The notes under the pieces were generated by a model that was not told the DNA's origin, did not search any database, and saw only the letters and a list, made by a program, of their open reading frames with translations. From NCBI GenBank assembly GCA_003221695.1, contig QHSX01000040.1:124001-188000 (forward strand): a stretch of DNA of 64,000 nt, given 5' to 3'. Origin of the DNA: Candidatus Rokuibacteriota bacterium (GTDB lineage Bacteria; Methylomirabilota; Methylomirabilia; Rokubacteriales; CSP1-6). Positions 1-64,000 of this stretch are shown one piece after another. The position numbers and the translations under genes are program-made. Numbering within the stretch: the stretch's first letter is position 1; each line of letters begins with the position of its first letter.

Positions 1-519
1 TACGATCCCGACGGGCGTTCGCTCAAGAAGAGCTTCCTCAAGTCGCCGCTCGAGTTCTCGCGCATCACGTCGCGGTTCACGTACGCGCGCCCGCACCCGA
101 TCCTCGGCGGCACGCTGCCCCACCTCGCCGTGGATTACGCCGCGCCCCCGGGCACGCCGGTCCGTGCGGTCGCCGACGGCACCGTGACGCACGCCGGATG
201 GGATGGCGGCTACGGCCTCGCGGTGCTGATTCGCCACCGCTCCGGCTACCAGACCCGCTACGCGCATCTCTCCCGGGTCGGCCGCGACGTCCGGGGCGGG
301 GCGCGCGTGAACCAGCGGCAAGTGATCGGCTACGTGGGCTCGACCGGGCTGAGCACCGGGTCGCATCTCCACTACGAGGTGATCAAGGCCGGCCGACGCG
401 TCAACCCGCTCGGTGAGAAGTTCATCCCCGGCGACCCCATCCCGCGCGCCGAGCGCGCGGAGTTCGAACGTTACACCCACGCCCTCATCGCGCGCCTGGA
501 GGCCGAGGCCGCCTTCTGA
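1..519 (+). CDS. M23-family metallopeptidase, C-terminal part (5' end outside window)
   Basis: The reading frame is open from base 1, so the start lies upstream. The visible part is a complete LytM/M23 peptidase domain: the first zinc motif HxxxD appears as HLAVD (121-135), followed by YAHLSR and the HLHYE motif (around 367-381). M23 enzymes are zinc endopeptidases that cut peptidoglycan cross-links, or inactive relatives that activate amidases; here the zinc ligands are present. The protein is probably periplasmic, but its signal peptide is not in view. It ends 59 bases before RNase J on the same strand. The family is clear; the exact substrate is not. Confidence 0.9.
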   Translation, partial: YDPDGRSLKKSFLKSPLEFSRITSRFTYARPHPILGGTLPHLAVDYAAPPGTPVRAVADGTVTHAGWDGGYGLAVLIRHRSGYQTRYAHLSRVGRDVRGGARVNQRQVIGYVGSTGLSTGSHLHYEVIKAGRRVNPLGEKFIPGDPIPRAERAEFERYTHALIARLEAEAAF

Positions 520-578
520 AGTTTCGGCACCACTCGCCCGGGTGCTACCATGGAGCCGCTCGACCGAAAGGAGCTCCC

Positions 579-2248
<1,670 letters not shown>

Positions 2249-2249
<1 letters not shown>

Positions 2250-4429
2250 TGGCCGCCCTCGTCTCGAGCGAAGACCGGCCTCCGCGGAATCGCCGCCCCC
2301 GCACCGACCGCTGGTTGAGCGAGGTGAAGGGGATCTTGGCGCTCGCCGTCGCCGGGTTCGGTCTGATCGCGCTCGCGACGTTCGATCCCTCGCGGCCGCC
2401 CGCCGTCCAGCAGAGCCCGGTGGGCCCCGTCGGCGTGTGGCTCGGCTGGGCCGCCTTTCAGTCCTTCGGGTACGCGGGCTTTCTCTTCCCGTTGCTCCTG
2501 GGCGCGTGGGGAGCGTCGGCGTTCGTGCGGCCGCCCGTGACGCGGGGTGTCCTGCCGTTCACGGGGCTCACGGTGCTCCTCGTGAGCGCGGCGGGGCTCC
2601 TCGCGCAGGCCTCGACCGCGCTGTCCCGCGGCGCCGCGGAGCGCCACGCGACGACGGCCGGCGGCCTCGTGGGCTGGGCCGTCGGCACGGCGCTCCGCAC
2701 GGGCGTCGGCGACCTCGGCGCGTGGCTCGTCCTCCTCGTCGCGTTGCCCGTGGGGGTGCTCTTGGTCACGCGCGTCTCCTACGCCGCGGTCGTGCGCGTG
2801 ACCTCCGCGCGGCTCGCCGCGCTCAAGCGTGCGCCCGTGCCCGCCCGCCCGGCGACGCCGGCGCGCATCGCCGTCCCCGCGGCCGCGACGGTCGCCGAGG
2901 CTCCGCCGGAGGTCGTGGCGCCGCCCGTCGTCGTCGAGCCCAGGTCTCCGCGCGGGCGTCTGGCCGAGCAGGGGCTCGCGTGGCAGGAGACCTTCGACTT
3001 CGGCACGGGCGGCGCCGAGTCGTTCCAGCTCCCCCCGGTCGGCCTCCTCCAGGCGCCGCCCGGCAGCGAGCCCAGGCGCACGCGTGAGGAGCTCCAGGAC
3101 AATGCCGAGACGCTCCGGCGGAAGCTTCAGGACTTCGAGGTCGAGGGGCGCATCGTCCAGGTGAGCCCCGGCCCCATCATCACCTCGTACGAGTTCGAGC
3201 CCGCCCCGGGCATCAAGGTCAGCCAGGTCGTCAACCTGGCGGATGACCTGGCGCTCGCGCTCAAGTCGGCCTCGGTGCGGATCGTCGGACCGATCCCGGG
3301 CCGTGGCACCGTCGCGATCGAGGTCCCGAACGGCGAGGCCGCGACCGTCTACCTCCGCGAGATCTTCGTCTCCGCGGAGTTCGCCGAGTCGAAGGGGCGG
3401 TTGCCGCTGGCGCTCGGCAAGGACGTGACCGGCCTTCCCGTGGTCGCCGACCTCACGGCGATGCCGCACCTGCTCGTGGCCGGCGCGACCGGGAGCGGCA
3501 AGTCGGTCGGGCTCAACGCGATGATCTGCTCGATCCTCTACAAGGCGACGCCGGCCGACGTGCGCTTCCTCCTGATCGACCCCAAGCGCCTCGAGCTCTC
3601 GGTCTACGAGGGCATCCCTCACCTCCTGGCGCCCGTCGTGACGGACGCCAGGGAGGCGGCGGCGCGGCTCCGCTGGATCGTCGGCAAGATGGACGAGCGC
3701 TACAAGCTGCTCCAGGCCCGTCAGGTCCGCTCGATCGAGGGTTACAACAAGGCGGTCCCCGCGGAAGAGCGGCTACCGTACTGGATCGTCGTCGTCGACG
3801 AGCTCGCCGACCTCATGATGGCCTCCGCGGGCGAGGTGCAGACCTCGGTCGTGCGGCTCGCACAGATCGCCCGCGCCGTCGGCATCCACTTGGTCATCGC
3901 GACCCAGCGACCGTCCGTGGACGTCGTCACCGGGCTCATCAAGGCGAACTTCCCGACGCGGATCGCGTTCCAGGTCGCGTCCAAGGTGGATTCGCGAACC
4001 GTGCTGGACGGGAACGGAGCCGAACAACTCCTGGGACGCGGGGACATGATTTTCGTCCCGCCGGGGACGAACAGGCCGATGCGCGTGCACGGCGCGTGGG
4101 TCGCGGACGAGGAGGTGCGGGCGATCTGCGACTTCCTCAGGACGCAAGGGACCGCGGTCTACGAGGAGGTCGTGCTCCCGACCGACGAGGAGCCGGCGGA
4201 GGGGGAGCCCGCCCAGCGCGACGACCTCTACTGGGATGCCGTGCACCTCGTCGTCGGTCAGCGCCAGGCGTCGATCTCGTTTCTGCAGCGTCGCATGCGG
4301 CTGGGCTACCCGAAGGCCGCGCGCTTCATCGACATGATGGAGCAGGACCGGATCATCGGCCCCGGCGACGGCGCCAAGCCCCGCGAAGTCCTGGTCGGCT
4401 CCGAGTATCTCGCCAAACGCGGGAAGTGA
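2249..4429 (+). CDS. ftsK: DNA translocase FtsK/SpoIIIE
   Basis: 726 aa DNA translocase for chromosome segregation at the division septum. The N-terminus has about four hydrophobic segments (residues ~25-180), then a short proline/alanine/valine-rich linker, the alpha/beta motor with Walker A GATGSGKS near residues 411-418 and a VVVDELADLM Walker B, and a C-terminal gamma winged-helix domain (residues ~655-720, with QRRMRLGYPKAARFIDMME) that reads polar KOPS sites. The linker is short compared with E. coli FtsK and resembles SpoIIIE. It overlaps rnj by one base; GGAGG at 2240-2243 serves as ribosome site. Confidence 0.94.
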
Positions 4430-4593
4430 GCGGTGCGCGTCGTCCACGGAGACCGTGGCCGCCTGGATCGGGACGAGTTACCAGTAGCGCCGGCGGCACC
4501 GCCGGCACCAGAGGGTCAGGATCTCGAAGGTTGGAACCCCATGGAGTGGCTCAGCCGTAGGACGGTGAAATACTTTGCACCAGAGGGACCGCC

Positions 4594-5100
4594 TCATGGC
4601 TTGGTCCCCTGATGGTCGAGCGTCTTGGAGCCCTGCTGGATCGCCTGGTCCAACTGCGGGCTCTTGACGTCGATCGCGCCGCCGACGTGGATATTGCCCG
4701 CGGCCTTGATCATGCTCTGGCCCAACACCCAGGCCGCCAGGCTCGGCCCGACGACATAGCTCGCCGACTGTGCGAGGTCGAGCGGCACCGAGATCGCGGG
4801 CTTGCCCCCGGCGCCGGCCATGCCGATCACCTTGGAGTCCTTGTCCCAGCACACGCCCGAGATCAAGGTCGAAAGCCCGGAGGCCCGGATCTCGGTCACC
4901 TGGCAATGGTTCGGTTTCGGGTCGAGGGCGAAGTGGACATCGGTCACTTTGATGCCGCAGCCAGCGATCGCACACGCAACCAGAAGAAGACTCAGCGCGC
5001 GCCGCGTCGCCAGCAGGGGACCTTGCCGGCCACGAGCACGGTGCCGCCCGCTAGATCGTCGAGCCCCCCGCGGCGTTCCCACCCTCATGCTCCGCGCCAA
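4594..5100 (-). CDS. Predicted lipoprotein, function unknown
   Basis: Up to 168 aa. A hydrophobic stretch LSLLLVACAIAGC ends in a lipobox (AIAGC), predicting signal peptidase II cleavage and lipidation. The mature part is small, has three cysteines and a DVHFALDPKPNHCQVTEI segment, and matches no family I recognise. The ATG at the annotated start leaves about 30 extra arginine-rich residues before the signal, so the true start is probably downstream; the best-placed in-frame codons are CTGs just before ATRRALSLLL. It stands alone, convergent with ftsK. The 164 bases between them hold only a GCCGGCGG/CCGCCGGC inverted repeat (4489-4506) without a T tract. Confidence 0.55.
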   Translation of the reverse strand: MARSMRVGTPRGARRSSGRHRARGRQGPLLATRRALSLLLVACAIAGCGIKVTDVHFALDPKPNHCQVTEIRASGLSTLISGVCWDKDSKVIGMAGAGGKPAISVPLDLAQSASYVVGPSLAAWVLGQSMIKAAGNIHVGGAIDVKSPQLDQAIQQGSKTLDHQGTKP

Positions 5101-5422
5101 CGCGGGTTACCCTCGCGATCAGAACCGGCGACGAGGACGACTTGAGGCACGCGGCCGTCCGGGTTCCCCTGCGAGAGGCCCTTCGGCTCGCCTTGAGACC
5201 CGGTGTGACCGTCGACGCTCAGAATTCGCGCTGCCATCTGAGTTAACGGTGCGCCGGCGCGTGGCAGGAGAAAGCGGGTAACTACCTAGATTGAACCGAG
5301 TGAAACCCCGGGGTATTCCGGAAGCGACCCGTGGGACGCGTTGCAGCCAAAAATTCAAGGGGGGTCGACCAGGCGATCGAGTGAGATCCGTTGCCTCGTA
5401 CGCGAGTGTCCAAACGTTGAAA
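5101..5422. other. Intergenic stretch without a recognisable gene
   Basis: About 320 bases between two divergent genes (lipoprotein on minus, exported protein on plus), so promoters for both should lie here. I see no convincing -35/-10 pair, terminator or structured RNA. All reading frames through it look like non-coding GC-rich shadows. Confidence 0.4.
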
Positions 5423-5947
5423 GTGACCCGGCCGTGCGCCCGACGCGTCGTTTTGGCGCTCGCGGTTCTCGCGGGGCTCGGAACCGCGCCCGCCGTCGCG
5501 CAGGAGGCGAAGGACGTCCTCCGCCCGTGCACGACGACGGATCTCGTCGGGACCTGGGAGGTCATCCGGATCGGCGTGGTCCCCTCGACGCGCGTGGACC
5601 GGACCGATCCCCACTTCTACCGCTACCAGCGCTACGTCTTCTCCGCGAACGCCACGATGCGCCACCTCACGTCGAAGACGCGGATCACGCCCGCGCTCCA
5701 CCGCGCGCTGCTCTCCCGGGCGACGCCGACCACGTGGTCCGTGGACGGCAACGGGCGCCTCGTCACGGAGCGGGAGGGGGCGGCCGATCCCGAGGTGGCG
5801 ACGTGCGAGGTGCTCACCCGGCCGGTGATCGATCCGCGGGGCGGCGTCGCCTCACCGCCCGGTGACGTCCTGCTCACGCACGCGGACGGCGCCGACCGGC
5901 CCGTGATGCGTCGCCAGCTGCGCAGGCTCGGCGGGGCCGGCGACTGA
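5423..5947 (+). CDS. Exported protein of unknown function
   Basis: 174 aa from GTG 5423 (TTG 5417 is an alternative; an in-frame start far upstream at 5291 would put charged sequence before the signal). The N-terminus is a Sec-type signal: TRPCARR, a hydrophobic run VVLALAVLAGL, then APAVAQ. The mature part begins with CTTTDLVGTWEVIRIGVV, a lipocalin-like 'VGTWE' opening, and has two or three cysteines. No specific family is assigned. Its last 96 bases overlap the 3' end of the convergent minus-strand gene. Confidence 0.6.
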   Translation: MTRPCARRVVLALAVLAGLGTAPAVAQEAKDVLRPCTTTDLVGTWEVIRIGVVPSTRVDRTDPHFYRYQRYVFSANATMRHLTSKTRITPALHRALLSRATPTTWSVDGNGRLVTEREGAADPEVATCEVLTRPVIDPRGGVASPPGDVLLTHADGADRPVMRRQLRRLGGAGD

Positions 5948-6454
5948 CCTCGTCGCGCCTTCCTTCGGTGACTCGGGTGCGCGCGGCGTAGGCGCGGGCA
6001 CCGTCATCCGCCGCGGCATCTCTCGGGCGGGACGCTCGAGCCCGATCTCCTCGTCGGTGTTCCACAAGGCTGCGTGAGCCGCGGTGAGCGTGTCGCGGAG
6101 GGGTTCGTCGTCGGGCGCGGCCTCGATGCCGCGGTTGAGACAGGCGATCGCCCGATAGATCAGCGTGCGGCGCCGCCCGGGCTCCGACTCCTGGACCGCC
6201 CGGTCCAGCAGCGTCCGTCCGAGGCGGCGCGCGGTCGCCGCGCGATCTCGAGGCGGCGGGAGATCACGCGTCGTCGGACGCCCGGGCCGGACCGACGGGG
6301 CCGCGCTGGGGATGCGCCGCGCCACCCCGCCCAGAGGCGGCGCGTCGCGCGGGCGAGTCGGCCGGACGAGCTTCAGGGTGCCGAGGATGAGGAGACCCGA
6401 GGCGACCAGCGTCGTGAGGGCGAGGACGACATCTTCAGCCGACAGCCACTCCAC
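5852..6454 (-). CDS. Membrane-anchored protein of unknown function
   Basis: About 200 aa from GTG 6454, with a single N-terminal membrane helix (VVLALTTLVASGLLILGTL) followed by a cytoplasmic or periplasmic arginine/proline-rich tail. The middle contains a helical-repeat-like segment (TLIYRAIACLNRGIEAAPD), reminiscent of one TPR unit. It lies 47 bases downstream of the DUF4139 gene on the same strand and may be its operon partner under the ECF promoter. The C-terminal 32 codons overlap the convergent plus-strand gene, so the true 3' boundary of one of them deserves doubt. Confidence 0.45.
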   Translation of the reverse strand: MEWLSAEDVVLALTTLVASGLLILGTLKLVRPTRPRDAPPLGGVARRIPSAAPSVRPGRPTTRDLPPPRDRAATARRLGRTLLDRAVQESEPGRRRTLIYRAIACLNRGIEAAPDDEPLRDTLTAAHAALWNTDEEIGLERPAREMPRRMTVPAPTPRAPESPKEGATRSVAGPAEPAQLATHHGPVGAVRVREQDVTGR

Positions 6455-6501
6455 GGGCCTTATTTGACCGCCGGGCGGTCTCCGCACCAAGAAAATTCTC
6501 G

Positions 6502-7929
6502 CTAGAAGTGGATCCGGACCCGGTAGGTGAGCTTGGTGGCGCCGTCCTTCGGAACGGCGATCGTGTAGCGCAACGTGTGGGCCTCGACCTTTTCGTAGGG
6601 GTGGCTGGAGGCGAGGACCTCCCAGTCGCCGGGAACCGGCTCGACGACCGTCACCGTCTGGGGCTCCGACTTGTGGTTGCGGAGGGCGATCTCCCACTCG
6701 ACCTCATAGAGGTTCGAGGCGAGCTTCCGCCAGTCCTTCTGGGTACGGCTGCCGACGAGATCGAACGCGTTGCCCATCTTGATCCTCACGCGCTCGTCCT
6801 TCGGGGTGTGATCGATCCAGTCCTCTCCGATGAACTGCTGGCTGCCGGACCGGTCGGCCTTGTAGACGCGGATCTTGCCCTTCGGCAACGGGACGCCGAG
6901 CCGGTTCTCCTTGCTGTTCTTGAGCTCGAGGTACACGGCGATCTTCTGGTTCGAGATGGGCATGCCATAGGCGTTGCGGTAGTAGTCCTGCGCGCCGTAA
7001 TAGATGAGCTGCTTGGCCACGGGAATCTCGTTCGCCGCCAGGAGCGAGAGCTGCTTGGTCTGGTTCTCCTTGATCGTCGTCCGGCCGTCGAGGGTGTAGA
7101 GGTGGTACTCGAAGAATCCCTCGGACTGGAACTCGCGGCTCGCGTCGGCGGCCGGGGCCGCCTTCGCGGCGAGCTCCAGAGCCCGCGCGTCCCGTCGCCC
7201 ATCCCGAGCGCGGTTCAGGTCCCCCGCGACGAGCTTGAGCGCGGCGTCCTTGTAGGTCGCGCCGCTCTCGTTGTCGATCGTGACCCAGCCCGTGAGGTCG
7301 GAGAGCGTGTCGGCGGCGTTGAGGACCATCACGTAGTCCGCCTTCCACGTGATGCCTCCGGTGAGATACGACGCCTCGACGCGTTGGGGGCTGGCCGTCT
7401 GGTTACGCAGGAGCCAGACGAGCGTCGGCCGGGCGACGAGGTTCTCCGGGAGCGCGGGCAGCACGAGCCGCCCGTACTGGCCCATGTGGATCTGGCCGTT
7501 GATCTCGAAGATCGGCCCGTTGGTCGAGAGCAGGGTCGCCTCGTGGTACGTGCCGTCGCCCTGGTAGAGACGGACCTTCTTGCCGACGTACTTGTCCATG
7601 AGCTTCTGGCTGGTGAGCAGGTCGTACTCGTAGTTCTGCTCGAGGATCCGGATGGACGCCGGGTCGGTCAGCGACTTGAGGTGGACGGTGGTCGGGTCGA
7701 TTCGGGCGGCGACCTCCATGAACTGCACCTCCGACGTCCCCGCGGGGAAGCGCGTCTCGCGCACGTCCTTCACGAGGCCGAGGTTGCCGTTGTAGATCGT
7801 CACCATCACGTCGCGCTGGTCCTCGCGCGTGACGGCCCGCGGCGTGACCGCGAGGGCGGGCGTCGCCCCAAGGGCCTCGGTGGTGGCACAGAGCACGAGC
7901 AGCGTCAGGGCGATCGGTCGCGTTCGCAT
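6502..7929 (-). CDS. Exported DUF4139 domain protein
   Basis: 475 aa with a Sec signal (MRTRPIALTLLVLCATTEALGATPALA) and a beta-rich body typical of the DUF4139 family: DVMVTIYNGNLGLVKDVR near the mature N-terminus, SYLTGGITWKADYVMVL and WVTIDNESGATYKDAALKLVAGDLNR in the middle, and a WEIALRNHKSEPQTVTVVEPVPGDWEV segment near the C-terminus. The molecular role of the family is not established; members are surface or periplasmic. A strong ribosome site AGGAGG precedes ATG 7929, and an ECF-type promoter lies just upstream (7967-7994), matching the one in front of the adjacent sigma factor gene. Confidence 0.85.
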   Translation of the reverse strand: MRTRPIALTLLVLCATTEALGATPALAVTPRAVTREDQRDVMVTIYNGNLGLVKDVRETRFPAGTSEVQFMEVAARIDPTTVHLKSLTDPASIRILEQNYEYDLLTSQKLMDKYVGKKVRLYQGDGTYHEATLLSTNGPIFEINGQIHMGQYGRLVLPALPENLVARPTLVWLLRNQTASPQRVEASYLTGGITWKADYVMVLNAADTLSDLTGWVTIDNESGATYKDAALKLVAGDLNRARDGRRDARALELAAKAAPAADASREFQSEGFFEYHLYTLDGRTTIKENQTKQLSLLAANEIPVAKQLIYYGAQDYYRNAYGMPISNQKIAVYLELKNSKENRLGVPLPKGKIRVYKADRSGSQQFIGEDWIDHTPKDERVRIKMGNAFDLVGSRTQKDWRKLASNLYEVEWEIALRNHKSEPQTVTVVEPVPGDWEVLASSHPYEKVEAHTLRYTIAVPKDGATKLTYRVRIHF

Positions 7930-7966
7930 CGGTCGTTCCTCCTGTCCGGGTGCGGCGTCTGCCCGG

Positions 7967-7994
7967 TTAGACAGGGGGGGAGAGGGAAAGTTCC
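7967..7994 (-). promoter_or_regulatory. ECF sigma promoter of the DUF4139 gene
   Basis: Read on the minus strand: GGAACT at 7994-7989, 16 bases, then GTCTAA at 7972-7967 followed by CCGG. This fits the classic RpoE-type consensus (GGAACTT, N15-16, TCTRA) and repeats the arrangement upstream of the sigma factor gene with the same spacer. The predicted transcript start is near 7960, giving a leader of about 30 bases with a ribosome site. Confidence 0.7.
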
Positions 7995-8026
7995 CGCGGC
8001 GGCGCGAGGCGGTTCCGAGGGCGGCG

Positions 8027-8890
8027 CTACTCGACGATCTGGAGCGTGACGCGGATCTCTGCGGGAAGCTCGGTGGGCTCGCGCTCCGGCGTCCACGTGC
8101 CGAGCGCCGCCAGCTCGCGGTTGACCACGGCCCAGCCGGTGCGGGAGATCGTCAGCTCGATCACCGTCGCCTCGGCCACCGCGCTTCGGGCGACCTCGGC
8201 GCCCCCGGCCTTCGCCACGAGCTCCGCCAGGGCCCGGGCCGCCGCCTCGCGGTCCTTCACGACGAGGCGGCCCGACACGTCCGCCGGAGTCGGCTTGGCG
8301 CCCTCCTTCGCTGCTTCGCGCGCTGGCGCCGCAGCTCTCGCCGCCGACTCCGCCTTGCGCTCCGCGGCGGGCCCGGGTGCGGGCGCCGTGGCCGGCGCGG
8401 CCTTGGCGAGGTCGCGCCGTCGGGCGGCGTCGGCCTCGTCGGCGAGGCTCTTGGCTCGCGCCCCCGGCCTGGCCGGCGGCTCTTGAGGCGGCGGCGCTTC
8501 CGTGACCGGCTCGGGACCGGGCGCCTCGACCCGCGCGGTCTCCTGGAGCTCGGGCGTCGTCCGGAAGAGATGGCCCGCCATCACGCCGACGAGCACGGCC
8601 GCCGCCGCCCCGAGCGGAAGCTTCACGGCCCAGGGGAGGAAGAGCCCAGCGGCGAGTCGCCGGTACCAGGGCGCAGGGCGCGCCGCCCTGCGCACGCGAT
8701 CGACGAAGCCTGAAGGCGCGCGCACCGGCTCGACCCTGCGCATGAGGGCGACCGTGTTCCTGAGGAGCCCGAGCTCGCGCCGGCAGTCGACGCACGTCGC
8801 GACATGCGCGTCGACGGCGCCGCTCGTGTCCGGGTCGAGCGCCTCGTCCAGCAGGGCCGAAAACAGCTCGCGAGCCTCGTCACAGGTCAT
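8027..8890 (-). CDS. Zinc-finger anti-sigma factor
   Basis: 287 aa. The N-terminus has the ZAS motif HxxxCxxC (HVATCVDC, residues ~28-35) preceded by MTCDEARELFSALLDEAL, then one transmembrane helix (LPLGAAAAVLVGVMAGHLF, ~100-120), an alanine/proline/glutamate-rich linker, and a C-terminal periplasmic domain with RLVVKDREAAARALAELV and ending in IRVTLQIVE. This is the layout of membrane-bound anti-sigma factors that hold an ECF sigma factor and release it on a periplasmic signal. It overlaps the sigma factor gene by four bases (ATGA), as expected for a cognate pair. Confidence 0.88.
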   Translation of the reverse strand: MTCDEARELFSALLDEALDPDTSGAVDAHVATCVDCRRELGLLRNTVALMRRVEPVRAPSGFVDRVRRAARPAPWYRRLAAGLFLPWAVKLPLGAAAAVLVGVMAGHLFRTTPELQETARVEAPGPEPVTEAPPPQEPPARPGARAKSLADEADAARRRDLAKAAPATAPAPGPAAERKAESAARAAAPAREAAKEGAKPTPADVSGRLVVKDREAAARALAELVAKAGGAEVARSAVAEATVIELTISRTGWAVVNRELAALGTWTPEREPTELPAEIRVTLQIVE

Positions 8891-9444
8891 GGTAGAAACC
8901 GCTCCAGCTTCTCCTTGAGATCCATCCGCGCGCGGTGCAGGCGCGAGCGCACCGTGTTGAGCGGCAGGGCGAGCGCCTCGGCGATTTCCTCGTACGAGAG
9001 GCCCTCGAGATCGCGGAGCACGACCACGAGGCGCCGCTCATCGGGGAGCTCGGCGATCGCGCGGTGGAGCGCCGCCTCGAGCTCACTGCGCTCCAACTCG
9101 TCAACCGGGGTGGCGCCGCCGCTCGCGAGGCGTGTCAGGGTTTCCTCGCCCTCGTAGACGCGTCGCCGCTCGCCGGAAGCGAGACGGCTGAGACACAGGC
9201 GCGAGGTGATCGCGTAGAGCCACGTCGAGAGCCTCGCTTCACCACGGAACTCCGCGACGGCCCGGTGGACTCTCAGAAACACCTCCTGGGCGATCTCCTC
9301 CGCCTCGGGGTGGCTTCGCACCATCCGAAGGGCGACCCCGAAGACCCGATGCTGGTAGGTGATCACCAGTTCCTCGAAGGCCCCCGGGTCGCCCCGCCGG
9401 AGCCGGTCCACCAGATGGGTCTCATCGCCACCGCGCCCTTCCAT
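8887..9444 (-). CDS. ECF (RpoE-like) RNA polymerase sigma factor
   Basis: 185 aa, sigma-70 family group IV. Region 2 is seen in AFEELVITYQHRVFGVALRM and AEEIAQEVFLRVHRAVAEF with the STWLYAIT segment; region 4 in ALHRAIAELPDERRLVVVLR and LSYEEIAEALALPLNTVRSR. It is followed at a 4-base overlap by its anti-sigma factor and then by the DUF4139 gene. The promoter at 9449-9476 is of the ECF type, so the gene is probably autoregulated. ATG 9444 is only four bases beyond the -10 element; GTG 9411 is an alternative start if the message is not leaderless. Confidence 0.93.
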   Translation of the reverse strand: MEGRGGDETHLVDRLRRGDPGAFEELVITYQHRVFGVALRMVRSHPEAEEIAQEVFLRVHRAVAEFRGEARLSTWLYAITSRLCLSRLASGERRRVYEGEETLTRLASGGATPVDELERSELEAALHRAIAELPDERRLVVVLRDLEGLSYEEIAEALALPLNTVRSRLHRARMDLKEKLERFLP

Positions 9445-9448
9445 CCGG

Positions 9449-9476
9449 TTAGACCATACCGCCCGCTCCTGGTTCC
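9449..9476 (-). promoter_or_regulatory. Autoregulatory ECF promoter of the sigma factor gene
   Basis: Minus-strand reading: GGAACC (9476-9471), 16 bases, GTCTAA (9454-9449), CCGG, then the ATG at 9444. Both elements, the spacer and the trailing CCGG match the promoter of the DUF4139 gene. An overlapping TAnnnT hexamer (TATGGT, 9458-9453) could also serve the housekeeping sigma factor. Transcription would start at about the ATG. Confidence 0.7.
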
Positions 9477-9533
9477 CCCAAAGCCGTGATTCGGAATCCC
9501 ACCACGTGCGGAGACGGAGGTGGCCGTGGCACG

Positions 9534-10433
9534 TCAGCGGACGAGCCCGATCTCGCGCAGGAAGCGCCGCACGCCCGGATGGATGAGCTCGAGGCGCGGC
9601 GCGGCGGCGACGGTGTTGGCGGCCGTCGTCTCGCGCGCCTGCGGCAGGCGCCGCGCCAGCGCCTCCTCACCCTGGTGAAGGGCACGGGCGAGGCGATACG
9701 CGACGTCGTCACCGAGGGTGGGGCGCGCCATGATGAAGCTCCACGAGCCGACCGACGCGAGCGGCGCGTCGAGCCCCGGGTAGACGCCAGCGGGTACGCT
9801 CATCGGCTTGAGAAAGGCGTGCTTCGCCAGGATCCGCTTGATCCCGTTTCCGTCGGGCACGAGAAATCGGGCGCCCGCGGCCCCCGTCGCGACCGCGGTG
9901 AAGCCAGGCCAGCCGAGACCGCCGCCCCAGAGCGCCGCGACCCGCCCGTCGAGCACCATACTGGGGCCGTCGCCCGCGCGGTCGAGGTAGACGGCGTGGA
10001 AGTCACGCTCCTGATCGAGGCCGAGGCCGTCGAGCACATAGCGGGCGAGGATCACGAGCCCGGAACCCCGCGCGCCAAAGGCGACGGGCTTGCCCCGGAG
10101 GTCGGCGATCGCGCGATACGGGCTGTCGGCCCTGACGACGAACATGCCGGGCGTCGAGTACATCGCAAACAGGATCGCTAGCTTCGCCGGTGGCCGGCCG
10201 ACGCCGGTGAGCGCTTCATGGACGACCTCGCCCTGGACCAGGGCGAGATCAAGCTGCCCCGCCTCGAGGAGCGGCACGTTCTCCGTGCTGCCTTTGGTGT
10301 TGCGCGGTTCCACCGAGAGCGAGGGGTCGATCGCGTTGATGGTGTCGGCGACGGCGGCGCCGTAGACGGGGAAGCCGCCGCCTGGCGTCGCGGTCCCCAG
10401 GACGACGACGAGTGGGGCCAACACTTCCAGCAT
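9534..10433 (-). CDS. TAXI-family TRAP transporter solute-binding protein
   Basis: 299 aa. The start is ATG 10433, giving MLEVLAPLVVVLGTATPGGGF; the TATPGGGFPVYGAA opening, the glycine-rich substrate loop and GKPVAFGARGSGL are typical of TAXI binding proteins, which feed TRAP (DctQM-type) transporters from the periplasm. The hydrophobic N-terminus is short, so an upstream start for the signal peptide is possible. No TRAP membrane subunits are nearby, so its partner must be elsewhere. It is divergent from the peptide-type binding protein gene across 51 bases, with TAGCGT (10446-10441 on minus) seven bases before the ATG. Confidence 0.8.
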   Translation of the reverse strand: MLEVLAPLVVVLGTATPGGGFPVYGAAVADTINAIDPSLSVEPRNTKGSTENVPLLEAGQLDLALVQGEVVHEALTGVGRPPAKLAILFAMYSTPGMFVVRADSPYRAIADLRGKPVAFGARGSGLVILARYVLDGLGLDQERDFHAVYLDRAGDGPSMVLDGRVAALWGGGLGWPGFTAVATGAAGARFLVPDGNGIKRILAKHAFLKPMSVPAGVYPGLDAPLASVGSWSFIMARPTLGDDVAYRLARALHQGEEALARRLPQARETTAANTVAAAPRLELIHPGVRRFLREIGLVR

Positions 10434-10484
10434 GCCCGCTACGCTACCATGGCGCCGGGCTATACTCCCGGCGGGAGGTGGCCG

Positions 10485-12011
10485 ATGACGCGCTCGATGT
10501 GGATCGCCGCGCTCCTCCTGGCCGTGCAAGCGTCGACGGCCCGGGGCCAGCCGGCGCAGATCACGATCGCCCCGCCGGCCGAGGCGACGACGATGGATCC
10601 CGGCCGCAGCACGCAGGTGCTGACCGTCAACTACTTCGTGAACCTGTACGACACGCTGACGCGGTGGGACGGCGCGCTCCGGCTGCAGCCCGGGCTCGCG
10701 ACGTCCTGGCGGAACGTGAGCGACACGACCTGGGAGTTCACGCTCCGCCAGGGGGTGAAGTTCCACGACGGCGCGCCGTTCACGGCGGAGGACGTCAAGG
10801 CGACGCTCGAGCGCAACCTCGTTCCCGGCAAGACGGTCGTCCAGGCGGGGTTCGCGACGATCGAGTCCGTTCACGTCGTTACCCCGACGACCGTCCGCAT
10901 CGTGACGAAGAAGCCGGACCCGCTGCTCCTCGTGCGCGTGGCGCAGATGGGCGCACAGATCCTCCCGGCGCGCCTCACGACCGACGAGGGCGTGAAGGAG
11001 CTGGCGCGACGGCCGGTGGGCACGGGTGCGTACCGGCTCGTCGAGTGGGTGAAGGACGAGCGGCTCGTGATGGAAGCCAACCGCGATTGGTGGGGCTGGG
11101 AGGGCAGGCCGCCGGCGATCGAGCGCGTCGTCTGGAAGCCGATTCCCGACGACTTCCCCCGCATCGTGGCGCTCGAGAAGGGCGAGGCCGACATCATCAC
11201 CAACGTGCCGCCCGACCGCATGAAGGCGCTCGCCGAGGGCCCGAGCACGAAGATCCTCTCGACCCCCGCGACGCGGACCGTCACCTTCTGGATCAACGCC
11301 ACCCAGCCGCCACTCTCCGACTCGCGCGTTCGGCAGGCGCTTCACTACGCCCTCGACGTCAATGCCCTCATCAAGAACCTGTACGCCGGAATGGGCAAAC
11401 CCATGAGCGGCGGGCTCGCCGACACGGACTTCGGCTACAACCCCGGCCTCAAGCCGTCTCCCTACGACCCGGTCAGGGCGAAGCAGCTCCTCGCCCAGGC
11501 GGGGCGCGCCGGGGGCATCGACGTGACCCTCTACGCGGGCAGCGGAACCATGGTGAACGACAAGTTTCTGCTCGAGGCGATCGCCGACATGTGGGCGAAG
11601 GCGGGCATCCGCGCGCGGGTCGAGATGATGGAGATGGGCGCGCGCCAGCGGATGAACAACGAGCGCACGCTGCCGACCAACAGCCTGCTGCTCATCAATC
11701 CGCAGTCCACCCTCCTCGACGCCGACGGCTCGCTCTGGCGTCTGTTCCACCCGAACGGCTTCGGCGGCAAGTACTGGGCCGGCAACCAGCCGGGCCAGCG
11801 CTTCCACGAGCTCATGGAGCAGGCGCGCTACTCGCTCGACCCGGCCAAGCGCAAGCGACTCTACGCCGAGGCGACGGGGATCGTCCACGAGGAGAAGCCC
11901 TGGCTCGAGCTGTTCCAGGAGGTCGTGGTCTACGGTGTGGCGAAGCGTCTCACGTTCAAGGCGCGCCCCGACTACCGGCTGATCGTGTCGGAGATGACCG
12001 TCAGCCGGTAG
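10485..12011 (+). CDS. ABC transporter substrate-binding protein, family 5 (peptide/opine type)
   Basis: 508 aa with a Sec signal (MTRSMWIAALLLAVQASTARG) and the family-5 binding protein fold: ATTMDPGRSTQ near the mature start, YDTLTRWDG, WEFTLRQGVKFHDGAPFTAEDV (the family signature region), and a C-terminal KRKRLYAEATGIVHEEKPW. Such proteins deliver peptides, glutathione, nickel or opines to Opp/Dpp-type permeases; the ligand cannot be told from sequence. ATG 10485 has GGGAGG at 10473-10478. TATACT at 10461-10466 is a likely -10 box. No permease or ATPase genes adjoin it, so it is an orphan binding protein. Confidence 0.9.
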   Translation: MTRSMWIAALLLAVQASTARGQPAQITIAPPAEATTMDPGRSTQVLTVNYFVNLYDTLTRWDGALRLQPGLATSWRNVSDTTWEFTLRQGVKFHDGAPFTAEDVKATLERNLVPGKTVVQAGFATIESVHVVTPTTVRIVTKKPDPLLLVRVAQMGAQILPARLTTDEGVKELARRPVGTGAYRLVEWVKDERLVMEANRDWWGWEGRPPAIERVVWKPIPDDFPRIVALEKGEADIITNVPPDRMKALAEGPSTKILSTPATRTVTFWINATQPPLSDSRVRQALHYALDVNALIKNLYAGMGKPMSGGLADTDFGYNPGLKPSPYDPVRAKQLLAQAGRAGGIDVTLYAGSGTMVNDKFLLEAIADMWAKAGIRARVEMMEMGARQRMNNERTLPTNSLLLINPQSTLLDADGSLWRLFHPNGFGGKYWAGNQPGQRFHELMEQARYSLDPAKRKRLYAEATGIVHEEKPWLELFQEVVVYGVAKRLTFKARPDYRLIVSEMTVSR

Positions 12012-12025
12012 CGTGCGCTCAGAAA

Positions 12026-12796
12026 TTAGGTGATCCACCGTGGGAAGTCGCGCGCAAATCGCGCCAGGGTGAGCGGGAGGATGCGGCCGTCGCGTCGCGC
12101 CGCCGCGCGGTCGGCCGCGGTGTTGTACCCCCAGGTGGCGAGGAAGAGCCGCACCCCGGCGAGCCCGGGCTCGCGCGCGACGTCCTGGAGGGTGCGAAGG
12201 CGGTCTTCGACGAACCAGACGCGCGCGGCGTCGCCGCCGGCGATCAGCTCGAGGAGGATCGTCCGCTTGGGCCGCCGCGCCTCCTTGCCGCAGACGTCGG
12301 CGGCGCCGAGCGTCAGGCCCTGCCGCGCGAGCAGCATCCGCGCGAACCGCCCCTCCTTCGTGGTGAGGACGACGACGCGGACCGGCCCGCCGGCGAGCCC
12401 GCGCAACCGCTCGATCACGCCGGGGTAGAAGCCGTGGCTCGCGAGCCAGCCGGCCTCGTCCTCTCCGATCCACTCTTCACGCACGCGGTCGAGCTCGGCC
12501 GCGACCGGCTCGCGCGCGCCGCCGAGGTCGGTGAGCCACGCGTCGGGGCGCCAGTCCCGCGCGAGCGACGCCGGGGACGCCCCCGCGCGCAGCGCGTGGA
12601 TCAGCACCGGCATCTCCCAGCCGCTCTCCACGAGCGGGCGGAGCCGCGCGAACCGCTCGACGAGACCTCGCGGTGGCGCCGGCGGCGTACCCGGACGGAG
12701 CCGTCGATAGGTGCGCCAGGCGGACTCGAAGTATTCGCGGATCCCGTCGCAGAGCACGCCGTCGAAGTCGAGCGCGAGGATCGCGGGCCCGCCCAC
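12026..12796 (-). CDS. HAD-superfamily hydrolase
   Basis: 256 aa. The catalytic motif I is ALDFDGVLCDG (residues ~7-17), with the nucleophile and acid/base aspartates; motif II is VVVLTTKEG, and a later KRTILLELIAGGDAARVWFVED supplies the lysine and acidic motif. A large alpha-helical cap is inserted after motif I. Phosphatase or phosphonatase-like activity on a small metabolite is likely, but the substrate is unknown. GTG 12796 starts eight bases after a minus-strand TAGAGT hexamer, in a 29-base divergent gap shared with lolA. Confidence 0.8.
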   Translation of the reverse strand: MGGPAILALDFDGVLCDGIREYFESAWRTYRRLRPGTPPAPPRGLVERFARLRPLVESGWEMPVLIHALRAGASPASLARDWRPDAWLTDLGGAREPVAAELDRVREEWIGEDEAGWLASHGFYPGVIERLRGLAGGPVRVVVLTTKEGRFARMLLARQGLTLGAADVCGKEARRPKRTILLELIAGGDAARVWFVEDRLRTLQDVAREPGLAGVRLFLATWGYNTAADRAAARRDGRILPLTLARFARDFPRWIT

Positions 12797-12825
12797 GACC
12801 GCGGACTCTAGTGTAAAGTGGCTCC
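12797..12825. promoter_or_regulatory. 29-bp divergent promoter region between HAD hydrolase and lolA
   Basis: Only 29 bases separate the two start codons, yet each strand carries a TAnnnT hexamer: TAGAGT on minus (12810-12805), eight bases before GTG 12796, and TAAAGT on plus (12814-12819), six bases before ATG 12826. The corresponding -35 regions would lie inside the opposite gene. No good -35 match was seen. Confidence 0.45.
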
Positions 12826-13482
12826 ATGCGCAACGCGTGTGCCCTCGTCGTCGCGGGCCTCGTCCTCGCGGCTCCGTCCGCCGCGCCGGCGGCGACGCTG
12901 GACCAGGTCGTCCGCGACCTCGAAGAGGCGTACAGCCGCATGCTCGACCTCCGCGCCGAGTTCACGCAGACGGCGTTCAACAAGAGCCTCAATCAGACCA
13001 TCCCGGCGGAGGGCACGGTCTATCTCAAGAAGGGCGGCAAGCTCCGCTGGGAGTACAAGGAGCCGACGCCCCAGGCGATCGTCTCCGACGGCAAGAAGCT
13101 CTGGGTCTACACGCCCGCGCTGAACCAGGTCAACGTCGGCGACGCCCCCGAGGCCCTGGCGGGTCCCGCGGGCAGCTTCCTCGCGGGCCTCGGGCGCCTG
13201 CGCGCCGAGTTCAGCGTCCGCTTCCTGAACCCGGCCCGACCTCAAGATATCGACGGCCACTGGGTGCTCGACCTCACGCCCAAGCAACCGCTGCCGACGC
13301 TCGCGCGGCTCGTCCTCGTCGTGGACGCGGAGACGTGGGAGGTTCGGCAGGCGGTCGTGTACGATGCGTTCGAGAACACGGTGACGATGCGCTTCACCAA
13401 GGTCGCGATCAACTCGAGCCTGCCCGATGGGCTCTTCACGTTCGTGGCCCCGAAGGGGGTCGCCACCGTGCCGCTGCGCTGA
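12826..13482 (+). CDS. lolA: Outer-membrane lipoprotein carrier protein LolA
   Basis: 218 aa periplasmic chaperone that moves lipoproteins from the LolCDE complex to the outer membrane. Sec signal MRNACALVVAGLVLAAPSAAPA; the LolA fold is shown by MLDLRAEFTQTAFNK, GTVYLKKGGKLRWEYKEPTP, SDGKKLWVYTPALNQV and a C-terminal LPDGLFTFVAPKGV. Its presence supports a diderm envelope. The gene is followed 13 bases later by yajQ. In many related genomes lolA directly follows ftsK; here about 8.4 kb of accessory genes intervene. Confidence 0.9.
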   Translation: MRNACALVVAGLVLAAPSAAPAATLDQVVRDLEEAYSRMLDLRAEFTQTAFNKSLNQTIPAEGTVYLKKGGKLRWEYKEPTPQAIVSDGKKLWVYTPALNQVNVGDAPEALAGPAGSFLAGLGRLRAEFSVRFLNPARPQDIDGHWVLDLTPKQPLPTLARLVLVVDAETWEVRQAVVYDAFENTVTMRFTKVAINSSLPDGLFTFVAPKGVATVPLR

Positions 13483-13495
13483 GGGGGAAGCCCGG

Positions 13496-13993
13496 ATGCC
13501 CGCCGAGAACTCGTTCGACATCGCGTGCAAGATCGATCCGCAGGAGGTCACGAACGCCCTCGACCAGGCGCGGCGCGAGATCGAGACGCGCTACGACCTC
13601 AAGGGCTCGAAGAACGAGCTGCGGCTCGAGGCGAACGAGATCGTCGTGCTCGCGGCCGACGACATGAAGCTCAAGGCGGTCGTCGACATCCTCCAGTCGC
13701 GCCTGCACAAGCGCGGCGTGCCGCTCAAGGCGCTCACGTACGGCAAGGTCGAGGAGGCCTCGGGCGGGGTGCTCCGGCAGAAGATCGCGCTCCAGCAGGG
13801 GATCCCGATCGAAAAGGCGCGAGAGATCGTCCGCCTCATCAAGGACACGAAGCTCAAGGTGCAGGCCGCGATCCAGGAGGACCACGTCCGCGTCTCCGGC
13901 AAGAACCGCGACGACCTCCAGACGATCATCGCGCGGCTCAAAGAGCGAGACTTCGGCATCGCGATCCAGTTCACGAACTACCGCAGCGTCTGA
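13496..13993 (+). CDS. yajQ: YajQ/DUF520 nucleotide-binding protein
   Basis: 165 aa, full length for the family. It begins MPAENSFDIACKIDPQEVTN and contains RYDLKGSKNELRLEAN and LKALTYGKVEEASGG, all hallmarks of YajQ, and ends FGIAIQFTNYRS. YajQ proteins bind nucleotides, cyclic di-GMP in some species; the role here is unproven. The ATG has AGGGGGAAG upstream. It probably shares a transcript with lolA. Confidence 0.93.
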   Translation: MPAENSFDIACKIDPQEVTNALDQARREIETRYDLKGSKNELRLEANEIVVLAADDMKLKAVVDILQSRLHKRGVPLKALTYGKVEEASGGVLRQKIALQQGIPIEKAREIVRLIKDTKLKVQAAIQEDHVRVSGKNRDDLQTIIARLKERDFGIAIQFTNYRSV

Positions 13994-14019
13994 TCTGCTC
14001 CGCTCCGATCCGCTACGCC

Positions 14020-14039
14020 TTGACAGATCGCGGTCTGTC
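14020..14039 (+). promoter_or_regulatory. TTGACA element with overlapping GACAGA/TCTGTC palindrome
   Basis: TTGACA (14020-14025) overlaps a 6-bp inverted repeat, GACAGA-N6-TCTGTC (14022-14039), in the 181-base gap before the BNR-repeat gene. It could be a -35 box covered by a repressor site. No good -10 hexamer sits at the proper distance, so this is tentative. Confidence 0.3.
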
Positions 14040-14174
14040 TGCACACATGGTTTCTGACTCGAGAGCGGCGTATCGGGGATTTCCCCGAGTTCGTCTTGAG
14101 GGCCACACGATGCTCGCACCACCGCTCTCGGGTGAGAACGCCGTCGATGGTCGCTGCGAGGAAGGAGGAGCGCG

Positions 14175-15719
14175 ATGCGAGGACTCGTGGGTGCTCTCGG
14201 AGGAGTCGTTCTCGTCGGTCTCGGCGTGGTACCCGGGTGGGCCGGCACGGTCGCTCCGCTCAGAGTGATCTCGGCCGGAAGTCCATTCGCTCCCGGCTGC
14301 GAGGTGACCCCGCAGCCGAACTCGACCAACTACCAGAATGCCGAGGTCGAGCCCTGGGTGGAGGTGAACCCGACCGACTCGAGGAACATGATCGCCGTGT
14401 GGCAGCAGGACCGCTGGTCGAACGGCGGAGCGCACGGCCTCGTCACGGTCTTCACCAAGGACGGCGGCGCAGCCTGGGCGACCCGGACGCCGCACTTCAG
14501 CCGCTGCGCGGGCGGCACCGCCGCCAACGGCGGCGACTACGATCGCGCGTCCGATCCGTGGGTCACGTTCGCGCCGAATGGCGATGCCTACCAGATCAGC
14601 CTCTCCGTCAACCTGTTTGAGAACTTCGTCACCGCGATCCTGGTGAGCAAATCGACCGATGGCGGCGACCACTGGAGCGAGCCCGTCACGCTCATCCGTG
14701 ACACAGACCCGCGCTTCTTCAACGACAAAGAGACCATCACCGCCGACCCGACCGACGCTCGCTTCGTGTACGCGGTCTGGGACCGCGTCAACGTCCCGCC
14801 GGGGGACGTGAATAGGTTCCTGGTGGGAAACCTCGAGCACAAGCGGGATCGCGGCTTCACGGGGCCGGCCATGTTCTCCCGCACGACCGACGGGGGACAC
14901 ACGTGGGAGCCGCCGCGTATCATCTACAACCCCGGAGCCAACAATCAGACGCTCGGCAACCAGATCGCGGTGCTCCCGGACGGGACGCTGGTGAACTTCT
15001 TCACCGAGTTCCTGTCGTTCAAGAACAGCGACGGGGGAACCCAGAACGACGTCAATCTTTCGCTCATCCGGTCGACCGACAAGGGCGCCACCTGGAGTCA
15101 CGGCCAGCCGATCCGTGCGGCCAAGGAGATCTTCCAGGGCGCGCTCGATCCGGACACGGGCAGGCCGATTCGAGCCGAGGGCGTCATCGCCGACGTCGCC
15201 GTCAATCGGACCAACGGGCACCTCTATGCTGTCTGGCAGGACCTCCGCTTCCGCGGTGTCGACGAGGTCGCCTTCGCCAGGTCGACGGACGGCGGCCTGA
15301 CCTGGTCGGCGCCGATCCGGGTCAACCAGACGCCCGCCAGCACGAATCCGCTGAATCAACAGGCGTTCGTGCCGACGGTGCACGTCGCCGATGACGGCAC
15401 CATCGGAGTCACCTACTACGACTTCCGGTTCAACGACACGAACCCCGGCGCCCGGACGGATTACTGGATCGTTCGGTGTAAGCCCTCGGGTGCCGTGACG
15501 TGCGCCAGGCAGGCCGACTGGACGGACGAGACCCGGCTCACGCTCACGTCGTTCGACATCGAACAGGCGCCGGCAGCGCGAGGCCCCTTCGGGTTCTTCG
15601 TCGGTGACTACGAGGGGCTGACGAACGTCGGAGACGACCTGGTGCCGGTCTTCGTCGTGGTGAACGACGGGCACCCCGAGAATCGGACCGACGTGATCGA
15701 GACGACGGTCGGGCCCTAG
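14175..15719 (+). CDS. Exported BNR/Asp-box repeat protein (sialidase-like beta-propeller)
   Basis: 514 aa with a short Sec signal (MRGLVGALGGVVLVGLGVVPGWAG). At least four Asp-box motifs S/TxDxGxTW are seen: STDGGDHW, TTDGGHTW, STDKGATW and STDGGLTW, each on a propeller blade, as in sialidases and many secreted beta-propellers. The arginine triad of true sialidases was not identified, so glycosidase activity is not claimed. A ribosome site GGAAGGAGGAG precedes the ATG. It sits between yajQ and rimO, breaking an otherwise housekeeping run, and is followed by a strong inverted repeat. Confidence 0.8.
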   Translation: MRGLVGALGGVVLVGLGVVPGWAGTVAPLRVISAGSPFAPGCEVTPQPNSTNYQNAEVEPWVEVNPTDSRNMIAVWQQDRWSNGGAHGLVTVFTKDGGAAWATRTPHFSRCAGGTAANGGDYDRASDPWVTFAPNGDAYQISLSVNLFENFVTAILVSKSTDGGDHWSEPVTLIRDTDPRFFNDKETITADPTDARFVYAVWDRVNVPPGDVNRFLVGNLEHKRDRGFTGPAMFSRTTDGGHTWEPPRIIYNPGANNQTLGNQIAVLPDGTLVNFFTEFLSFKNSDGGTQNDVNLSLIRSTDKGATWSHGQPIRAAKEIFQGALDPDTGRPIRAEGVIADVAVNRTNGHLYAVWQDLRFRGVDEVAFARSTDGGLTWSAPIRVNQTPASTNPLNQQAFVPTVHVADDGTIGVTYYDFRFNDTNPGARTDYWIVRCKPSGAVTCARQADWTDETRLTLTSFDIEQAPAARGPFGFFVGDYEGLTNVGDDLVPVFVVVNDGHPENRTDVIETTVGP

Positions 15720-15748
15720 GCCCCGCGCAACCCTTTCCTGGGGGTGGC

Positions 15749-15802
15749 TCGGAGGGGGCCGTGGCGCCCTGCGGGCGCGCCTGTGACATCGGCCCCCTCC
15801 GA
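15749..15802 (+). terminator. Nested hairpin between the BNR gene and rimO
   Basis: A perfect 12-bp inverted repeat, TCGGAGGGGGCC (15749-15760) against GGCCCCCTCCGA (15791-15802), encloses a second hairpin, GCGCCC/GGGCGC with a TGC loop (15764-15778). No T tract follows, so it may be a factor-dependent terminator, an mRNA 3'-end stabiliser or an upstream element of the rimO promoter (TATACT at 15813-15818). Confidence 0.5.
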
Positions 15803-15830
15803 GGAGCCAGGGTATACTGATGTGCCCGAC

Positions 15831-17144
15831 ATGAAGGTCCATCTCACGACCCTCGGCTGTCCGAAGAATCAGGTCGACTCCGAGCTGATGCTCGGGATGC
15901 TCACCGAAGCCGGCTTTCCCCTGGCCGCCCGGCCCGAGGACGCCGAGTGCCTCATCGTCAACACGTGCGCCTTCATCGACCGCGCGCGCGAGGAGTCGGT
16001 CGCGACGATCCTCGAGCTGGCGAGGCTCAAGGAGACGGGCCGCTGCCGTGCGCTCATCGTCACGGGCTGCCTCACCCAGCGCTACGGCGGCGAGATCCTC
16101 CGGGAGATGCCCGAGGTGGACGGGATCCTCGGCACCTCGAACCTCACGCGCATCGTGGATCTCGTCCGCCAGGCGGCGAACCGCCACGACTGGGCGACCT
16201 CGGCGCCGCCGGGCTACCTCTACGACGCCACGACGCCGCGCCTCCTCTCGGCGACGGTGCCGTACGCCTACGTGAAGATCGCCGAGGGGTGCGACATGGG
16301 CTGCACCTTCTGCGCGATTCCCCAGTTCCGCGGCCGCCACCGGAGCCGCCCTCGCGCGGACATTGTGCGGGAGGTCGAGGCGCTCGCCGCGCGTGGCGTG
16401 CAGGAGGCGATCCTGGTCTCGCAAGACACGCTGGCGTACGGTCGCGACCTGCCGAACGGCGGCGACATCGGCGACCTGCTCCTGGCGCTCGGCGAGACGC
16501 GCATGCCCTGGATCCGTCCCATGTACCTCCACCCCGCGCACGTCAGCGACCGGCTCATCGCCAAGTGGCAGTGCGCGCGCATCGTCCCCTACCTCGACAT
16601 GCCCGTGCAGCACGGGGACGACGGAATTCTGAGATCCATGCGCCGCGCCGTCACCGCCAGACGCATGACGGAGGTCGTCGCCGCGTTCCGCGACGCGATC
16701 CCGGACCTCGCCGTCCGCACGACGGTGCTGGTCGGCTTCCCGGGCGAATCGGAGGCGGCGTTCCAGCATCTCCTCGAGTTCCTCGACGCGGTGCGCTTCG
16801 ACCGGCTCGGCGTCTTCACCTACTCGCCGGAGGAAGGCACGCCGTCGCCCGGGTTTCCCGACCAGGTGGACGCCGAGGTGGCGGCCGAGCGCGCGGCGAT
16901 TGTCCAGGACCTCCAAGACCGGATCGTGTGGGAGGAGAACGCGAAGCTCGTGGGGACGGTCACGGACGTGCTCGTCGACGGCCCGAGCGAGGATCCGGCG
17001 TTCGCGTTCGAGGGCCGCACCGCCGGTCAGGCGCCCGAGATCGACGGCGTGGTCTATCTCCGCGGCCGGTTCGAGCCCGGCCGGTTCGCGCGCGCGTCCA
17101 TCGTCGAGGTCGAGGGACACGAGCTGGTCGGCGAGCGCGCCTAG
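15831..17144 (+). CDS. rimO: Ribosomal protein S12 methylthiotransferase RimO
   Basis: 437 aa radical SAM enzyme that adds a methylthio group to an aspartate of ribosomal protein S12. It opens MKVHLTTLGCPKNQVDSE, the RimO-type UPF0004 signature; the radical SAM cluster motif is CDMGCTFCAIP (CxxxCxxC), followed by QFRGRHRSRP and a C-terminal TRAM domain (VGTVTDVLVDGPSED onward). MiaB is excluded by the N-terminal signature. The start is ATG 15831, 12 bases after TATACT, with no Shine-Dalgarno. The pgpA frame follows closely. Confidence 0.93.
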   Translation: MKVHLTTLGCPKNQVDSELMLGMLTEAGFPLAARPEDAECLIVNTCAFIDRAREESVATILELARLKETGRCRALIVTGCLTQRYGGEILREMPEVDGILGTSNLTRIVDLVRQAANRHDWATSAPPGYLYDATTPRLLSATVPYAYVKIAEGCDMGCTFCAIPQFRGRHRSRPRADIVREVEALAARGVQEAILVSQDTLAYGRDLPNGGDIGDLLLALGETRMPWIRPMYLHPAHVSDRLIAKWQCARIVPYLDMPVQHGDDGILRSMRRAVTARRMTEVVAAFRDAIPDLAVRTTVLVGFPGESEAAFQHLLEFLDAVRFDRLGVFTYSPEEGTPSPGFPDQVDAEVAAERAAIVQDLQDRIVWEENAKLVGTVTDVLVDGPSEDPAFAFEGRTAGQAPEIDGVVYLRGRFEPGRFARASIVEVEGHELVGERA

Positions 17145-17172
17145 CCGCGTCGCCGCGGCGGACCGCGTCGCG

Positions 17173-17610
17173 CTGATCGTCGCCACGGCCGGCGGTACGG
17201 GGTGGATCCCCGTCGCGCCCGGCACCGTCGCCAGCGCCCTCACCGCGCTCATCCTCTGGCAGGTACCCTTCTCCCGCGCCGGCCTGCTCGTCTTCTTCCT
17301 GATCGTCAGCACGGTCGGGATCTGGGCGGCGCATCGGGCCGAGCGTGTCCTCGGACGGAAAGATCCACCAGCGATCGTCATCGACGAGGTGGCGGGGATG
17401 ACGCTCGCGGTCCTCGCGTTCCCGCTCACGCTCTCCACCCTCGCCGTCGGGTTCCTGCTCTTCCGGCTCTTCGACGTCACCAAGCCGTTTCCGGCTCGCG
17501 CGAGCGAGCGCGCGCCGGGAGGCCTCGGCGTCATGGTCGACGACCTGATCGCGGGGCTCTACGCGGCCATCGTCCTCGGGCTCCTCAGGACCATGACCCG
17601 CTGGCCGTGA
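17173..17610 (+). CDS. pgpA: Phosphatidylglycerophosphatase A
   Basis: About 145 aa membrane enzyme that dephosphorylates phosphatidylglycerophosphate in phosphatidylglycerol synthesis. GGTGWIPVAPGTVASA, DPPAIVIDEVAGM and LFRLFDVTKPFPA are the PgpA signature blocks, with three to four hydrophobic helices. The start is unclear: in this frame there is no ATG, GTG or TTG between the end of rimO and the conserved region, so I use CTG 17173, which gives an N-terminus of normal PgpA length. The gene overlaps cinA (GTGA at 17607-17610). Confidence 0.85.
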   Translation: MIVATAGGTGWIPVAPGTVASALTALILWQVPFSRAGLLVFFLIVSTVGIWAAHRAERVLGRKDPPAIVIDEVAGMTLAVLAFPLTLSTLAVGFLLFRLFDVTKPFPARASERAPGGLGVMVDDLIAGLYAAIVLGLLRTMTRWP

Positions 17611-18845
17611 CCGCCGTCGCCCGGGTCGTGACGGTCGGCGTGGTACCCGGCGCGGCGCTCCCCGACCCGGAGGGCGCCGCCGTCGCCGCGGCGCTCGCGG
17701 AGGCGGGCGTGCCGGTGTCGAGCCGCGTCGTCCTCGACGAGGACGAGGCGGCGCTCGAGCGGGCGCTCACCACGGACGACGGGCTCACGGTCGTGATCAC
17801 GAGTGGCGGCGGGTCGGCGGGCGACGTGGTGCGCCACGTCCTCTCGCGCGCGGTGGGCGCGCGGCTCGTCCTGAGCGAGCGGTTTCTCGCCGCGCTGGAG
17901 GAGCGCTACCGGCGCCTCGACCGGCCGGTGCCGCGCCGGGCCGAACGCCTCGCCCTCCTGCCGCAGGGCGCCTCCACCTGGCCCGTCGACGGAGGCGAGC
18001 CGGGCTGGGCGCTCGAGAGCGGCGCGCGGGCGTTTGCGGTCCTCGCGAAGGACGCCGGCCTCCCCGCGGCCCTCGCCGAGCACCTCGTGCCCTTCGCCCG
18101 CTCCCGCTTCGCGGGGCGCGGCGTCGTCCTGGTGCGGATGCTCCGCGCCGCGGGCGTCACGCTCGGCGAGGTCGAGGATCGCCTGGCGGAGTGGCTCGGG
18201 ACGGCCGAGCGCCGAGCCGTCGACCTCGCCGTGCTTCCGGGCGACGGCGAGGTGTGGGTGCGGCTCCGCGCGCGCGGAGCGACGCCCGCCGAGGCGGCGA
18301 GCGCCTTGAGCCGCGCCGAGTCGCCGGTCCTCGAGGCGCTGGGCGACGACTGCTACGGCCGCGACGCGGAGTCGCTCGAGCTCGTCGTCGGCCGGCTCCT
18401 GCTCGAGCGCCGCCTGACGCTCGCGGTCGCCGAATCGTGCACGGGCGGGCTCCTCGGCCACCGGCTCACGAACGTCGCCGGGTCGTCCGCGTACTTCGAG
18501 CGCGGTGTGCTCGTCTACTCGAACCGCGCGAAGGAGGAGTTGCTCGGCGTACCGGCGGAGATCCTGCGCGACCACGGCGCGGTGAGCGCGCCGTGCGCCG
18601 AGGCGATGGTGCGCGGCGTCTGTGCGCGCGCCGGGACGCCCTGCGGCCTCGCGATCACCGGGATCGCCGGCCCCGACGGCGGCACGGCCGCGAAACCGGT
18701 CGGCACGGTGTTCGTCGCGCTCGCAGTCCCGGGAGGGGTGTCGAGCCGCCACTTCCGCTTCGTCGGCGACCGGGCGTCGGTGAAGTGGCAGTCGACGCAG
18801 GCCGCCTTTGACATGCTTCGGCGCGCGCTGAGCGGACGGACGTGA
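17607..18845 (+). CDS. cinA: CinA-family protein with a divergent N-terminal domain
   Basis: 412 aa. The C-terminal ~150 residues form a canonical CinA amidase domain (nicotinamide mononucleotide deamidase, PncC type): LTLAVAESCTGGLLGHRLTN, AYFERGVLVYSNRAK, AITGIAGPDGGTAAKPVGT. The N-terminal half has the MoCF-like position and length but lacks the usual GEELL and GLGPTxDD motifs; only TSGGGSAGDV is reminiscent. So deamidase activity is likely and the ADP-ribose pyrophosphatase half may be altered or lost. GTG start coupled to pgpA; overlaps thpR by four bases. Confidence 0.85.
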   Translation: MTAVARVVTVGVVPGAALPDPEGAAVAAALAEAGVPVSSRVVLDEDEAALERALTTDDGLTVVITSGGGSAGDVVRHVLSRAVGARLVLSERFLAALEERYRRLDRPVPRRAERLALLPQGASTWPVDGGEPGWALESGARAFAVLAKDAGLPAALAEHLVPFARSRFAGRGVVLVRMLRAAGVTLGEVEDRLAEWLGTAERRAVDLAVLPGDGEVWVRLRARGATPAEAASALSRAESPVLEALGDDCYGRDAESLELVVGRLLLERRLTLAVAESCTGGLLGHRLTNVAGSSAYFERGVLVYSNRAKEELLGVPAEILRDHGAVSAPCAEAMVRGVCARAGTPCGLAITGIAGPDGGTAAKPVGTVFVALAVPGGVSSRHFRFVGDRASVKWQSTQAAFDMLRRALSGRT

Positions 18846-19435
18846 GGGCTCCCATCACCGCCGTGGCGGACGTCGAGGTGCGGGCCTTCGTCGCGATCCG
18901 GCTCGATGAGGCGGTCCGGGCCGCGCTCGGCGCCGCCATCGAAGGGCTCCGCCGCGTGGCGCGGGACGTCGCCTGGGTCGTCCCCGACAACCTCCACCTC
19001 ACGCTGAAGTTCCTCGGCCAGGTCCGCGCGGCGCGGACACCCGAGCTCGTCGCCGCGCTCACCCGGGCGGCGTCGGGGCTCGCCGCGTTCGAGGCGAACG
19101 TCGCGGGGCTCGGCGCGTTTCCGACGCCGACGCGCGCGCGTGTGATCTGGGCGGGCGTGGGGCACGGGACGGACGCGCTGGTCCTCCTGGCGAGCCGCGT
19201 GGACGAGGCGCTCGTCGCGCTCGGGTTCGAGCGCGAGCCGCGCCCGTTCTCGCCGCACGTCACCCTGGGCCGCGTGCGCACGCCGCGACGCGATCTCGCC
19301 CTGGCCGAGGCCTTGCGGGCCGGGGACGCACAAAAGTTCGGGCGGCTCGTCGTCGAGCGCGTGGCGCTGATGCGGAGCGACCTCGCGCCACGCGGCGCGC
19401 GCTACACGGAGGTCGCCGCCGCGAAGCTCGCGTGA
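18842..19435 (+). CDS. thpR: RNA 2',3'-cyclic phosphodiesterase ThpR
   Basis: 197 aa member of the 2H phosphoesterase family. Both catalytic HxTx motifs are present: HLTLKFLG and HVTLGRV. The N-terminal VRAFVAIRLDEAVR-type start is typical. The enzyme opens 2',3'-cyclic phosphates on RNA; the older name is 2'-5' RNA ligase. The GTG start overlaps the cinA stop (GTGA). The cinA-thpR-recA order is common in several proteobacterial groups. Confidence 0.88.
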   Translation: MRAPITAVADVEVRAFVAIRLDEAVRAALGAAIEGLRRVARDVAWVVPDNLHLTLKFLGQVRAARTPELVAALTRAASGLAAFEANVAGLGAFPTPTRARVIWAGVGHGTDALVLLASRVDEALVALGFEREPRPFSPHVTLGRVRTPRRDLALAEALRAGDAQKFGRLVVERVALMRSDLAPRGARYTEVAAAKLA

Positions 19436-19461
19436 TGCCGGCCCGTCGCCATTCGTGGACA

Positions 19462-19515
19462 TTGACGGGACCCTCGCGCGACTCCTAGAATGTTCGCAGC
19501 GACAGAATGCTCGCA
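19462..19515 (+). promoter_or_regulatory. recA promoter with a 12-bp direct repeat
   Basis: TTGACG (19462-19467), 18 bases, TAGAAT (19486-19491) form a plausible sigma-70 promoter. A direct repeat AGAATGYTCGCA at 19487-19498 and 19504-19515 (17 bp apart) overlaps the -10 box and the transcript start, the position of an SOS operator. It does not match the E. coli LexA box, so a lineage-specific damage regulator is possible. Confidence 0.55.
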
Positions 19516-19539
19516 ACATCCTTGAGCAAGGAGACGCGC

Positions 19540-21621
<2,082 letters not shown>

Positions 21622-21630
21622 GAGTCAGCG

Positions 21631-22809
21631 ATGCCGATCGACTTCGAGAGGCTCCTCGTGACCGGCGTCGAACGAGGCGCATCGGACTTCCACCTCAAAG
21701 CGGGCGCGCCACCGATCCTCCGCATCCACGGGCGCCTGATGCCGCAGGGCGATTTCGGGGTCATCACGGCGGAGGACATGGACGGGCTGGCCCGCAAGAT
21801 GCTCGCGGAGCGCTGGTACAACCAGCTCCGCGACGGCAAGGAGATCGACTCCGCGTACTCCGTCCCGAACTTCGGACGTTTCCGCGTCAACATGTTCCTG
21901 GCGCTCGGCGCCGTGCGGGCGGTGTTCCGGGCGATCCCGGCGAAGAAGCCGCGGTTCGACGAGCTCGGCCTGCCGCCTGTCCTCGAGCACCTCGCGATGG
22001 AGCGCCGCGGGCTCGTCCTCTGCACCGGCATCACCGGCTCCGGCAAGTCGACCACGCTCGCGGCGATGATCGACTTCATCAACCGCAACCGGAACGACCA
22101 CATCATCACGATCGAGGACCCGATCGAGTTCACCCACGAGGACATCAACTGCGTCGTCAGCCAGCGCGAGATCGGCCACGACTCGGCCAGCTTCGCCATC
22201 GCGCTCCGCGCCGCCCTGCGCGAGGACCCCGACGTCATCCTCGTGGGCGAGATGCGCGACCCGGAGACGATGTCCGTGGCGCTCCACGCGGCGGAGACCG
22301 GCCACCTGGTCTTCTCGACCCTCCACACGCTGAACGCGGGGGAGACCGTCAATCGGATCATCGGCACCTTCCCGCCCCATCAGGAGCAGCAGATCCGGGA
22401 CCAGCTCGCGGCCGTCATCCAGGGCGTCATCTCGCAGCGGTTGATCCCGAGGATCGGTGGCGAGGGGCGCGTGCCCGCGGTCGAGGTGATGATCGGCACC
22501 GGAATGATCCGCGACTGTATCCGCGAGGCCAAGCGGACGCCCGAGATTCCCGCGGCCATCGCGCAAGGCCAGTCGCAGTACGGCATGCAGACCTTCGACC
22601 AGTGTCTGCTCCGGCTCTACCGCGAGGGCCTCGTCTCCTACGAGACGGCGCGCGAGGCGGCGTCGAGCCCGGACGATTTCGACCTCAAGGTCCGTGGCAT
22701 CTTCTCCACGGGCGAGCAGTCGTTCGAGCAGAAGAAGGACGAGAAGCCACCCGACATGGTGCCTCGGGCCGGCGCGGCGGGCGCCAGCCCCTTCTTCAGA
22801 CGATCGTAG
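21631..22809 (+). CDS. pilT: PilT-type twitching-motility ATPase
   Basis: 392 aa secretion-superfamily hexameric ATPase for type IV pilus retraction. It begins FERLLVTGVERGASDFHLKAG; Walker A is GITGSGKST; then TIEDPIEFTHED (Asp box), LREDPDVILVGEMRDPETM (Walker B), and the His box in GHLVFSTLHTLNA, followed by GVISQRLIPRIGG. Slightly longer than usual because of a C-terminal tail. AGGAG sits before the ATG. No other pilus genes are in the window. Confidence 0.92.
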   Translation: MPIDFERLLVTGVERGASDFHLKAGAPPILRIHGRLMPQGDFGVITAEDMDGLARKMLAERWYNQLRDGKEIDSAYSVPNFGRFRVNMFLALGAVRAVFRAIPAKKPRFDELGLPPVLEHLAMERRGLVLCTGITGSGKSTTLAAMIDFINRNRNDHIITIEDPIEFTHEDINCVVSQREIGHDSASFAIALRAALREDPDVILVGEMRDPETMSVALHAAETGHLVFSTLHTLNAGETVNRIIGTFPPHQEQQIRDQLAAVIQGVISQRLIPRIGGEGRVPAVEVMIGTGMIRDCIREAKRTPEIPAAIAQGQSQYGMQTFDQCLLRLYREGLVSYETAREAASSPDDFDLKVRGIFSTGEQSFEQKKDEKPPDMVPRAGAAGASPFFRRS

Positions 22810-22820
22810 CGGCAAAGCGC

Positions 22821-23291
22821 CTGGTCGACGCCGCGGCCGCGCACCGCGCGGCGGCCGATCTCCTCTCGCGGCGGGCCTGGACTCGCCGCGAGCTCACCCG
22901 GCGCCTGGAGCGCCGCGGCGCTGCTCCGTCCGTGGCCGCTCAGGTGGTCGCCGACCTCGCCGGGCGCGGCTACCTGGACGACGCCGCCTTCGCGCGCCAG
23001 TGGGTGGAAGCTCGGGCGGCCCGGGGCTACGGTCCGGCGCGCCTCCGCGCCGAGCTCCGCGCGCGCGGCGTCGCGCGGTCGCTCATCGACGCGGCGCTGC
23101 CTGCCGTCACCCCCGAGGGAGAGCTCGCCCGGGCGCGGGCGGTGGCGCGCCGGCGCCTGCCGGCGCTCGGCCGGGGCGATCCCGTCCGCGTCGCCGTCCG
23201 CCTGCGCGACTTCCTCCTGCGCCGTGGGTACTCCGCGGCGGTCGTCGCCCGGGTCTTGCGCGAGTCCACGGGGCACTCCGTCGAGGACTGA
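22821..23291 (+). CDS. recX: Regulatory protein RecX
   Basis: About 156 aa, built of the three-helix repeats of RecX: AADLLSRRAWTRRELTRRLE, VVADLAGRGYLDDAAFARQW and YGPARLRAELRARGV, then FLLRRGYSAAVVARVLRE at the C-terminus. RecX caps and disassembles RecA filaments, fitting its place two genes after recA. No ATG, GTG or TTG is found in this frame near the pilT stop; CTG 22821 is used here because it gives a normal N-terminus. The exact start is therefore uncertain. Confidence 0.8.
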   Translation: MVDAAAAHRAAADLLSRRAWTRRELTRRLERRGAAPSVAAQVVADLAGRGYLDDAAFARQWVEARAARGYGPARLRAELRARGVARSLIDAALPAVTPEGELARARAVARRRLPALGRGDPVRVAVRLRDFLLRRGYSAAVVARVLRESTGHSVED

Positions 23292-23313
23292 GCGGAGTAC
23301 AATGGGCCTTCCG

Positions 23314-26016
23314 ATGACCGGCAGCGCGATCCGCGAGAAGTTCCTGGCCTATTTCGAGCGTCACGGTCACACACGCGTGCGGTCCTCACCCCTCGTCCCC
23401 GGCACCGACCCGACGCTCCTCTTCACGAACTCGGGCATGGTGCAGTTCAAGGCCGTCTTCCTCGGTGAGGAGCGGCGCGACGACGTGCGCGCGACCACCT
23501 GTCAGAAATGCGTCCGCGCGGGCGGCAAGCACAACGACCTCGAGAACGTGGGCCGGACCGCGCGTCACCACACGTTCTTCGAGATGCTCGGGAACTTCTC
23601 GTTCGGCGACTACTTCAAGGCGGAGGCGATCGCCTTCGCCTGGGAGTTCCTCACGCGTGACCTCGGGCTCGACCGGCGGCGCCTCGCGGCGACCGTCTTC
23701 ACCGACGACGACGACGCGTACGCGCTCTGGAAAAAGGTCGCGGGCCTGACAGACGACCGGATCCTGCGTCTGGGCGAGGAGGACAACTTCTGGGCGATGG
23801 GCGACCACGGCCCATGCGGTCCGTGCTCGGAGGTTCACTTCCATCAGGGCGACCACCTCCCCTGCGCGGAGGTCGCGGCCGGGCGCGCCTGTCTCGGGCC
23901 CGCGTGCGAGTGCGACCGCTGGCTCGAGATCTGGAACCTCGTCTTCATGCAGTTCGACCGGAACGCGGAGGGGCAGCTCGTCCGGCTGCCCAAGCCCTCG
24001 ATCGACACCGGGATGGGGCTCGAGCGCGTCGCCGCGGTCATGCAGAACAAGAAGTCGGACTACGACACCGACCTGTTCGCGCCCCTCATCGAGCGTGTCG
24101 CCGCGCTCTCCGACAAAGCGTACCGGGCCCGCGAAGAGCATGACGTCTCGATGCAGGTGATCGCCGACCACGCGCGCGCGGCCACGTTCCTGATCGCGGA
24201 CGGCGTGACGCCGTCGAACGAGTGGCGCGGCTACGTGCTCCGGCGCATCATGCGTCGTGCCATGCGGCACGGCCGCCTGCTCGGGCTCACCGAGCCATTC
24301 CTCTGGCGGACCGTGGACTGGGTGGTCGGGCTCATGCGCGACGCCTACCCGGAGCTCACGACCGAGCGGGCCCGGGTCGAGGAGACCGTGCGGACCGAGG
24401 AGGAGCGCTTCGCGGAGACCCTCGACCTTGGCATGCGACTGATCGAGGAGTACGACGAGGCGCAGCGGCGCGAGCGGCCTCCGAGCGTCACGAGCCCGCG
24501 CACGCTCAGCGGGGAATTCCTCTTCAGGCTGTACGACACCTACGGATTCCCCAGGGACCTGGCCGAGGAAATCTTCAGGGACAAGGGGTGGCTCGTCACC
24601 GACGAGACCCACGCCGCGTATGAGGCCGAGATGGCGGCGCAGCGCGAGCGCGCGCGGGCGGGCGCGGCGTTCGGGACGGGCGAGGATGCCGAGGCGGCGT
24701 CGGTCTACGCGCGCCTCGCCGCCGAGGTCCCGCGCGTCGAGTTCGTCGGCTATGACACGCTCGCGGCGCCCGCGCGCATCCTGGCGCTCGTCGACGCGAC
24801 CGAGGGCAGGCTCTCGCGCGTGCGCGAGGCGACGGCAGGCGCCGAGGTCGAGATGATCCTCGACCGGACACCCGCGTATGCGGAGTCGGGCGGCCAGGTC
24901 GGCGACACGGGGACGATCGCCGGGCGCGCCGGCCGCGGCCAGCTCCTCGACACGTACTATCGCGGCCCGAAGCTCATCGTCCACCGCGTACGCGTCGTGC
25001 AGGGCGGCTTCCACGAGGGGGAGGACGTCGCGGTGAGCGTCGAGACGCCGCGGCGGCAGGGGCTGCGCCAGCACCACACGGGCACGCACCTGCTGCACGC
25101 CGCGCTCCGCCGCGTGCTCGGCACCCATGTGGCGCAAGCCGGCTCGCTGGTCGCCTCCGACCATCTGCGCTTCGACTTCTCGCACGGTGCCCAGGTGAAG
25201 GACCGCGAGCTCTCCCAGATCGAGGAGCTGGTGAACGAGCAGGTCCAGGCCAACGTCGAGGTGGCTCGGATGGAGATGGACCTCGATGAGGCGCTCCGGA
25301 TGGGCGCCCTGGCGCTCTTCGGCGAGAAGTACGGTGACCGGGTGCGCGTCGTCAAGATCGGGGACTTCTCCACGGAGCTCTGCGGCGGGACGCACCTGGA
25401 CAGGACGGGCGAGCTCGGTCTGGTGAAGGTCACGACCGAAGGCGCCGTCGCCTCCGGCGTCCGGCGCATCGAGGCCGTGGCGGGGAGCGCCGCGCTGGAG
25501 ACGGTCGCCCGGAAGGAGGCGGCGCTCCGCGAGGCGGCGGAGATCCTCAAGATCGCACCGCTCGAGGTGCCGAAGCGGCTCGCCAAGTTGCTCGAGGAGC
25601 AGCGGGTGCTCGCGAAGCAGTTGGCGGAGCTCGAGGCCAGGCTGGCGCGCTCGCGAGCGGAGGAGCTGATCGCGGCGGCGCGGCAGATCAACGGCGTCGC
25701 CGTGGTCACGGGGCGGATCGACGGCCTCGACGCCGACGGCCTCCGCTCGGTCGCCGACACGCTGCGCGACCGTCTCGGCTCGGGCGTCGTCTGCGTCGGG
25801 AGTGTCACCGACGGCAAGGTGAACCTCGTCGCCGCAGTCACCAAGGATCTCGTCAAGCGCTTCCAGGCGGGGCGGCTCATGCAGGAGGTCGCCGGGGCCG
25901 TGGGCGGCCGGGGCGGCGGGCGGCCCGACCTTGCCCAGGGCGGCGGCCCCGACCCGAGCGCGTTGGACGCCGCGCTGACGCTCGTCTATGACGTCGTCGC
26001 CCGGGCAACCGGCTAA
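23314..26016 (+). CDS. alaS: Alanine--tRNA ligase
   Basis: 900 aa, full length. Start MTGSAIREKFLAYFERHGHT; class II core with LVPGTDPTLLFTNSGMVQFK and ARHHTFFEMLGNFSFGDYFK; editing domain with HHTGTHLLHAAL and CGGTHLDRTGELG zinc-binding residues; a C-Ala domain with a coiled coil (~LLEEQRVLAKQLAELEARLA). The upstream ATG 23302 is less likely by alignment. TACAAT (23298-23303) lies ten bases before ATG 23314, so alaS may have its own near-leaderless promoter in addition to read-through from recX. Confidence 0.96.
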   Translation: MTGSAIREKFLAYFERHGHTRVRSSPLVPGTDPTLLFTNSGMVQFKAVFLGEERRDDVRATTCQKCVRAGGKHNDLENVGRTARHHTFFEMLGNFSFGDYFKAEAIAFAWEFLTRDLGLDRRRLAATVFTDDDDAYALWKKVAGLTDDRILRLGEEDNFWAMGDHGPCGPCSEVHFHQGDHLPCAEVAAGRACLGPACECDRWLEIWNLVFMQFDRNAEGQLVRLPKPSIDTGMGLERVAAVMQNKKSDYDTDLFAPLIERVAALSDKAYRAREEHDVSMQVIADHARAATFLIADGVTPSNEWRGYVLRRIMRRAMRHGRLLGLTEPFLWRTVDWVVGLMRDAYPELTTERARVEETVRTEEERFAETLDLGMRLIEEYDEAQRRERPPSVTSPRTLSGEFLFRLYDTYGFPRDLAEEIFRDKGWLVTDETHAAYEAEMAAQRERARAGAAFGTGEDAEAASVYARLAAEVPRVEFVGYDTLAAPARILALVDATEGRLSRVREATAGAEVEMILDRTPAYAESGGQVGDTGTIAGRAGRGQLLDTYYRGPKLIVHRVRVVQGGFHEGEDVAVSVETPRRQGLRQHHTGTHLLHAALRRVLGTHVAQAGSLVASDHLRFDFSHGAQVKDRELSQIEELVNEQVQANVEVARMEMDLDEALRMGALALFGEKYGDRVRVVKIGDFSTELCGGTHLDRTGELGLVKVTTEGAVASGVRRIEAVAGSAALETVARKEAALREAAEILKIAPLEVPKRLAKLLEEQRVLAKQLAELEARLARSRAEELIAAARQINGVAVVTGRIDGLDADGLRSVADTLRDRLGSGVVCVGSVTDGKVNLVAAVTKDLVKRFQAGRLMQEVAGAVGGRGGGRPDLAQGGGPDPSALDAALTLVYDVVARATG

Positions 26017-26034
26017 AGGGTAGAATATTGGGCG

Positions 26035-26703
26035 ATGAGCCCCTCGTTGGGCCGCATCCTGGTCGTGGATGACGAGGCCCCGGTCCGGGAAGTGCTGAGC
26101 GAGTACTTCTCGTCACAGGGTTACACGGTGGACGAGGCCTCGAACGGCAACGACGCGATCGGCACGATCCGGCGCCACCGGCCCGACGTGGTTCTGCTCG
26201 ACATACGCATGCCCGGCCTCGACGGCGTCGAGGTGCTCCGGCGGGTCCGCACGTTCGACGACGCCCTGACGATCATCATGGTCACCGCGAACGAGGACGT
26301 CGGCCTGGCCCGCGAGACGCTCAAGCTCGGCGCCTTCGACTACGTCGCGAAACCCTTCGACTACGACTATCTCGACCGCACGGTCTCCGCCGGGATGTTG
26401 AAATCGGGCGCGGGGTCTACGGATGTCGACCCGTGGCGGCGGCTGGCGCACGCCGTCTTCCGCGCGGCGCGCGCCATGAACGCGACGGCGCGCGCCTCCA
26501 CGGGCGCCCGCCTGGAGGCGGCGGCCCTCGCTGCCGCGCGGGAGGTCGCGACCCGCCGGGCGGCGGTCGCGGCGGAGCACCTCGACGAGATCGAGCTCCT
26601 CCTGTCCATCGCCACCGACTTGGGCGACCTGCCCGGACCGGATCGCACGCTCGTCGAGACCGCGCTTGAAGCGGCGCGTCGCGCGCTCCCCGTCGCGTCC
26701 TGA
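26035..26703 (+). CDS. Response regulator with uncharacterised helical C-terminal region
   Basis: 222 aa. The N-terminal receiver domain (residues ~5-120) has the acidic pair in VVDDEAPVRE, the phosphoacceptor Asp in DVVLLDIRMPGLDG and the conserved Lys in FDYVAKPF. The remaining ~100 residues are alanine-rich helices without a DNA-binding or enzymatic motif that I recognise. Partner of the histidine kinase directly downstream. TAGAAT (26021-26026) lies eight bases before the ATG with no Shine-Dalgarno, again suggesting a leaderless message. Confidence 0.85.
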   Translation: MSPSLGRILVVDDEAPVREVLSEYFSSQGYTVDEASNGNDAIGTIRRHRPDVVLLDIRMPGLDGVEVLRRVRTFDDALTIIMVTANEDVGLARETLKLGAFDYVAKPFDYDYLDRTVSAGMLKSGAGSTDVDPWRRLAHAVFRAARAMNATARASTGARLEAAALAAAREVATRRAAVAAEHLDEIELLLSIATDLGDLPGPDRTLVETALEAARRALPVAS

Positions 26704-26731
26704 CGGGCGGCGCCGGGCGGCCGCCCGACCG

Positions 26732-27973
26732 GTGGTCGAGCCGCACCTTGCGATCCTCCATACCGTCGCCGAGACGGTGAGCCGTACCCTCAACGTGGAC
26801 GACGTCCTGCGCACGGCCGTCGAGGCGTTGACCCGCGTCACGGGCCACGAGATCGCGAGCCTCCACCTCCTGTCGGACGACGGCAAGACGCTGCACCTCA
26901 GGGGCGAGCGGGGAATGTCGCCGACCCTGCGGGAGGTCAACCAGACGCTGCCGGTCGGCGAGGGCTTGATCGGCCGTGTCGCGGCCACCGGCCGGACGGT
27001 CCGGGTCGAGAAGAACTACGCAGACCCGGATCTGCTCCCGGCGGCGCGGGCGGCGGTCCAGCGCGAGCACATCCGAGGCTTCGTGTGCGTGCCGATCCAC
27101 AGCCGCGGCAGGATCCTCGGCACGCTCTCGCTCGGCCGCAAGACGGTCGACCGCTTCGAAACGAGGGAGGTCGCGCTCCTGGAGGCGACCGCCGACCAGA
27201 TCGGTCTCGCGCTCGACAACGCCCGGCTCTACTCCGAGACGCGCCACCAGCTGGAAGAGCTCAGGCGCACCCAGGCGCAGCTGCTCCACGCCGAGAAGCT
27301 GTCGGCCGTGGGCAAGCTCGCCTCGGGGGTCGCGCACGAGATCAACAACCCCCTCACGACGATCCTGGGCCAGACGCACCTCCTGCTCGCGCATCCCCAG
27401 GCGACGGACCAGGTGCGCGAGCGGCTCCGCATCGTGACGGACGAGGCCGCACGCGCCGCCCGCATCGTCCAGAACCTCCTGCTCTTCGCCCGACAGTACC
27501 CGCCGGAGCGCCGGCCGTGCTCGCTCGCCGCCCAGGCGCGCCGGGTGCTCGAGCTGAAGAGCTATCAGCTCCAGCAGGACAACGTGAAGGTGGTGACCGA
27601 GTTCGCGCCGTGCCCCCACGTGCTGGGCGACGAGAACCAGCTCCAGCAGGTGCTCCTGAATCTCGTGCAGAACGCGCACCAGGCGATGGCCCAGAGTGCC
27701 GGAGCGCGGGTGCTCACGGTGCGCATCTGGCCGGACAACGGGCGCGTGTGCCTCGAGGTTAAGGACACCGGGCCGGGGATCCCGACGGAGGCGATGCCGC
27801 GGATCTTCGACCCGTTCTTCACGACGAAATCCCCGGGCGAGGGCAGCGGGCTCGGCCTCTCGATCTCTTACGGCATCGTCGCGGAGCTCGGTGGGCGGCT
27901 CTGGGCCGAGAACTCTCCCCAGGGCGGCGCGTCGTTCCTCCTCGAGCTGCCCGTCGGAGACGAGACGAGCTGA
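26732..27973 (+). CDS. GAF-domain histidine kinase, cytoplasmic
   Basis: 413 aa from GTG 26732; TTG 26666 would overlap the response regulator by 38 bases. Domains: GAF sensor (residues ~10-155: TLNVDDVLRTAVEALTRVTG to AVQREHIRGFVCVPIHSRGR), HisKA with the phospho-His in SGVAHEINNPLTTILG, and HATPase_c with the N box (NLVQNAHQAM), DTGPGIP and GSGLGLSISYGIV. No transmembrane helix, so it senses a cytoplasmic ligand or redox state through GAF. Likely phosphorylates the regulator upstream. Its TGA stop overlaps the CTG of the next gene. Confidence 0.9.
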   Translation: MVEPHLAILHTVAETVSRTLNVDDVLRTAVEALTRVTGHEIASLHLLSDDGKTLHLRGERGMSPTLREVNQTLPVGEGLIGRVAATGRTVRVEKNYADPDLLPAARAAVQREHIRGFVCVPIHSRGRILGTLSLGRKTVDRFETREVALLEATADQIGLALDNARLYSETRHQLEELRRTQAQLLHAEKLSAVGKLASGVAHEINNPLTTILGQTHLLLAHPQATDQVRERLRIVTDEAARAARIVQNLLLFARQYPPERRPCSLAAQARRVLELKSYQLQQDNVKVVTEFAPCPHVLGDENQLQQVLLNLVQNAHQAMAQSAGARVLTVRIWPDNGRVCLEVKDTGPGIPTEAMPRIFDPFFTTKSPGEGSGLGLSISYGIVAELGGRLWAENSPQGGASFLLELPVGDETS

Positions 27974-29007
27974 TCCGGCCCGGCGTCGCGCTCCTGTCCC
28001 TCGCCCTCGCCCTGAGCTCCTGCGGCGGCGTCGGCGAGCCCGTGCCGGGCGCCCCCGCACATCACCGCGAGCGGGGGTTCGCCAACACCGATTCCGCGTC
28101 TGTCGTTGCCTCCGGCTGGGTACGGCTCCGCTTCTTCGTCTCGCGCGTCTGGGCCGCCACGGTTCATCCCCGGACCGCGCACTTCCCCGTCGTCGCGAGC
28201 GACCTGGGCGCGATCCGGTCCAATCCCGGCGCCACCACGGTGACCTGGGTCGGCCACTCGACGCTCCTGATCCAGCTCGACGGGGTGAACATCCTGACCG
28301 ACCCGCAGTGGTCGGCGCGCGCGAGCCCCGTCCGGTTCGCCGGTCCGAAGCGTGTGACTCCGCCCGGCCTCAAGTTCGAGGACTTGCCGCCGATCCACAT
28401 CGTGCTCATCTCGCACGATCACTACGACCACCTCGACGTCGCGACCGTCACGCGCCTCGCCCGCACCCACCGGCCCCGCTTCCTGGTCCCCCTTGGGCTC
28501 CGGGCGTGGCTCGCGGAGGTCGGGATCATGGAGGTGGAGGAGCTCGACTGGTGGCAGAGCCGCGCCGTCGCCGGGCTCACGCTCACCGCGGTCCCGGCCC
28601 ATCACTTCTCGGGCCGCAGCCTGTGGGACCGGAACCGCCGGCTCTGGAGCGGCTGGGCCGTTGTCGGCCGCGCCAGTCGGCTCTACTTCGCCGGCGACAC
28701 GGCCTACTACGGCGGGCTCAAGGAGATCGGCGCGCGGCTCGGCCCGTTCGATGTGGCGGCGATTCCCATCGGCGCGTACCTGCCACCCGTCATCATGCAG
28801 GCGAGCCACACCACCCCCGAGGAGGCCCTGCGGGTGCTGGCCGACGTGCGGGGCCGCCACCTCGTGCCGATCCACTGGGGCACGTTCGATCTGGCCGAGG
28901 AGCCGATGGAGGAGCCTCCCGCGCGCCTCGCCGCCGAGGCGCGCCGGCTCGGGCTCGGCCCCGAGCGCCTCTGGCTCATGAAGCACGGCGAGACCCGACG
29001 CTGGTGA
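27970..29007 (+). CDS. Metallo-beta-lactamase-fold lipoprotein (NAPE-PLD/UlaG-like)
   Basis: 345 aa if it starts at CTG 27970, which overlaps the kinase stop as CTGA; this adds IRPGVALLSLALALSSC, a complete lipoprotein signal with lipobox LSSC. The conventional GTG 28042 would delete it. The body is an MBL fold with ATTVTWVGHSTLLIQ, SHDHYDHLD, VPAHHFSGR, YFAGDTAYYGG and VPIHWGTF, the pattern of NAPE-phospholipase D and UlaG-type hydrolases. The substrate is probably a phosphodiester, but is not known. It likely sits on the periplasmic face of a membrane. Confidence 0.82.
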   Translation: MIRPGVALLSLALALSSCGGVGEPVPGAPAHHRERGFANTDSASVVASGWVRLRFFVSRVWAATVHPRTAHFPVVASDLGAIRSNPGATTVTWVGHSTLLIQLDGVNILTDPQWSARASPVRFAGPKRVTPPGLKFEDLPPIHIVLISHDHYDHLDVATVTRLARTHRPRFLVPLGLRAWLAEVGIMEVEELDWWQSRAVAGLTLTAVPAHHFSGRSLWDRNRRLWSGWAVVGRASRLYFAGDTAYYGGLKEIGARLGPFDVAAIPIGAYLPPVIMQASHTTPEEALRVLADVRGRHLVPIHWGTFDLAEEPMEEPPARLAAEARRLGLGPERLWLMKHGETRRW

Positions 29008-29117
29008 CGCGCCGGCGGGCACCGCCCGCGAGCGGACCTCCGTGAGCTTGGCGCCGGGTCAACCCCCAGAAGCTACGGGTTTCGAGAGGCTGCGCCGCCG
29101 CCCCGCCCGCCGGTCCG

Positions 29118-30332
<1,215 letters not shown>

Positions 30333-30346
30333 GGCGGCGCGCGCTC

Positions 30347-31123
30347 TCAGGTTCGGCGCAGGACGACGACCATGATGAGGGGGTGCTTGGAGCGCTCCAG
30401 GATCTGGTGTGGCTTGAATCCAAAGAACCACTGGACGAACTCGAAGCCGCCCGCCAGCGCGACGAGCGCTCGGAGCTCCTGCGGAAAGACCATCCGCGAC
30501 AGATGCGACTGCCGATAGCGGCGGCGCGTCCCGTTGTCGATCGCCTCGAGGGTCATCCGCTCGTGGAAGATCTGGCTCACCGGGTCCACCCGATTGAGCG
30601 CCGAGAACGACGCGCGCACGATCAGCCGCCCGCGCCGCTTGAACCACGACCAGCTCCGGGCCGGGTTCGTCCACGACGAGGCCACGAAGCGGTCGAACAC
30701 GTAGAGGCCGCCTCTGCGAACGGCCCGCGCGACCGCGCGAAGGTGGGCGAGGAGCTGGTCATTGGTCAAGAGGTGTCCCTGCGAGTCCTGCATGCAGATA
30801 GCGGCGTCCACGAGCCGCTCGAGGCGGAAGTCGGTCATGTCGCCCACGCGGAGCTCGCCCTGGCGGTCCTTGGCGGCGAGCCGCTGCCGGACGAATTCGA
30901 TGTTCTCCGACGAGAGGTCGAGCCCGGACATCGCGTACCCGCGATCGGCGAGGCGGATCAGGTGCGGCCCGGTTCCGCAGGCGATGTCGAGCACCCGGTG
31001 GACCCGGATCCTGGCGTACCGCTTGAAACAGTGGACGAGGAAATCGACCTCGACCTTGCGGTTGGTGTCGAACGCGATCTCGTAGAGCCGGGGAGCGGCG
31101 TAATCGCGGTAGCGGCGCTTCAC
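30347..31123 (-). CDS. SAM-dependent methyltransferase, class I
   Basis: 258 aa. A Rossmann methyltransferase domain is seen from RVLDIACGTGPHLIRLADRGYA (motif I) with YAMSGLDLSSENIEFVRQR (motif II) and a post-motif LRAVARAVRRGGLYVFD. The C-terminal part resembles the accessory domain of proteins annotated as 'class I SAM methyltransferase' near amidinohydrolases. Substrate unknown. Its ATG overlaps the agmatinase stop (ATGA at 31120-31123), so both are coupled; a link to polyamine or arginine metabolism is only positional. Confidence 0.8.
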   Translation of the reverse strand: MKRRYRDYAAPRLYEIAFDTNRKVEVDFLVHCFKRYARIRVHRVLDIACGTGPHLIRLADRGYAMSGLDLSSENIEFVRQRLAAKDRQGELRVGDMTDFRLERLVDAAICMQDSQGHLLTNDQLLAHLRAVARAVRRGGLYVFDRFVASSWTNPARSWSWFKRRGRLIVRASFSALNRVDPVSQIFHERMTLEAIDNGTRRRYRQSHLSRMVFPQELRALVALAGGFEFVQWFFGFKPHQILERSKHPLIMVVVLRRT

Positions 31124-31986
31124 CGGAGGTCACCCCACCACGTCAGCATGGCCTCTCGGATGACCCATGCCGCGGCGATGCCGGTGCGGCCGGTCGGGTC
31201 CCACGCGTGGGCCACTTCGACGAGGTCGCCCCCGATGACGCGACACTCGCCGAGCAGCCGGACGATCTCGATGAGCTCCGGGACCCGGAGCCCGCCGGGT
31301 TCGGGCGAGCCGGTGCCCGGCGCCTCGGCGGGATCGAGGACGTCGACGTCGATCGTGACGTAGAGCGGGTGGCCGCGGAGCTCGGGGAGGAGCCGCCGCA
31401 CGACCTCACCGGGAGGACCCGCGAGGACCGGGTAGAAGTGCGGCCGCCGGCGCTCGTACTCCTCCCGGGAGCCCGTGCGCATGCCCACCTGGTAGACGCG
31501 CTCTTCCGGCACCACGTCCATCACCCGCGCCATGGCGGAGGCGTAGTTGTAACGCTCACCCAGGAACTCCTCGCGCGTGTCGGGGTGGGCGTCGAGCTGG
31601 AGCACGCGGAGATCGGCGAACGCGGGGGCGAGCACCTCCATGACGGGCACCGTCGCCGTGTGGTCGCCGCCCAGCATGAAGGGAATGAGCCCCGGCCGCC
31701 ACCATGCCGCGATCTCGGCGCGGGCCGCGTCGAGCTGTTCCCGCGGCGGCGCGCCGTCGGGAAGCTCGCAGTCGCCGATGTCCGCGAGCGGCAGATCCTC
31801 CAGGTCTCGCCCGAGCGCGGGCGAGTAGGTCTCGACCGAGTCTGAACCGAGCCGAAGATCCCGCGGTCCACCCGAGGCGCCTTTCCGGAGATTCACGCGG
31901 CCCTCGAACGGGATGCCGTAGACGACGACGCGGGCGTGCTGCAGCTCACTCGGACACGCGATGAAGCGAGGCGAGACGGCTCTCAT
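31120..31986 (-). CDS. speB: Agmatinase / ureohydrolase family protein
   Basis: 288 aa binuclear manganese ureohydrolase. Metal motifs are MLGGDHTATVP, LQLDAHPDTR and TIDVDVLDPAEAPGTGSPEP, the last being the SxDxDxxDPxxAPGTG signature. Agmatinase makes putrescine and urea from agmatine; proximity to divergent speD-speE supports a polyamine role, though guanidinobutyrase or a related specificity cannot be excluded. A minus-strand TAGAGT (32006-32001) is 14 bases before the ATG. It heads the operon with two methyltransferases. Confidence 0.85.
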   Translation of the reverse strand: MRAVSPRFIACPSELQHARVVVYGIPFEGRVNLRKGASGGPRDLRLGSDSVETYSPALGRDLEDLPLADIGDCELPDGAPPREQLDAARAEIAAWWRPGLIPFMLGGDHTATVPVMEVLAPAFADLRVLQLDAHPDTREEFLGERYNYASAMARVMDVVPEERVYQVGMRTGSREEYERRRPHFYPVLAGPPGEVVRRLLPELRGHPLYVTIDVDVLDPAEAPGTGSPEPGGLRVPELIEIVRLLGECRVIGGDLVEVAHAWDPTGRTGIAAAWVIREAMLTWWGDLR

Positions 31987-32170
31987 TCGCTCGATTCGTC
32001 ACTCTACCGTCGTCGCGTCCCGATGCAAGCGGAAAGTGCGGCGCCGCGCCGCTGGCGGGCGCGTCGGCAGTGTCGGCGAGGCTCGTTCAAGGTGTCGCGA
32101 AGGCTCTCGGCGGTGTCGTGGAGGCTCGAAGGTCGCTCGGCGGCCGGCCACGGAGGCTCCGGAAGGTCGC

Positions 32171-32198
32171 CGCCAGGGCCTCCAAAAGGCGTTTTTTT
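32171..32198 (+). terminator. Weak terminator-like hairpin with T7 upstream of the speD promoter
   Basis: GCCT (32178-32181) pairs with AGGC (32187-32190), or CGCC with GGCG on a wider loop, and is followed by seven T residues (32192-32198). The stem is short, but the T tract is striking in this base composition. It could shield the speD promoter from upstream transcription. Confidence 0.3.
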
Positions 32199-32199
32199 C

Positions 32200-32228
32200 T
32201 TGCAATCGAAAAAAGCGGGCCATACAGT
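32200..32228 (+). promoter_or_regulatory. speDE promoter
   Basis: TTGCAA (32200-32205), a 17-base A-rich spacer and TACAGT (32223-32228) make one of the best sigma-70 promoters in the window. Predicted start near 32235 gives a leader of about 105 bases before the speD TTG. Confidence 0.6.
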
Positions 32229-32271
32229 GAAACAAGTTTTGGGTGTAAACGAGAAATTTTTTCGTCGAGCG

Positions 32272-32291
32272 GCGACGCCGGCAGGCGTCGC
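32272..32291 (+). promoter_or_regulatory. Leader hairpin upstream of speD
   Basis: Perfect 8-bp stem GCGACGCC (32272-32279)/GGCGTCGC (32284-32291) with loop GGCA. It ends one base before the AGGAG ribosome site of the upstream ORF, so its folding could control access of ribosomes to the leader. Confidence 0.5.
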
Positions 32292-32307
32292 AGGAGAGGT
32301 GCGGTAG

Positions 32308-32343
32308 ATGACCGGATCGGAGAAAGGAGGGCCACAGGATTGA
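32308..32343 (+). CDS. Putative 11-residue leader peptide of speD
   Basis: ATG 32308 opens MTGSEKGGPQD and stops at TGA 32341-32343, which overlaps the TTG start of speD (32340-32342) by two bases. AGGAG at 32292-32296 is a plausible ribosome site, 11 bases upstream. The speD ribosome site (GAAAGGAGG) lies inside this short frame, so its translation would affect speD initiation. Eukaryotic AdoMet decarboxylase mRNAs use a short polyamine-sensing upstream ORF; any parallel here is speculation. Confidence 0.4.
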   Translation: MTGSEKGGPQD

Positions 32344-32735
32344 ACGCCCTGGGACGACACCTTCTCGTCGAGTTGTTCGATTGCGATCCCGACGTGATCA
32401 ACAACCTCGAGGCCGTGAAGGGAGCCCTGATCGAGGCGGCGAAGCGGGCCCAAGCGACCATCGTCGACGTCGTCTTCCATGAGTTCAACCCCTTCGGCAT
32501 CAGCGGAGTCGTCGTCATCGCCGAATCCCATCTCACCATCCACACCTGGCCCGAATACCGATACGCGGCGGTCGACATCTTCTCCTGCGGAGACGTCCTC
32601 CAACCGGAGATCGCCGCCAGCTACCTGGTCGAGCAGTTCGTGGCCGAACGGCACTCGATCGTCGAGATGCAGCGCGGGACGTTCCTGAACTCCAGGGTGC
32701 CCATCGCCAACAAGGCCGCGGTTGCCTTCAGGTGA
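32340..32735 (+). CDS. speD: S-adenosylmethionine decarboxylase proenzyme, prokaryotic class 1B
   Basis: 131 aa. The self-cleavage site is Glu62-Ser63 in AESHLTIHTWPE, with His68 and Cys83 at the positions known to be essential in the Thermotoga enzyme; cleavage creates the pyruvoyl cofactor. The enzyme makes decarboxylated AdoMet, the aminopropyl donor for spermidine. TTG 32340 is chosen because of a near-perfect ribosome site GAAAGGAGG ending nine bases upstream and because the length then equals the family's. It overlaps speE by four bases (GTGA). Confidence 0.93.
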   Translation: MNALGRHLLVELFDCDPDVINNLEAVKGALIEAAKRAQATIVDVVFHEFNPFGISGVVVIAESHLTIHTWPEYRYAAVDIFSCGDVLQPEIAASYLVEQFVAERHSIVEMQRGTFLNSRVPIANKAAVAFR

Positions 32736-33652
32736 CCAGTCCCCAGGCATACAAGTGGTTCTTCGAGACCACGACGCCCGTCGAAGGGCACATGCATGCC
32801 ATCAAGCGGACGATCGTGGAGGCGCAGACCAAGTTCCAGCACGTCGAGATCATGGAGACGGCCTCGTACGGCAAGCTCCTGGTGCTCGACGGACGGATCC
32901 AGTCCAGCCAGGCTGACGAGTTCATCTACCACGAGGCCCTGGTCCACCCGGGGATGCTCGCCACCGACCGGCCGCCCCAGAGCGCCCTGGTGATCGGGGG
33001 CGGGGAGGGAGCGACCCTCCGGGAGGCCCTGAAGTACCGTTCCCTCACGCGGGCGGTGATGGTCGATATCGACGGCGATGTTGTGGAGCTCTGCCGGAAG
33101 CACCTCGCCGAGATGCACCGCGGGGCCTTCGAGGACGAGCGGACAGAGGTCCGGAACGAGGACGCACGGGGGTACCTCGAGAGGACGGCGGAGCGCTTCG
33201 ATTTCATCTCGGTCGACCTCGTCGAGCCCCTGGAAGAGGGGCCGGCGTGCATGCTCTTCACCAAGGAGTTCTACACCCTCGTTCGGGACCGGCTCACGCC
33301 CGGCGGCACGATGACCGTGCAGGCGGGGATGACGAAGATCAACGAGCTCTCCTTCTTCACCGCGATCCACCGGACCCTCCGGGACGTCTTCCCGGTCGTG
33401 GCCGGCTACCAGACCTTCGTCGCGTGCTTCGGGACGCCCTGGGGGTTCATCGTGGGGAGCAAGAAGGTCGACCCGCGGCGTCAGGATTCTCAGGTGATCG
33501 ACAAGCTGATCGCCGAACGTGTCGGTGGCGCCCTCGAGTACTGGGACGGCCTCACCCACCAGCACGCGTTCGGCCTGCCCAAGTTCCTCCGCAAGGCGAT
33601 CGACGCCGAGACCCGGGTCTCAACCGACGCCCACCCCCTGACCTTTTCCTGA
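32732..33652 (+). CDS. speE: Spermidine synthase (polyamine aminopropyltransferase)
   Basis: 306 aa. KLLVLDGRIQSSQADEFIYH, the VIGGGEGATLREAL nucleotide motif, DIDGDVVELCRKHL and FDFISVDLVEPL are the aminopropyltransferase signatures; the catalytic Asp is in the last. It transfers the aminopropyl group from SpeD's product to putrescine. GTG start coupled to speD. The extended C-terminal region (QHAFGLPKFLRKAID) is longer than in E. coli SpeE, so thermospermine or a longer product is possible. Confidence 0.92.
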   Translation: MTSPQAYKWFFETTTPVEGHMHAIKRTIVEAQTKFQHVEIMETASYGKLLVLDGRIQSSQADEFIYHEALVHPGMLATDRPPQSALVIGGGEGATLREALKYRSLTRAVMVDIDGDVVELCRKHLAEMHRGAFEDERTEVRNEDARGYLERTAERFDFISVDLVEPLEEGPACMLFTKEFYTLVRDRLTPGGTMTVQAGMTKINELSFFTAIHRTLRDVFPVVAGYQTFVACFGTPWGFIVGSKKVDPRRQDSQVIDKLIAERVGGALEYWDGLTHQHAFGLPKFLRKAIDAETRVSTDAHPLTFS

Positions 33653-33664
33653 TCGCGCGGCTCC

Positions 33665-33931
33665 ATGGCGGCCCCCCGCGGCATCGGGCTGATCCTCCTC
33701 GTGGTGGTCGCGGGCTTCATGGTCGGATCCGTGCTGGGCGAGCTCGTAGGAGGCCTGCTGCCCGTCGGGCGTGCCCAGACCTTTCTCACTCACGGGCCGA
33801 TGATCGGGCTCACGCCCCCTGCCACGCTCGACCTGCGCTTCCTCTCCATCACCTTCGGCCTGAGCCTCAAGGTGAACCTGGTCGGGGTGATCGGGATCGT
33901 GGTCGCCGCCCTCACCCTCCGCCGCCTGTAA
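33665..33931 (+). CDS. DUF4321 small membrane protein
   Basis: 88 aa with two transmembrane segments, IGLILLVVVAGFMVGSVLGEL and VNLVGVIGIVVAALTL, joined by a loop containing LDLRFLSITFGLSLK. This layout and the last motif match the DUF4321 family, often found next to maf; it is of unknown function. It lies 12 bases after speE and 22 bases before maf, so it belongs to the same transcript. Confidence 0.85.
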   Translation: MAAPRGIGLILLVVVAGFMVGSVLGELVGGLLPVGRAQTFLTHGPMIGLTPPATLDLRFLSITFGLSLKVNLVGVIGIVVAALTLRRL

Positions 33932-33953
33932 CGCGATCGGGGCCACACCGCGC

Positions 33954-34538
33954 GTGAGGGTGGTGCTTGCATCCGCGTCGCCCCGGAGGCGCGAGCTTCT
34001 GCGCCAGATCTGCCCTGAGTTCGAGGTGGTGCCCAGTGAGATCGAGGAGACGCTCTGGGGTGAGCCGACGCCCGAAGCAGTCGCCGGGCTCGCGTTGAGG
34101 AAAGCTCACGCCGTCGCGGTCCGAGCCGAGGGCGCCGTGGTCCTCGCCGCGGACACGCTCGTCGTCCTCGACGGTGTCGCCTTCGGCAAGCCCGCCGGCC
34201 CCGAAGAAGCGCGCGCGATGCTCCGGCGGCTCTGCGGCCGAGAGCACGAGGTCATCACGGGCGTCGCCGTCGTGGATACGCGGACGGGCCGGGAGGCCAC
34301 GCGCGCAGTCGTGAGCCGGGTGCGCCTGGCGGCTTCCCCAGACGCGACCCTGGACTCCTACGTCGCCTCGGGAGCGCCACTCGACAAGGCGGGGGCCTAC
34401 GCGATCCAGGACCTCGGCGGCGCGCTCGTCGAGCGGCTCGCCGGCTCCTACACCAACGTCGTCGGGCTGCCCGTCGAGGAGACGCGCCGTCTCCTCGCCG
34501 AGTTCGGCGTGCCGGTCAGCGAGCCTGCCGGGCCGTGA
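33954..34538 (+). CDS. maf: Maf-family nucleoside triphosphate pyrophosphatase
   Basis: 194 aa. The N-terminal LASASPRRRELLRQI signature, the AADTLVVLDG motif and DKAGAYAIQDLGGALVERLAGSYTNVVGLP are characteristic of Maf/YhdE, which hydrolyses dTTP/UTP or modified nucleotides. GTG start. Its last 23 bases overlap the 3' end of the minus-strand binding-protein gene. Confidence 0.92.
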   Translation: MRVVLASASPRRRELLRQICPEFEVVPSEIEETLWGEPTPEAVAGLALRKAHAVAVRAEGAVVLAADTLVVLDGVAFGKPAGPEEARAMLRRLCGREHEVITGVAVVDTRTGREATRAVVSRVRLAASPDATLDSYVASGAPLDKAGAYAIQDLGGALVERLAGSYTNVVGLPVEETRRLLAEFGVPVSEPAGP

Positions 34539-35487
34539 TCGCCTTCTGGAGGGGCTCGAGGTGAAGCATCTCCTCGGGGCGCGGGATCCTCGTGGTCGCG
34601 GGCAGGGGCGTGTGGGCGCGGATGATTCCGATCGTCTGCTGGAGCTCCTCGGCCGAGACGAGCCCGTCGGGGAGATGGCAGGCGCGCGCGGCCTCGAGCC
34701 GAAGCTCGAACTCGTCCTGGGGGCCCACGGTACGGCTCGGCAGGCGCGTGGCGAGCTCCTCGGCGCTGGCCCGGCGGATCCGCTCCTGGGCGGCGAGCAG
34801 CGCGCGGGCGAACGCCGCGAGGTCGGCGTCCGGCGGACGCCGGTCTGCCCGGACGAAGACGGCGGCGCTCACCGTCCGGAGGCCGAGGGCCGTGGCGACC
34901 GCCGCGGGCGTGCGGAAATCGGCGAGCAGCGTCGCGCGGCCCTCCTCGAGGAGGCGCGTGGCCATCGGCTCCGGGACGAGCGCGGCGTGGATCTCACCCG
35001 AGTCGATGGCGCCGACGATGCCGCGCCCCCCCAGGCTCATGAGATGGAGCTGCGCGATGCTGACGCCGGTACGGGCGAGCAGCCAGCCGAACCAGGCGAG
35101 CTCGGGCGCGCCCGGTGTCGTCACGCCGACGCGGAGCCCCGTGAGGCTCTCGACCGACCGCACGGCGCCCGTATGCTCCGAGGCGACGAGCACCGCGAAC
35201 GGCGGAGCGGCCGTCAGGCCGAACACGAGCCGTGGGGTCTGGCCGGCGCCGCGCGGGCCGAAGCGCAGCAGCGCCTCGAGCGTGGTCGCGGTGAGATCCG
35301 CCTGGCCCTGGGCCAGCGCCTCGGCGGCGCCGGACTCGGCGCGGGTCGTCCGGATCGTGACCTCCAACCCCTCGCGCGCGAAGTAGCCCTCGGCCTCGGC
35401 CACCCGGATCGGTAGATACTCGGATGACGTCGCCGGGCCGCTCACGGCCAGCGTTAGCGTCTGGAGGAGGACGATGAGCCCCAGCAT
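34516..35487 (-). CDS. ABC-type nitrate/sulfonate/bicarbonate-like substrate-binding protein (NMT1 family)
   Basis: 323 aa from ATG 35487. The periplasmic-binding fold is seen in PIRVAEAEGYFAREGLEVTI, GQADLTATTLEALLRF, VRSVESLTGLRVGVTTPG and GGRGIVGAIDSGEIHAALVPEP. The N-terminus MLGLIVLLQTLTLAVSG is hydrophobic, but part of it is also the first beta strand, so the secretion signal looks short. No permease or ATPase genes adjoin it. Its start region overlaps the divergent glycosylase gene by 14 bases and its end overlaps maf. Confidence 0.75.
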   Translation of the reverse strand: MLGLIVLLQTLTLAVSGPATSSEYLPIRVAEAEGYFAREGLEVTIRTTRAESGAAEALAQGQADLTATTLEALLRFGPRGAGQTPRLVFGLTAAPPFAVLVASEHTGAVRSVESLTGLRVGVTTPGAPELAWFGWLLARTGVSIAQLHLMSLGGRGIVGAIDSGEIHAALVPEPMATRLLEEGRATLLADFRTPAAVATALGLRTVSAAVFVRADRRPPDADLAAFARALLAAQERIRRASAEELATRLPSRTVGPQDEFELRLEAARACHLPDGLVSAEELQQTIGIIRAHTPLPATTRIPRPEEMLHLEPLQKAITARQAR

Positions 35488-36199
35488 CGGCTTAGCGCGT
35501 CGCCGGCGCCGGCGAGCCCCAGGGCCGCCGCGCGACCGCGTCAAGGCGCGCCTCCTGCGGCTCTATGCGGCGCTCGAGCGGCGATTCGGGCCGCAGCGCT
35601 GGTGGCCCGGCCGGACGCCTTACGAGGTCTCGGTGGGCGCCGTGCTCACCCAGCACACCGCCTGGACCAACGCGGCCCGCGCCGTCGCCGCCCTTCGCGC
35701 GCGCCGCCTCCTCACGCCACGACGCCTCGCGGCGCTCGGCGAGGCGGAGGTGGCTCGCGCCATCCGCGCGGCGGGCACGCCCCGCGTCAAGGCGCACCGC
35801 CTCAGAGCCCTCACCCGCTGGCTGCTCGGCCGCTTCGGCGGCGCCTTCGCTCCGATGCGGCGCCTCCCACTGGCCCCGCTCCGTCGTGACCTCCTCGCCG
35901 TGCCGGGGATCGGGCCCGAGACGGCCGACGCGATCCTGCTCTACGCGGCTCGCCGCCCGGTCTTCGTGGCCGATGCCTACGCCCGCCGCGTGCTCACGCG
36001 CCATCGCCTGCTCGGACGCCGGGCGGGCTACGACGAGGCGCGCCTGTTCCTCGAGGCTCGCCTGCCATCGGATCCCGCGCTGTTCAACGAGTATCACGCG
36101 CTCCTCGTCCGTGTCGGCAAGACGCACTGTCGGACGGTGCCGCGCTGCGAGCGCTGTCCTCTGCGCTTCGATCTGCACGGAGCGAAGCCCGCCCGCTGA
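35474..36199 (+). CDS. Endonuclease III-superfamily DNA glycosylase, MagIII-like
   Basis: 241 aa HhH-GPD protein. The helix-hairpin-helix is LLAVPGIGPETADAILLYAA and the catalytic Asp is in VFVADAYARRVL. The Lys that gives endonuclease III its lyase activity is replaced (PETAD), as in 3-methyladenine DNA glycosylase III, so a monofunctional alkylation-repair glycosylase is likely. The C-terminus has three cysteines (HCRTVPRCERCPL) where endonuclease III has four for its 4Fe-4S cluster. ATG 35474 has a strong GGAGGAGG; that site lies inside the divergent binding-protein gene. Confidence 0.8.
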   Translation: MSPSIGLARRRRRRAPGPPRDRVKARLLRLYAALERRFGPQRWWPGRTPYEVSVGAVLTQHTAWTNAARAVAALRARRLLTPRRLAALGEAEVARAIRAAGTPRVKAHRLRALTRWLLGRFGGAFAPMRRLPLAPLRRDLLAVPGIGPETADAILLYAARRPVFVADAYARRVLTRHRLLGRRAGYDEARLFLEARLPSDPALFNEYHALLVRVGKTHCRTVPRCERCPLRFDLHGAKPAR

Positions 36200-36213
36200 C
36201 ACGCGCGGGCTCG

Positions 36214-37338
36214 TCAGCGCGTGCCCGGTCGCGAGCATTCGATGAGGAGGGCGACAATGCGCGCGTCGGCGTCGGGGACGGCGAGCGTCATCGCGCGCGC
36301 GCCCATGTCCTTCAACCGGCGCGGGTCGCCGAGAAGGCGGCCGATCTCGGCCAGGAGCCGCTCGGGCGCGAGCTCGGCCTGCTCCAGCACGACGGCGCCG
36401 CCGGCCCGCTCGACGAGCCGCGCGTTCACCGTCTGCTCGTCCCCGCTGGTGCCGGGCAGCGGGATGTAGAGCGCCGGCAGGCCGAGCTGGCAGCACTCGT
36501 TCACGGTCCCGGCGCCCGCGCGGGCGACGACGAGCGCCGCGGCGGCATAGATCCCGGCGAGCTCTGCGCCCACGTACGGCACGACCGCGTAGCGGGCCCG
36601 GAGCGGTTCCGGGAGCGCCGCGCGCCGGGCCTCGAGCCACTGGCGATCGCCGGTCGCCGGGTTGTCGCCGCACTGGTGGATGACCTGCGCACGCTCGAGC
36701 AGCGGCAGGAGGGCGGCGCCGACCGCCCGGTTGATTCGCTGGGCACCCTGGGCGCCGCCCGTGACGTAGACGAGCGGCAGCACGGCGTCCAGGCCGAAGC
36801 GCCGGACCGCGTCGTTGGGCGAGCCGCCGCGCAGCTCGGGCCTGAGCGGGTTGCCCGTCACGATGATCTTCGCGGCGGGGAAGTGGCCGCCGCCATCGGG
36901 GAACGTGACGGCGATGCGACGCGCGAAGCGGGCGCCGACGCGGTTCGCCAGCCCCGGCACGGTGGTCTGCTCGTGGATGACGATCGGAAGCCGCAGGGCC
37001 GCGGCAGCCAGGACGACGGGGAGCGCGACGAAGCCACCCGTGGCGAACACGACGCGCGGTCGGAGCCTCGCGAGGAGCCGCGTGGCGCTCGCGACGCCCG
37101 CGGGGACGCCCACGGCGAGGTCGACGACGTTCTGCCACGCCCAGTAGCGGCGGAGCTTGCCGGTCGGGATCGCGAAGTAGGGGATGGCGCGCTCGGGCGC
37201 GCGCCGGGCCTCGACGCCCGTCCGCGAGCCGATCCAGGCGCACGCGATCGAGCGCTCGCGCAGGACGGCGGCGACGGCGAGGCCGGGGCTCGTGTGGCCG
37301 CCGGTCCCACCCCCGGCGATCACGACCTCAACCAGCAC
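36214..37338 (-). CDS. murG: UDP-N-acetylglucosamine--N-acetylmuramyl-(pentapeptide) transferase MurG
   Basis: 374 aa glycosyltransferase family 28. The N-terminal AGGGTGGHTSPGLAVA, VFATGGFVALPVVLAA, PIVIHEQTTVPGLANR and the C-terminal LPGTSGDEQTVNARLVE are MurG signatures. It adds GlcNAc to lipid I to make lipid II at the inner membrane. It overlaps ddl by 11 bases and is outside a normal dcw cluster. Only 14 bases separate its end from the convergent glycosylase. Confidence 0.88.
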   Translation of the reverse strand: MLVEVVIAGGGTGGHTSPGLAVAAVLRERSIACAWIGSRTGVEARRAPERAIPYFAIPTGKLRRYWAWQNVVDLAVGVPAGVASATRLLARLRPRVVFATGGFVALPVVLAAAALRLPIVIHEQTTVPGLANRVGARFARRIAVTFPDGGGHFPAAKIIVTGNPLRPELRGGSPNDAVRRFGLDAVLPLVYVTGGAQGAQRINRAVGAALLPLLERAQVIHQCGDNPATGDRQWLEARRAALPEPLRARYAVVPYVGAELAGIYAAAALVVARAGAGTVNECCQLGLPALYIPLPGTSGDEQTVNARLVERAGGAVVLEQAELAPERLLAEIGRLLGDPRRLKDMGARAMTLAVPDADARIVALLIECSRPGTR

Positions 37339-38452
37339 GATTCTTTTCGCGCTGGCGATCGAGCGCGAGCTCGATCAGGCGCTCGAGCAGCTCGCCGTAG
37401 CCGAGCCCGGAGGCCTCCCACATCCGCGCGTACCCGCTCGTCGCGGTGAACCCGGGGATCGTGTTGATCTCGTTCACGAGGATACGATCGCCTTCGAGAA
37501 AGAAGTCCACGCGCGCCATACCGGCACAGTCGATGGCGCGGTAGGCCTCGAGCGCGAGCGCGCGGATCCGCCGGCTCGTCTCGGGCGGAATCGGCGCGGG
37601 CACCGTGAGTCGCGCCTGGCCCTCGGCGTACTTCGTCGCGTAGTCGTAGAACTCGCCCGCGTACGTGACCTCGCCGGGGAGCGAGGCCACGGGCTCGTCG
37701 TTGCCGAGCACGCTCACCTCGATCTCGCGGCCGCAGACGGCACGCTCGACGAGGATCTTCCGGTCGTGGCGCGCCGCCTCGTCGAGCGCCCGGGGCAGGG
37801 CGGCCGCGTCTGGGACCTTGCTGATCCCGACGGACGAGCCGAGATTCGACGGCTTGACGAAGCAGGGGAAGCCGAGCGTCTCCGCGATCCGGCGCGCGAC
37901 GCGCTCGGGCGCCGCGCGCCATTCGTGACGGGTCACCACGAGGTGCTCGACGACGGGCAGGCCATGGGCCTGGAACACCGCCTTCATGGTCGCCTTGTCC
38001 ATCCCGACGGCGGAGGCGAGCACGCCCGCGCCGACGTAGGGCAGATCGGCGAGCTCGAAGAGGCCCTGGATCGTGCCGTCCTCTCCGTACGGGCCGTGGA
38101 GCATGATGACGACGACGTCGAGGCCGCGCAGCTCGACGGGGAGGCCGCCGGCGGGCTCGGTCCGGGCGAGGCTCGTCGTCGCGGCGCTGTCGACGGTCTC
38201 GGCGCGACCGGCGAGCGCCTTCTTGATCGCGCCGGCGGCATCGTCCGAGGGCAGCGCCACACGCGCCTCGGCCGCGAGCGCCCGCAACGGGTCGCCGCCC
38301 ACGACCCAGCGCCCGTCGCGCGCGATCCCGATCGGCACCACCGTGTGACCGCGCGCCTCGAGCGCCCCGATGACCGAGGCCGCGGACGCGAGCGAGACCT
38401 CGTGCTCCCCCGACCGGCCGCCGAAGACGACGCCCACGCGGAGGCGCGACAT
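37328..38452 (-). CDS. ddl: D-alanine--D-alanine ligase
   Basis: 374 aa ATP-grasp ligase. VGVVFGGRSGEHEVSLASA opens it; VVIMLHGPYGEDGTIQG, FVKPSNLGSSVGISKV (ATP loop) and VNEINTIPGFTATSGYARM (metal and product site) are the Ddl motifs. It makes the D-Ala-D-Ala end of the peptidoglycan stem peptide. ATG 38452 gives the standard N-terminus. It is followed by overlapping murG and preceded by a membrane protein gene six bases away. Confidence 0.9.
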   Translation of the reverse strand: MSRLRVGVVFGGRSGEHEVSLASAASVIGALEARGHTVVPIGIARDGRWVVGGDPLRALAAEARVALPSDDAAGAIKKALAGRAETVDSAATTSLARTEPAGGLPVELRGLDVVVIMLHGPYGEDGTIQGLFELADLPYVGAGVLASAVGMDKATMKAVFQAHGLPVVEHLVVTRHEWRAAPERVARRIAETLGFPCFVKPSNLGSSVGISKVPDAAALPRALDEAARHDRKILVERAVCGREIEVSVLGNDEPVASLPGEVTYAGEFYDYATKYAEGQARLTVPAPIPPETSRRIRALALEAYRAIDCAGMARVDFFLEGDRILVNEINTIPGFTATSGYARMWEASGLGYGELLERLIELALDRQREKNRAG

Positions 38453-38457
38453 GCGCG

Positions 38458-38898
38458 CTACCGGACCGCCATGATCATCGCGCGGGCGATGAGGCTCGCG
38501 AACCCCTGGACCTGGGGGTACCAGAAGACGCGCGTGAGGTACGCGGCCAGCGCGAGCAGGAGGTACACGCAGAGCGTCGAGACCCACTCCGGCATTCCCG
38601 GCCGGCGATAGATCGCCTCGAGCATCCCGGTCAGCACGGAGCCGACGAACGTCACGATGCTAAACCCCGCGACCAGCGCGAGCGGCGTCAGGAAGAGAAA
38701 CACGAAGATCATGAAGATCGCGTCGGCACGATCGATCTTCTCGTGGAAGATCTGCGCGCCGGCGGGCCGCTCGGCGAGCGCCTCGAGCGCGTCCCCGAGT
38801 CGTCCCCACGACACGAAGCCAAAATAGCTCACGAGGAAGCCGGCGATGAACACGAGCAGGAGCCAGTGCGACCAGCGCTTCGGGTCGAAGGACCACAC
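38458..38898 (-). CDS. Small membrane protein, function unknown
   Basis: 146 aa from GTG 38898, chosen because it follows the rarA stop at the usual operon distance and yields MWSFDP-like start before the first helix. Three hydrophobic segments: WLLLVFIAGFLVSYFGFV, IFMIFVFLFLTPLALVAGFS and LCVYLLLALAAYLTRVFWY. No family recognised. Located between rarA and ddl on the same strand. Confidence 0.65.
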   Translation of the reverse strand: MWSFDPKRWSHWLLLVFIAGFLVSYFGFVSWGRLGDALEALAERPAGAQIFHEKIDRADAIFMIFVFLFLTPLALVAGFSIVTFVGSVLTGMLEAIYRRPGMPEWVSTLCVYLLLALAAYLTRVFWYPQVQGFASLIARAMIMAVR

Positions 38899-38900
38899 GG

Positions 38901-40250
38901 CTACGCCTCCGCCCGCCGCCGCTCGGCGCGCCAGCGCCGCCACTCGGCGAGCCGCCGGCCGAGCTCGGCCTCGAGCCCGCGGTCGGTCGGCCGGTAGTAC
39001 TGGCGCCCGCGGAGCGCCTCGGGGAGGTCGTCCTGATCGACGCGCGCGTCGGGCGCGTCGTGCGCGTACTGATAGCCCGCCCCATAGCCCAGGTCCTTCA
39101 TGAGACGCGTCGGGGCATTCCGAATGTGCAGCGGCACGGGCTCCGCCGGCCGCTCCCTCACGTCCGTCTGCGCCGCGTCGTAGGCGACGTACACCGCGTT
39201 CGATTTGGGAGCGAGCGCCAGGTAGAGCGTCGCCTGGGCGAGGGCGAGCTCGCCTTCGGGATCACCGAGGAAATGATACGCCTCCTTCGCCGCGAGCGTC
39301 AGCGAAAGCGCGTGCGGATCGGCGTTGCCGACGTCCTCGGAGGCGAACCGCACCAGCCGCCGGGCGAGGTAGAGCCGGTCCTCGCCGGCCTCGAGCATCC
39401 GCGTGAGCCAGTAGAGCGCCGCGTCGGGATCGGAGTCGCGCAGGGACTTGTGGAGCGCCGAGATCAGGTTGTAGTGCTCTTCGCCCGCCTTGTCGTAGAG
39501 GAGGGTCTTCGTCTGCGCCGCCTGGCGGACCGACGCCCCGGTGACCCGCCGCCGGCCGCCCGTCGGCGTGAGCCCCACGGCCACCTCGAGCACGTTCAGC
39601 GCCGCACGCGCGTCACCGTTGGCGAGCCGCGCGATGAGGCGAAGCGCGTCGTCGTCGACCTCGGGTGAGAGGCCGGCGAGGCCCCGCGCCGCGTCGCCGA
39701 GCGCGTTCCGCAAGATCGCCACCACGTCGTCCTCGCCGAGGGCGCGGAGCACGTACACACGGCAGCGCGAGAGGAGCGCCGAGTTCACCTCGAACGACGG
39801 GTTCTCGGTCGTCGCGCCGACGAGCACGATCGTGCCCGTCTCGACGTGGGGGAGGAAGGCGTCCTGCTGGGCGCGGTTGAACCGGTGGATCTCGTCGACG
39901 AAGAGGATCGTGCGCGTCCGCGTGCGTGCTCGCGCCCGCTCCGCCTCGGCGACGACCTCACGGATCTCCTTCACCCCCGAGAGCACCGCGGAGAAGGCCA
40001 CGAAGCGGGCGCCCGTGGTGTGGGCCATCAACCGCGCGAGCGTCGTCTTACCCGAGCCGGGCGGCCCCCACAGGATCATCGAGTGGAGCTCGCCCGTCTC
40101 GATCGCCGACCTCAGGACCGCGCCCGCGCCCAGCAGATGCTCCTGACCGAGGACCTCGTCGAGCGAGCGCGGGCGCATCCGGTCGGCGAGCGGCGCGGGC
40201 GCGGCCGTGACCGGCGTCTCGCGCGACGTCGTCTCGAAGAGGTCCGTCAC
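38901..40250 (-). CDS. rarA: Replication-associated recombination protein A (RarA/MgsA)
   Basis: 449 aa clamp-loader-like AAA+ ATPase. LADRMRPRSLDEVLGQEHL, Walker A GPPGSGKTT, Walker B ILFVDEIHRFNRAQQDA, sensor 1 VLVGATTENPSFEVNSALLS and the C-terminal tetramerisation domain (LLYDKAGEEHYNLISALHKS, ALYWLTRMLEAGEDRLYLAR) identify RarA, which acts at stalled forks. GTG 40250 overlaps the HAD gene's stop (GTGA). Confidence 0.92.
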   Translation of the reverse strand: MTDLFETTSRETPVTAAPAPLADRMRPRSLDEVLGQEHLLGAGAVLRSAIETGELHSMILWGPPGSGKTTLARLMAHTTGARFVAFSAVLSGVKEIREVVAEAERARARTRTRTILFVDEIHRFNRAQQDAFLPHVETGTIVLVGATTENPSFEVNSALLSRCRVYVLRALGEDDVVAILRNALGDAARGLAGLSPEVDDDALRLIARLANGDARAALNVLEVAVGLTPTGGRRRVTGASVRQAAQTKTLLYDKAGEEHYNLISALHKSLRDSDPDAALYWLTRMLEAGEDRLYLARRLVRFASEDVGNADPHALSLTLAAKEAYHFLGDPEGELALAQATLYLALAPKSNAVYVAYDAAQTDVRERPAEPVPLHIRNAPTRLMKDLGYGAGYQYAHDAPDARVDQDDLPEALRGRQYYRPTDRGLEAELGRRLAEWRRWRAERRRAEA

Positions 40251-41002
40251 GTCTGCCCGTGCCCGTCGTGGCAGTGCGAGCCGAGGCGGTTCGACCGCCG
40301 AGGCGAGCCCTGAAATGCTCCGAAGTGGGCGGCGAGCCACTCGGGCAGCCGCGCGAGGTCCTCCAGCCAGGCGACCGGCGTGACGCCGTGACGCGTGAGG
40401 TCCGCCTCGCGGGCGCCGTAGGCGACGAACGGCACGCCGACCGCCGCGGCCGCGACGCCGTCCACCCACGAGTCGCCCACGACCACGGCATCGCGCGTGT
40501 CCCCGTGCGGTGCGGCAGAGCGCGGGGAGGCGGGTTGACCGCCGGGCCGCACCGCGAAATGTTCCGAGATGACCCGCCACCCGTCGGGATCCGGCTTGAG
40601 CGCGCTCATGTCGTCACGCGTCACCACGAGATCGAGGAGGGCGGCGAGCCCCAGCCGCTCGAGCGCCGGCAGCGTGACCGCACGCGCGTTGTTCGTCCAG
40701 AGCGCGGTCCGGAAGCCGGCGCGTCGCGCGCCCCCGACCGCGTCGAGCGCGCCCGGCTCGAGCGCGGCCGCGTCCATCGCCTGCCGCTCGTGCTCGAGCG
40801 CGATCGCCCACACGGCGCGCTCGAGCTCGGGCGCCTGGCTCTTCGACCAGAGGACCAGCTCGAAGACCCGGTACCGCTCCGGCCGCGCGGGCAGCGGGCC
40901 GCGCTCGCGCTCGAGGAGCCGCCGCATGTCGGCGGCCATCGCGGCCAGGTCGAGCGGCGTACGGATCAGGGTGTGGTCCAGGTCGAACACGCACAGACCC
41001 AC
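40247..41002 (-). CDS. HAD-superfamily hydrolase, phosphatase type
   Basis: 251 aa. Motif I CVFDLDHTLIRTP, motif II TALWTNNARAV, motif III SALKPDPDGW and motif IV AVVVGDSWVDGVAAAAVGV are complete, with a helical cap between I and II. Resembles phosphoglycolate phosphatase-like enzymes; substrate unknown. The C-terminus has a His-rich GSHCHDGHGQT tail. GTG 41002 heads the five-gene minus-strand operon; TACGGT is six bases upstream on its strand. Confidence 0.8.
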   Translation of the reverse strand: MGLCVFDLDHTLIRTPLDLAAMAADMRRLLERERGPLPARPERYRVFELVLWSKSQAPELERAVWAIALEHERQAMDAAALEPGALDAVGGARRAGFRTALWTNNARAVTLPALERLGLAALLDLVVTRDDMSALKPDPDGWRVISEHFAVRPGGQPASPRSAAPHGDTRDAVVVGDSWVDGVAAAAVGVPFVAYGAREADLTRHGVTPVAWLEDLARLPEWLAAHFGAFQGSPRRSNRLGSHCHDGHGQT

Positions 41003-41043
41003 GCCCTGACCGTATCACAGCCGTGCTACGATGAGCTGTCATC
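41003..41043. promoter_or_regulatory. 41-bp divergent promoter region between HAD-rarA operon and TPR operon
   Basis: Each strand has a TAnnnT hexamer next to its start codon: TACGGT on minus (41014-41009), six bases before GTG 41002, and TACGAT on plus (41027-41032), 11 bases before ATG 41044. No ribosome binding site is visible for either gene. Confidence 0.45.
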
Positions 41044-42426
41044 ATGACGCGCCGGCGGTCGTTCCTCTCGGCGTCCGTAGTCCTGCTCGTGGTCACGCTC
41101 TCTGCCCCGCCCGCACGGGCTCTGGACGAGCCCGAGCGGCTCAGGCTGGTGGGCGAGCGCGCGTTCGCCGACGGGCTCTACCCGCTCGCCCGCCGCGTGC
41201 TCGAGCGGTTCGTCGCCGAGTACCCGACTGACCCGTGGGTCGGCAGCGCCCTGTTCCTCCTGGGTCGCGCGCGCTTCACGCTGGGCGACACCGAGTCCGC
41301 GCTCGAGGCGTTCCGGCGCGCCCAGGGGGCGGTCCCGTCGTCGGAGGCGCTCGAGGCGAAGTTCTGGGAGGCCGAGACGCTCTTCCGGCTCCAGCGTTTC
41401 GCCGAGGCGCGGCCCGCGTATGATGCGGTCGTCAAGAAGGACGCCACCGGGCCGCGCGCGCCCGACGCCCTCTACGGCCTCGCGTGGAGCGACCTGGAGC
41501 TCCACCGGCCCGAGGTCGCGATCGTCGAGTTCCGCGAGCTGCTCGACCGATGGCCGGACTACGCGCTGGTCCCGTCGGCGAAGCTCCACCTCGCGCGTAC
41601 GCTCGTCGAGCAAAAGCGCTTCGGCGACGCGTTGCCGCTCCTCGAGAGCTTCGCCACGAAGTACCCGAACCACAAGCAGCTCCCCGACGCGCAGTACCTC
41701 TTGGGTTTGGCGCGCGTAAAGTCGGGAGACGCGAAGGCGGGGCTCGCCGACCTGCGCGCGTTCGTCGCCGCGGCGCCGAACCACGAGCTGGTGCCGGCGG
41801 CGCGCCGGCTGATCATGGAGACGATCACGCGCCAGGGCGACCGAGGCGAGCTCGAGGGTGCCTACAAGGTGCTGATGGACCAGACGCCGGCGACGCCCGA
41901 GGCGCTTTCCGACGCGGCCTCAATCGCGGGCCGGCTCGGGCGGCCGAGCGACCAGGTGGCGGCGTGGCGCCGCCTCAGGAAGGAGTTTCCCGATCATCCC
42001 CTCGCCACGCGCGTGGCGCTCGACCTGGCCAACGTCGCGTTCGAGCGAAAGGACTGGAAGGATGCGGCGGCGCAGGCCCACGCGGCGGCGCAGAGCACCG
42101 ACGACGCGGTCCGTGCCGAGGCGCTCCTGCTGGCCGGCCAGTCCGAGATCAAGCTCGGCCGCTTCGGCGCCGCCGCCAAGACGTTCGAGGCGGTCTCCGG
42201 CGTGAAGAACATCGAGGTCGGGATCCGTTATCGGGCGCTCGCCGGTCTCGGGCTTGCGCGGGAGCAGCTCAAGGACTTGCGCGGTGCTCTCACCGCGTAC
42301 GAGTCGGTCGTTCGCGGTAGCCCGGACGCGACGCTGCGCGACTGGGCGCGCGACCGCGCCCAGGTCGTGAAGAGCCAGCTCGGGCGGACACCGGCGAGCC
42401 CCGGGAAGGACGCACGGCGGTCGTGA
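41044..42426 (+). CDS. Exported TPR-repeat protein
   Basis: 460 aa with a Sec signal (MTRRRSFLSASVVLLVVTLSAPPARA). The rest is tandem TPR-like helices, e.g. YPLARRVLERFVAEYPTDPW, SALFLLGRARFTLGDTESAL, AIVEFRELLDRWPDYALVP, DALPLLESFATKYPNHKQL, in the style of BamD/YbgF periplasmic proteins. It is likely a periplasmic scaffold. It overlaps the next TPR gene by four bases (GTGA). Confidence 0.8.
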   Translation: MTRRRSFLSASVVLLVVTLSAPPARALDEPERLRLVGERAFADGLYPLARRVLERFVAEYPTDPWVGSALFLLGRARFTLGDTESALEAFRRAQGAVPSSEALEAKFWEAETLFRLQRFAEARPAYDAVVKKDATGPRAPDALYGLAWSDLELHRPEVAIVEFRELLDRWPDYALVPSAKLHLARTLVEQKRFGDALPLLESFATKYPNHKQLPDAQYLLGLARVKSGDAKAGLADLRAFVAAAPNHELVPAARRLIMETITRQGDRGELEGAYKVLMDQTPATPEALSDAASIAGRLGRPSDQVAAWRRLRKEFPDHPLATRVALDLANVAFERKDWKDAAAQAHAAAQSTDDAVRAEALLLAGQSEIKLGRFGAAAKTFEAVSGVKNIEVGIRYRALAGLGLAREQLKDLRGALTAYESVVRGSPDATLRDWARDRAQVVKSQLGRTPASPGKDARRS

Positions 42427-45425
42427 GGCGTCGCGCGGTCGCCGCGATCGTCCTCGGCGTACTGCTCGCCGCGCCGCCCGCGCGCGCCGCGAGCCTGCTC
42501 CCCCTCGTGCCCCCCGCGCCCGATCTCACCGCGCTCATCCCGTTCGCCGAGGTGCCGCTCGACAAACCGGCCGTCGGCCTTGGTGACCTCCCGCTCCCCG
42601 AGGCGCCCGCCGACCTGCCGTCGTTTCCGCCCGCAACGGTGTGGGCGCCGTGGGGCGCGAAGCCCACCGCCGCGCTGGCCGAGCCGGGGCCGCTCGCATG
42701 CGTCGGCGCGTTCTTCGGCGTCGCCTCCTCGGCACTCGAGTGCGGCCGGGCGCGCATCGCCAAGGGGGAGTACGACGACGCGGCGAAGACGCTCGAGCAG
42801 GCCGCGAAGAGCGGCGAGGAGAAGGACCTCGTGCTCGAGGCGCGCTTCTGGCTCGGCGAGACGTACTGGCGGCTCGGGCGGGTCGAGGCGGCGGACCGGT
42901 TGTTCCGACAGGTCGTCGAGACCGCGCCGAAGGGGAGCACCTACGCCCTCTGGGCGACGCACTCGGTCGGCTGGACCGCGCTCCGCATCGGCGACGCCAC
43001 CCGCGCCCGCGACACCTTCGCCCAGCTGCTCGCGGGCGCCGTGCCGGCGGTGATGGAGCCGTGGGCGCGACACGGTCTCGGGCTCGCGAGCTACGCCCTC
43101 GGGCGGTACGACGAGGCGGTGGCCGCGTGGGAGGCGCTCCGGTCGAGGGGTGTGCCGGCGGCGTTCGCGCGCGACGTCGGCTTCTGGCTCGGCGAGGCGC
43201 TCGGGCGCGTGGGCCGGTACGACCGCGCGGCCGCCGAGCTCAACCGCTTCGTCGGCGGCGGGCCCCACGCGCTGCTGGACTCCGGCTGGTTCAGGCTCGG
43301 CTGGTGGAGCCTCGCCGGGCAGCGCGGGAAGGAGAGCGTGGCCGCGTTTCGCACGTATCTGGCCCCGCCGACCTCGCCCGCGGCGGCGCCGCGGACCGGC
43401 ACGGAGCGCGACTGGGCCGAGGCGGGGCTCGCGCTCGCCCTGCTCGGCAGCGACGTCAACGCGGCCCGGGCCGCCGCGCGCGGCCTCGAAGCCCGGCGCT
43501 CGCCGCTGCGGGACACGCTCTTCCTCCGCTTCGCGAAGGCACTCGTGGATGGCAAGAAGGGCGCGGAGGCGCAGGCGCTCATCCAGGAGCTGCTCGGCGC
43601 GAACCTGACGCCCGCCCTGCGCGGCTTCATCCTGCTCCTGAACGGGGAAGCGAGCCGCATCCAGGGAAACCTCGACGACGCGCGGACGCAGTACGACCTG
43701 GCCCGGCGGGCCGACCCCACAACCGCGACGGGCTGGTTCGCGGGGTTCCGCGTGGCGCAGATCAACGTCGAGCTGCGCGAGTTCGCGCAGGCGGCGCGTG
43801 ACCTCGCGGGGCTCGTCGCCGCGGCGCCCTCGACCGAGGCCCGCGCGACGGCGCTCCTGCTCCAGGCCGAGGCCGCCTACCACGCGGGCACCTACGCCGC
43901 GGCCAGCGCGGCGTTTCGACGCGCGCTCGTCGAGTTCCCGGGCCATCCGCTCGCGGGCGCGGCCCAGCTCGGCGTCGCGTGGGCGACGCTCCGGCAGGAT
44001 CGCGACCAGGAGGCGCGGCGCGAGTTCCTCGAGTTCGTCCGTCTCCACCCCCAGGACCCGCAGGCCCCGGACGCGCTCCTGCTCGCGGCGGAGCTCGCCC
44101 TGAGAGAGCCGTCCGAGTGGAGCCAGGCGAAGGCGCTCCTCGACCGGATCGTCGCGGAGTACGGGGATCGGCCGCGCACGGAGTTCGCCAGGCTCAACCG
44201 CGCGGTCCTCCTGCTCCGTACGGGCGACGCCAGGGCGGCCCAGGCGCAGCTCTCTGACTGGATCGCGCGGGCGCCGTTCGGGCCGCTCCTCGGCCGCGCC
44301 TACGCCGCGCTCGGCGCTGCGCTCCTGGCGGCAGGCCTGCCGGTTGGCGCGGGGAACGCGTTCACGCAGGCCCAGCGCGAGGGACTGGGCGCGCTGGCGA
44401 CGCTGGGCCTGGCCGCGTCCGCGCTCGCGCAAGGCAAGCCCGACGTCGCGAAGGGCCTGTTCGAGGACGCGCGCGACAAGGGCACGCCGGCGATCGCGCA
44501 CGCGGCGGAGTACGGCCTCGCCGCGGTCGCCTTCCAGGGCGGCGCCCACCAGGAGTTCAGACAGCCGGCCCTTGCCGAGCTCGCCGCTGCCCCCAAGGGG
44601 CGCGGGGCGCCGCGGCTCCTCTACGTCTTGACGGGTCTCGCCGTCGAGCAGAAGGACTGGTCGGGCGCCCTCGGGTTCGCCAGGCGGCTGGGCAACGAGT
44701 CCCCAAACGACGAGGCGGCGGACGACGCCTTCGAGCGCATCGGGGCCGCCGCCGCCCAGGTTCGGCTGTGGCCGGTCGCGTACGAGGCGTACGGCGAGCT
44801 CCGCCAGCGGTACCCGAAGAGCCCGTTCGCCGACGCCGCGGTCGTCACCCTCGCCGAGGCCCAGCTGGAGACGGGCCGGGCCGATGCGGCCCGGCAGGCG
44901 CTCGAGAGGTTCTTGACGTCCCCGCCCGCGGACATGAAGCTCGGGCGCGCGTGGCTCCTGCTGGCCCGTGCGCGCGCGGCGGCGCGCGACCGCGTCGGCG
45001 CCCTCGACGCGTACGCGCGCGCGGCCAAGGAGGGCCGCGGGCCCGAGTGGGGCAAGCCGGAAACCCTGGCCTACGCGCGCCTGCTCGCCGAGGACAAGCG
45101 CGCGAGCGAAGCGCGCGGGATCCTCTCGGAGTTCCTCCGGCGTGCCGACGGCGCCGACGCCGCCGACGCCGCCTACGCGCTCGGGGAGACGTATCAGGGC
45201 GAGGGAGATTTCCCCGCAGCCGTCGAGTACTTCATGACAGCGGCGTACGTGGCGCCCGAGTCCGCTCCCGGCCGCCGCGCGCTCCTCGGCGCCGCCGAGA
45301 GCCTGGTGGCGCTCAAGCAGCCCGACTCGGCGGCGGTCGTCTACAAGAAGCTGCTCGAGCAGTCCCAGGCCCCGGCCGAGCTCACCGCCGCCGCGCGCCG
45401 GGGCCTGAAAGAGATCGGACGGTGA
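42423..45425 (+). CDS. Large exported TPR-repeat protein
   Basis: 1000 aa with a signal peptide (AVAAIVLGVLLAAPPARAA). A short proline-rich region is followed by more than 15 TPR-like units, such as ARIAKGEYDDAAKTLEQAAK, EARFWLGETYWRLGRVEAAD and FAQAARDLAGLVAAAPSTEA, ending with YKKLLEQSQAPAELTAAARR. A periplasmic solenoid, probably partner of the upstream TPR protein. GTG start; its stop overlaps the start of the AOR gene, an unexpected coupling. Confidence 0.8.
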   Translation: MRRRAVAAIVLGVLLAAPPARAASLLPLVPPAPDLTALIPFAEVPLDKPAVGLGDLPLPEAPADLPSFPPATVWAPWGAKPTAALAEPGPLACVGAFFGVASSALECGRARIAKGEYDDAAKTLEQAAKSGEEKDLVLEARFWLGETYWRLGRVEAADRLFRQVVETAPKGSTYALWATHSVGWTALRIGDATRARDTFAQLLAGAVPAVMEPWARHGLGLASYALGRYDEAVAAWEALRSRGVPAAFARDVGFWLGEALGRVGRYDRAAAELNRFVGGGPHALLDSGWFRLGWWSLAGQRGKESVAAFRTYLAPPTSPAAAPRTGTERDWAEAGLALALLGSDVNAARAAARGLEARRSPLRDTLFLRFAKALVDGKKGAEAQALIQELLGANLTPALRGFILLLNGEASRIQGNLDDARTQYDLARRADPTTATGWFAGFRVAQINVELREFAQAARDLAGLVAAAPSTEARATALLLQAEAAYHAGTYAAASAAFRRALVEFPGHPLAGAAQLGVAWATLRQDRDQEARREFLEFVRLHPQDPQAPDALLLAAELALREPSEWSQAKALLDRIVAEYGDRPRTEFARLNRAVLLLRTGDARAAQAQLSDWIARAPFGPLLGRAYAALGAALLAAGLPVGAGNAFTQAQREGLGALATLGLAASALAQGKPDVAKGLFEDARDKGTPAIAHAAEYGLAAVAFQGGAHQEFRQPALAELAAAPKGRGAPRLLYVLTGLAVEQKDWSGALGFARRLGNESPNDEAADDAFERIGAAAAQVRLWPVAYEAYGELRQRYPKSPFADAAVVTLAEAQLETGRADAARQALERFLTSPPADMKLGRAWLLLARARAAARDRVGALDAYARAAKEGRGPEWGKPETLAYARLLAEDKRASEARGILSEFLRRADGADAADAAYALGETYQGEGDFPAAVEYFMTAAYVAPESAPGRRALLGAAESLVALKQPDSAAVVYKKLLEQSQAPAELTAAARRGLKEIGR

Positions 45426-47242
45426 AGGGGTACGGGGGCCGTGTCCTCGCCGTGGATCTCGCGTCGGGCGCCACGCGGATCGAGTCGCTCGCCGAGCGGA
45501 CGGCACGCCGGCTCCTCGGCGGCAACGGCCTGGCCGCCCGTCTCCTCTACGACCGCGTCCCGCCCGGGACGGACCCGTTCGCGCCCGCGAACGCCGTCGT
45601 CTTCAGCGTGGGGCCGATCACCGACACGACGGTACCGGGCAACAGCCGCGCGTGCGTCGCCTCGAAGTCGCCGCTGACCGGGCTCTTCTTCGACTCGACC
45701 TTCGGCGGCCGCTTCCCGGCGACGCTCAAGCGCACGGGCTTCGACGCGGTCGTCATCACGGGTCGCGCGGCCCGGCCGTCGTATCTCGTGGTGACGGAGA
45801 CGGGCGCCCTCCTCAAGCCGGCGGATCAGCTCTGGGGGCGCGCGACGCGGGACACGGTGCAGGCGCTCGTCCTCGCCGAGGGCGGGGACGCCGACGCGAT
45901 CGCGATCGGCCCGGCGGGCGAGCAGCGCGTGCGCTTCGCGGCGATGGCACATTACTGGAAGAACCGCGAGGGCGTCTCGGGGCGTGGCGGCCTTGGCGCC
46001 GTGCTCGGCGCCAAGCAGCTCAAGGCCGTCGTCGTGACGGGGACGCGGAAGACGGAGGTGGCGGATCCGGCGGCCCTCAAGGCGCTCGTGGAGGAGACGC
46101 GCGAGCCTCTGAAGAAAGGCACGCAGGCGCTCTCGACCTACGGCACGCCGTTCCTCGTGGGGCCCATCAACGCGCTCGGGGGGCTCGGCGCCTTTAATCT
46201 CAAATCAGAGGTCTTCGCCGAGGCGCGCCTGGTGGGCGGCGAGGAGATGAAGGCCCACTACCACGACCGGGACACGACGTGCCTGAAGTGTCCGGTGGCG
46301 TGCGGCAAGCAGTACGCGATCCCCGAAGGCGAGTTCGCGGGCACGCGCGCCAAGATGCCCGAGTACGAGACGATCTTCGCGCTGGGCCCGATGCTCGGCA
46401 TCGCGAACCCCGAGGCGCTGATCCGCGCCAACGACCTCTGCGACCTCCTCGGCCTGGACACGATCTCGATGGGCGTCACGCTCGCCTTCGTCTGCGAGGC
46501 GCTCGAGCGCGGCTGGCTCACGAAGGACGATCTGGGCGTGGACTTCGGGTGGGGGAACTGGCGGGGGATGCTCACGCTCGTGGAGATGACCGCGCGGCGC
46601 GAGGGCTTCGGCGCACGCCTCGCCGAGGGGGCCTGGCGCCTCGCAGAATCCGTCCACCCCGACGCGACGAAGCTCGTGTATGCGGTCAAGCGCCTCGAGC
46701 TGCCGGCGCACTCGGCGCGGGCGCTCAAGGGGCTCTCGATCGGCTACGCCACCGCGACCCGGGGCGGCAGCCACCACGACACCCGCCCGACGCCACAGTA
46801 CGCGCAGGGGTTCGACCGCCGCTCCGCCAAGGACAAGCCCGCGTTCGCGGTGCGGAGCCAGCATTTCACCGCCGTCGGCGACTCGCTCGTCATGTGCCGC
46901 TTCACCGCCGAGCGCGGCTACGGTCTCTTTCTCGAGGAGCCCTACGCGCGGATGGTCCGCGCCGTCACCGGCTGGGACACGACCGTCGAGGAGCTCGAGC
47001 GCGTGGGCGAGCGCATCATCAATCTCGAGCGGCTCTTCAACGTGCGCGAGGGCGTGCGGCGCCGGGACGACGTCCTCCCCTGGAAGGTCATGCACGAGCC
47101 GATTCCTGAGGGCCCGTCGGCCGGGATGTACTGCCCGCCTGACGAGCTCGGCGCGATGCTCGACGCGTACTACGCGCTCCGCGGTTGGGACCGGGACGGC
47201 GTGCCGACGCCGTCGCGGCTCGCGGCGCTCGAGCTGGGGTAG
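45422..47242 (+). CDS. Aldehyde:ferredoxin oxidoreductase family protein (tungsten/molybdopterin)
   Basis: 606 aa, the normal size for AOR. It opens GYGGRVLAVDLASGATRIES, then LLGGNGLAARLLYD, ASKSPLTGLFFDSTFGG (pterin site), and a 4Fe-4S motif CLKCPVACGKQY (CxxCxxxC) with a fourth cysteine in NDLCDLLGLDTISMG. AOR enzymes oxidise aldehydes to acids with a tungsten bis-pterin, reducing ferredoxin in the cytoplasm. GTG 45422 overlaps the TPR stop (GTGA). No ferredoxin gene adjoins it; the aldehyde substrate is unknown. Confidence 0.9.
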   Translation: MKGYGGRVLAVDLASGATRIESLAERTARRLLGGNGLAARLLYDRVPPGTDPFAPANAVVFSVGPITDTTVPGNSRACVASKSPLTGLFFDSTFGGRFPATLKRTGFDAVVITGRAARPSYLVVTETGALLKPADQLWGRATRDTVQALVLAEGGDADAIAIGPAGEQRVRFAAMAHYWKNREGVSGRGGLGAVLGAKQLKAVVVTGTRKTEVADPAALKALVEETREPLKKGTQALSTYGTPFLVGPINALGGLGAFNLKSEVFAEARLVGGEEMKAHYHDRDTTCLKCPVACGKQYAIPEGEFAGTRAKMPEYETIFALGPMLGIANPEALIRANDLCDLLGLDTISMGVTLAFVCEALERGWLTKDDLGVDFGWGNWRGMLTLVEMTARREGFGARLAEGAWRLAESVHPDATKLVYAVKRLELPAHSARALKGLSIGYATATRGGSHHDTRPTPQYAQGFDRRSAKDKPAFAVRSQHFTAVGDSLVMCRFTAERGYGLFLEEPYARMVRAVTGWDTTVEELERVGERIINLERLFNVREGVRRRDDVLPWKVMHEPIPEGPSAGMYCPPDELGAMLDAYYALRGWDRDGVPTPSRLAALELG

Positions 47243-47263
47243 AGTAGGGCGGGTCCTTCGACC

Positions 47264-47339
47264 GGGCGGATAGCTCAGCTGGGAGAGCGCGGCTCTTACA
47301 AGGCCGAGGTCAGAGGTTCGATCCCTCTTCCGCCCACCA
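47264..47339 (+). tRNA. tRNA-Val(TAC)
   Basis: 76 bases, complete cloverleaf: acceptor GGGCGGA/TCCGCCC, D arm GCTC-AGCTGGGA-GAGC, anticodon stem CGGCT/GGCCG with loop CTTACAA giving anticodon TAC (valine), T arm GAGG-TTCGATC-CCTC and an encoded CCA end. It starts 21 bases after the AOR stop and may be co-transcribed. Confidence 0.95.
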
Positions 47340-47364
47340 AAAGATAGCCCCGGCGATTGCGGGC

Positions 47365-48168
47365 TTAGAGTGGTCGAGCGCGTAAGCGATAGTCGACAAT
47401 TTCCATCACCCACTTCCACAACCGGTCCTGGGCGGCGGGATCGGCGTTGGGTTGCACCTGGGCGCGCCAGCCCACCATCACTTCGCGCTCGACGGCCCAC
47501 AACCGCACACGCTGACGCGGGATGAGCGTTCGCCAGTGCTCGCCGACCTTGGGGCTCGCATAGATGAGCCGAACGGTGACATTCCGGGAGAGAAATTCCA
47601 ACGTACCGAAGTCGATCGTCTTGAACGAATCGGGCGCGCCGGCCTTAACGCCGGGAACATCAGGGATGCCATCGCTCACCACGATGATGGTGATTGGCGT
47701 GAGGACCAGGTTTCGTTCCTTAGTGATCCGCGCGACTTGGCGGAAGAACGCGCTGAAGTCCGTGAGGGGATCGGTTGGCGGAAACCACCGTTTCAAGTCC
47801 GCTTCGATCTGCGGGATGGTCTTCCCCGCGAAATCGTGGATCGGGCGAAACGCCTTCGGCTCATTGCTGTCCTTGCCGCCGATCGCTGCGACGAAGAGGT
47901 CTCGGGGTTTCGCCAGCCCACCCAGCTCGTTGACATGGCCGTAGAGGTAATACGCCAGGAACGTCATGGCGTCCTCGTACCCGGCATGGCGGAACGAACC
48001 GCTCGTGTCAACGCCGACGAAGAGGGTGCTGCGCGATAGTGGCTCAGTCGTATCGGCAGCCTGACCCGGTGCTATCGCGACCACGACACTAGCGGCTGCG
48101 AGGGACACGGCGATTCGCCGTAGAGACGCAACCCTGCCGCGTAGCCCCAGAGGAGCGAGTCTAACCAT
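47365..48168 (-). CDS. Exported VWA-like protein
   Basis: 267 aa from ATG 48168, which has a strong GGAGG five bases upstream; ATG 48240 overlapping the previous gene's stop (ATGA) is the other candidate and would put 24 residues before the signal. Sec signal RRIAVSLAAASVVVAIAPGQA, then a VWA-like domain with the MIDAS start FVGVDTSGSFR (DxSxS), TPITIIVVSDGIPDV and DFGTLEFLSRNVTVRLIYAS. VWA domains bind partners through a metal ion. Forms an operon with the next VWA gene upstream. Confidence 0.75.
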   Translation of the reverse strand: MVRLAPLGLRGRVASLRRIAVSLAAASVVVAIAPGQAADTTEPLSRSTLFVGVDTSGSFRHAGYEDAMTFLAYYLYGHVNELGGLAKPRDLFVAAIGGKDSNEPKAFRPIHDFAGKTIPQIEADLKRWFPPTDPLTDFSAFFRQVARITKERNLVLTPITIIVVSDGIPDVPGVKAGAPDSFKTIDFGTLEFLSRNVTVRLIYASPKVGEHWRTLIPRQRVRLWAVEREVMVGWRAQVQPNADPAAQDRLWKWVMEIVDYRLRARPL

Positions 48169-48236
48169 CGCACCTCCGCCTGCAGCTGATCGCGGATCGA
48201 CCCAATCCGGATCAGCCGATCCCGGGGGCGTTGCCT

Positions 48237-49025
48237 TCATTCCAGGCGACAGGACTGAGACGGGGGCCAATGAAGAAGGACATGAGCATACCGGCTCGGG
48301 TGCATGTCGGCCCCGGTCCGCCGGAAGTAGGCTTCCCAGAAGCGGGCGATGTTCTCCGCGAGCGCTGCGGACTTGGCGGACGCGCCCGACACGTAGACGC
48401 ACACGCCTGGCAGCTCCGGGACGAGCGCTTTGGTCCCGAGCTCGGCCAGAAGCCTCTCCATGGCAGACGGACTCCACGCGATCTTCTCGAAGTTGTACTC
48501 GGGCGTGTCTTCGATCATGTCCGACATCAGCACCAACACCTTTCGCCTGGCCTCGTTGTGGAACAACTTCTGGGCGATGAGGAGTGAGCTGAAGATGTCG
48601 GTGTACGGGCTCGAGTAACGCCTCCCCAAGACGTCCGCGACTTCTGTTTTGACCTTCGCCTTTAGGTCGAGGACCTGCGCGTCAACCTCCCTCACTCGAC
48701 GCTTGTATGTCAGGACGTTGTCCCGCCACCCGCTGAACTCGGGCTTGGCTGGCAAGATGACCTGGACGAGGGGACGGAACTCGGTGAGGGTCTTGTCGTG
48801 GATGGGCGCCATCAGAAGTCGGTCCCCTGCCGAGAGCGACGGCAGGATCTGCGTCTCGATCTCGCGCTGGTAGAGCGCACGCTCGCCACTCTTTATGCTC
48901 CCAGAGAAGTCTAGAAAGATGATGACGGCTGTCCCGGGTGACGTAGCGGCCATGCCAGGCGACAAGAACGCCTGCATCAAGAGGAGAATCGCGAGGGTTA
49001 TCGGCCGATGGCGCACGCCGACCAC
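48237..49025 (-). CDS. Exported VWA-domain protein
   Basis: 262 aa. Signal peptide with LAILLLMQAFLSPGMA, then VIIFLDFSGSIKSGERALY with the MIDAS motif DxSxS, a helical insert (TYKRRVREVDAQVLDLKAKV), and RKVLVLMSDMIEDTPEYNFE, a VWA beta strand followed by an acidic loop. Exported, probably periplasmic. Its partners are the second VWA protein downstream and the small exported protein upstream; the divergent two-component system may control all three. Confidence 0.75.
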   Translation of the reverse strand: MVGVRHRPITLAILLLMQAFLSPGMAATSPGTAVIIFLDFSGSIKSGERALYQREIETQILPSLSAGDRLLMAPIHDKTLTEFRPLVQVILPAKPEFSGWRDNVLTYKRRVREVDAQVLDLKAKVKTEVADVLGRRYSSPYTDIFSSLLIAQKLFHNEARRKVLVLMSDMIEDTPEYNFEKIAWSPSAMERLLAELGTKALVPELPGVCVYVSGASAKSAALAENIARFWEAYFRRTGADMHPSRYAHVLLHWPPSQSCRLE

Positions 49026-49040
49026 CTTCGGGCTCGGAAG

Positions 49041-49292
49041 CTACGGTCCGCGACGCTCGCCTGGCGCGCGACTGGGGGACGGCGCGCGCAGCTCAGCTCG
49101 GCATTCTATGGCGACGGCCACTTGGTTGATCGTCGGATCGGTTGACAAGGCCGTCACCGCCGGGTCGCACGACGGCGCCAGCCCGAATCGCCGCCGAAGA
49201 TCGTCGATCGACAGCTTCTGGATGTCCATGAACTCGGCGGTCGTCATCAACAGGCTGACAGCGAGCAGAATTCGCCCAACACCTACTCTCAC
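49041..49292 (-). CDS. Small exported protein, function unknown
   Basis: 83 aa from GTG 49292. Sec-like N-terminus VGVGRILLAVSLLMTTAEFMD, then a short body with two cysteines (SCDPAV, IECRAE). It heads the VWA operon. A minus-strand TAAACT (49304-49299) lies six bases before the GTG, the same spacing seen for other genes here, which supports it being real. No homologue recognised. Confidence 0.5.
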   Translation of the reverse strand: MRVGVGRILLAVSLLMTTAEFMDIQKLSIDDLRRRFGLAPSCDPAVTALSTDPTINQVAVAIECRAELRAPSPSRAPGERRGP

Positions 49293-49315
49293 AGCCTGAG
49301 TTTACGAGATCGCGG

Positions 49316-49358
49316 CTGAAGATCCCCTGAAGGCAACCTGAATTTTCCTTCAGGTTGC
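49316..49358. promoter_or_regulatory. Four CTGAA elements at 11-bp spacing, including a perfect 10-bp palindrome
   Basis: CTGAA at 49316, 49327 and 49338, then the inverted TTCAG at 49349, are each exactly 11 bases apart, one helical turn. The last two form GCAACCTGAA-N6-TTCAGGTTGC (49333-49358). OmpR/PhoB-type regulators bind direct repeats with this period, so this is a good candidate operator for the adjacent response regulator, between its own gene and the VWA operon. Confidence 0.6.
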
Positions 49359-49394
49359 GCGCCGCGCGCGACCGGGCGATAGGATAAGACCGCG

Positions 49395-50081
49395 ATGCGA
49401 GTCCTCCTGATCGAGGACGACCGGAAGGCCGCAAGGCTCCTGGCCAAGGGGCTTCAGGAGGAGGGCTTCGTCGTCGACGTCGCCCCCACCGGCGAGGACG
49501 GCGAGGAGAAGGCCGCGGTGAACGAGTACGACCTGATCGTGCTCGACTGGCTTCTGCCCGGGAAGGACGGGCTCGCGGTCTGCCGCGCCCTCCGCGCGTG
49601 CGGCAGCTCCACCCCGATCCTGATGCTGACCGCGCGTGACAGCGTCGCCGACCGCGTCAGCGGTCTCAGCACCGGCGCGGATGATTTCCTCACCAAGCCC
49701 TTCGCCTTTGCCGAGCTACTCGCACGCATCAGGGCCCTGCTCCGTCGGTCGCGCGTCGCCCAGCCCCCCGTGCTGCGGGTGGCCGACCTGGCGCTCGACC
49801 CGGCGACCCGCCGGGTCACCCGCGGAGACGGCCCGGTCACCCTCACCCCAAGGGAGTACGCGATCCTCGAGGTGCTGATGCGGAACGCCGGCGAGGTCGT
49901 GAGCCGTACCCGCCTCGCCGAGCGGGTGTGGGACGACGCGTCGGATGTGCTTGACAACCTCCTCGATGTCCACGTGAGCCACCTCCGCACCAAGATCGAT
50001 CACGGAGCGAGCGTGCCGCTCATCCACACGATTCGCAGTGTCGGCTATCGGTTGGGACCGCCGGACTCGGCGGAACCATGA
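49395..50081 (+). CDS. OmpR-family response regulator
   Basis: 228 aa. Receiver domain with LLIEDDRKAARLL, phospho-Asp in YDLIVLDWLLPGKDG and Lys in DDFLTKPFAFAELLARI; C-terminal winged-helix DNA-binding domain with LTPREYAILEVLMRNAGEVV and LDNLLDVHVSHLRTKID. TAGGAT (49380-49385) is nine bases before the ATG. Its stop overlaps the kinase start (ATGA). Confidence 0.94.
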   Translation: MRVLLIEDDRKAARLLAKGLQEEGFVVDVAPTGEDGEEKAAVNEYDLIVLDWLLPGKDGLAVCRALRACGSSTPILMLTARDSVADRVSGLSTGADDFLTKPFAFAELLARIRALLRRSRVAQPPVLRVADLALDPATRRVTRGDGPVTLTPREYAILEVLMRNAGEVVSRTRLAERVWDDASDVLDNLLDVHVSHLRTKIDHGASVPLIHTIRSVGYRLGPPDSAEP

Positions 50082-51481
50082 GACCGCTCAGCTTCAAGAC
50101 CCGGCTCTGGCTCGGACACGTCGCGGTCCTGGCCGTGATGCTGATCCTCGCGGCGATCGGCGCCGACTGGGCGCTCCGCGGCGTGGTCCTCGGGCAAATC
50201 ATCGACGACGCGATCCTCTCACTGGCCTCGACAGAGGCGGCGGCGCTCCAGGCCGATCCCGGACAATCCATCCGTGTCCACGAAATCGCGCCCAGCGCGG
50301 GCCCGCCCTCGTTTGTGCGCCTCGACAAGTTCGTTCAGATCATCGACGCTGACGGACGGGTCGTGGCGCGGAGCGCGACGCTCGGCACGGCCCGCCTGCC
50401 GACGCCGGCCGCACTCCTCGCCCGATTGCGCGACGGTGAGACGGTGTTCGGGACCGTGACCGACTTCGGCGAGGAACCGATTCGCATGGTGTCCCTCCCG
50501 GTTGACGCCCGGTGGGCCCGCTATGCCATCCAGGTGGCGATGTCGCTGGACGACGCGTACGCCGTATTGCGGTTTGGTCGATGGCTCTTCGTCGGGATGT
50601 CACTGGTCATCCTCGCTGGGATCGGGCTAACCGGCGCCCTGCTCGCCCGCCGCGCCCTCCGGCCAATCGACGACATGGTGACGCAGGCTCGGCGCATCGG
50701 CGAGGCGAACCTCGCCGAGCGCCTGCCCCACCCAGGGCCGCGAGACGAGATCGGCCGGCTCGTCGAGACGCTCAACGACATGCTCGACCGGCTCGAGCGG
50801 AGCTTCGAGGCCCAACGTCGCTTCACCGCCGACGCCTCGCACGAGCTCCGTTCACCGCTCTCACGTCTCCGGGCAGAGCTGGAGGTAACGCTGCGCCGAC
50901 CGCGGCCGGCGCGCGAGTACGAGGAGACGCTGCGCTCGTGCCTGGACGAGGTGCGGCGCGTCCAAGAGTTGATCGAGGAACTTCTCGGGCTCGCGCGCAT
51001 CGACGCGCGCCAGGAGCCCGAGCCGGCCAAGCCCATTGCCGTGAGCGAGATCGTCGAGGCGGCCGTGGCGGCGGTGAGGCCGGAGGCGGAGCGGCGCGGC
51101 GTGACGGTCGCGGTCGAGCGTCCACCGGAGCTTCTCGTGAACGCCGCGCCGGGCGCCGCCAAGGTCGCGCTCGCCAACATCCTCGACAACGCCGTGAAGT
51201 TCTCGCCGACCGGCGGTCAGGTTCGGATCGTCGTCACGATGGGTCGGGAGGAAGCGGTCATCGCCGTCTCGGACACTGGGCCAGGCGTCTCGCCGCAAGA
51301 GGTGGCGAGGCTCTTCGAGCGCTTCTACCGGGGCAAAGCCTCGCACTTGATGGACGTGCCAGGCTTCGGCCTTGGGCTGGCGATCTCGCGGGCACTCGTC
51401 GAGCGCCAGGGCGGGCGGATCTCCGTGGTGGCGCGGACGGAGAAGGGCGCGACGTTCGCCGTGCACCTCTCGCGTGCCTGA
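50078..51481 (+). CDS. Membrane histidine kinase
   Basis: 467 aa. Two membrane helices (LAVMLILAAIGADWAL and LFVGMSLVILAGIGLTGALL) flank a ~130-residue periplasmic sensor; then HAMP (RRALRPIDDMVTQARRIGEA), HisKA with the phospho-His in ADASHELRSPLSRLR, and HATPase_c with NILDNAVKFSP, DTGPGVSPQEV and GFGLGLAISRALV. Coupled to the response regulator; senses an envelope signal, possibly related to the neighbouring exported VWA proteins. Confidence 0.93.
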   Translation: MRPLSFKTRLWLGHVAVLAVMLILAAIGADWALRGVVLGQIIDDAILSLASTEAAALQADPGQSIRVHEIAPSAGPPSFVRLDKFVQIIDADGRVVARSATLGTARLPTPAALLARLRDGETVFGTVTDFGEEPIRMVSLPVDARWARYAIQVAMSLDDAYAVLRFGRWLFVGMSLVILAGIGLTGALLARRALRPIDDMVTQARRIGEANLAERLPHPGPRDEIGRLVETLNDMLDRLERSFEAQRRFTADASHELRSPLSRLRAELEVTLRRPRPAREYEETLRSCLDEVRRVQELIEELLGLARIDARQEPEPAKPIAVSEIVEAAVAAVRPEAERRGVTVAVERPPELLVNAAPGAAKVALANILDNAVKFSPTGGQVRIVVTMGREEAVIAVSDTGPGVSPQEVARLFERFYRGKASHLMDVPGFGLGLAISRALVERQGGRISVVARTEKGATFAVHLSRA

Positions 51482-51612
51482 GCGGGAGGGCACGGGGTTT
51501 CGCAGGCGGCGTCGGTCATACTCCAATGGACAGCTCGAAGCTTCGGAAAGCCACGACCTCGCGCGAGACTCCGCGCGAATCAAACTGACCCACTGCCCGC
51601 CGTTCGGGCGCG

Positions 51613-51641
51613 TTGACAGAAGCTGGACGACGTGTCATAAG
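51613..51641 (+). promoter_or_regulatory. Candidate promoter of the first Tat-type amidohydrolase
   Basis: TTGACA (51613-51618), 17 bases, CATAAG (51636-51641) lie in the 314-base gap between the kinase and the hydrolase. The predicted leader is about 150 bases. The rest of the gap contains no gene or structure that I recognise. Confidence 0.4.
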
Positions 51642-51795
51642 TCGGGACCTGAAACCTCTCGCAACCTCCCTGAGACCACCCCCACGGGCGCCTCCGAGAC
51701 GCCCGGGCCACGCACGTTCGTTCAACGGTCGCCGATGCGAGACTGTTCTTCCGCAGAGGCCGCTCGCCCCTGAAGGGCCAGGCAAGGAGAAGCGC

Positions 51796-53310
51796 ATGGG
51801 AATTTTTCTGAGCGAACGTGAGCTTACAGAAGTCGAGCCGGCGGAACACGCGTTTCCGTCGCCCGTTCCCACCCAGATCGTCTCCAACGGGGAGTTCAAC
51901 CCACTGCCGCAGACCGCGCAGCAGAAGCAGGTCGAGGCGCGCATCAAAGAGCTGGCGGACCAACACGGCGCCCGGCAGGGTCTGGATCGACGCCGGTTCC
52001 TACGCACCGGCTGCGGCATGGCCGCAGCCTTCGTGGCCATGAACCAGGTGTTCGGCAAGGTGTTCGACGTCTCGGAGGCTGAGGCCGCCGATCCCGCCCT
52101 GGTCGCCCAGCACGCCGACGCGATGAAGGGTCAGTTCATCTTCGACGTGCAGACTCACTTCGTCCACGACAAGTACTCGCAGCCGGGCATCCTGGGGCTG
52201 GCCGCCTTCGCCTCCGAGCATTGGAACCCCGCGCTCACCAAGTCGGAGCAGACGGATCTCTACTACTACAAGTTCGAGAACTACGTGCGGCAGATCTTCC
52301 TCAACAGCGACACCTCGGTGGCGCTCCTGAGCGGGGCTCCCTTCGACGACAGGTCGTGGGAGTTCCTGCCCAACACGCAGATCCGCGAGGCCGTGGACAT
52401 GGTCAACCGGGTCGGGGGCGGCACCCGGCGGATGCTGGGCCATGCCGTCATCACACCGGGGCAGCCGGGCTGGATGGACGCGGTCGACCTCGCCATCGAC
52501 AGGCTGCATCCCGACAGCTGGAAGCTCTACACGATCGGTGACCCGCTGTCGGCAAAGACCAAGTACCCCTGGCGGCTCGACGACGAGAAGCTTGTGTACC
52601 CGTTCTACCAGAAGGCCGTCAAGGCGGGCATCAGGACCCTCTGCATCCACAAGGGGCTGATGCCGGCCGACTACGAGCAGAGCTGGGCCGGCGTGTGGAA
52701 GTACAACACGCCGTGGGACATCGCGAAGGCCGCCAAGGACTGGCCCCAGTTGAACTTCGTCATCTACCACGGCGGCCTGCGCGCCTTCCAGGAGCTACCC
52801 GACCAGGCCCTCGCCGAGTTCGACCGGAGCGGCGAGATCAAGTGGGCGAGTGACCTCGCCCGTATCCCGGGCGAACAGGGTGTCACGAACGTCTACGCGG
52901 AGATGGGGACGAGCTTCGCTAACTCGTGCACGGCCAACCCGCGCTTCGCGGCTGCACTGCTCGGCACCTGGATCAAGAACATGGGCGTCGATCATGTCGT
53001 GTGGGGCACCGACTCGGTGCTGTACGGCTCGCCGCAGTGGCAGATCGAGGCGCTGCGCCGGCTCGAGATCCCCGAGGACATGCAGAAGAAGCACAACTTC
53101 GCCCCGCTGGGTCCGGCGACGGGCGTGGTCAAGAGCCAGATTTTCGGCCTCACCTCGGCCCGGCTCTACAACCTCAACCTGCGCGCCGAGTACCCGCGGC
53201 TGACGCTGGACAAGTACGCGCAGATCAAGGAGGAGTATCGCATCGCCGGCAAGCTCGACGAGCTACGCGACAATCACGCGCACGGGTTCATCGCGAAGCG
53301 CTCGGCCTAG
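51796..53310 (+). CDS. Amidohydrolase_2-family metal-dependent hydrolase with internal twin-arginine motif
   Basis: 504 aa. Residues ~1-57 form a cytoplasmic-looking leader with PVPTQIVSNGEFNPLPQT and VEARIKELAD; then comes a twin-arginine-like segment DRRRFLRTGCGMAAAFVAMN. The rest is a TIM-barrel amidohydrolase: FDVQTHFVHD (HxxH-like), CIHKGLMPAD, FVIYHGGLRAFQ and VVWGTDSVLYGSPQWQ with the last metal-binding Asp. Related to 4-oxalomesaconate/ACMSD-type enzymes. The substrate is unknown. AAGGAG precedes ATG 51796. A paralogue is at 63163. Confidence 0.85.
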   Translation: MGIFLSERELTEVEPAEHAFPSPVPTQIVSNGEFNPLPQTAQQKQVEARIKELADQHGARQGLDRRRFLRTGCGMAAAFVAMNQVFGKVFDVSEAEAADPALVAQHADAMKGQFIFDVQTHFVHDKYSQPGILGLAAFASEHWNPALTKSEQTDLYYYKFENYVRQIFLNSDTSVALLSGAPFDDRSWEFLPNTQIREAVDMVNRVGGGTRRMLGHAVITPGQPGWMDAVDLAIDRLHPDSWKLYTIGDPLSAKTKYPWRLDDEKLVYPFYQKAVKAGIRTLCIHKGLMPADYEQSWAGVWKYNTPWDIAKAAKDWPQLNFVIYHGGLRAFQELPDQALAEFDRSGEIKWASDLARIPGEQGVTNVYAEMGTSFANSCTANPRFAAALLGTWIKNMGVDHVVWGTDSVLYGSPQWQIEALRRLEIPEDMQKKHNFAPLGPATGVVKSQIFGLTSARLYNLNLRAEYPRLTLDKYAQIKEEYRIAGKLDELRDNHAHGFIAKRSA

Positions 53311-53341
53311 CTCAGCGAAGAGCTCGCTCACCTGCCACGCC

Positions 53342-53372
53342 GATGGCCGGGGACGCGGAGTCCCCGGCCATC
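53342..53372 (+). terminator. Terminator of the amidohydrolase gene
   Basis: A perfect 13-bp stem, GATGGCCGGGGAC/GTCCCCGGCCATC, with loop GCGGA, starts 31 bases after the stop codon and is followed by a T-rich TTCCTTGTTC. It is the strongest intrinsic terminator in the window. Confidence 0.85.
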
Positions 53373-53546
53373 TTCCTTGTTCGAAGGATACGATCTGGCC
53401 AGCCGGCGTGGCGCAAACGGTCCGCTTTCACCTCGCCCGGTTTTCCAGAAACCTGCGCAAGCTCCTGTCGTCCCGCGCCTTCGACGCCCTGGCATCCGTG
53501 ATGCTGCTCACATCTCGGGGACATGCCGGAGATGACGACGCGCCGT

Positions 53547-53987
53547 ATGCGGACGACGCTCATACTGCTCTACCTCGCCGTGTTCATGCTGCCGCCCGGC
53601 GCCGAGCCGGCGACGAGGCACCTCCGCGAGCGGGGCGCCGATGCTCAGGCCGAGACCCAGGCGGATCTGGCCCGACCCCCCGAGGGCCCGGCCGAGCACG
53701 TGCGCATCATCGAGGTCTGCTCCGGGGAGCACGAGGCGTCGGTCGGCATCGCCTTCATGATGTGGCCGAGCCAGCACAAGGGCGTGTACGGCCGGTATCA
53801 CCTCGAGGAGCACATGGTCGACTGGCCGCCGCTCGTCATCGTCAACTACGACCGTGCGAACGAGGAGATCACCCACACCTTCTTCCGCGGGCGGAACTGG
53901 ACGAACGAGGAGTTTCTTCGGGCGTTCCCCAAGCCGTGCGCGATCCTCGGGCCGCCAGACGCCGGCGTGAGCAGTGTCGTGAAGTGA
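53547..53987 (+). CDS. Exported protein of unknown function
   Basis: 146 aa from ATG 53547 (ATG 53523 is also in frame). Signal MRTTLILLYLAVFMLPPGAEPA; the mature region has an acidic, glutamine-rich start and a segment GVYGRYHLEEHMVDWPPLVIVNYDRANEE with two cysteines elsewhere (EVCSGE, KPCAIL). No family recognised. It follows the hydrolase terminator and is convergent with the two small paralogues. Confidence 0.6.
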   Translation: MRTTLILLYLAVFMLPPGAEPATRHLRERGADAQAETQADLARPPEGPAEHVRIIEVCSGEHEASVGIAFMMWPSQHKGVYGRYHLEEHMVDWPPLVIVNYDRANEEITHTFFRGRNWTNEEFLRAFPKPCAILGPPDAGVSSVVK

Positions 53988-53991
53988 CGCG

Positions 53992-54201
53992 CTAAAGGCG
54001 CGCGTCGGCCTCGGCCGTGTACCTCGCGAGCCGGCACGGTCCGAGGAGAAGCCTGTCTTGATACGGATCCTGGAGTGCATAGACCGTCTCCCGAGCGATC
54101 TCGCAGGACTCACGCGTGGGGAACGGCCCCACGTCGCCGTGCGCCTCCCAGGGGCCCGACCAGGCCATGAGCGACCACATCGCGAAGATCCAGACAGTCA
54201 T
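53992..54201 (-). CDS. Small hypothetical protein, paralogue of its upstream neighbour
   Basis: 69 aa from ATG 54201, overlapping the upstream gene's stop (ATGA). It starts MTVWIFAMWSLMAW, has GPFPTRESCEIARE and ends with LGPCR, and shares the pattern MTVWIF-W-GPxPTxxxCExAR-GxCR with the adjacent gene. The hydrophobic N-terminus suggests membrane anchoring or export; two cysteines could pair. Confidence 0.6.
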   Translation of the reverse strand: MTVWIFAMWSLMAWSGPWEAHGDVGPFPTRESCEIARETVYALQDPYQDRLLLGPCRLARYTAEADARL

Positions 54202-54383
54202 TCCCGCTTCCGGCACTGGCCGACATACACCCGCCAGTCGTCATCGGCGACGTTGAGGATCTCGCCGCGCGCCGCCTCACAGACGGCCGCCGTCGGGTAG
54301 GGGCCCATGACGCTCTTGGACAGGGGGACCGGCCCCCACCCCGATGGCACCCAGATCCACGTGAGAAATATCCAGACGGTCAT
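54198..54383 (-). CDS. Small hypothetical protein, paralogue of its downstream neighbour
   Basis: 61 aa from ATG 54383. MTVWIFLTWIWVPSGWGP, then VMGPYPTAAVCEAARGEI and YVGQCRKRE. It shares the start and both cysteine motifs with the following gene. Codons upstream in the same frame are dissimilar to the paralogue, which is why this ATG is chosen. Upstream region 54384-54569 holds no gene that I can support. Confidence 0.6.
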   Translation of the reverse strand: MTVWIFLTWIWVPSGWGPVPLSKSVMGPYPTAAVCEAARGEILNVADDDWRVYVGQCRKRE

Positions 54384-54569
54384 GTGCTTGGCCTTGCCTC
54401 TGGCCACTGGCCAGCAGGGGCCGTGCCACGACCCAAGAACCCTGCAATATTCGGCAGTAGTCGCAACCCATAATGGGCAAAGCGGCACCTCTGCCCCGGA
54501 GGAATGGCACCGATGGCACCTCCGAACAATAATTCCTGGAACCTGGCCGTCCCGTCTCGCGTGTGGCGG

Positions 54570-54824
54570 TCACGCCGATTCGACCCTCACCATGGCCGAG
54601 CCGTATTCGCGGATCTCCGCGTCGACGAGAGACCGAACACGCCGGTCGGCCCGCCGTCGCTCGGCCGCGGGTGGCTGTGACGTCCGTCGTCGTTCCCCCC
54701 GGCGACGATCATAGATAACCTCGATCTCCGGTCTACGGGCGAACGCTTGCACCGCGTACTCGTACAGGCTCCGCTCGCGCGGGCTGACGATGAAGAGATA
54801 GCGCGGATCGTTCGCTGAAATCAC
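54570..54824 (-). CDS. Small basic protein, function unknown
   Basis: 84 aa from GTG 54824. RYLFIVSPRERSLYEYAVQA leads to an arginine-rich patch with DRRRGERRR and ERRRADRRVRSLVD. Such DRRxGERR motifs occur in small uncharacterised proteins of several uncultured groups. It may bind nucleic acid, but nothing in the sequence proves this. Confidence 0.55.
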   Translation of the reverse strand: MISANDPRYLFIVSPRERSLYEYAVQAFARRPEIEVIYDRRRGERRRTSQPPAAERRRADRRVRSLVDAEIREYGSAMVRVESA

Positions 54825-54858
54825 CCGACTGGAGCGCCGGTCAAACCAGAAAACACGG

Positions 54859-55155
54859 TCACCGCCGGGATTGTCCTGGGATCAGCCGTGAGGAACTCAC
54901 CTGCCGTCCGTTCGACGCGCGCCACGCCGAATTCGCCTCCGGGTCAGCGCCTGGTCGCCATTCCGCTCGGAGCCGGTCCCGCATCTGCAGCCACGCGACG
55001 TAGGGGTCCTGGAGCACCGAATCTGTTCGTGTCCGGGCCCGCACCATCAGGTACAGCAGCAAGACCAGGCCGCCTGGCAGCACGAGCGATACACCGAGGA
55101 TTCCGATCCTGCCCCACCATCTCCCGTGAACCTGAGGATCGCCTGCGTCGCGCAT
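54859..55155 (-). CDS. Small single-pass membrane protein, function unknown
   Basis: 98 aa from ATG 55155, preceded by GAAGGAG. One transmembrane helix (IGILGVSLVLPGGLVLLLYLMV) is followed by a charged tail with DPYVAWLQMRDRLRAEW. No homologue recognised. Between it and the permease gene, 145 bases have no feature. Confidence 0.5.
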   Translation of the reverse strand: MRDAGDPQVHGRWWGRIGILGVSLVLPGGLVLLLYLMVRARTRTDSVLQDPYVAWLQMRDRLRAEWRPGADPEANSAWRASNGRQVSSSRLIPGQSRR

Positions 55156-55314
55156 CGCCGTCTCCTTCAACCGGAGGCGCTCACCCTCCTACCTACGGAC
55201 AGCGTAGTGGCGATGCTGACGATCACTAATTCGGTGAATCCTGCAACGGGCCGGGGGAGAACCCCTGCTCCGCTGATTCCGGAAAAGGTCCCGGCCCGAG
55301 ACTCCTTCTACCTG

Positions 55315-55830
55315 CTACCTGTCGTTGAAGAGCCCGAACAGCCACTGGCCGATCAGACCCATGACGGGAGGCAGGAGGATGCCGGGAAGACAGCGCGCCA
55401 GGGTCAGGGGCCAGCCTAACAAGGGCGCCTCGTAGGTCAGCATGCGGATCGGGCTCACCAGCGTCTTGGCCGTGAGCAGGGTGATGAGCGGTCCCGGCGC
55501 GGCACCACTGCGAAAGAGATTCGCGGCAACGGGGAAGAGGAGGTACGGGCCCCCGGGGATCGCCAGGCCAGCCACCCAGCCCATCAGGATGCCCTGCGCC
55601 ATGTGCTCCGCCCCGAGCCAGCGAGAGAGGACGGGTTGGGGGATCAACACGTCGAGGAGCCCGGCCAGCAGGAAGCCGAGGAGCAGCTCGGGCCACACGC
55701 CCCTCAGGAGCTTGCCGGTCGCAAGCAGGCCGCGAACGGGCAGGGCCGCGTCCTTGGCAAAGGCGACGAGCAGCGCGACGCCCAGGAGCCCGGTGAGGAT
55801 CCAGGTGCTGACGTCCACGCGTCGTGTCAC
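55315..55830 (-). CDS. Half-size permease-like membrane protein coupled to the pqq operon
   Basis: 171 aa with about five membrane segments, e.g. WILTGLLGVALLVAFAKDAA, ELLLGFLLAGLLDVLIP, AIPGGPYLLFPVAANLFRSG and CLPGILLPPVMGLIGQWLFG. It resembles one half of the DUF318/UPF0718 permeases, with PGGP where those usually have a Cys-rich turn. GTG 55830 overlaps the pqqE stop (GTGA), so it is the last gene of the PQQ operon. Possible roles are export of PQQ or an intermediate; this is inference from position. Confidence 0.75.
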   Translation of the reverse strand: MTRRVDVSTWILTGLLGVALLVAFAKDAALPVRGLLATGKLLRGVWPELLLGFLLAGLLDVLIPQPVLSRWLGAEHMAQGILMGWVAGLAIPGGPYLLFPVAANLFRSGAAPGPLITLLTAKTLVSPIRMLTYEAPLLGWPLTLARCLPGILLPPVMGLIGQWLFGLFNDR

Positions 55831-56924
55831 TTCCGGACGGCGGGCCGCGGTGCCCGGTACTCGAAGCCGTCGTCAGGCGCCGAGAGCGCTTCCTGGCGCG
55901 CGGCCTCGATGAGCCCGTGGTCGGGCGACAGCGAGCACGCCGGGTCGGTCGCCGCCGCGTTCTTCGTCAAGAGATAGGCCTGGCACCGACAGCCACCGAA
56001 GTCGATCGCGCGCCGCTCGCAGCTCTTGCAAGGCTCGGGCATCCAGGCGTCACCGCGGAAGGCGTTGAAGGCCGGCGAGTCGCGCCAGATCGCCTCGAGC
56101 GGGCGGTCCTTGACATTTTCGAACACGAGCCCCGGCAGCGTGTGAGCCGCGTGGCAGGGTAGGGCCAGGCCGTCGGGGCTGACCACGAGAAAGCGCCGGG
56201 CCCAGCCGTCCATACACGCCTTCGGGAACTCGGAATAGTAGTCGGGCATGACGAAGAGAACTTCCATTTTGCCTCGGAGCCGCGCGTGCGCCGCGGCGCT
56301 CACCCGTCGCGCCCCATCCAGCTGGGCGGCGGTCGGCAGCAGGACGCGCCGGTTCACGAGGGCCCAGCCCACATACTGCGTGTTGGCCAGCTCCAGGCGG
56401 TCCGCCGCGAGCGCCTCGGCCAGCGCGACGATCTCCTCGACGTGTCCGAGGTTCTCCCGATGCAACACGACGTTGAGCGTCAGCGGGAATCCGAGCTCCT
56501 TGACCCAGCGCGCGACCTGGAGCTTCCGCTCGAAGACGCGCGCGCCGGCCACGCGGTCCGAGCTCGGCGCGGCAACATCCTGGATGGAGACCTGCACGTT
56601 GTCGAGCCCGAGGGAGCGGAAGCGCGCGAGACGCTCACGGCTCAGCGGGATGCCGCTCGTGATGAGATTGGTGTAGAGATCGGCGGCCCGCGCGCCCTCG
56701 ACGAGGGCCTCCAGATCGTCCCGGAGGACGGGCTCGCCGCCCGTGAGGTGGAGCTGGACGACCCCGAGCTCCTCGGCTTCGCGAAACACGCGGAGCCAGT
56801 CCGCCGTGTCGAGCCCGTCCGTGTGGCGTGTGTACTCCACGGGGTTCGAGCAGTACACGCAGCGGAGCGGGCACCGGTACGTCAGCTCGGCGACGAGGGT
56901 GTACGGACGATACTCGTCGCTCAC
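55827..56924 (-). CDS. pqqE: PQQ biosynthesis radical SAM enzyme PqqE
   Basis: 365 aa. Radical SAM motif CPLRCVYCSNP (CxxxCxxC), HLTGGEPVLRDDLE, and a C-terminal SPASM domain with CHAAHTLPG, EPCKSCERRAIDFGGCRCQA. PqqE joins the Glu and Tyr side chains of PqqA with PqqD as chaperone. GTG start overlaps pqqD by four bases. Confidence 0.95.
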   Translation of the reverse strand: MSDEYRPYTLVAELTYRCPLRCVYCSNPVEYTRHTDGLDTADWLRVFREAEELGVVQLHLTGGEPVLRDDLEALVEGARAADLYTNLITSGIPLSRERLARFRSLGLDNVQVSIQDVAAPSSDRVAGARVFERKLQVARWVKELGFPLTLNVVLHRENLGHVEEIVALAEALAADRLELANTQYVGWALVNRRVLLPTAAQLDGARRVSAAAHARLRGKMEVLFVMPDYYSEFPKACMDGWARRFLVVSPDGLALPCHAAHTLPGLVFENVKDRPLEAIWRDSPAFNAFRGDAWMPEPCKSCERRAIDFGGCRCQAYLLTKNAAATDPACSLSPDHGLIEAARQEALSAPDDGFEYRAPRPAVRK

Positions 56925-57202
56925 GGGTCGGTCCGCATCAGGCCGCGCTCGGCGAGGGTGGCCAGAAACGCCATGACGTCGCGCTCCACCTGCGCTCGCG
57001 GTTGGGAGGCGTACTTCTCCGTGAGACGCTCGACGATCGTGTGAACCGTGTGCTCGCCGGTGCAGAGCGCGGCGATGTCGGCGGCCGTCGGGTTCAGCAC
57101 GAGACCGCGCTCGGGGTACAGCAGGAGGTACCGCGCCGTCTTGCGGTCGAAGCGGATCCGCGCTTTCGGGGCGAGCCGCGGACGGCTGTCCAGGGCGATC
57201 AC
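56921..57202 (-). CDS. pqqD: PQQ biosynthesis peptide chaperone PqqD
   Basis: 93 aa. RPRLAPKARIRFDRKTARYL, LLYPERGLVLNPTAADI and the helical C-terminus (ERDVMAFLATLAERGLM) are the PqqD/RRE pattern. It holds PqqA for PqqE. GTG start within pqqC's stop (GTGA). Confidence 0.93.
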   Translation of the reverse strand: MIALDSRPRLAPKARIRFDRKTARYLLLYPERGLVLNPTAADIAALCTGEHTVHTIVERLTEKYASQPRAQVERDVMAFLATLAERGLMRTDP

Positions 57203-57918
57203 GCGCGGGCGCCCGCCGATCCCCAGCCCGGCTCGATGTAGGCCGTGTACACGCAGTCGAGGAGGTGCCAGAGCACCTCGGTCTTTCGGATGAGCGCGGC
57301 CACACAGCGCTCCTGGAGCTCGTAGCTCCGCGCGTGGCGGACCACGTAGTCGATGGCCTCTTCCGAGTCGCGGCGCGCTCGCGGCACGCGCGACCGGAAA
57401 TACTCGAGCATGTCGCGGCTCACCCACGGGTAGTGACGTTCCCAGGCGAGCACGCGCTTCTGCATCAGGTCCGGCGCGAAGAACTCGGTGAGCGAGGAGG
57501 CCACCGCCTCCACGAGGCTTCGCTCCCGCACGAGCTCGACGTAACCGTCGCAGGCGAAGCGGACCCCGGGGAGCACCGACCGACAGCTCGCGACCTCGTC
57601 GCGATCGAGGCCCACCCCCGCGGCCAGCCGGAGCCAGAGCTCGAGCCCGCCGTCCTCGGCGTCGTGGTCCTGGATGCGGTGGATCCACATGCGCCGGAAC
57701 GCCGGGTCGTCGGACTTCGACAGAATGATCGCGTCCTTGATCGGGATCCGCGTCTGGTAGTAGTACCGGTTGAGCACCCACTGCTGGAGCTGAACCTGGG
57801 TGAGCTTGCCGTCGTGCATGAGCGCGTGATAGCGATGGTGGTCGTGGTAGCGGCGCTCGCCCTCTCGCCGGATCCATTCGATGAAATCATCTCTCGACAG
57901 GGGCGCGCTCTCGGTCAT
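57199..57918 (-). CDS. pqqC: Pyrroloquinoline-quinone synthase PqqC
   Basis: 239 aa all-helical oxidase that closes the ring and does the final oxidation of PQQ. RYHDHHRYHALMHDGKLT, QQWVLNRYYYQTRIPIKDAI and WVSRDMLEYFRSR are family signatures with the substrate-binding His, Arg and Tyr. ATG overlaps the pqqB stop (ATGA). Confidence 0.95.
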   Translation of the reverse strand: MTESAPLSRDDFIEWIRREGERRYHDHHRYHALMHDGKLTQVQLQQWVLNRYYYQTRIPIKDAIILSKSDDPAFRRMWIHRIQDHDAEDGGLELWLRLAAGVGLDRDEVASCRSVLPGVRFACDGYVELVRERSLVEAVASSLTEFFAPDLMQKRVLAWERHYPWVSRDMLEYFRSRVPRARRDSEEAIDYVVRHARSYELQERCVAALIRKTEVLWHLLDCVYTAYIEPGWGSAGARA

Positions 57919-58835
57919 AGCGTGATCTCCATCCCGTCGTAGGCGATCTCCCAGCCGGCCGTCGTGACGCTGGCGCGCTCGGGTGAGTCTTCGCGCAGGA
58001 GCGGGTTCGTGTTGTTGAGATGGATGTAGATCTTCCGCGCGGCTCCGAGCGTCGCCAGCTGCCTGGCGCTGCCAGCGGGGCCACCGACAGGGAGGTGGGC
58101 CATGTCCTCGGCGCGCTTTTCGCCGAGGCCGAGAGTCCTGAGCTCGTCGCTCGACCAGAACGTGCCGTCGAAGAAGACGCAGTCGGCGCCGTCGAGAGCC
58201 TGGCGCACCGACTCCGTCACGGCCCCCACACCGGACACGTACGCGAGCACGCGCCCGGTCCGCTCCTCCAGGATCCTCAAGCCGACGTTGTCGTCGGGAT
58301 CGGGCGGCATGAGCCCTTCCAGGTGCACGGGCGGCTTGCCAGGCACGGGCAGGGCCTCGACGACGAGCCCGCTCTCACGGCCGTCGACGCCGAGCAGTTC
58401 CTCGCGCCGGCCGGGCTTGAGGGTCCGCCACGTCACCTGGCCGGGGAAACGCTCGAGCGTGCGATGCAGCACGTTCTTCTCGGCGAACCCGACGCGCACG
58501 CGCTCGGTCGCGTAGACGAGCAGCGGGTGCGATTCCCGGAGCGAGAGGAGCCCGAGGCAGTGGTCCAGATCACCGTTCGTGAGCAGGAGCGCCTGGATCG
58601 GCGAATGGCGGCGGTCGCGTGGATGGAGCGCTGGGAAGCCCTCGATCTGCGCTCGAATCTCGGGCGAGGTGTTCAGGAGAAACCAACCCCGGCCGTCAGC
58701 GCTGATCGCCACGGATTCCTGGGTGCGCGCGACGGCGGCCAGCGTGCCGTCGCGGATCCCGCGGCAATTCGGGCACCCACAGTTCCACTGCGGGAACCCG
58801 CCCCCGGCCGCCGAGCCCAGTACCCGGATCAGCAC
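57915..58835 (-). CDS. pqqB: PQQ biosynthesis protein PqqB
   Basis: 306 aa metallo-beta-lactamase-fold protein. VLGSAAGGGFPQWNCGCPNC opens it; LLTNGDLDHCLGLLSL replaces the usual HxHxDH, as is normal for PqqB, and IHLNNTNPLL is near the end. It is thought to hydroxylate the tyrosine-derived part. pqqA is 77 bases upstream. Confidence 0.95.
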   Translation of the reverse strand: MLIRVLGSAAGGGFPQWNCGCPNCRGIRDGTLAAVARTQESVAISADGRGWFLLNTSPEIRAQIEGFPALHPRDRRHSPIQALLLTNGDLDHCLGLLSLRESHPLLVYATERVRVGFAEKNVLHRTLERFPGQVTWRTLKPGRREELLGVDGRESGLVVEALPVPGKPPVHLEGLMPPDPDDNVGLRILEERTGRVLAYVSGVGAVTESVRQALDGADCVFFDGTFWSSDELRTLGLGEKRAEDMAHLPVGGPAGSARQLATLGAARKIYIHLNNTNPLLREDSPERASVTTAGWEIAYDGMEITL

Positions 58836-58912
58836 GAGCCCCCCGGAAACGGCCCAGCCCTTCCCGTAGCGGCACGAGAAGGGCCGGGCGAGACGATGAC
58901 GCCAGCTAGACC

Positions 58913-59014
58913 TTAGAAGCGGTCGTCTTGATCCCGATCGAAGTCGTCGGGCTGGTAGGAGTTGATCTCAGCGTCCATTTTCACTTCGATGAAGGCCGGC
59001 GTCTCCCAGCTCAT
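58913..59014 (-). CDS. pqqA: PQQ precursor peptide PqqA
   Basis: 33 aa. It contains the substrate pair Glu16-x3-Tyr20 in DAEINSYQPDDF and starts MSWETPAFIEVKM, the common PqqA leader. It is longer than most PqqA peptides because of an acidic tail after the tyrosine. It is the first gene of the operon, transcribed from the promoter at 59064-59092, with AAAGGGG as ribosome site. Confidence 0.92.
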   Translation of the reverse strand: MSWETPAFIEVKMDAEINSYQPDDFDRDQDDRF

Positions 59015-59063
59015 GGCTCACACCCCTTTTGCAGAATTCGCCTGACCCGGTCCAGGCGGCGCA

Positions 59064-59092
59064 ATGGTAGAAGAGTCGCTAGGCGGCGTCAA
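59064..59092 (-). promoter_or_regulatory. pqq operon promoter
   Basis: Minus strand: TTGACG (59092-59087), 17 bases, TACCAT (59069-59064). The pqqA ATG is about 50 bases downstream. A well-formed sigma-70 promoter. Confidence 0.6.
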
Positions 59093-59153
59093 GCCCATTC
59101 CATTGGCCCCCTTTTTGGGGTGGACGCCGGGGGTGGGCGAGGGGGTGGGAGCG

Positions 59154-59726
59154 ATGACCGAAGGGACGCCACGGATTCTCGCATTCGCTGGAAGCCTCAG
59201 GAAGGGCTCCTTCAACCGGATGTTGCTGCGCTACGCGGTTCTCGGGGCCCGTGAGGCGGGCGGCCATGTGGAGGAGCTCGATCCAGGGCACCTCATGCTC
59301 CCGCTCTACAACGGCGATCTCGAGGCGAACGGCTCGTTTCCAGAGCCGGTTGAGGCCTGGCGCGCGAAGATCCGGCAGTGTGAAGGCCTCCTCATCGCGT
59401 CGCCGGAGTACAACCACGGCGTGTCTGGCGTCCTGAAGAACGCGATCGACTGGGCGTCGCGCCCTCCCAACGTCTTCCGAGGGAAGGTCGCGGCGTCCTT
59501 CGGTGCGACGCCCGGGGCGCAGGGGACGGCGCGAAGCCAGATGAATCTCAGGATCTGCCTCAGTGCGGTCAACGTGTGGGTGGTCCCCAGAACGGTGCTG
59601 ATCGCCCATGCGAAAGAAGCCTTCGATGCGAACGGCGATCTCAAGGACCCACGGCAAGTCCAGGCCCTCACGGCTCTCGGGCGCACCCTCGTCCAGGCGG
59701 TTCGCTCCGGCCTCGCGGACGTCTAG
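59154..59726 (+). CDS. NADPH-dependent FMN reductase family protein
   Basis: 190 aa flavodoxin-like protein. ILAFAGSLRKGSFNRMLLR is the FMN phosphate loop; LIASPEYNHGVSGVLKNAIDW is the second FMN motif. It reduces flavin or quinones (azoreductase/ChrR type). ATG 59154 gives the standard start; the longer frame is not needed. Divergent from pqqA and separated from it by the pqq promoter. Confidence 0.9.
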   Translation: MTEGTPRILAFAGSLRKGSFNRMLLRYAVLGAREAGGHVEELDPGHLMLPLYNGDLEANGSFPEPVEAWRAKIRQCEGLLIASPEYNHGVSGVLKNAIDWASRPPNVFRGKVAASFGATPGAQGTARSQMNLRICLSAVNVWVVPRTVLIAHAKEAFDANGDLKDPRQVQALTALGRTLVQAVRSGLADV

Positions 59727-59786
59727 GTGCACGCCCTCGACCCCGCGGCGCGTAGGCGCCACGCGCCCTCACGCGCCCCGCCGCTC

Positions 59787-59810
59787 ATATATCACGCCAT
59801 GATATATAAT
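59787..59810 (+). promoter_or_regulatory. marR operator overlapping its -10 box
   Basis: Inverted repeat ATATATCA-N5-TGATATAT (59787-59807) overlaps a perfect TATAAT (59805-59810), which is eight bases before ATG 59819. The arms are pure A/T in a GC-rich genome and have the size and symmetry of MarR sites, so autorepression is likely. Confidence 0.65.
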
Positions 59811-59818
59811 GGGACGCG

Positions 59819-60304
59819 ATGCCCGACGCCGCGACCACCGACCGCCATCGTTCCCCGGCTGTCGACTACCACACCCTCGCCGACTTTCGCTATCGGCTCC
59901 GGCGGTTCCTTCGCGCCAGGGAGCTCGCGGCACGGACGGCGGGCGTGGCGCCCCAGCAATACCTCGTGCTGCTGCAGATCAAGGGATCGTACGGGCGTGA
60001 ACTGCCGACGATCGGGGTGCTGGCCGAGCGGCTTCAGACGCAACACCACGGCGTCGTCCAGCTGGTCGACCGCCTGGTGGAACGGGGGATGGTGGCGCGC
60101 CGGCCCGACGCGCGGGACCGCCGCGGGGTGGTCGTCGAGCTCCGGCCGGCGGGTGAGGCGGTGCTGCGCAGGCTGGCTCGCTACTCGATCGCCGAGTTAC
60201 GGACCGAGGGGCCGGCGCTCGTGTCGAGCCTGACACGGCTCGTGAGGAAATCGATGGATGCTCGGACGCCGCTTCGGACGAAGCGGAAGGGAGGCCTACC
60301 ATGA
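59819..60304 (+). CDS. MarR-family transcriptional regulator
   Basis: 161 aa winged-helix regulator. QYLVLLQIKGSYGRELPTIG, the recognition helix in LAERLQTQHHGVVQLVDRL and the wing in RRPDARDRRGVVVELRPAG show the MarR fold. Its operator candidate is directly upstream. It overlaps the pal start (ATGA), so regulator and lipoprotein are co-expressed. Confidence 0.9.
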   Translation: MPDAATTDRHRSPAVDYHTLADFRYRLRRFLRARELAARTAGVAPQQYLVLLQIKGSYGRELPTIGVLAERLQTQHHGVVQLVDRLVERGMVARRPDARDRRGVVVELRPAGEAVLRRLARYSIAELRTEGPALVSSLTRLVRKSMDARTPLRTKRKGGLP

Positions 60305-60852
60305 CCAGATCCTGGCTTGCGATGCTTTCCATTGTGGTGGTGCTGCCGGCGGTTGGGTGCGCCCGGCGGCCGGCGACGACCCAGGCGCCGGCGCCGAGCG
60401 GCGTCGTGATGAGTCCGCGCGCGCCCGCAGAGTCGGCCTCGCGCCGGGCGGTGGCCTCGTCGGCCGCGCCGGTTGCTACGATCGCACGGCCGGCGCCGCA
60501 GGAGTTCGTCGCGGTCCCGGAGCTGCAAGACATCCACTTCGACTTCGACAGGTACGACATCCGGCGGGACGACGCGAAGACCCTCGACGTGAACGCCGCG
60601 TGGCTGAAGTCGAATGCGACTCACCTGGTCCTCATCGAGGGTCACTGCGACGAGCGGGGTACCAACGAGTACAACGTAGCGCTCGGCGAGCGCCGCGCGA
60701 AGTCCGCGATGGACTACCTCGTGTCCCAGGGCGTCCGGGCGAACCGCATCACGATCGTCAGCTACGGGGAGGAGCGCCCGCTGTGCACGGAGCACTCCGA
60801 GGCGTGCTGGAGCAAGAACCGACGGGCGCATTTCCTGGTCAAGTCGCAGTAG
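60301..60852 (+). CDS. pal: Pal-like OmpA-family peptidoglycan-associated lipoprotein
   Basis: 183 aa. Lipoprotein signal LSIVVVLPAVGC, a proline/alanine linker, then an OmpA-C domain: DIHFDFDRYDIRRDDAKTL, LIEGHCDERGTNEYNVALGE and NRITIVSYGEERPLC, as in Pal. It binds peptidoglycan at the outer membrane. The usual tolB neighbour is absent; instead it follows a MarR gene, so it may be a secondary Pal paralogue. Confidence 0.9.
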   Translation: MTRSWLAMLSIVVVLPAVGCARRPATTQAPAPSGVVMSPRAPAESASRRAVASSAAPVATIARPAPQEFVAVPELQDIHFDFDRYDIRRDDAKTLDVNAAWLKSNATHLVLIEGHCDERGTNEYNVALGERRAKSAMDYLVSQGVRANRITIVSYGEERPLCTEHSEACWSKNRRAHFLVKSQ

Positions 60853-60873
60853 GCTGATCCGACGGGGCTCGCC

Positions 60874-61086
60874 GTGGAGGTGTTCGCCGCCCGGGTCGTT
60901 TGGTGGAGCGTGATCGCCTTCGGGCTCTGGCTCGTCTTCTTGGTGATCCTCCGACGCCTGCCGCTCCCGGTGTCGTCGCTGCTCGCCGCCGTCCTGGCCT
61001 GGGTCGTCGCCGGGCTCACCCTGCGCTGGACGATGTCGTGGGCGACGCGCTGGTTCAGCTGGGTGCTGCAGTCGATGTACGGGTGA
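60874..61086 (+). CDS. Small two-helix membrane protein, function unknown
   Basis: 70 aa from GTG 60874. Two membrane helices, WSVIAFGLWLVFLVILRRL and LLAAVLAWVVAGLTLRWTM. Located 21 bases after pal on the same strand. No homologue recognised. The next 288 bases (61087-61374) show no gene. Confidence 0.5.
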   Translation: MEVFAARVVWWSVIAFGLWLVFLVILRRLPLPVSSLLAAVLAWVVAGLTLRWTMSWATRWFSWVLQSMYG

Positions 61087-61374
61087 GGCGCCGCGTCAGG
61101 ATCCTCCTTAAGGTGAGTTTCTTGCCACGGACCAACACTGATCAGTCCTATCGGCCCGTTCCGGTTCCGACACGCACGTCACGGCGTTGACTAGATGGAC
61201 CAGGGGCGCCCGTATCCATGCGGTTTTTCGAGCCCCCGCGCCTGGCAGGCCTCTTGCTGGTTCCCACTGCTGGACGATGGCGAGCAGAGCCGGTACCCTG
61301 TTGATCAACCCGTTCGGGGAACGACCACACCTCGTGAATTTCGTGCGGGGGTCGTGAGAAACTACGGAGGGCTC

Positions 61375-61722
61375 ATGGAGACGACGATCCGTCGTATCGG
61401 CCAACCCACAGTCGAGCGCAGCGGGGGACGAGACGAGCGAGTGTCCGTCCGCTTCAAGCTGAACCGCGAGCCCGACATGACCTGGATGGACCTGTTCAAG
61501 TCTCACGCCGCGTCCAGCGTCCTCGGTGGAGCCAACGCCGTGTTCCGCGGACGCGAGGTCTGTATCGAGATGGCGAAGCCGAGCGGCGTGCCGGAGCTCA
61601 CGACGGCCGTGGACTGCTTCATCGAGTGCGCGAACCTCAAGCTACGGTCCTTCCCGGGGCGAGCCGCCGAACGACGGTCGATCCCGTCTCCGCTCCGACA
61701 GAGGATGCGCGGCAGCGTCTGA
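61375..61722 (+). CDS. Small cytoplasmic protein, function unknown
   Basis: 115 aa from ATG 61375, preceded by GGAGGG; the longer frame upstream lacks similarity to a protein. METTIRRIGQPTVERSGGRD leads into VSVRFKLNREPDMTWMDLFK and FIECANLKLR. No secretion signal. No family recognised. Confidence 0.55.
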   Translation: METTIRRIGQPTVERSGGRDERVSVRFKLNREPDMTWMDLFKSHAASSVLGGANAVFRGREVCIEMAKPSGVPELTTAVDCFIECANLKLRSFPGRAAERRSIPSPLRQRMRGSV

Positions 61723-61775
61723 CCGCTCGGGCCTGCGCCGCGGACCTCGCTCCCCCTCCGCCCCCTCGCTCAGCG

Positions 61776-63008
61776 TCAGTCCTCGTGGTGGGTCACGGGC
61801 ACCCCGCCCTTCCACACCTGCTTGATGCGCCCCGGATTTTGAAGGATGCGGACATCGCGCAGTGGATCACCGTCGACGACGACGAGGTCCGCCCACTTGC
61901 CCTTCTCGATCGTGCCGATCTCCTGCTCGAGCGCCAGGCACTCGGCCGCCCGGCTCGTGGCCGCCTGAAGGGCCTGCATCGGGCTCATGCCGGCGGCGAC
62001 CAGATGTTCGAGCTCCAGCGCGTTGTTCGGGTGTCCGTGGCCTCCCGCGTCGGTCCCGGCGACCACCTTGACGCCTGCCGTCAGGGCGCGTTGCACGGAC
62101 TCCAGATGATGGGCACGCAACGCCCGCGCGCGCTCGCGCACATGGGGCGTCGCCGACTCGCGGTGGTATTCATAAACGGTCAGGGTGGGGACCAAGAAGA
62201 TGCCTCGCTCCGCCATCATCGGGATCAGCTCGGGGTCCTCGTCGAGGTAGCAGCCGTGCTCGATGGAGTCGACGCCCGCCTCGATGGCCAGCCGCAGGCC
62301 GGGCCCCCCGACCGCGTGACACATCACCCGCCGCCCGAGGGCGTGGGCCTCGTCCACCAGGGCTCGCATCTCGTCCGCGTTGAACGCGCGATCCTTGGGA
62401 CCATGACCGGCGCGTGAGCTGGCGCCACCGGTCGTGGCGCACTTGATGACGTCCGCGCCGGCGCGGACCATCGTCCGGACCGTCGTCCGGACGCCCTCGA
62501 GGCCATTGGCGACGCTCGGGGGGAGGCTCGGATCGTTGAGAAACGGCGCGCCGTGGCCGGACGGGCTGATGCGATCGCCGATCCCGCCGATCGGCGAGAT
62601 GATCCCGAGCGACAAGACCAGGCGCGGCCCCGTGATCAGCCCCTCGTGGATCGCGAGCCGGAAGCCCGCGTCGAGCCCGCCGGCGTCTCGCACTGCCGTG
62701 TAACCCGCCGCGAGGATCTGGCTCGCCACGCGGGCTGTTCGAAGGTGGTGCGTGGACTGGGGCTCGTCGAGGCCCCAGCGTCGCACCAGCTCGTACCCGT
62801 GGAACGCCAGGTGGTCGTGGCAGTCGACGAGTCCGGGCAGGACGGTGAAGCGCGAGACGTCGATGACCTCGATGTCCGCGGGCGGGCTCGCGCTCCCGCC
62901 GCCCGTGGTGACGGCCTCGATCCGTCCGTTGTGGATCACCACGGCCGCGTCCCGCACGGGTGGCGCGCCCGTGCCATCGATGAGCGTGCCGGCGCGAAGA
63001 ATCTTCAT
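61776..63008 (-). CDS. Imidazolonepropionase-like amidohydrolase
   Basis: 410 aa amidohydrolase of the subtype that includes prolidase- and imidazolonepropionase-like enzymes. Metal residues: VDCHDHLAFHG (HxH), Lys in VIKCATTGG, His in VMCHAVGGPG and GVDSIEHGCYL, Asp in VVAGTDAGGHGHP. C-terminal EKGKWADLVVVDGDPLRDV is the composite beta domain. It hydrolyses amide bonds of an unknown substrate. Ribosome site GGGAGGG. Confidence 0.9.
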   Translation of the reverse strand: MKILRAGTLIDGTGAPPVRDAAVVIHNGRIEAVTTGGGSASPPADIEVIDVSRFTVLPGLVDCHDHLAFHGYELVRRWGLDEPQSTHHLRTARVASQILAAGYTAVRDAGGLDAGFRLAIHEGLITGPRLVLSLGIISPIGGIGDRISPSGHGAPFLNDPSLPPSVANGLEGVRTTVRTMVRAGADVIKCATTGGASSRAGHGPKDRAFNADEMRALVDEAHALGRRVMCHAVGGPGLRLAIEAGVDSIEHGCYLDEDPELIPMMAERGIFLVPTLTVYEYHRESATPHVRERARALRAHHLESVQRALTAGVKVVAGTDAGGHGHPNNALELEHLVAAGMSPMQALQAATSRAAECLALEQEIGTIEKGKWADLVVVDGDPLRDVRILQNPGRIKQVWKGGVPVTHHED

Positions 63009-63084
63009 GGCGTCCCTCCCCAGGCTGTGCTAGCCGGCGACCGGTCTTCGTGACGGCTCAGACTCTACCGCGAATCTTTGCCTC

Positions 63085-63112
63085 TTGACACGGCGGCCGT
63101 TCGGCCTAGGCT
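63085..63112 (+). promoter_or_regulatory. Promoter of the second Tat-type amidohydrolase
   Basis: TTGACA (63085-63090), 16 bases, TAGGCT (63107-63112). ATG 63163 is about 50 bases downstream and has AAGGAGGT. Confidence 0.55.
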
Positions 63113-63162
63113 CTTGGGCCACCGGAGACGAGCGGCCCCCGGGCCGCAGAAGGAGGTCAGCG

Positions 63163-64000
63163 ATGCCCCACTATCTCAGCGACGAGGAGCTCAAGCGAAC
63201 GGCGCCCGCGGAGGTGGCGTCATTCAGGTCACCGGTCCCCACCCAGATCGTGTCGAACGGCGAGTTCAACCCGCTGCCCCAGACCCGCGAGCAGCAGCGC
63301 GTGGAGGCCCGCATCAAAGAGCTGGCCGACGACCTCGGCGGCCGCCACGGGATGAACCGGCGCCAGTTTCTCGCGAGCAGCGCGGGCATGGCCGCGGCGT
63401 TTCTGGCGATGAACGAAGTGTTCGGGCCGATCTTCGACGTCTCCCGGGCCGAGGCGGCGAACCCCGACGTCGCCGCTCAACGCGCCAGCATGCTGGCCGG
63501 GCAGTTCATTTTCGACGACCAGACCCACTTCGTCCGCGACGACTTCAAGCAGGAGGGGTTGCTGGGCCTCGCCCAGTACGCCAAGCAGCACTGGAACCCC
63601 GCCCTCTGGGGAGAGAAGACCCTCGCGCGCTTCAAGCTCGAGAACTACCTCAAAGAGATCTTCGTCGACAGCGACACGAAGGTCGCCCTGCTCTCGGGCG
63701 CGCCGTTCGACGACCAGACGTGGGACTTGCTCTCGAACGACCAGATCGCGATGGCGCGCGACTCCATCAACAAGATCGCCGACTCCCGCCGCCTCCTGGG
63801 CCACGCGGTCTTCACGCCGAAGCGTCAGGGCTGGATGAACGAGGTCGATCGCGCGATCAGCACGCTCAAGCCCGACAGCTGGAAGGGTTACACGATCGGC
63901 GACCCGCTCTTCCCGTCGAAGATGGGGTCTTACTGGCGCCTCGACGACCAGAAGCTCATGTACCCGTTCTACGAGAAGATCGTCAAGGCCGGCATCACCA
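63163..64000 (+). CDS. Amidohydrolase_2-family hydrolase with internal twin-arginine motif, 5' part
   Basis: The frame is open to the window end (279 codons). It is a paralogue of the gene at 51796: the same leader (SPVPTQIVSNGEFNPLPQT, VEARIKELAD), a twin-arginine segment NRRQFLASSAGMAAAFLAMN, FDDQTHFVRDD, VALLSGAPFDDQTWDLLS and LDDQKLMYPFYEKIVKAGI. The twin-arginine motif fits the Tat consensus (RRxFL) better than the first copy. The substrate is unknown. Confidence 0.88.
   Translation, partial: MPHYLSDEELKRTAPAEVASFRSPVPTQIVSNGEFNPLPQTREQQRVEARIKELADDLGGRHGMNRRQFLASSAGMAAAFLAMNEVFGPIFDVSRAEAANPDVAAQRASMLAGQFIFDDQTHFVRDDFKQEGLLGLAQYAKQHWNPALWGEKTLARFKLENYLKEIFVDSDTKVALLSGAPFDDQTWDLLSNDQIAMARDSINKIADSRRLLGHAVFTPKRQGWMNEVDRAISTLKPDSWKGYTIGDPLFPSKMGSYWRLDDQKLMYPFYEKIVKAGIT

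Follow-up and report, generated by a model that had tools for sequence, protein, structure and literature searches.

A CTGAA-site array as the probable operator of a CopR/CzcR-like two-component system in Candidatus Rokuibacteriota

Class-II activation by PhoB relies on 11-bp tandem sites, which replace the -35 element and lie about 10 bp before the -10 element. AgrR/CopR-type heavy-metal response regulators recognize a 16-bp inverted repeat accompanied by in-phase direct repeats, and they act from the class-II position on promoters that lack a good -35 element, according to the sections of PMC7380067 drawn upon here. The PmrA box, as presented in the excerpts of PMC3973317 used throughout, consists of 11-bp direct half-sites (CTTAAT/CCTAAG). 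Judged by its sequence, the array described below unites the AgrR/CopR and PmrA geometries with a different half-site. A search of open-licence PMC for the literal array strings found no paper, and the matches listed by the other literature searches were analogues only.

The array occupies positions 49316-49353 of the window, by which we mean the whole 64,000-nucleotide stretch analysed. It comprises three CTGAA pentamers (49316-49320, 49327-49331 and 49338-49342) and the inverted pentamer TTCAG (49349-49353), and direct reading of the intergenic sequence places all four in one 11-bp register. This confirms the arrangement given in the earlier note, namely three direct sites and one inverted site at exact 11-bp steps; the span given there, 49316-49358, starts correctly and ends slightly too late, as the sites stop at 49353. 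The pair CTGAA-N6-CTGAA is matched twice in the window, both times at the array, where shuffled sequences lead one to expect 0.02 matches. Genome-wide it has three matches, two of them at the array, and the reversed control pattern has none; the three-site pattern, with up to two mismatches permitted, occurs once in the 4.6-Mb genome.

The genes on either side are laid out as had been claimed. On the plus strand, an OmpR/PhoB-family response regulator (49395-50081; recognition helix LLDVHVSHLRTK) is overlapped by a sensor histidine kinase with HAMP, HisKA and HATPase_c domains (50078-51481). On the minus strand lie an 83-aa small ORF with a GTG start, a signal-like N terminus and two conserved cysteines (49041-49292), VWA1 (262 aa, 48237-49025) and VWA2 (291 aa, 47365-48240), the last two carrying, by eye, the MIDAS-like signatures DxSGS..T..D and DTSGS, respectively. 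The ATG of VWA2 at 48240 overlaps the stop codon of VWA1, and the same overlap is found in a second genome of the genus (G002). The VWA operon ends facing a convergent tRNA-Val gene (tac; 47264-47339, plus strand). Elsewhere in the window, minus-strand ORFs at 55827-58835 resemble PqqB, PqqC and PqqE by eye and form a PQQ synthesis cluster.

Set against the AgrR/CopR/PcoR group, the locus shares an OmpR-family regulator, a class-II position, a -10 element without a good -35 and autoregulation, the last three being predicted here (PMC7380067, in the sections noted above). The geometry likewise agrees, in that CTGAA-N6-TTCAG spans 16 bp and two more sites follow at 11-bp steps. The core, however, reads CTGAATTTTCCTTCAG where the consensus given in those sections of PMC7380067 has ATKACANNNNTGTMAT; the half-site is CTGAA rather than ATKACA, and here three direct repeats aim at the target gene. 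The head-to-tail half-sites at 11-bp spacing recall PmrA/BasR, as does a histidine of the recognition helix, a correspondence drawn by eye, and CTGAA differs by one or two bases from CTTAA and CCTAA, including the third half-site base; the PmrA box, in the excerpts of PMC3973317, has two half-sites, whereas the array has three and an inverted one. Like the PhoB arrangement, the array has 11-bp tandem sites in the place of the -35 element, but with another half-site and another regulon.

On the VWA side the sites are part of a directional module, TTCAG-N6-TTCAG-N6-TTCAG-N11-TAAACT-N6-GTG, in which the proposed -10 element TAAACT (49299-49304, minus strand) is spaced 11 bp from the proximal TTCAG and 6 bp from the start codon of the small ORF. 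A rigid promoter scan found no sigma-70 -35/-10 pair in the region. The gap between -10 and start codon is exactly 6 bases in seven modules, which implies a leaderless transcript, and the small-ORF operon is therefore apparently leaderless. The regulator gene has a proposed -10 element, TAGGAT (49380-49385, plus strand), recognized by eye 9 bp before its ATG and kept in the genus and in G025, a member of another genus; the 26 bp that separate it from the nearest site depart from the geometry of the module.

The module recurs in the phylum: TTCAGx3-N11-TA, with at most one mismatch, is found 13 times in 11 of 95 genomes, and its reversed control is not found at all. A scan of 84,980 genomes for CTGAA-N6-CTGAA-N6-CTGAA-N6-TTCA yielded 63 stretches from many phyla with 67 matches counted, some of which are simple tandem repeats, where arithmetic for uniform random sequence gives about two. 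By a crude ORF caller, 55 of the 67 matches lie outside any frame of at least 100 aa, and for these a gene start is found within 400 bp more often on the CTGAA side (37/55) than on the TTCAG side (23/55). On the CTGAA side, 21 of 57 non-Rokubacterial rows have a TANNNT element that begins 10 or 11 bp past the final TTCAG, as against a mean of 1.5 and a maximum of 8 in 2000 shuffles, and so do 7 of 9 Rokubacterial rows; on the opposite side it is present in 2 of the 57. These offsets were picked after viewing the sequences, several rows share a genus or genome, and one match near an end was left out of the tally.

The receiver and winged-helix domains of the regulator score 97.1 and 91.7 bits against Pfam cut-offs of 30.2 and 26.2 (PF00072 and PF00486, Trans_reg_C), which places it in the OmpR/PhoB family. 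Among 90 NCBIfam models its best is TIGR01387, the heavy-metal response regulators of the CopR/CzcR subfamily, at 252.2 bits, below the curated cut-off of 279.2, unlike the heavy-metal regulators of the AgrR/CopR/PcoR type. The kinase likewise finds its best model in TIGR01386, the CopS/CzcS heavy-metal sensor kinases, at 225.7 bits, below the cut-off of 292.55. In G002 the VWA operon extends beyond VWA2: 45 bp further on come genes for a CDF transporter and a GDT1 antiporter. In G056 the regulator-kinase pair and an efflux operon with HlyD_D23 (CusB-like) and ACR_tran proteins lie on opposite sides of the array. Near other orthologues there are CDF, ABC-3 and HupE proteins as well as additional RND pumps. 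The source genome has no metal transporter adjoining the array, so that the metal signal is read from its relatives. As to the new envelope system that had been suggested as possible, the family-wide context points instead to divalent-metal homeostasis.

We consider it probable that the adjacent CopR/CzcR-like system, itself probably metal-responsive, uses the array as its operator and activates the small-protein operon along with its own genes, with the VWA pair as a lineage-specific passenger. From the sites, their conservation, the promoter geometry and the gene neighbourhoods as observed, we infer the following course. The adjacent regulator would occupy the array; as 11 bp separate the last of the three minus-strand TTCAG repeats from a -10 element that has no -35, it would be a class-II activator of the leaderless operon that encodes the small exported protein, VWA1 and VWA2. 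The fourth, inverted site would form with the third the pair CCTGAA-N6-TTCAGG and serve the divergent regulator-kinase promoter in autoregulation. The likely signal would be an excess of a divalent transition metal, and the VWA pair would have been recruited from families that have other homes.

A weaker but tenable case can be made that the adjacent regulator does use the array as its operator but that the system responds to damage of the envelope or to some other cue in the periplasm, such as cationic peptides or redox state, in the manner of PmrA or QseB, metals being incidental. The half-site spacing equals that of the PmrA box in the excerpts of PMC3973317 (CTTAAT/CCTAAG with a 5-bp gap), the regulator scores 193 bits against the PmrA model, and every target of the array at this locus looks exported. 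However, the heavy-metal families provide the best-scoring models, RND, CDF, ABC-3 and GDT1 genes recur near the orthologues, and no PmrA-type target (lipid A modification) was noticed in the annotated regions; we regard this as possible, with the odds against it.

Beyond the phylum the array stands before unrelated genes, which suggests that it marks a class of regulators rather than one pathway and that by itself it does not imply metal. Pfam finds PBP_like_2 in 7 of 30 array-flanking proteins and no single function among them; the 30 were hand-chosen from 60 listed references, among them proteins from array-overlapping frames and others from the TTCAG side. The PBP_like_2 (PstS-like) matches hint at a separate Burkholderiales regulon. 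Several Burkholderiales records (L110, L121, L122, L143 and L155) have the same four-site array. Roseithermus sacchariphilus has seven exact four-site matches on one chromosome (L095, L107, L115, L139, L145 and L157), some inside repetitive CTGAA-rich stretches. Two Bryobacterales arrays (L102 and L114) have as neighbours a kinase and a protein of 492 aa; multicopper oxidases account for two of the 30 proteins scanned, perhaps the ones found in these two records.

The assignment of the array to the adjacent regulator rests on 30 loci of homologues picked by protein similarity alone, 29 of them with upstream DNA. The three-site array, called with at most 2 of its 15 positions mismatched and no farther than 300 bp upstream, precedes 10 of 14 regulators with an SHLR motif in the recognition helix and none of 15 without it (Fisher p=5e-5, an optimistic value because the rows are related; the motif was picked after the recognition helices had been inspected). 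Among the SHLR regulators, one (L047) has no array upstream and another (L054) fits the array only with a 12-bp step; at L049 and L050 the inverted pair alone lies near the regulator and the full array 720-770 bp further up. By this comparison the presence of the array follows the recognition-helix motif of the adjacent regulator across genera, which supports the earlier reading of an OmpR/PhoB-type operator. It also speaks, together with the uniqueness of the array in the source genome, against the proposal that the array serves some other OmpR-type regulator and has the adjacent pair merely as its target; although a first look in the regulator search listed 86 candidates in that genome, and many records show same-site arrays with no regulator in the stretch retrieved, we hold this to be improbable. 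In a record of Candidatus Eisenbacteria (L127:1615-1651) the array precedes a regulator that shares 78% identity with the window's over the part matched, which suggests either transfer or mis-binning.

All four genomes examined from the genus have the four sites and, in the same divergent arrangement, the regulator, VWA1 and the small protein, and variable columns fall in 0 of 20 site positions versus 4 of 18 spacer positions (p=0.04); the relatives compared are mostly draft metagenome assemblies. The earlier note had staked its reading on the array, and on the neighbourhood of VWA genes and two-component system, being conserved in related genomes, and within the genus both held in 4/4, with the small protein and VWA1 beside the system. 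Elsewhere the VWA neighbourhood is not kept, except perhaps in G025, where the contigs break. The last two sites form, as had been stated, a perfect palindrome; its arms are 10 bp in the source genome (GCAACCTGAA / TTCAGGTTGC, 6-base loop), and of it the sister genomes keep only CCTGAA-N6-TTCAGG. That this palindrome acts as an RNA hairpin or terminator, with the direct repeats due to chance, is suggested by its perfect arms and short loop, but we rejected it as very improbable: the sisters keep the pentamers and not the outer arm bases, no terminator-like site was found in the region, and both transcripts would start outside the palindrome.

VWA2 follows VWA1 in the source genome (G000) and G002, and in G003 it lies past a run of unread bases; a search beside VWA1 in G001 did not find it. 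A VWA1-VWA2 fusion in G003 was dropped because its 500-aa frame passes through the unread bases. Both proteins are under purifying selection (dN/dS 0.20-0.28 for the two together and 0.21-0.28 for VWA1). Neither has a family match, a Pfam search to E 1 giving none, and a 68% identical paralogue reaches VWA_2 only at E=0.13. Their structure models are too poor to use (mean pLDDT 44-45), and one Foldseek search names several VWA domains weakly, the best at E=0.018. Of the 99 genomes searched, 16 have members of the VWA1 family, most of which belong to another operon of three genes that lacks the array and encodes a 103-aa coiled coil, a 344-aa protein and VWA1; homologues of VWA2 occur in 33 of 95 genomes, and the source genome has further paralogues, one of VWA1 in such an operon on contig C1 and one of VWA2 on C103. 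We accordingly set aside the VWA genes as the core of the system; since VWA1 homologues lie mostly in the array-free operon and paralogues are found elsewhere, the array-linked pair is probably a later, lineage-specific addition. G025 may share the pair, as a VWA2 85% identical in part lies at its contig end in two frames. The array-free operon is conserved in relatives (for example L030:7959-10124), where the 344-aa protein has no Pfam match and the VWA1-type product is lipoprotein-like. A search of open-licence PMC for Rokubacteria, two-component and von Willebrand together found no paper.

What the module more constantly precedes is the small protein, in the four genus genomes, G041 and G054, with ORFs of similar start in G053 and G055 and, where the contig of G025 ends, a start that looks signal-like. 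Downstream of other modules are a CusB/RND operon (G056), family-5 solute-binding proteins (G041 and G055) and one unrelated context (G037:C122). Thirteen of the 95 genomes encode a homologue of the small protein; the nearest outside the genus adjoin arrays, with a gap of 46 bp in G054 and an array alongside in G041, and that of G055 has a looser array, which follows a kinase tail. An array was not noted beside the three most distant of the 10 aligned members, which share 11 invariant residues including two cysteines. The predicted joint control of exported proteins and regulator was supported on both sides with a shift of target, since the module aims at the small protein, which stays at the array in another genus. 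As for its export, the ORF is present with a start that looks signal-like by eye, and no Pfam or NCBIfam model matches it or marks it as exported. Five pairs give it a dN/dS of 0.32-0.68, and the closest pair, in which few sites changed, gives 1.9; by this estimate its constraint is looser than that of VWA1 and VWA2. We offer, as a speculation more apt to fail than to hold, that it founds an undescribed exported two-cysteine family and is the constant output of the CTGAA-array regulon; it may be a periplasmic metal-binding or kinase-feedback subunit, coupled in this genus to a pair of MIDAS-bearing VWA proteins whose role would be to load the metal or deliver it.

For the uncultured Candidatus Rokuibacteriota, these observations supply a regulator together with an operator code and a set of target genes, all amenable to tests in a reporter strain. 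They also link an unannotated family of exported proteins, and VWA-like proteins that Pfam does not recognize, to a probable metal response.
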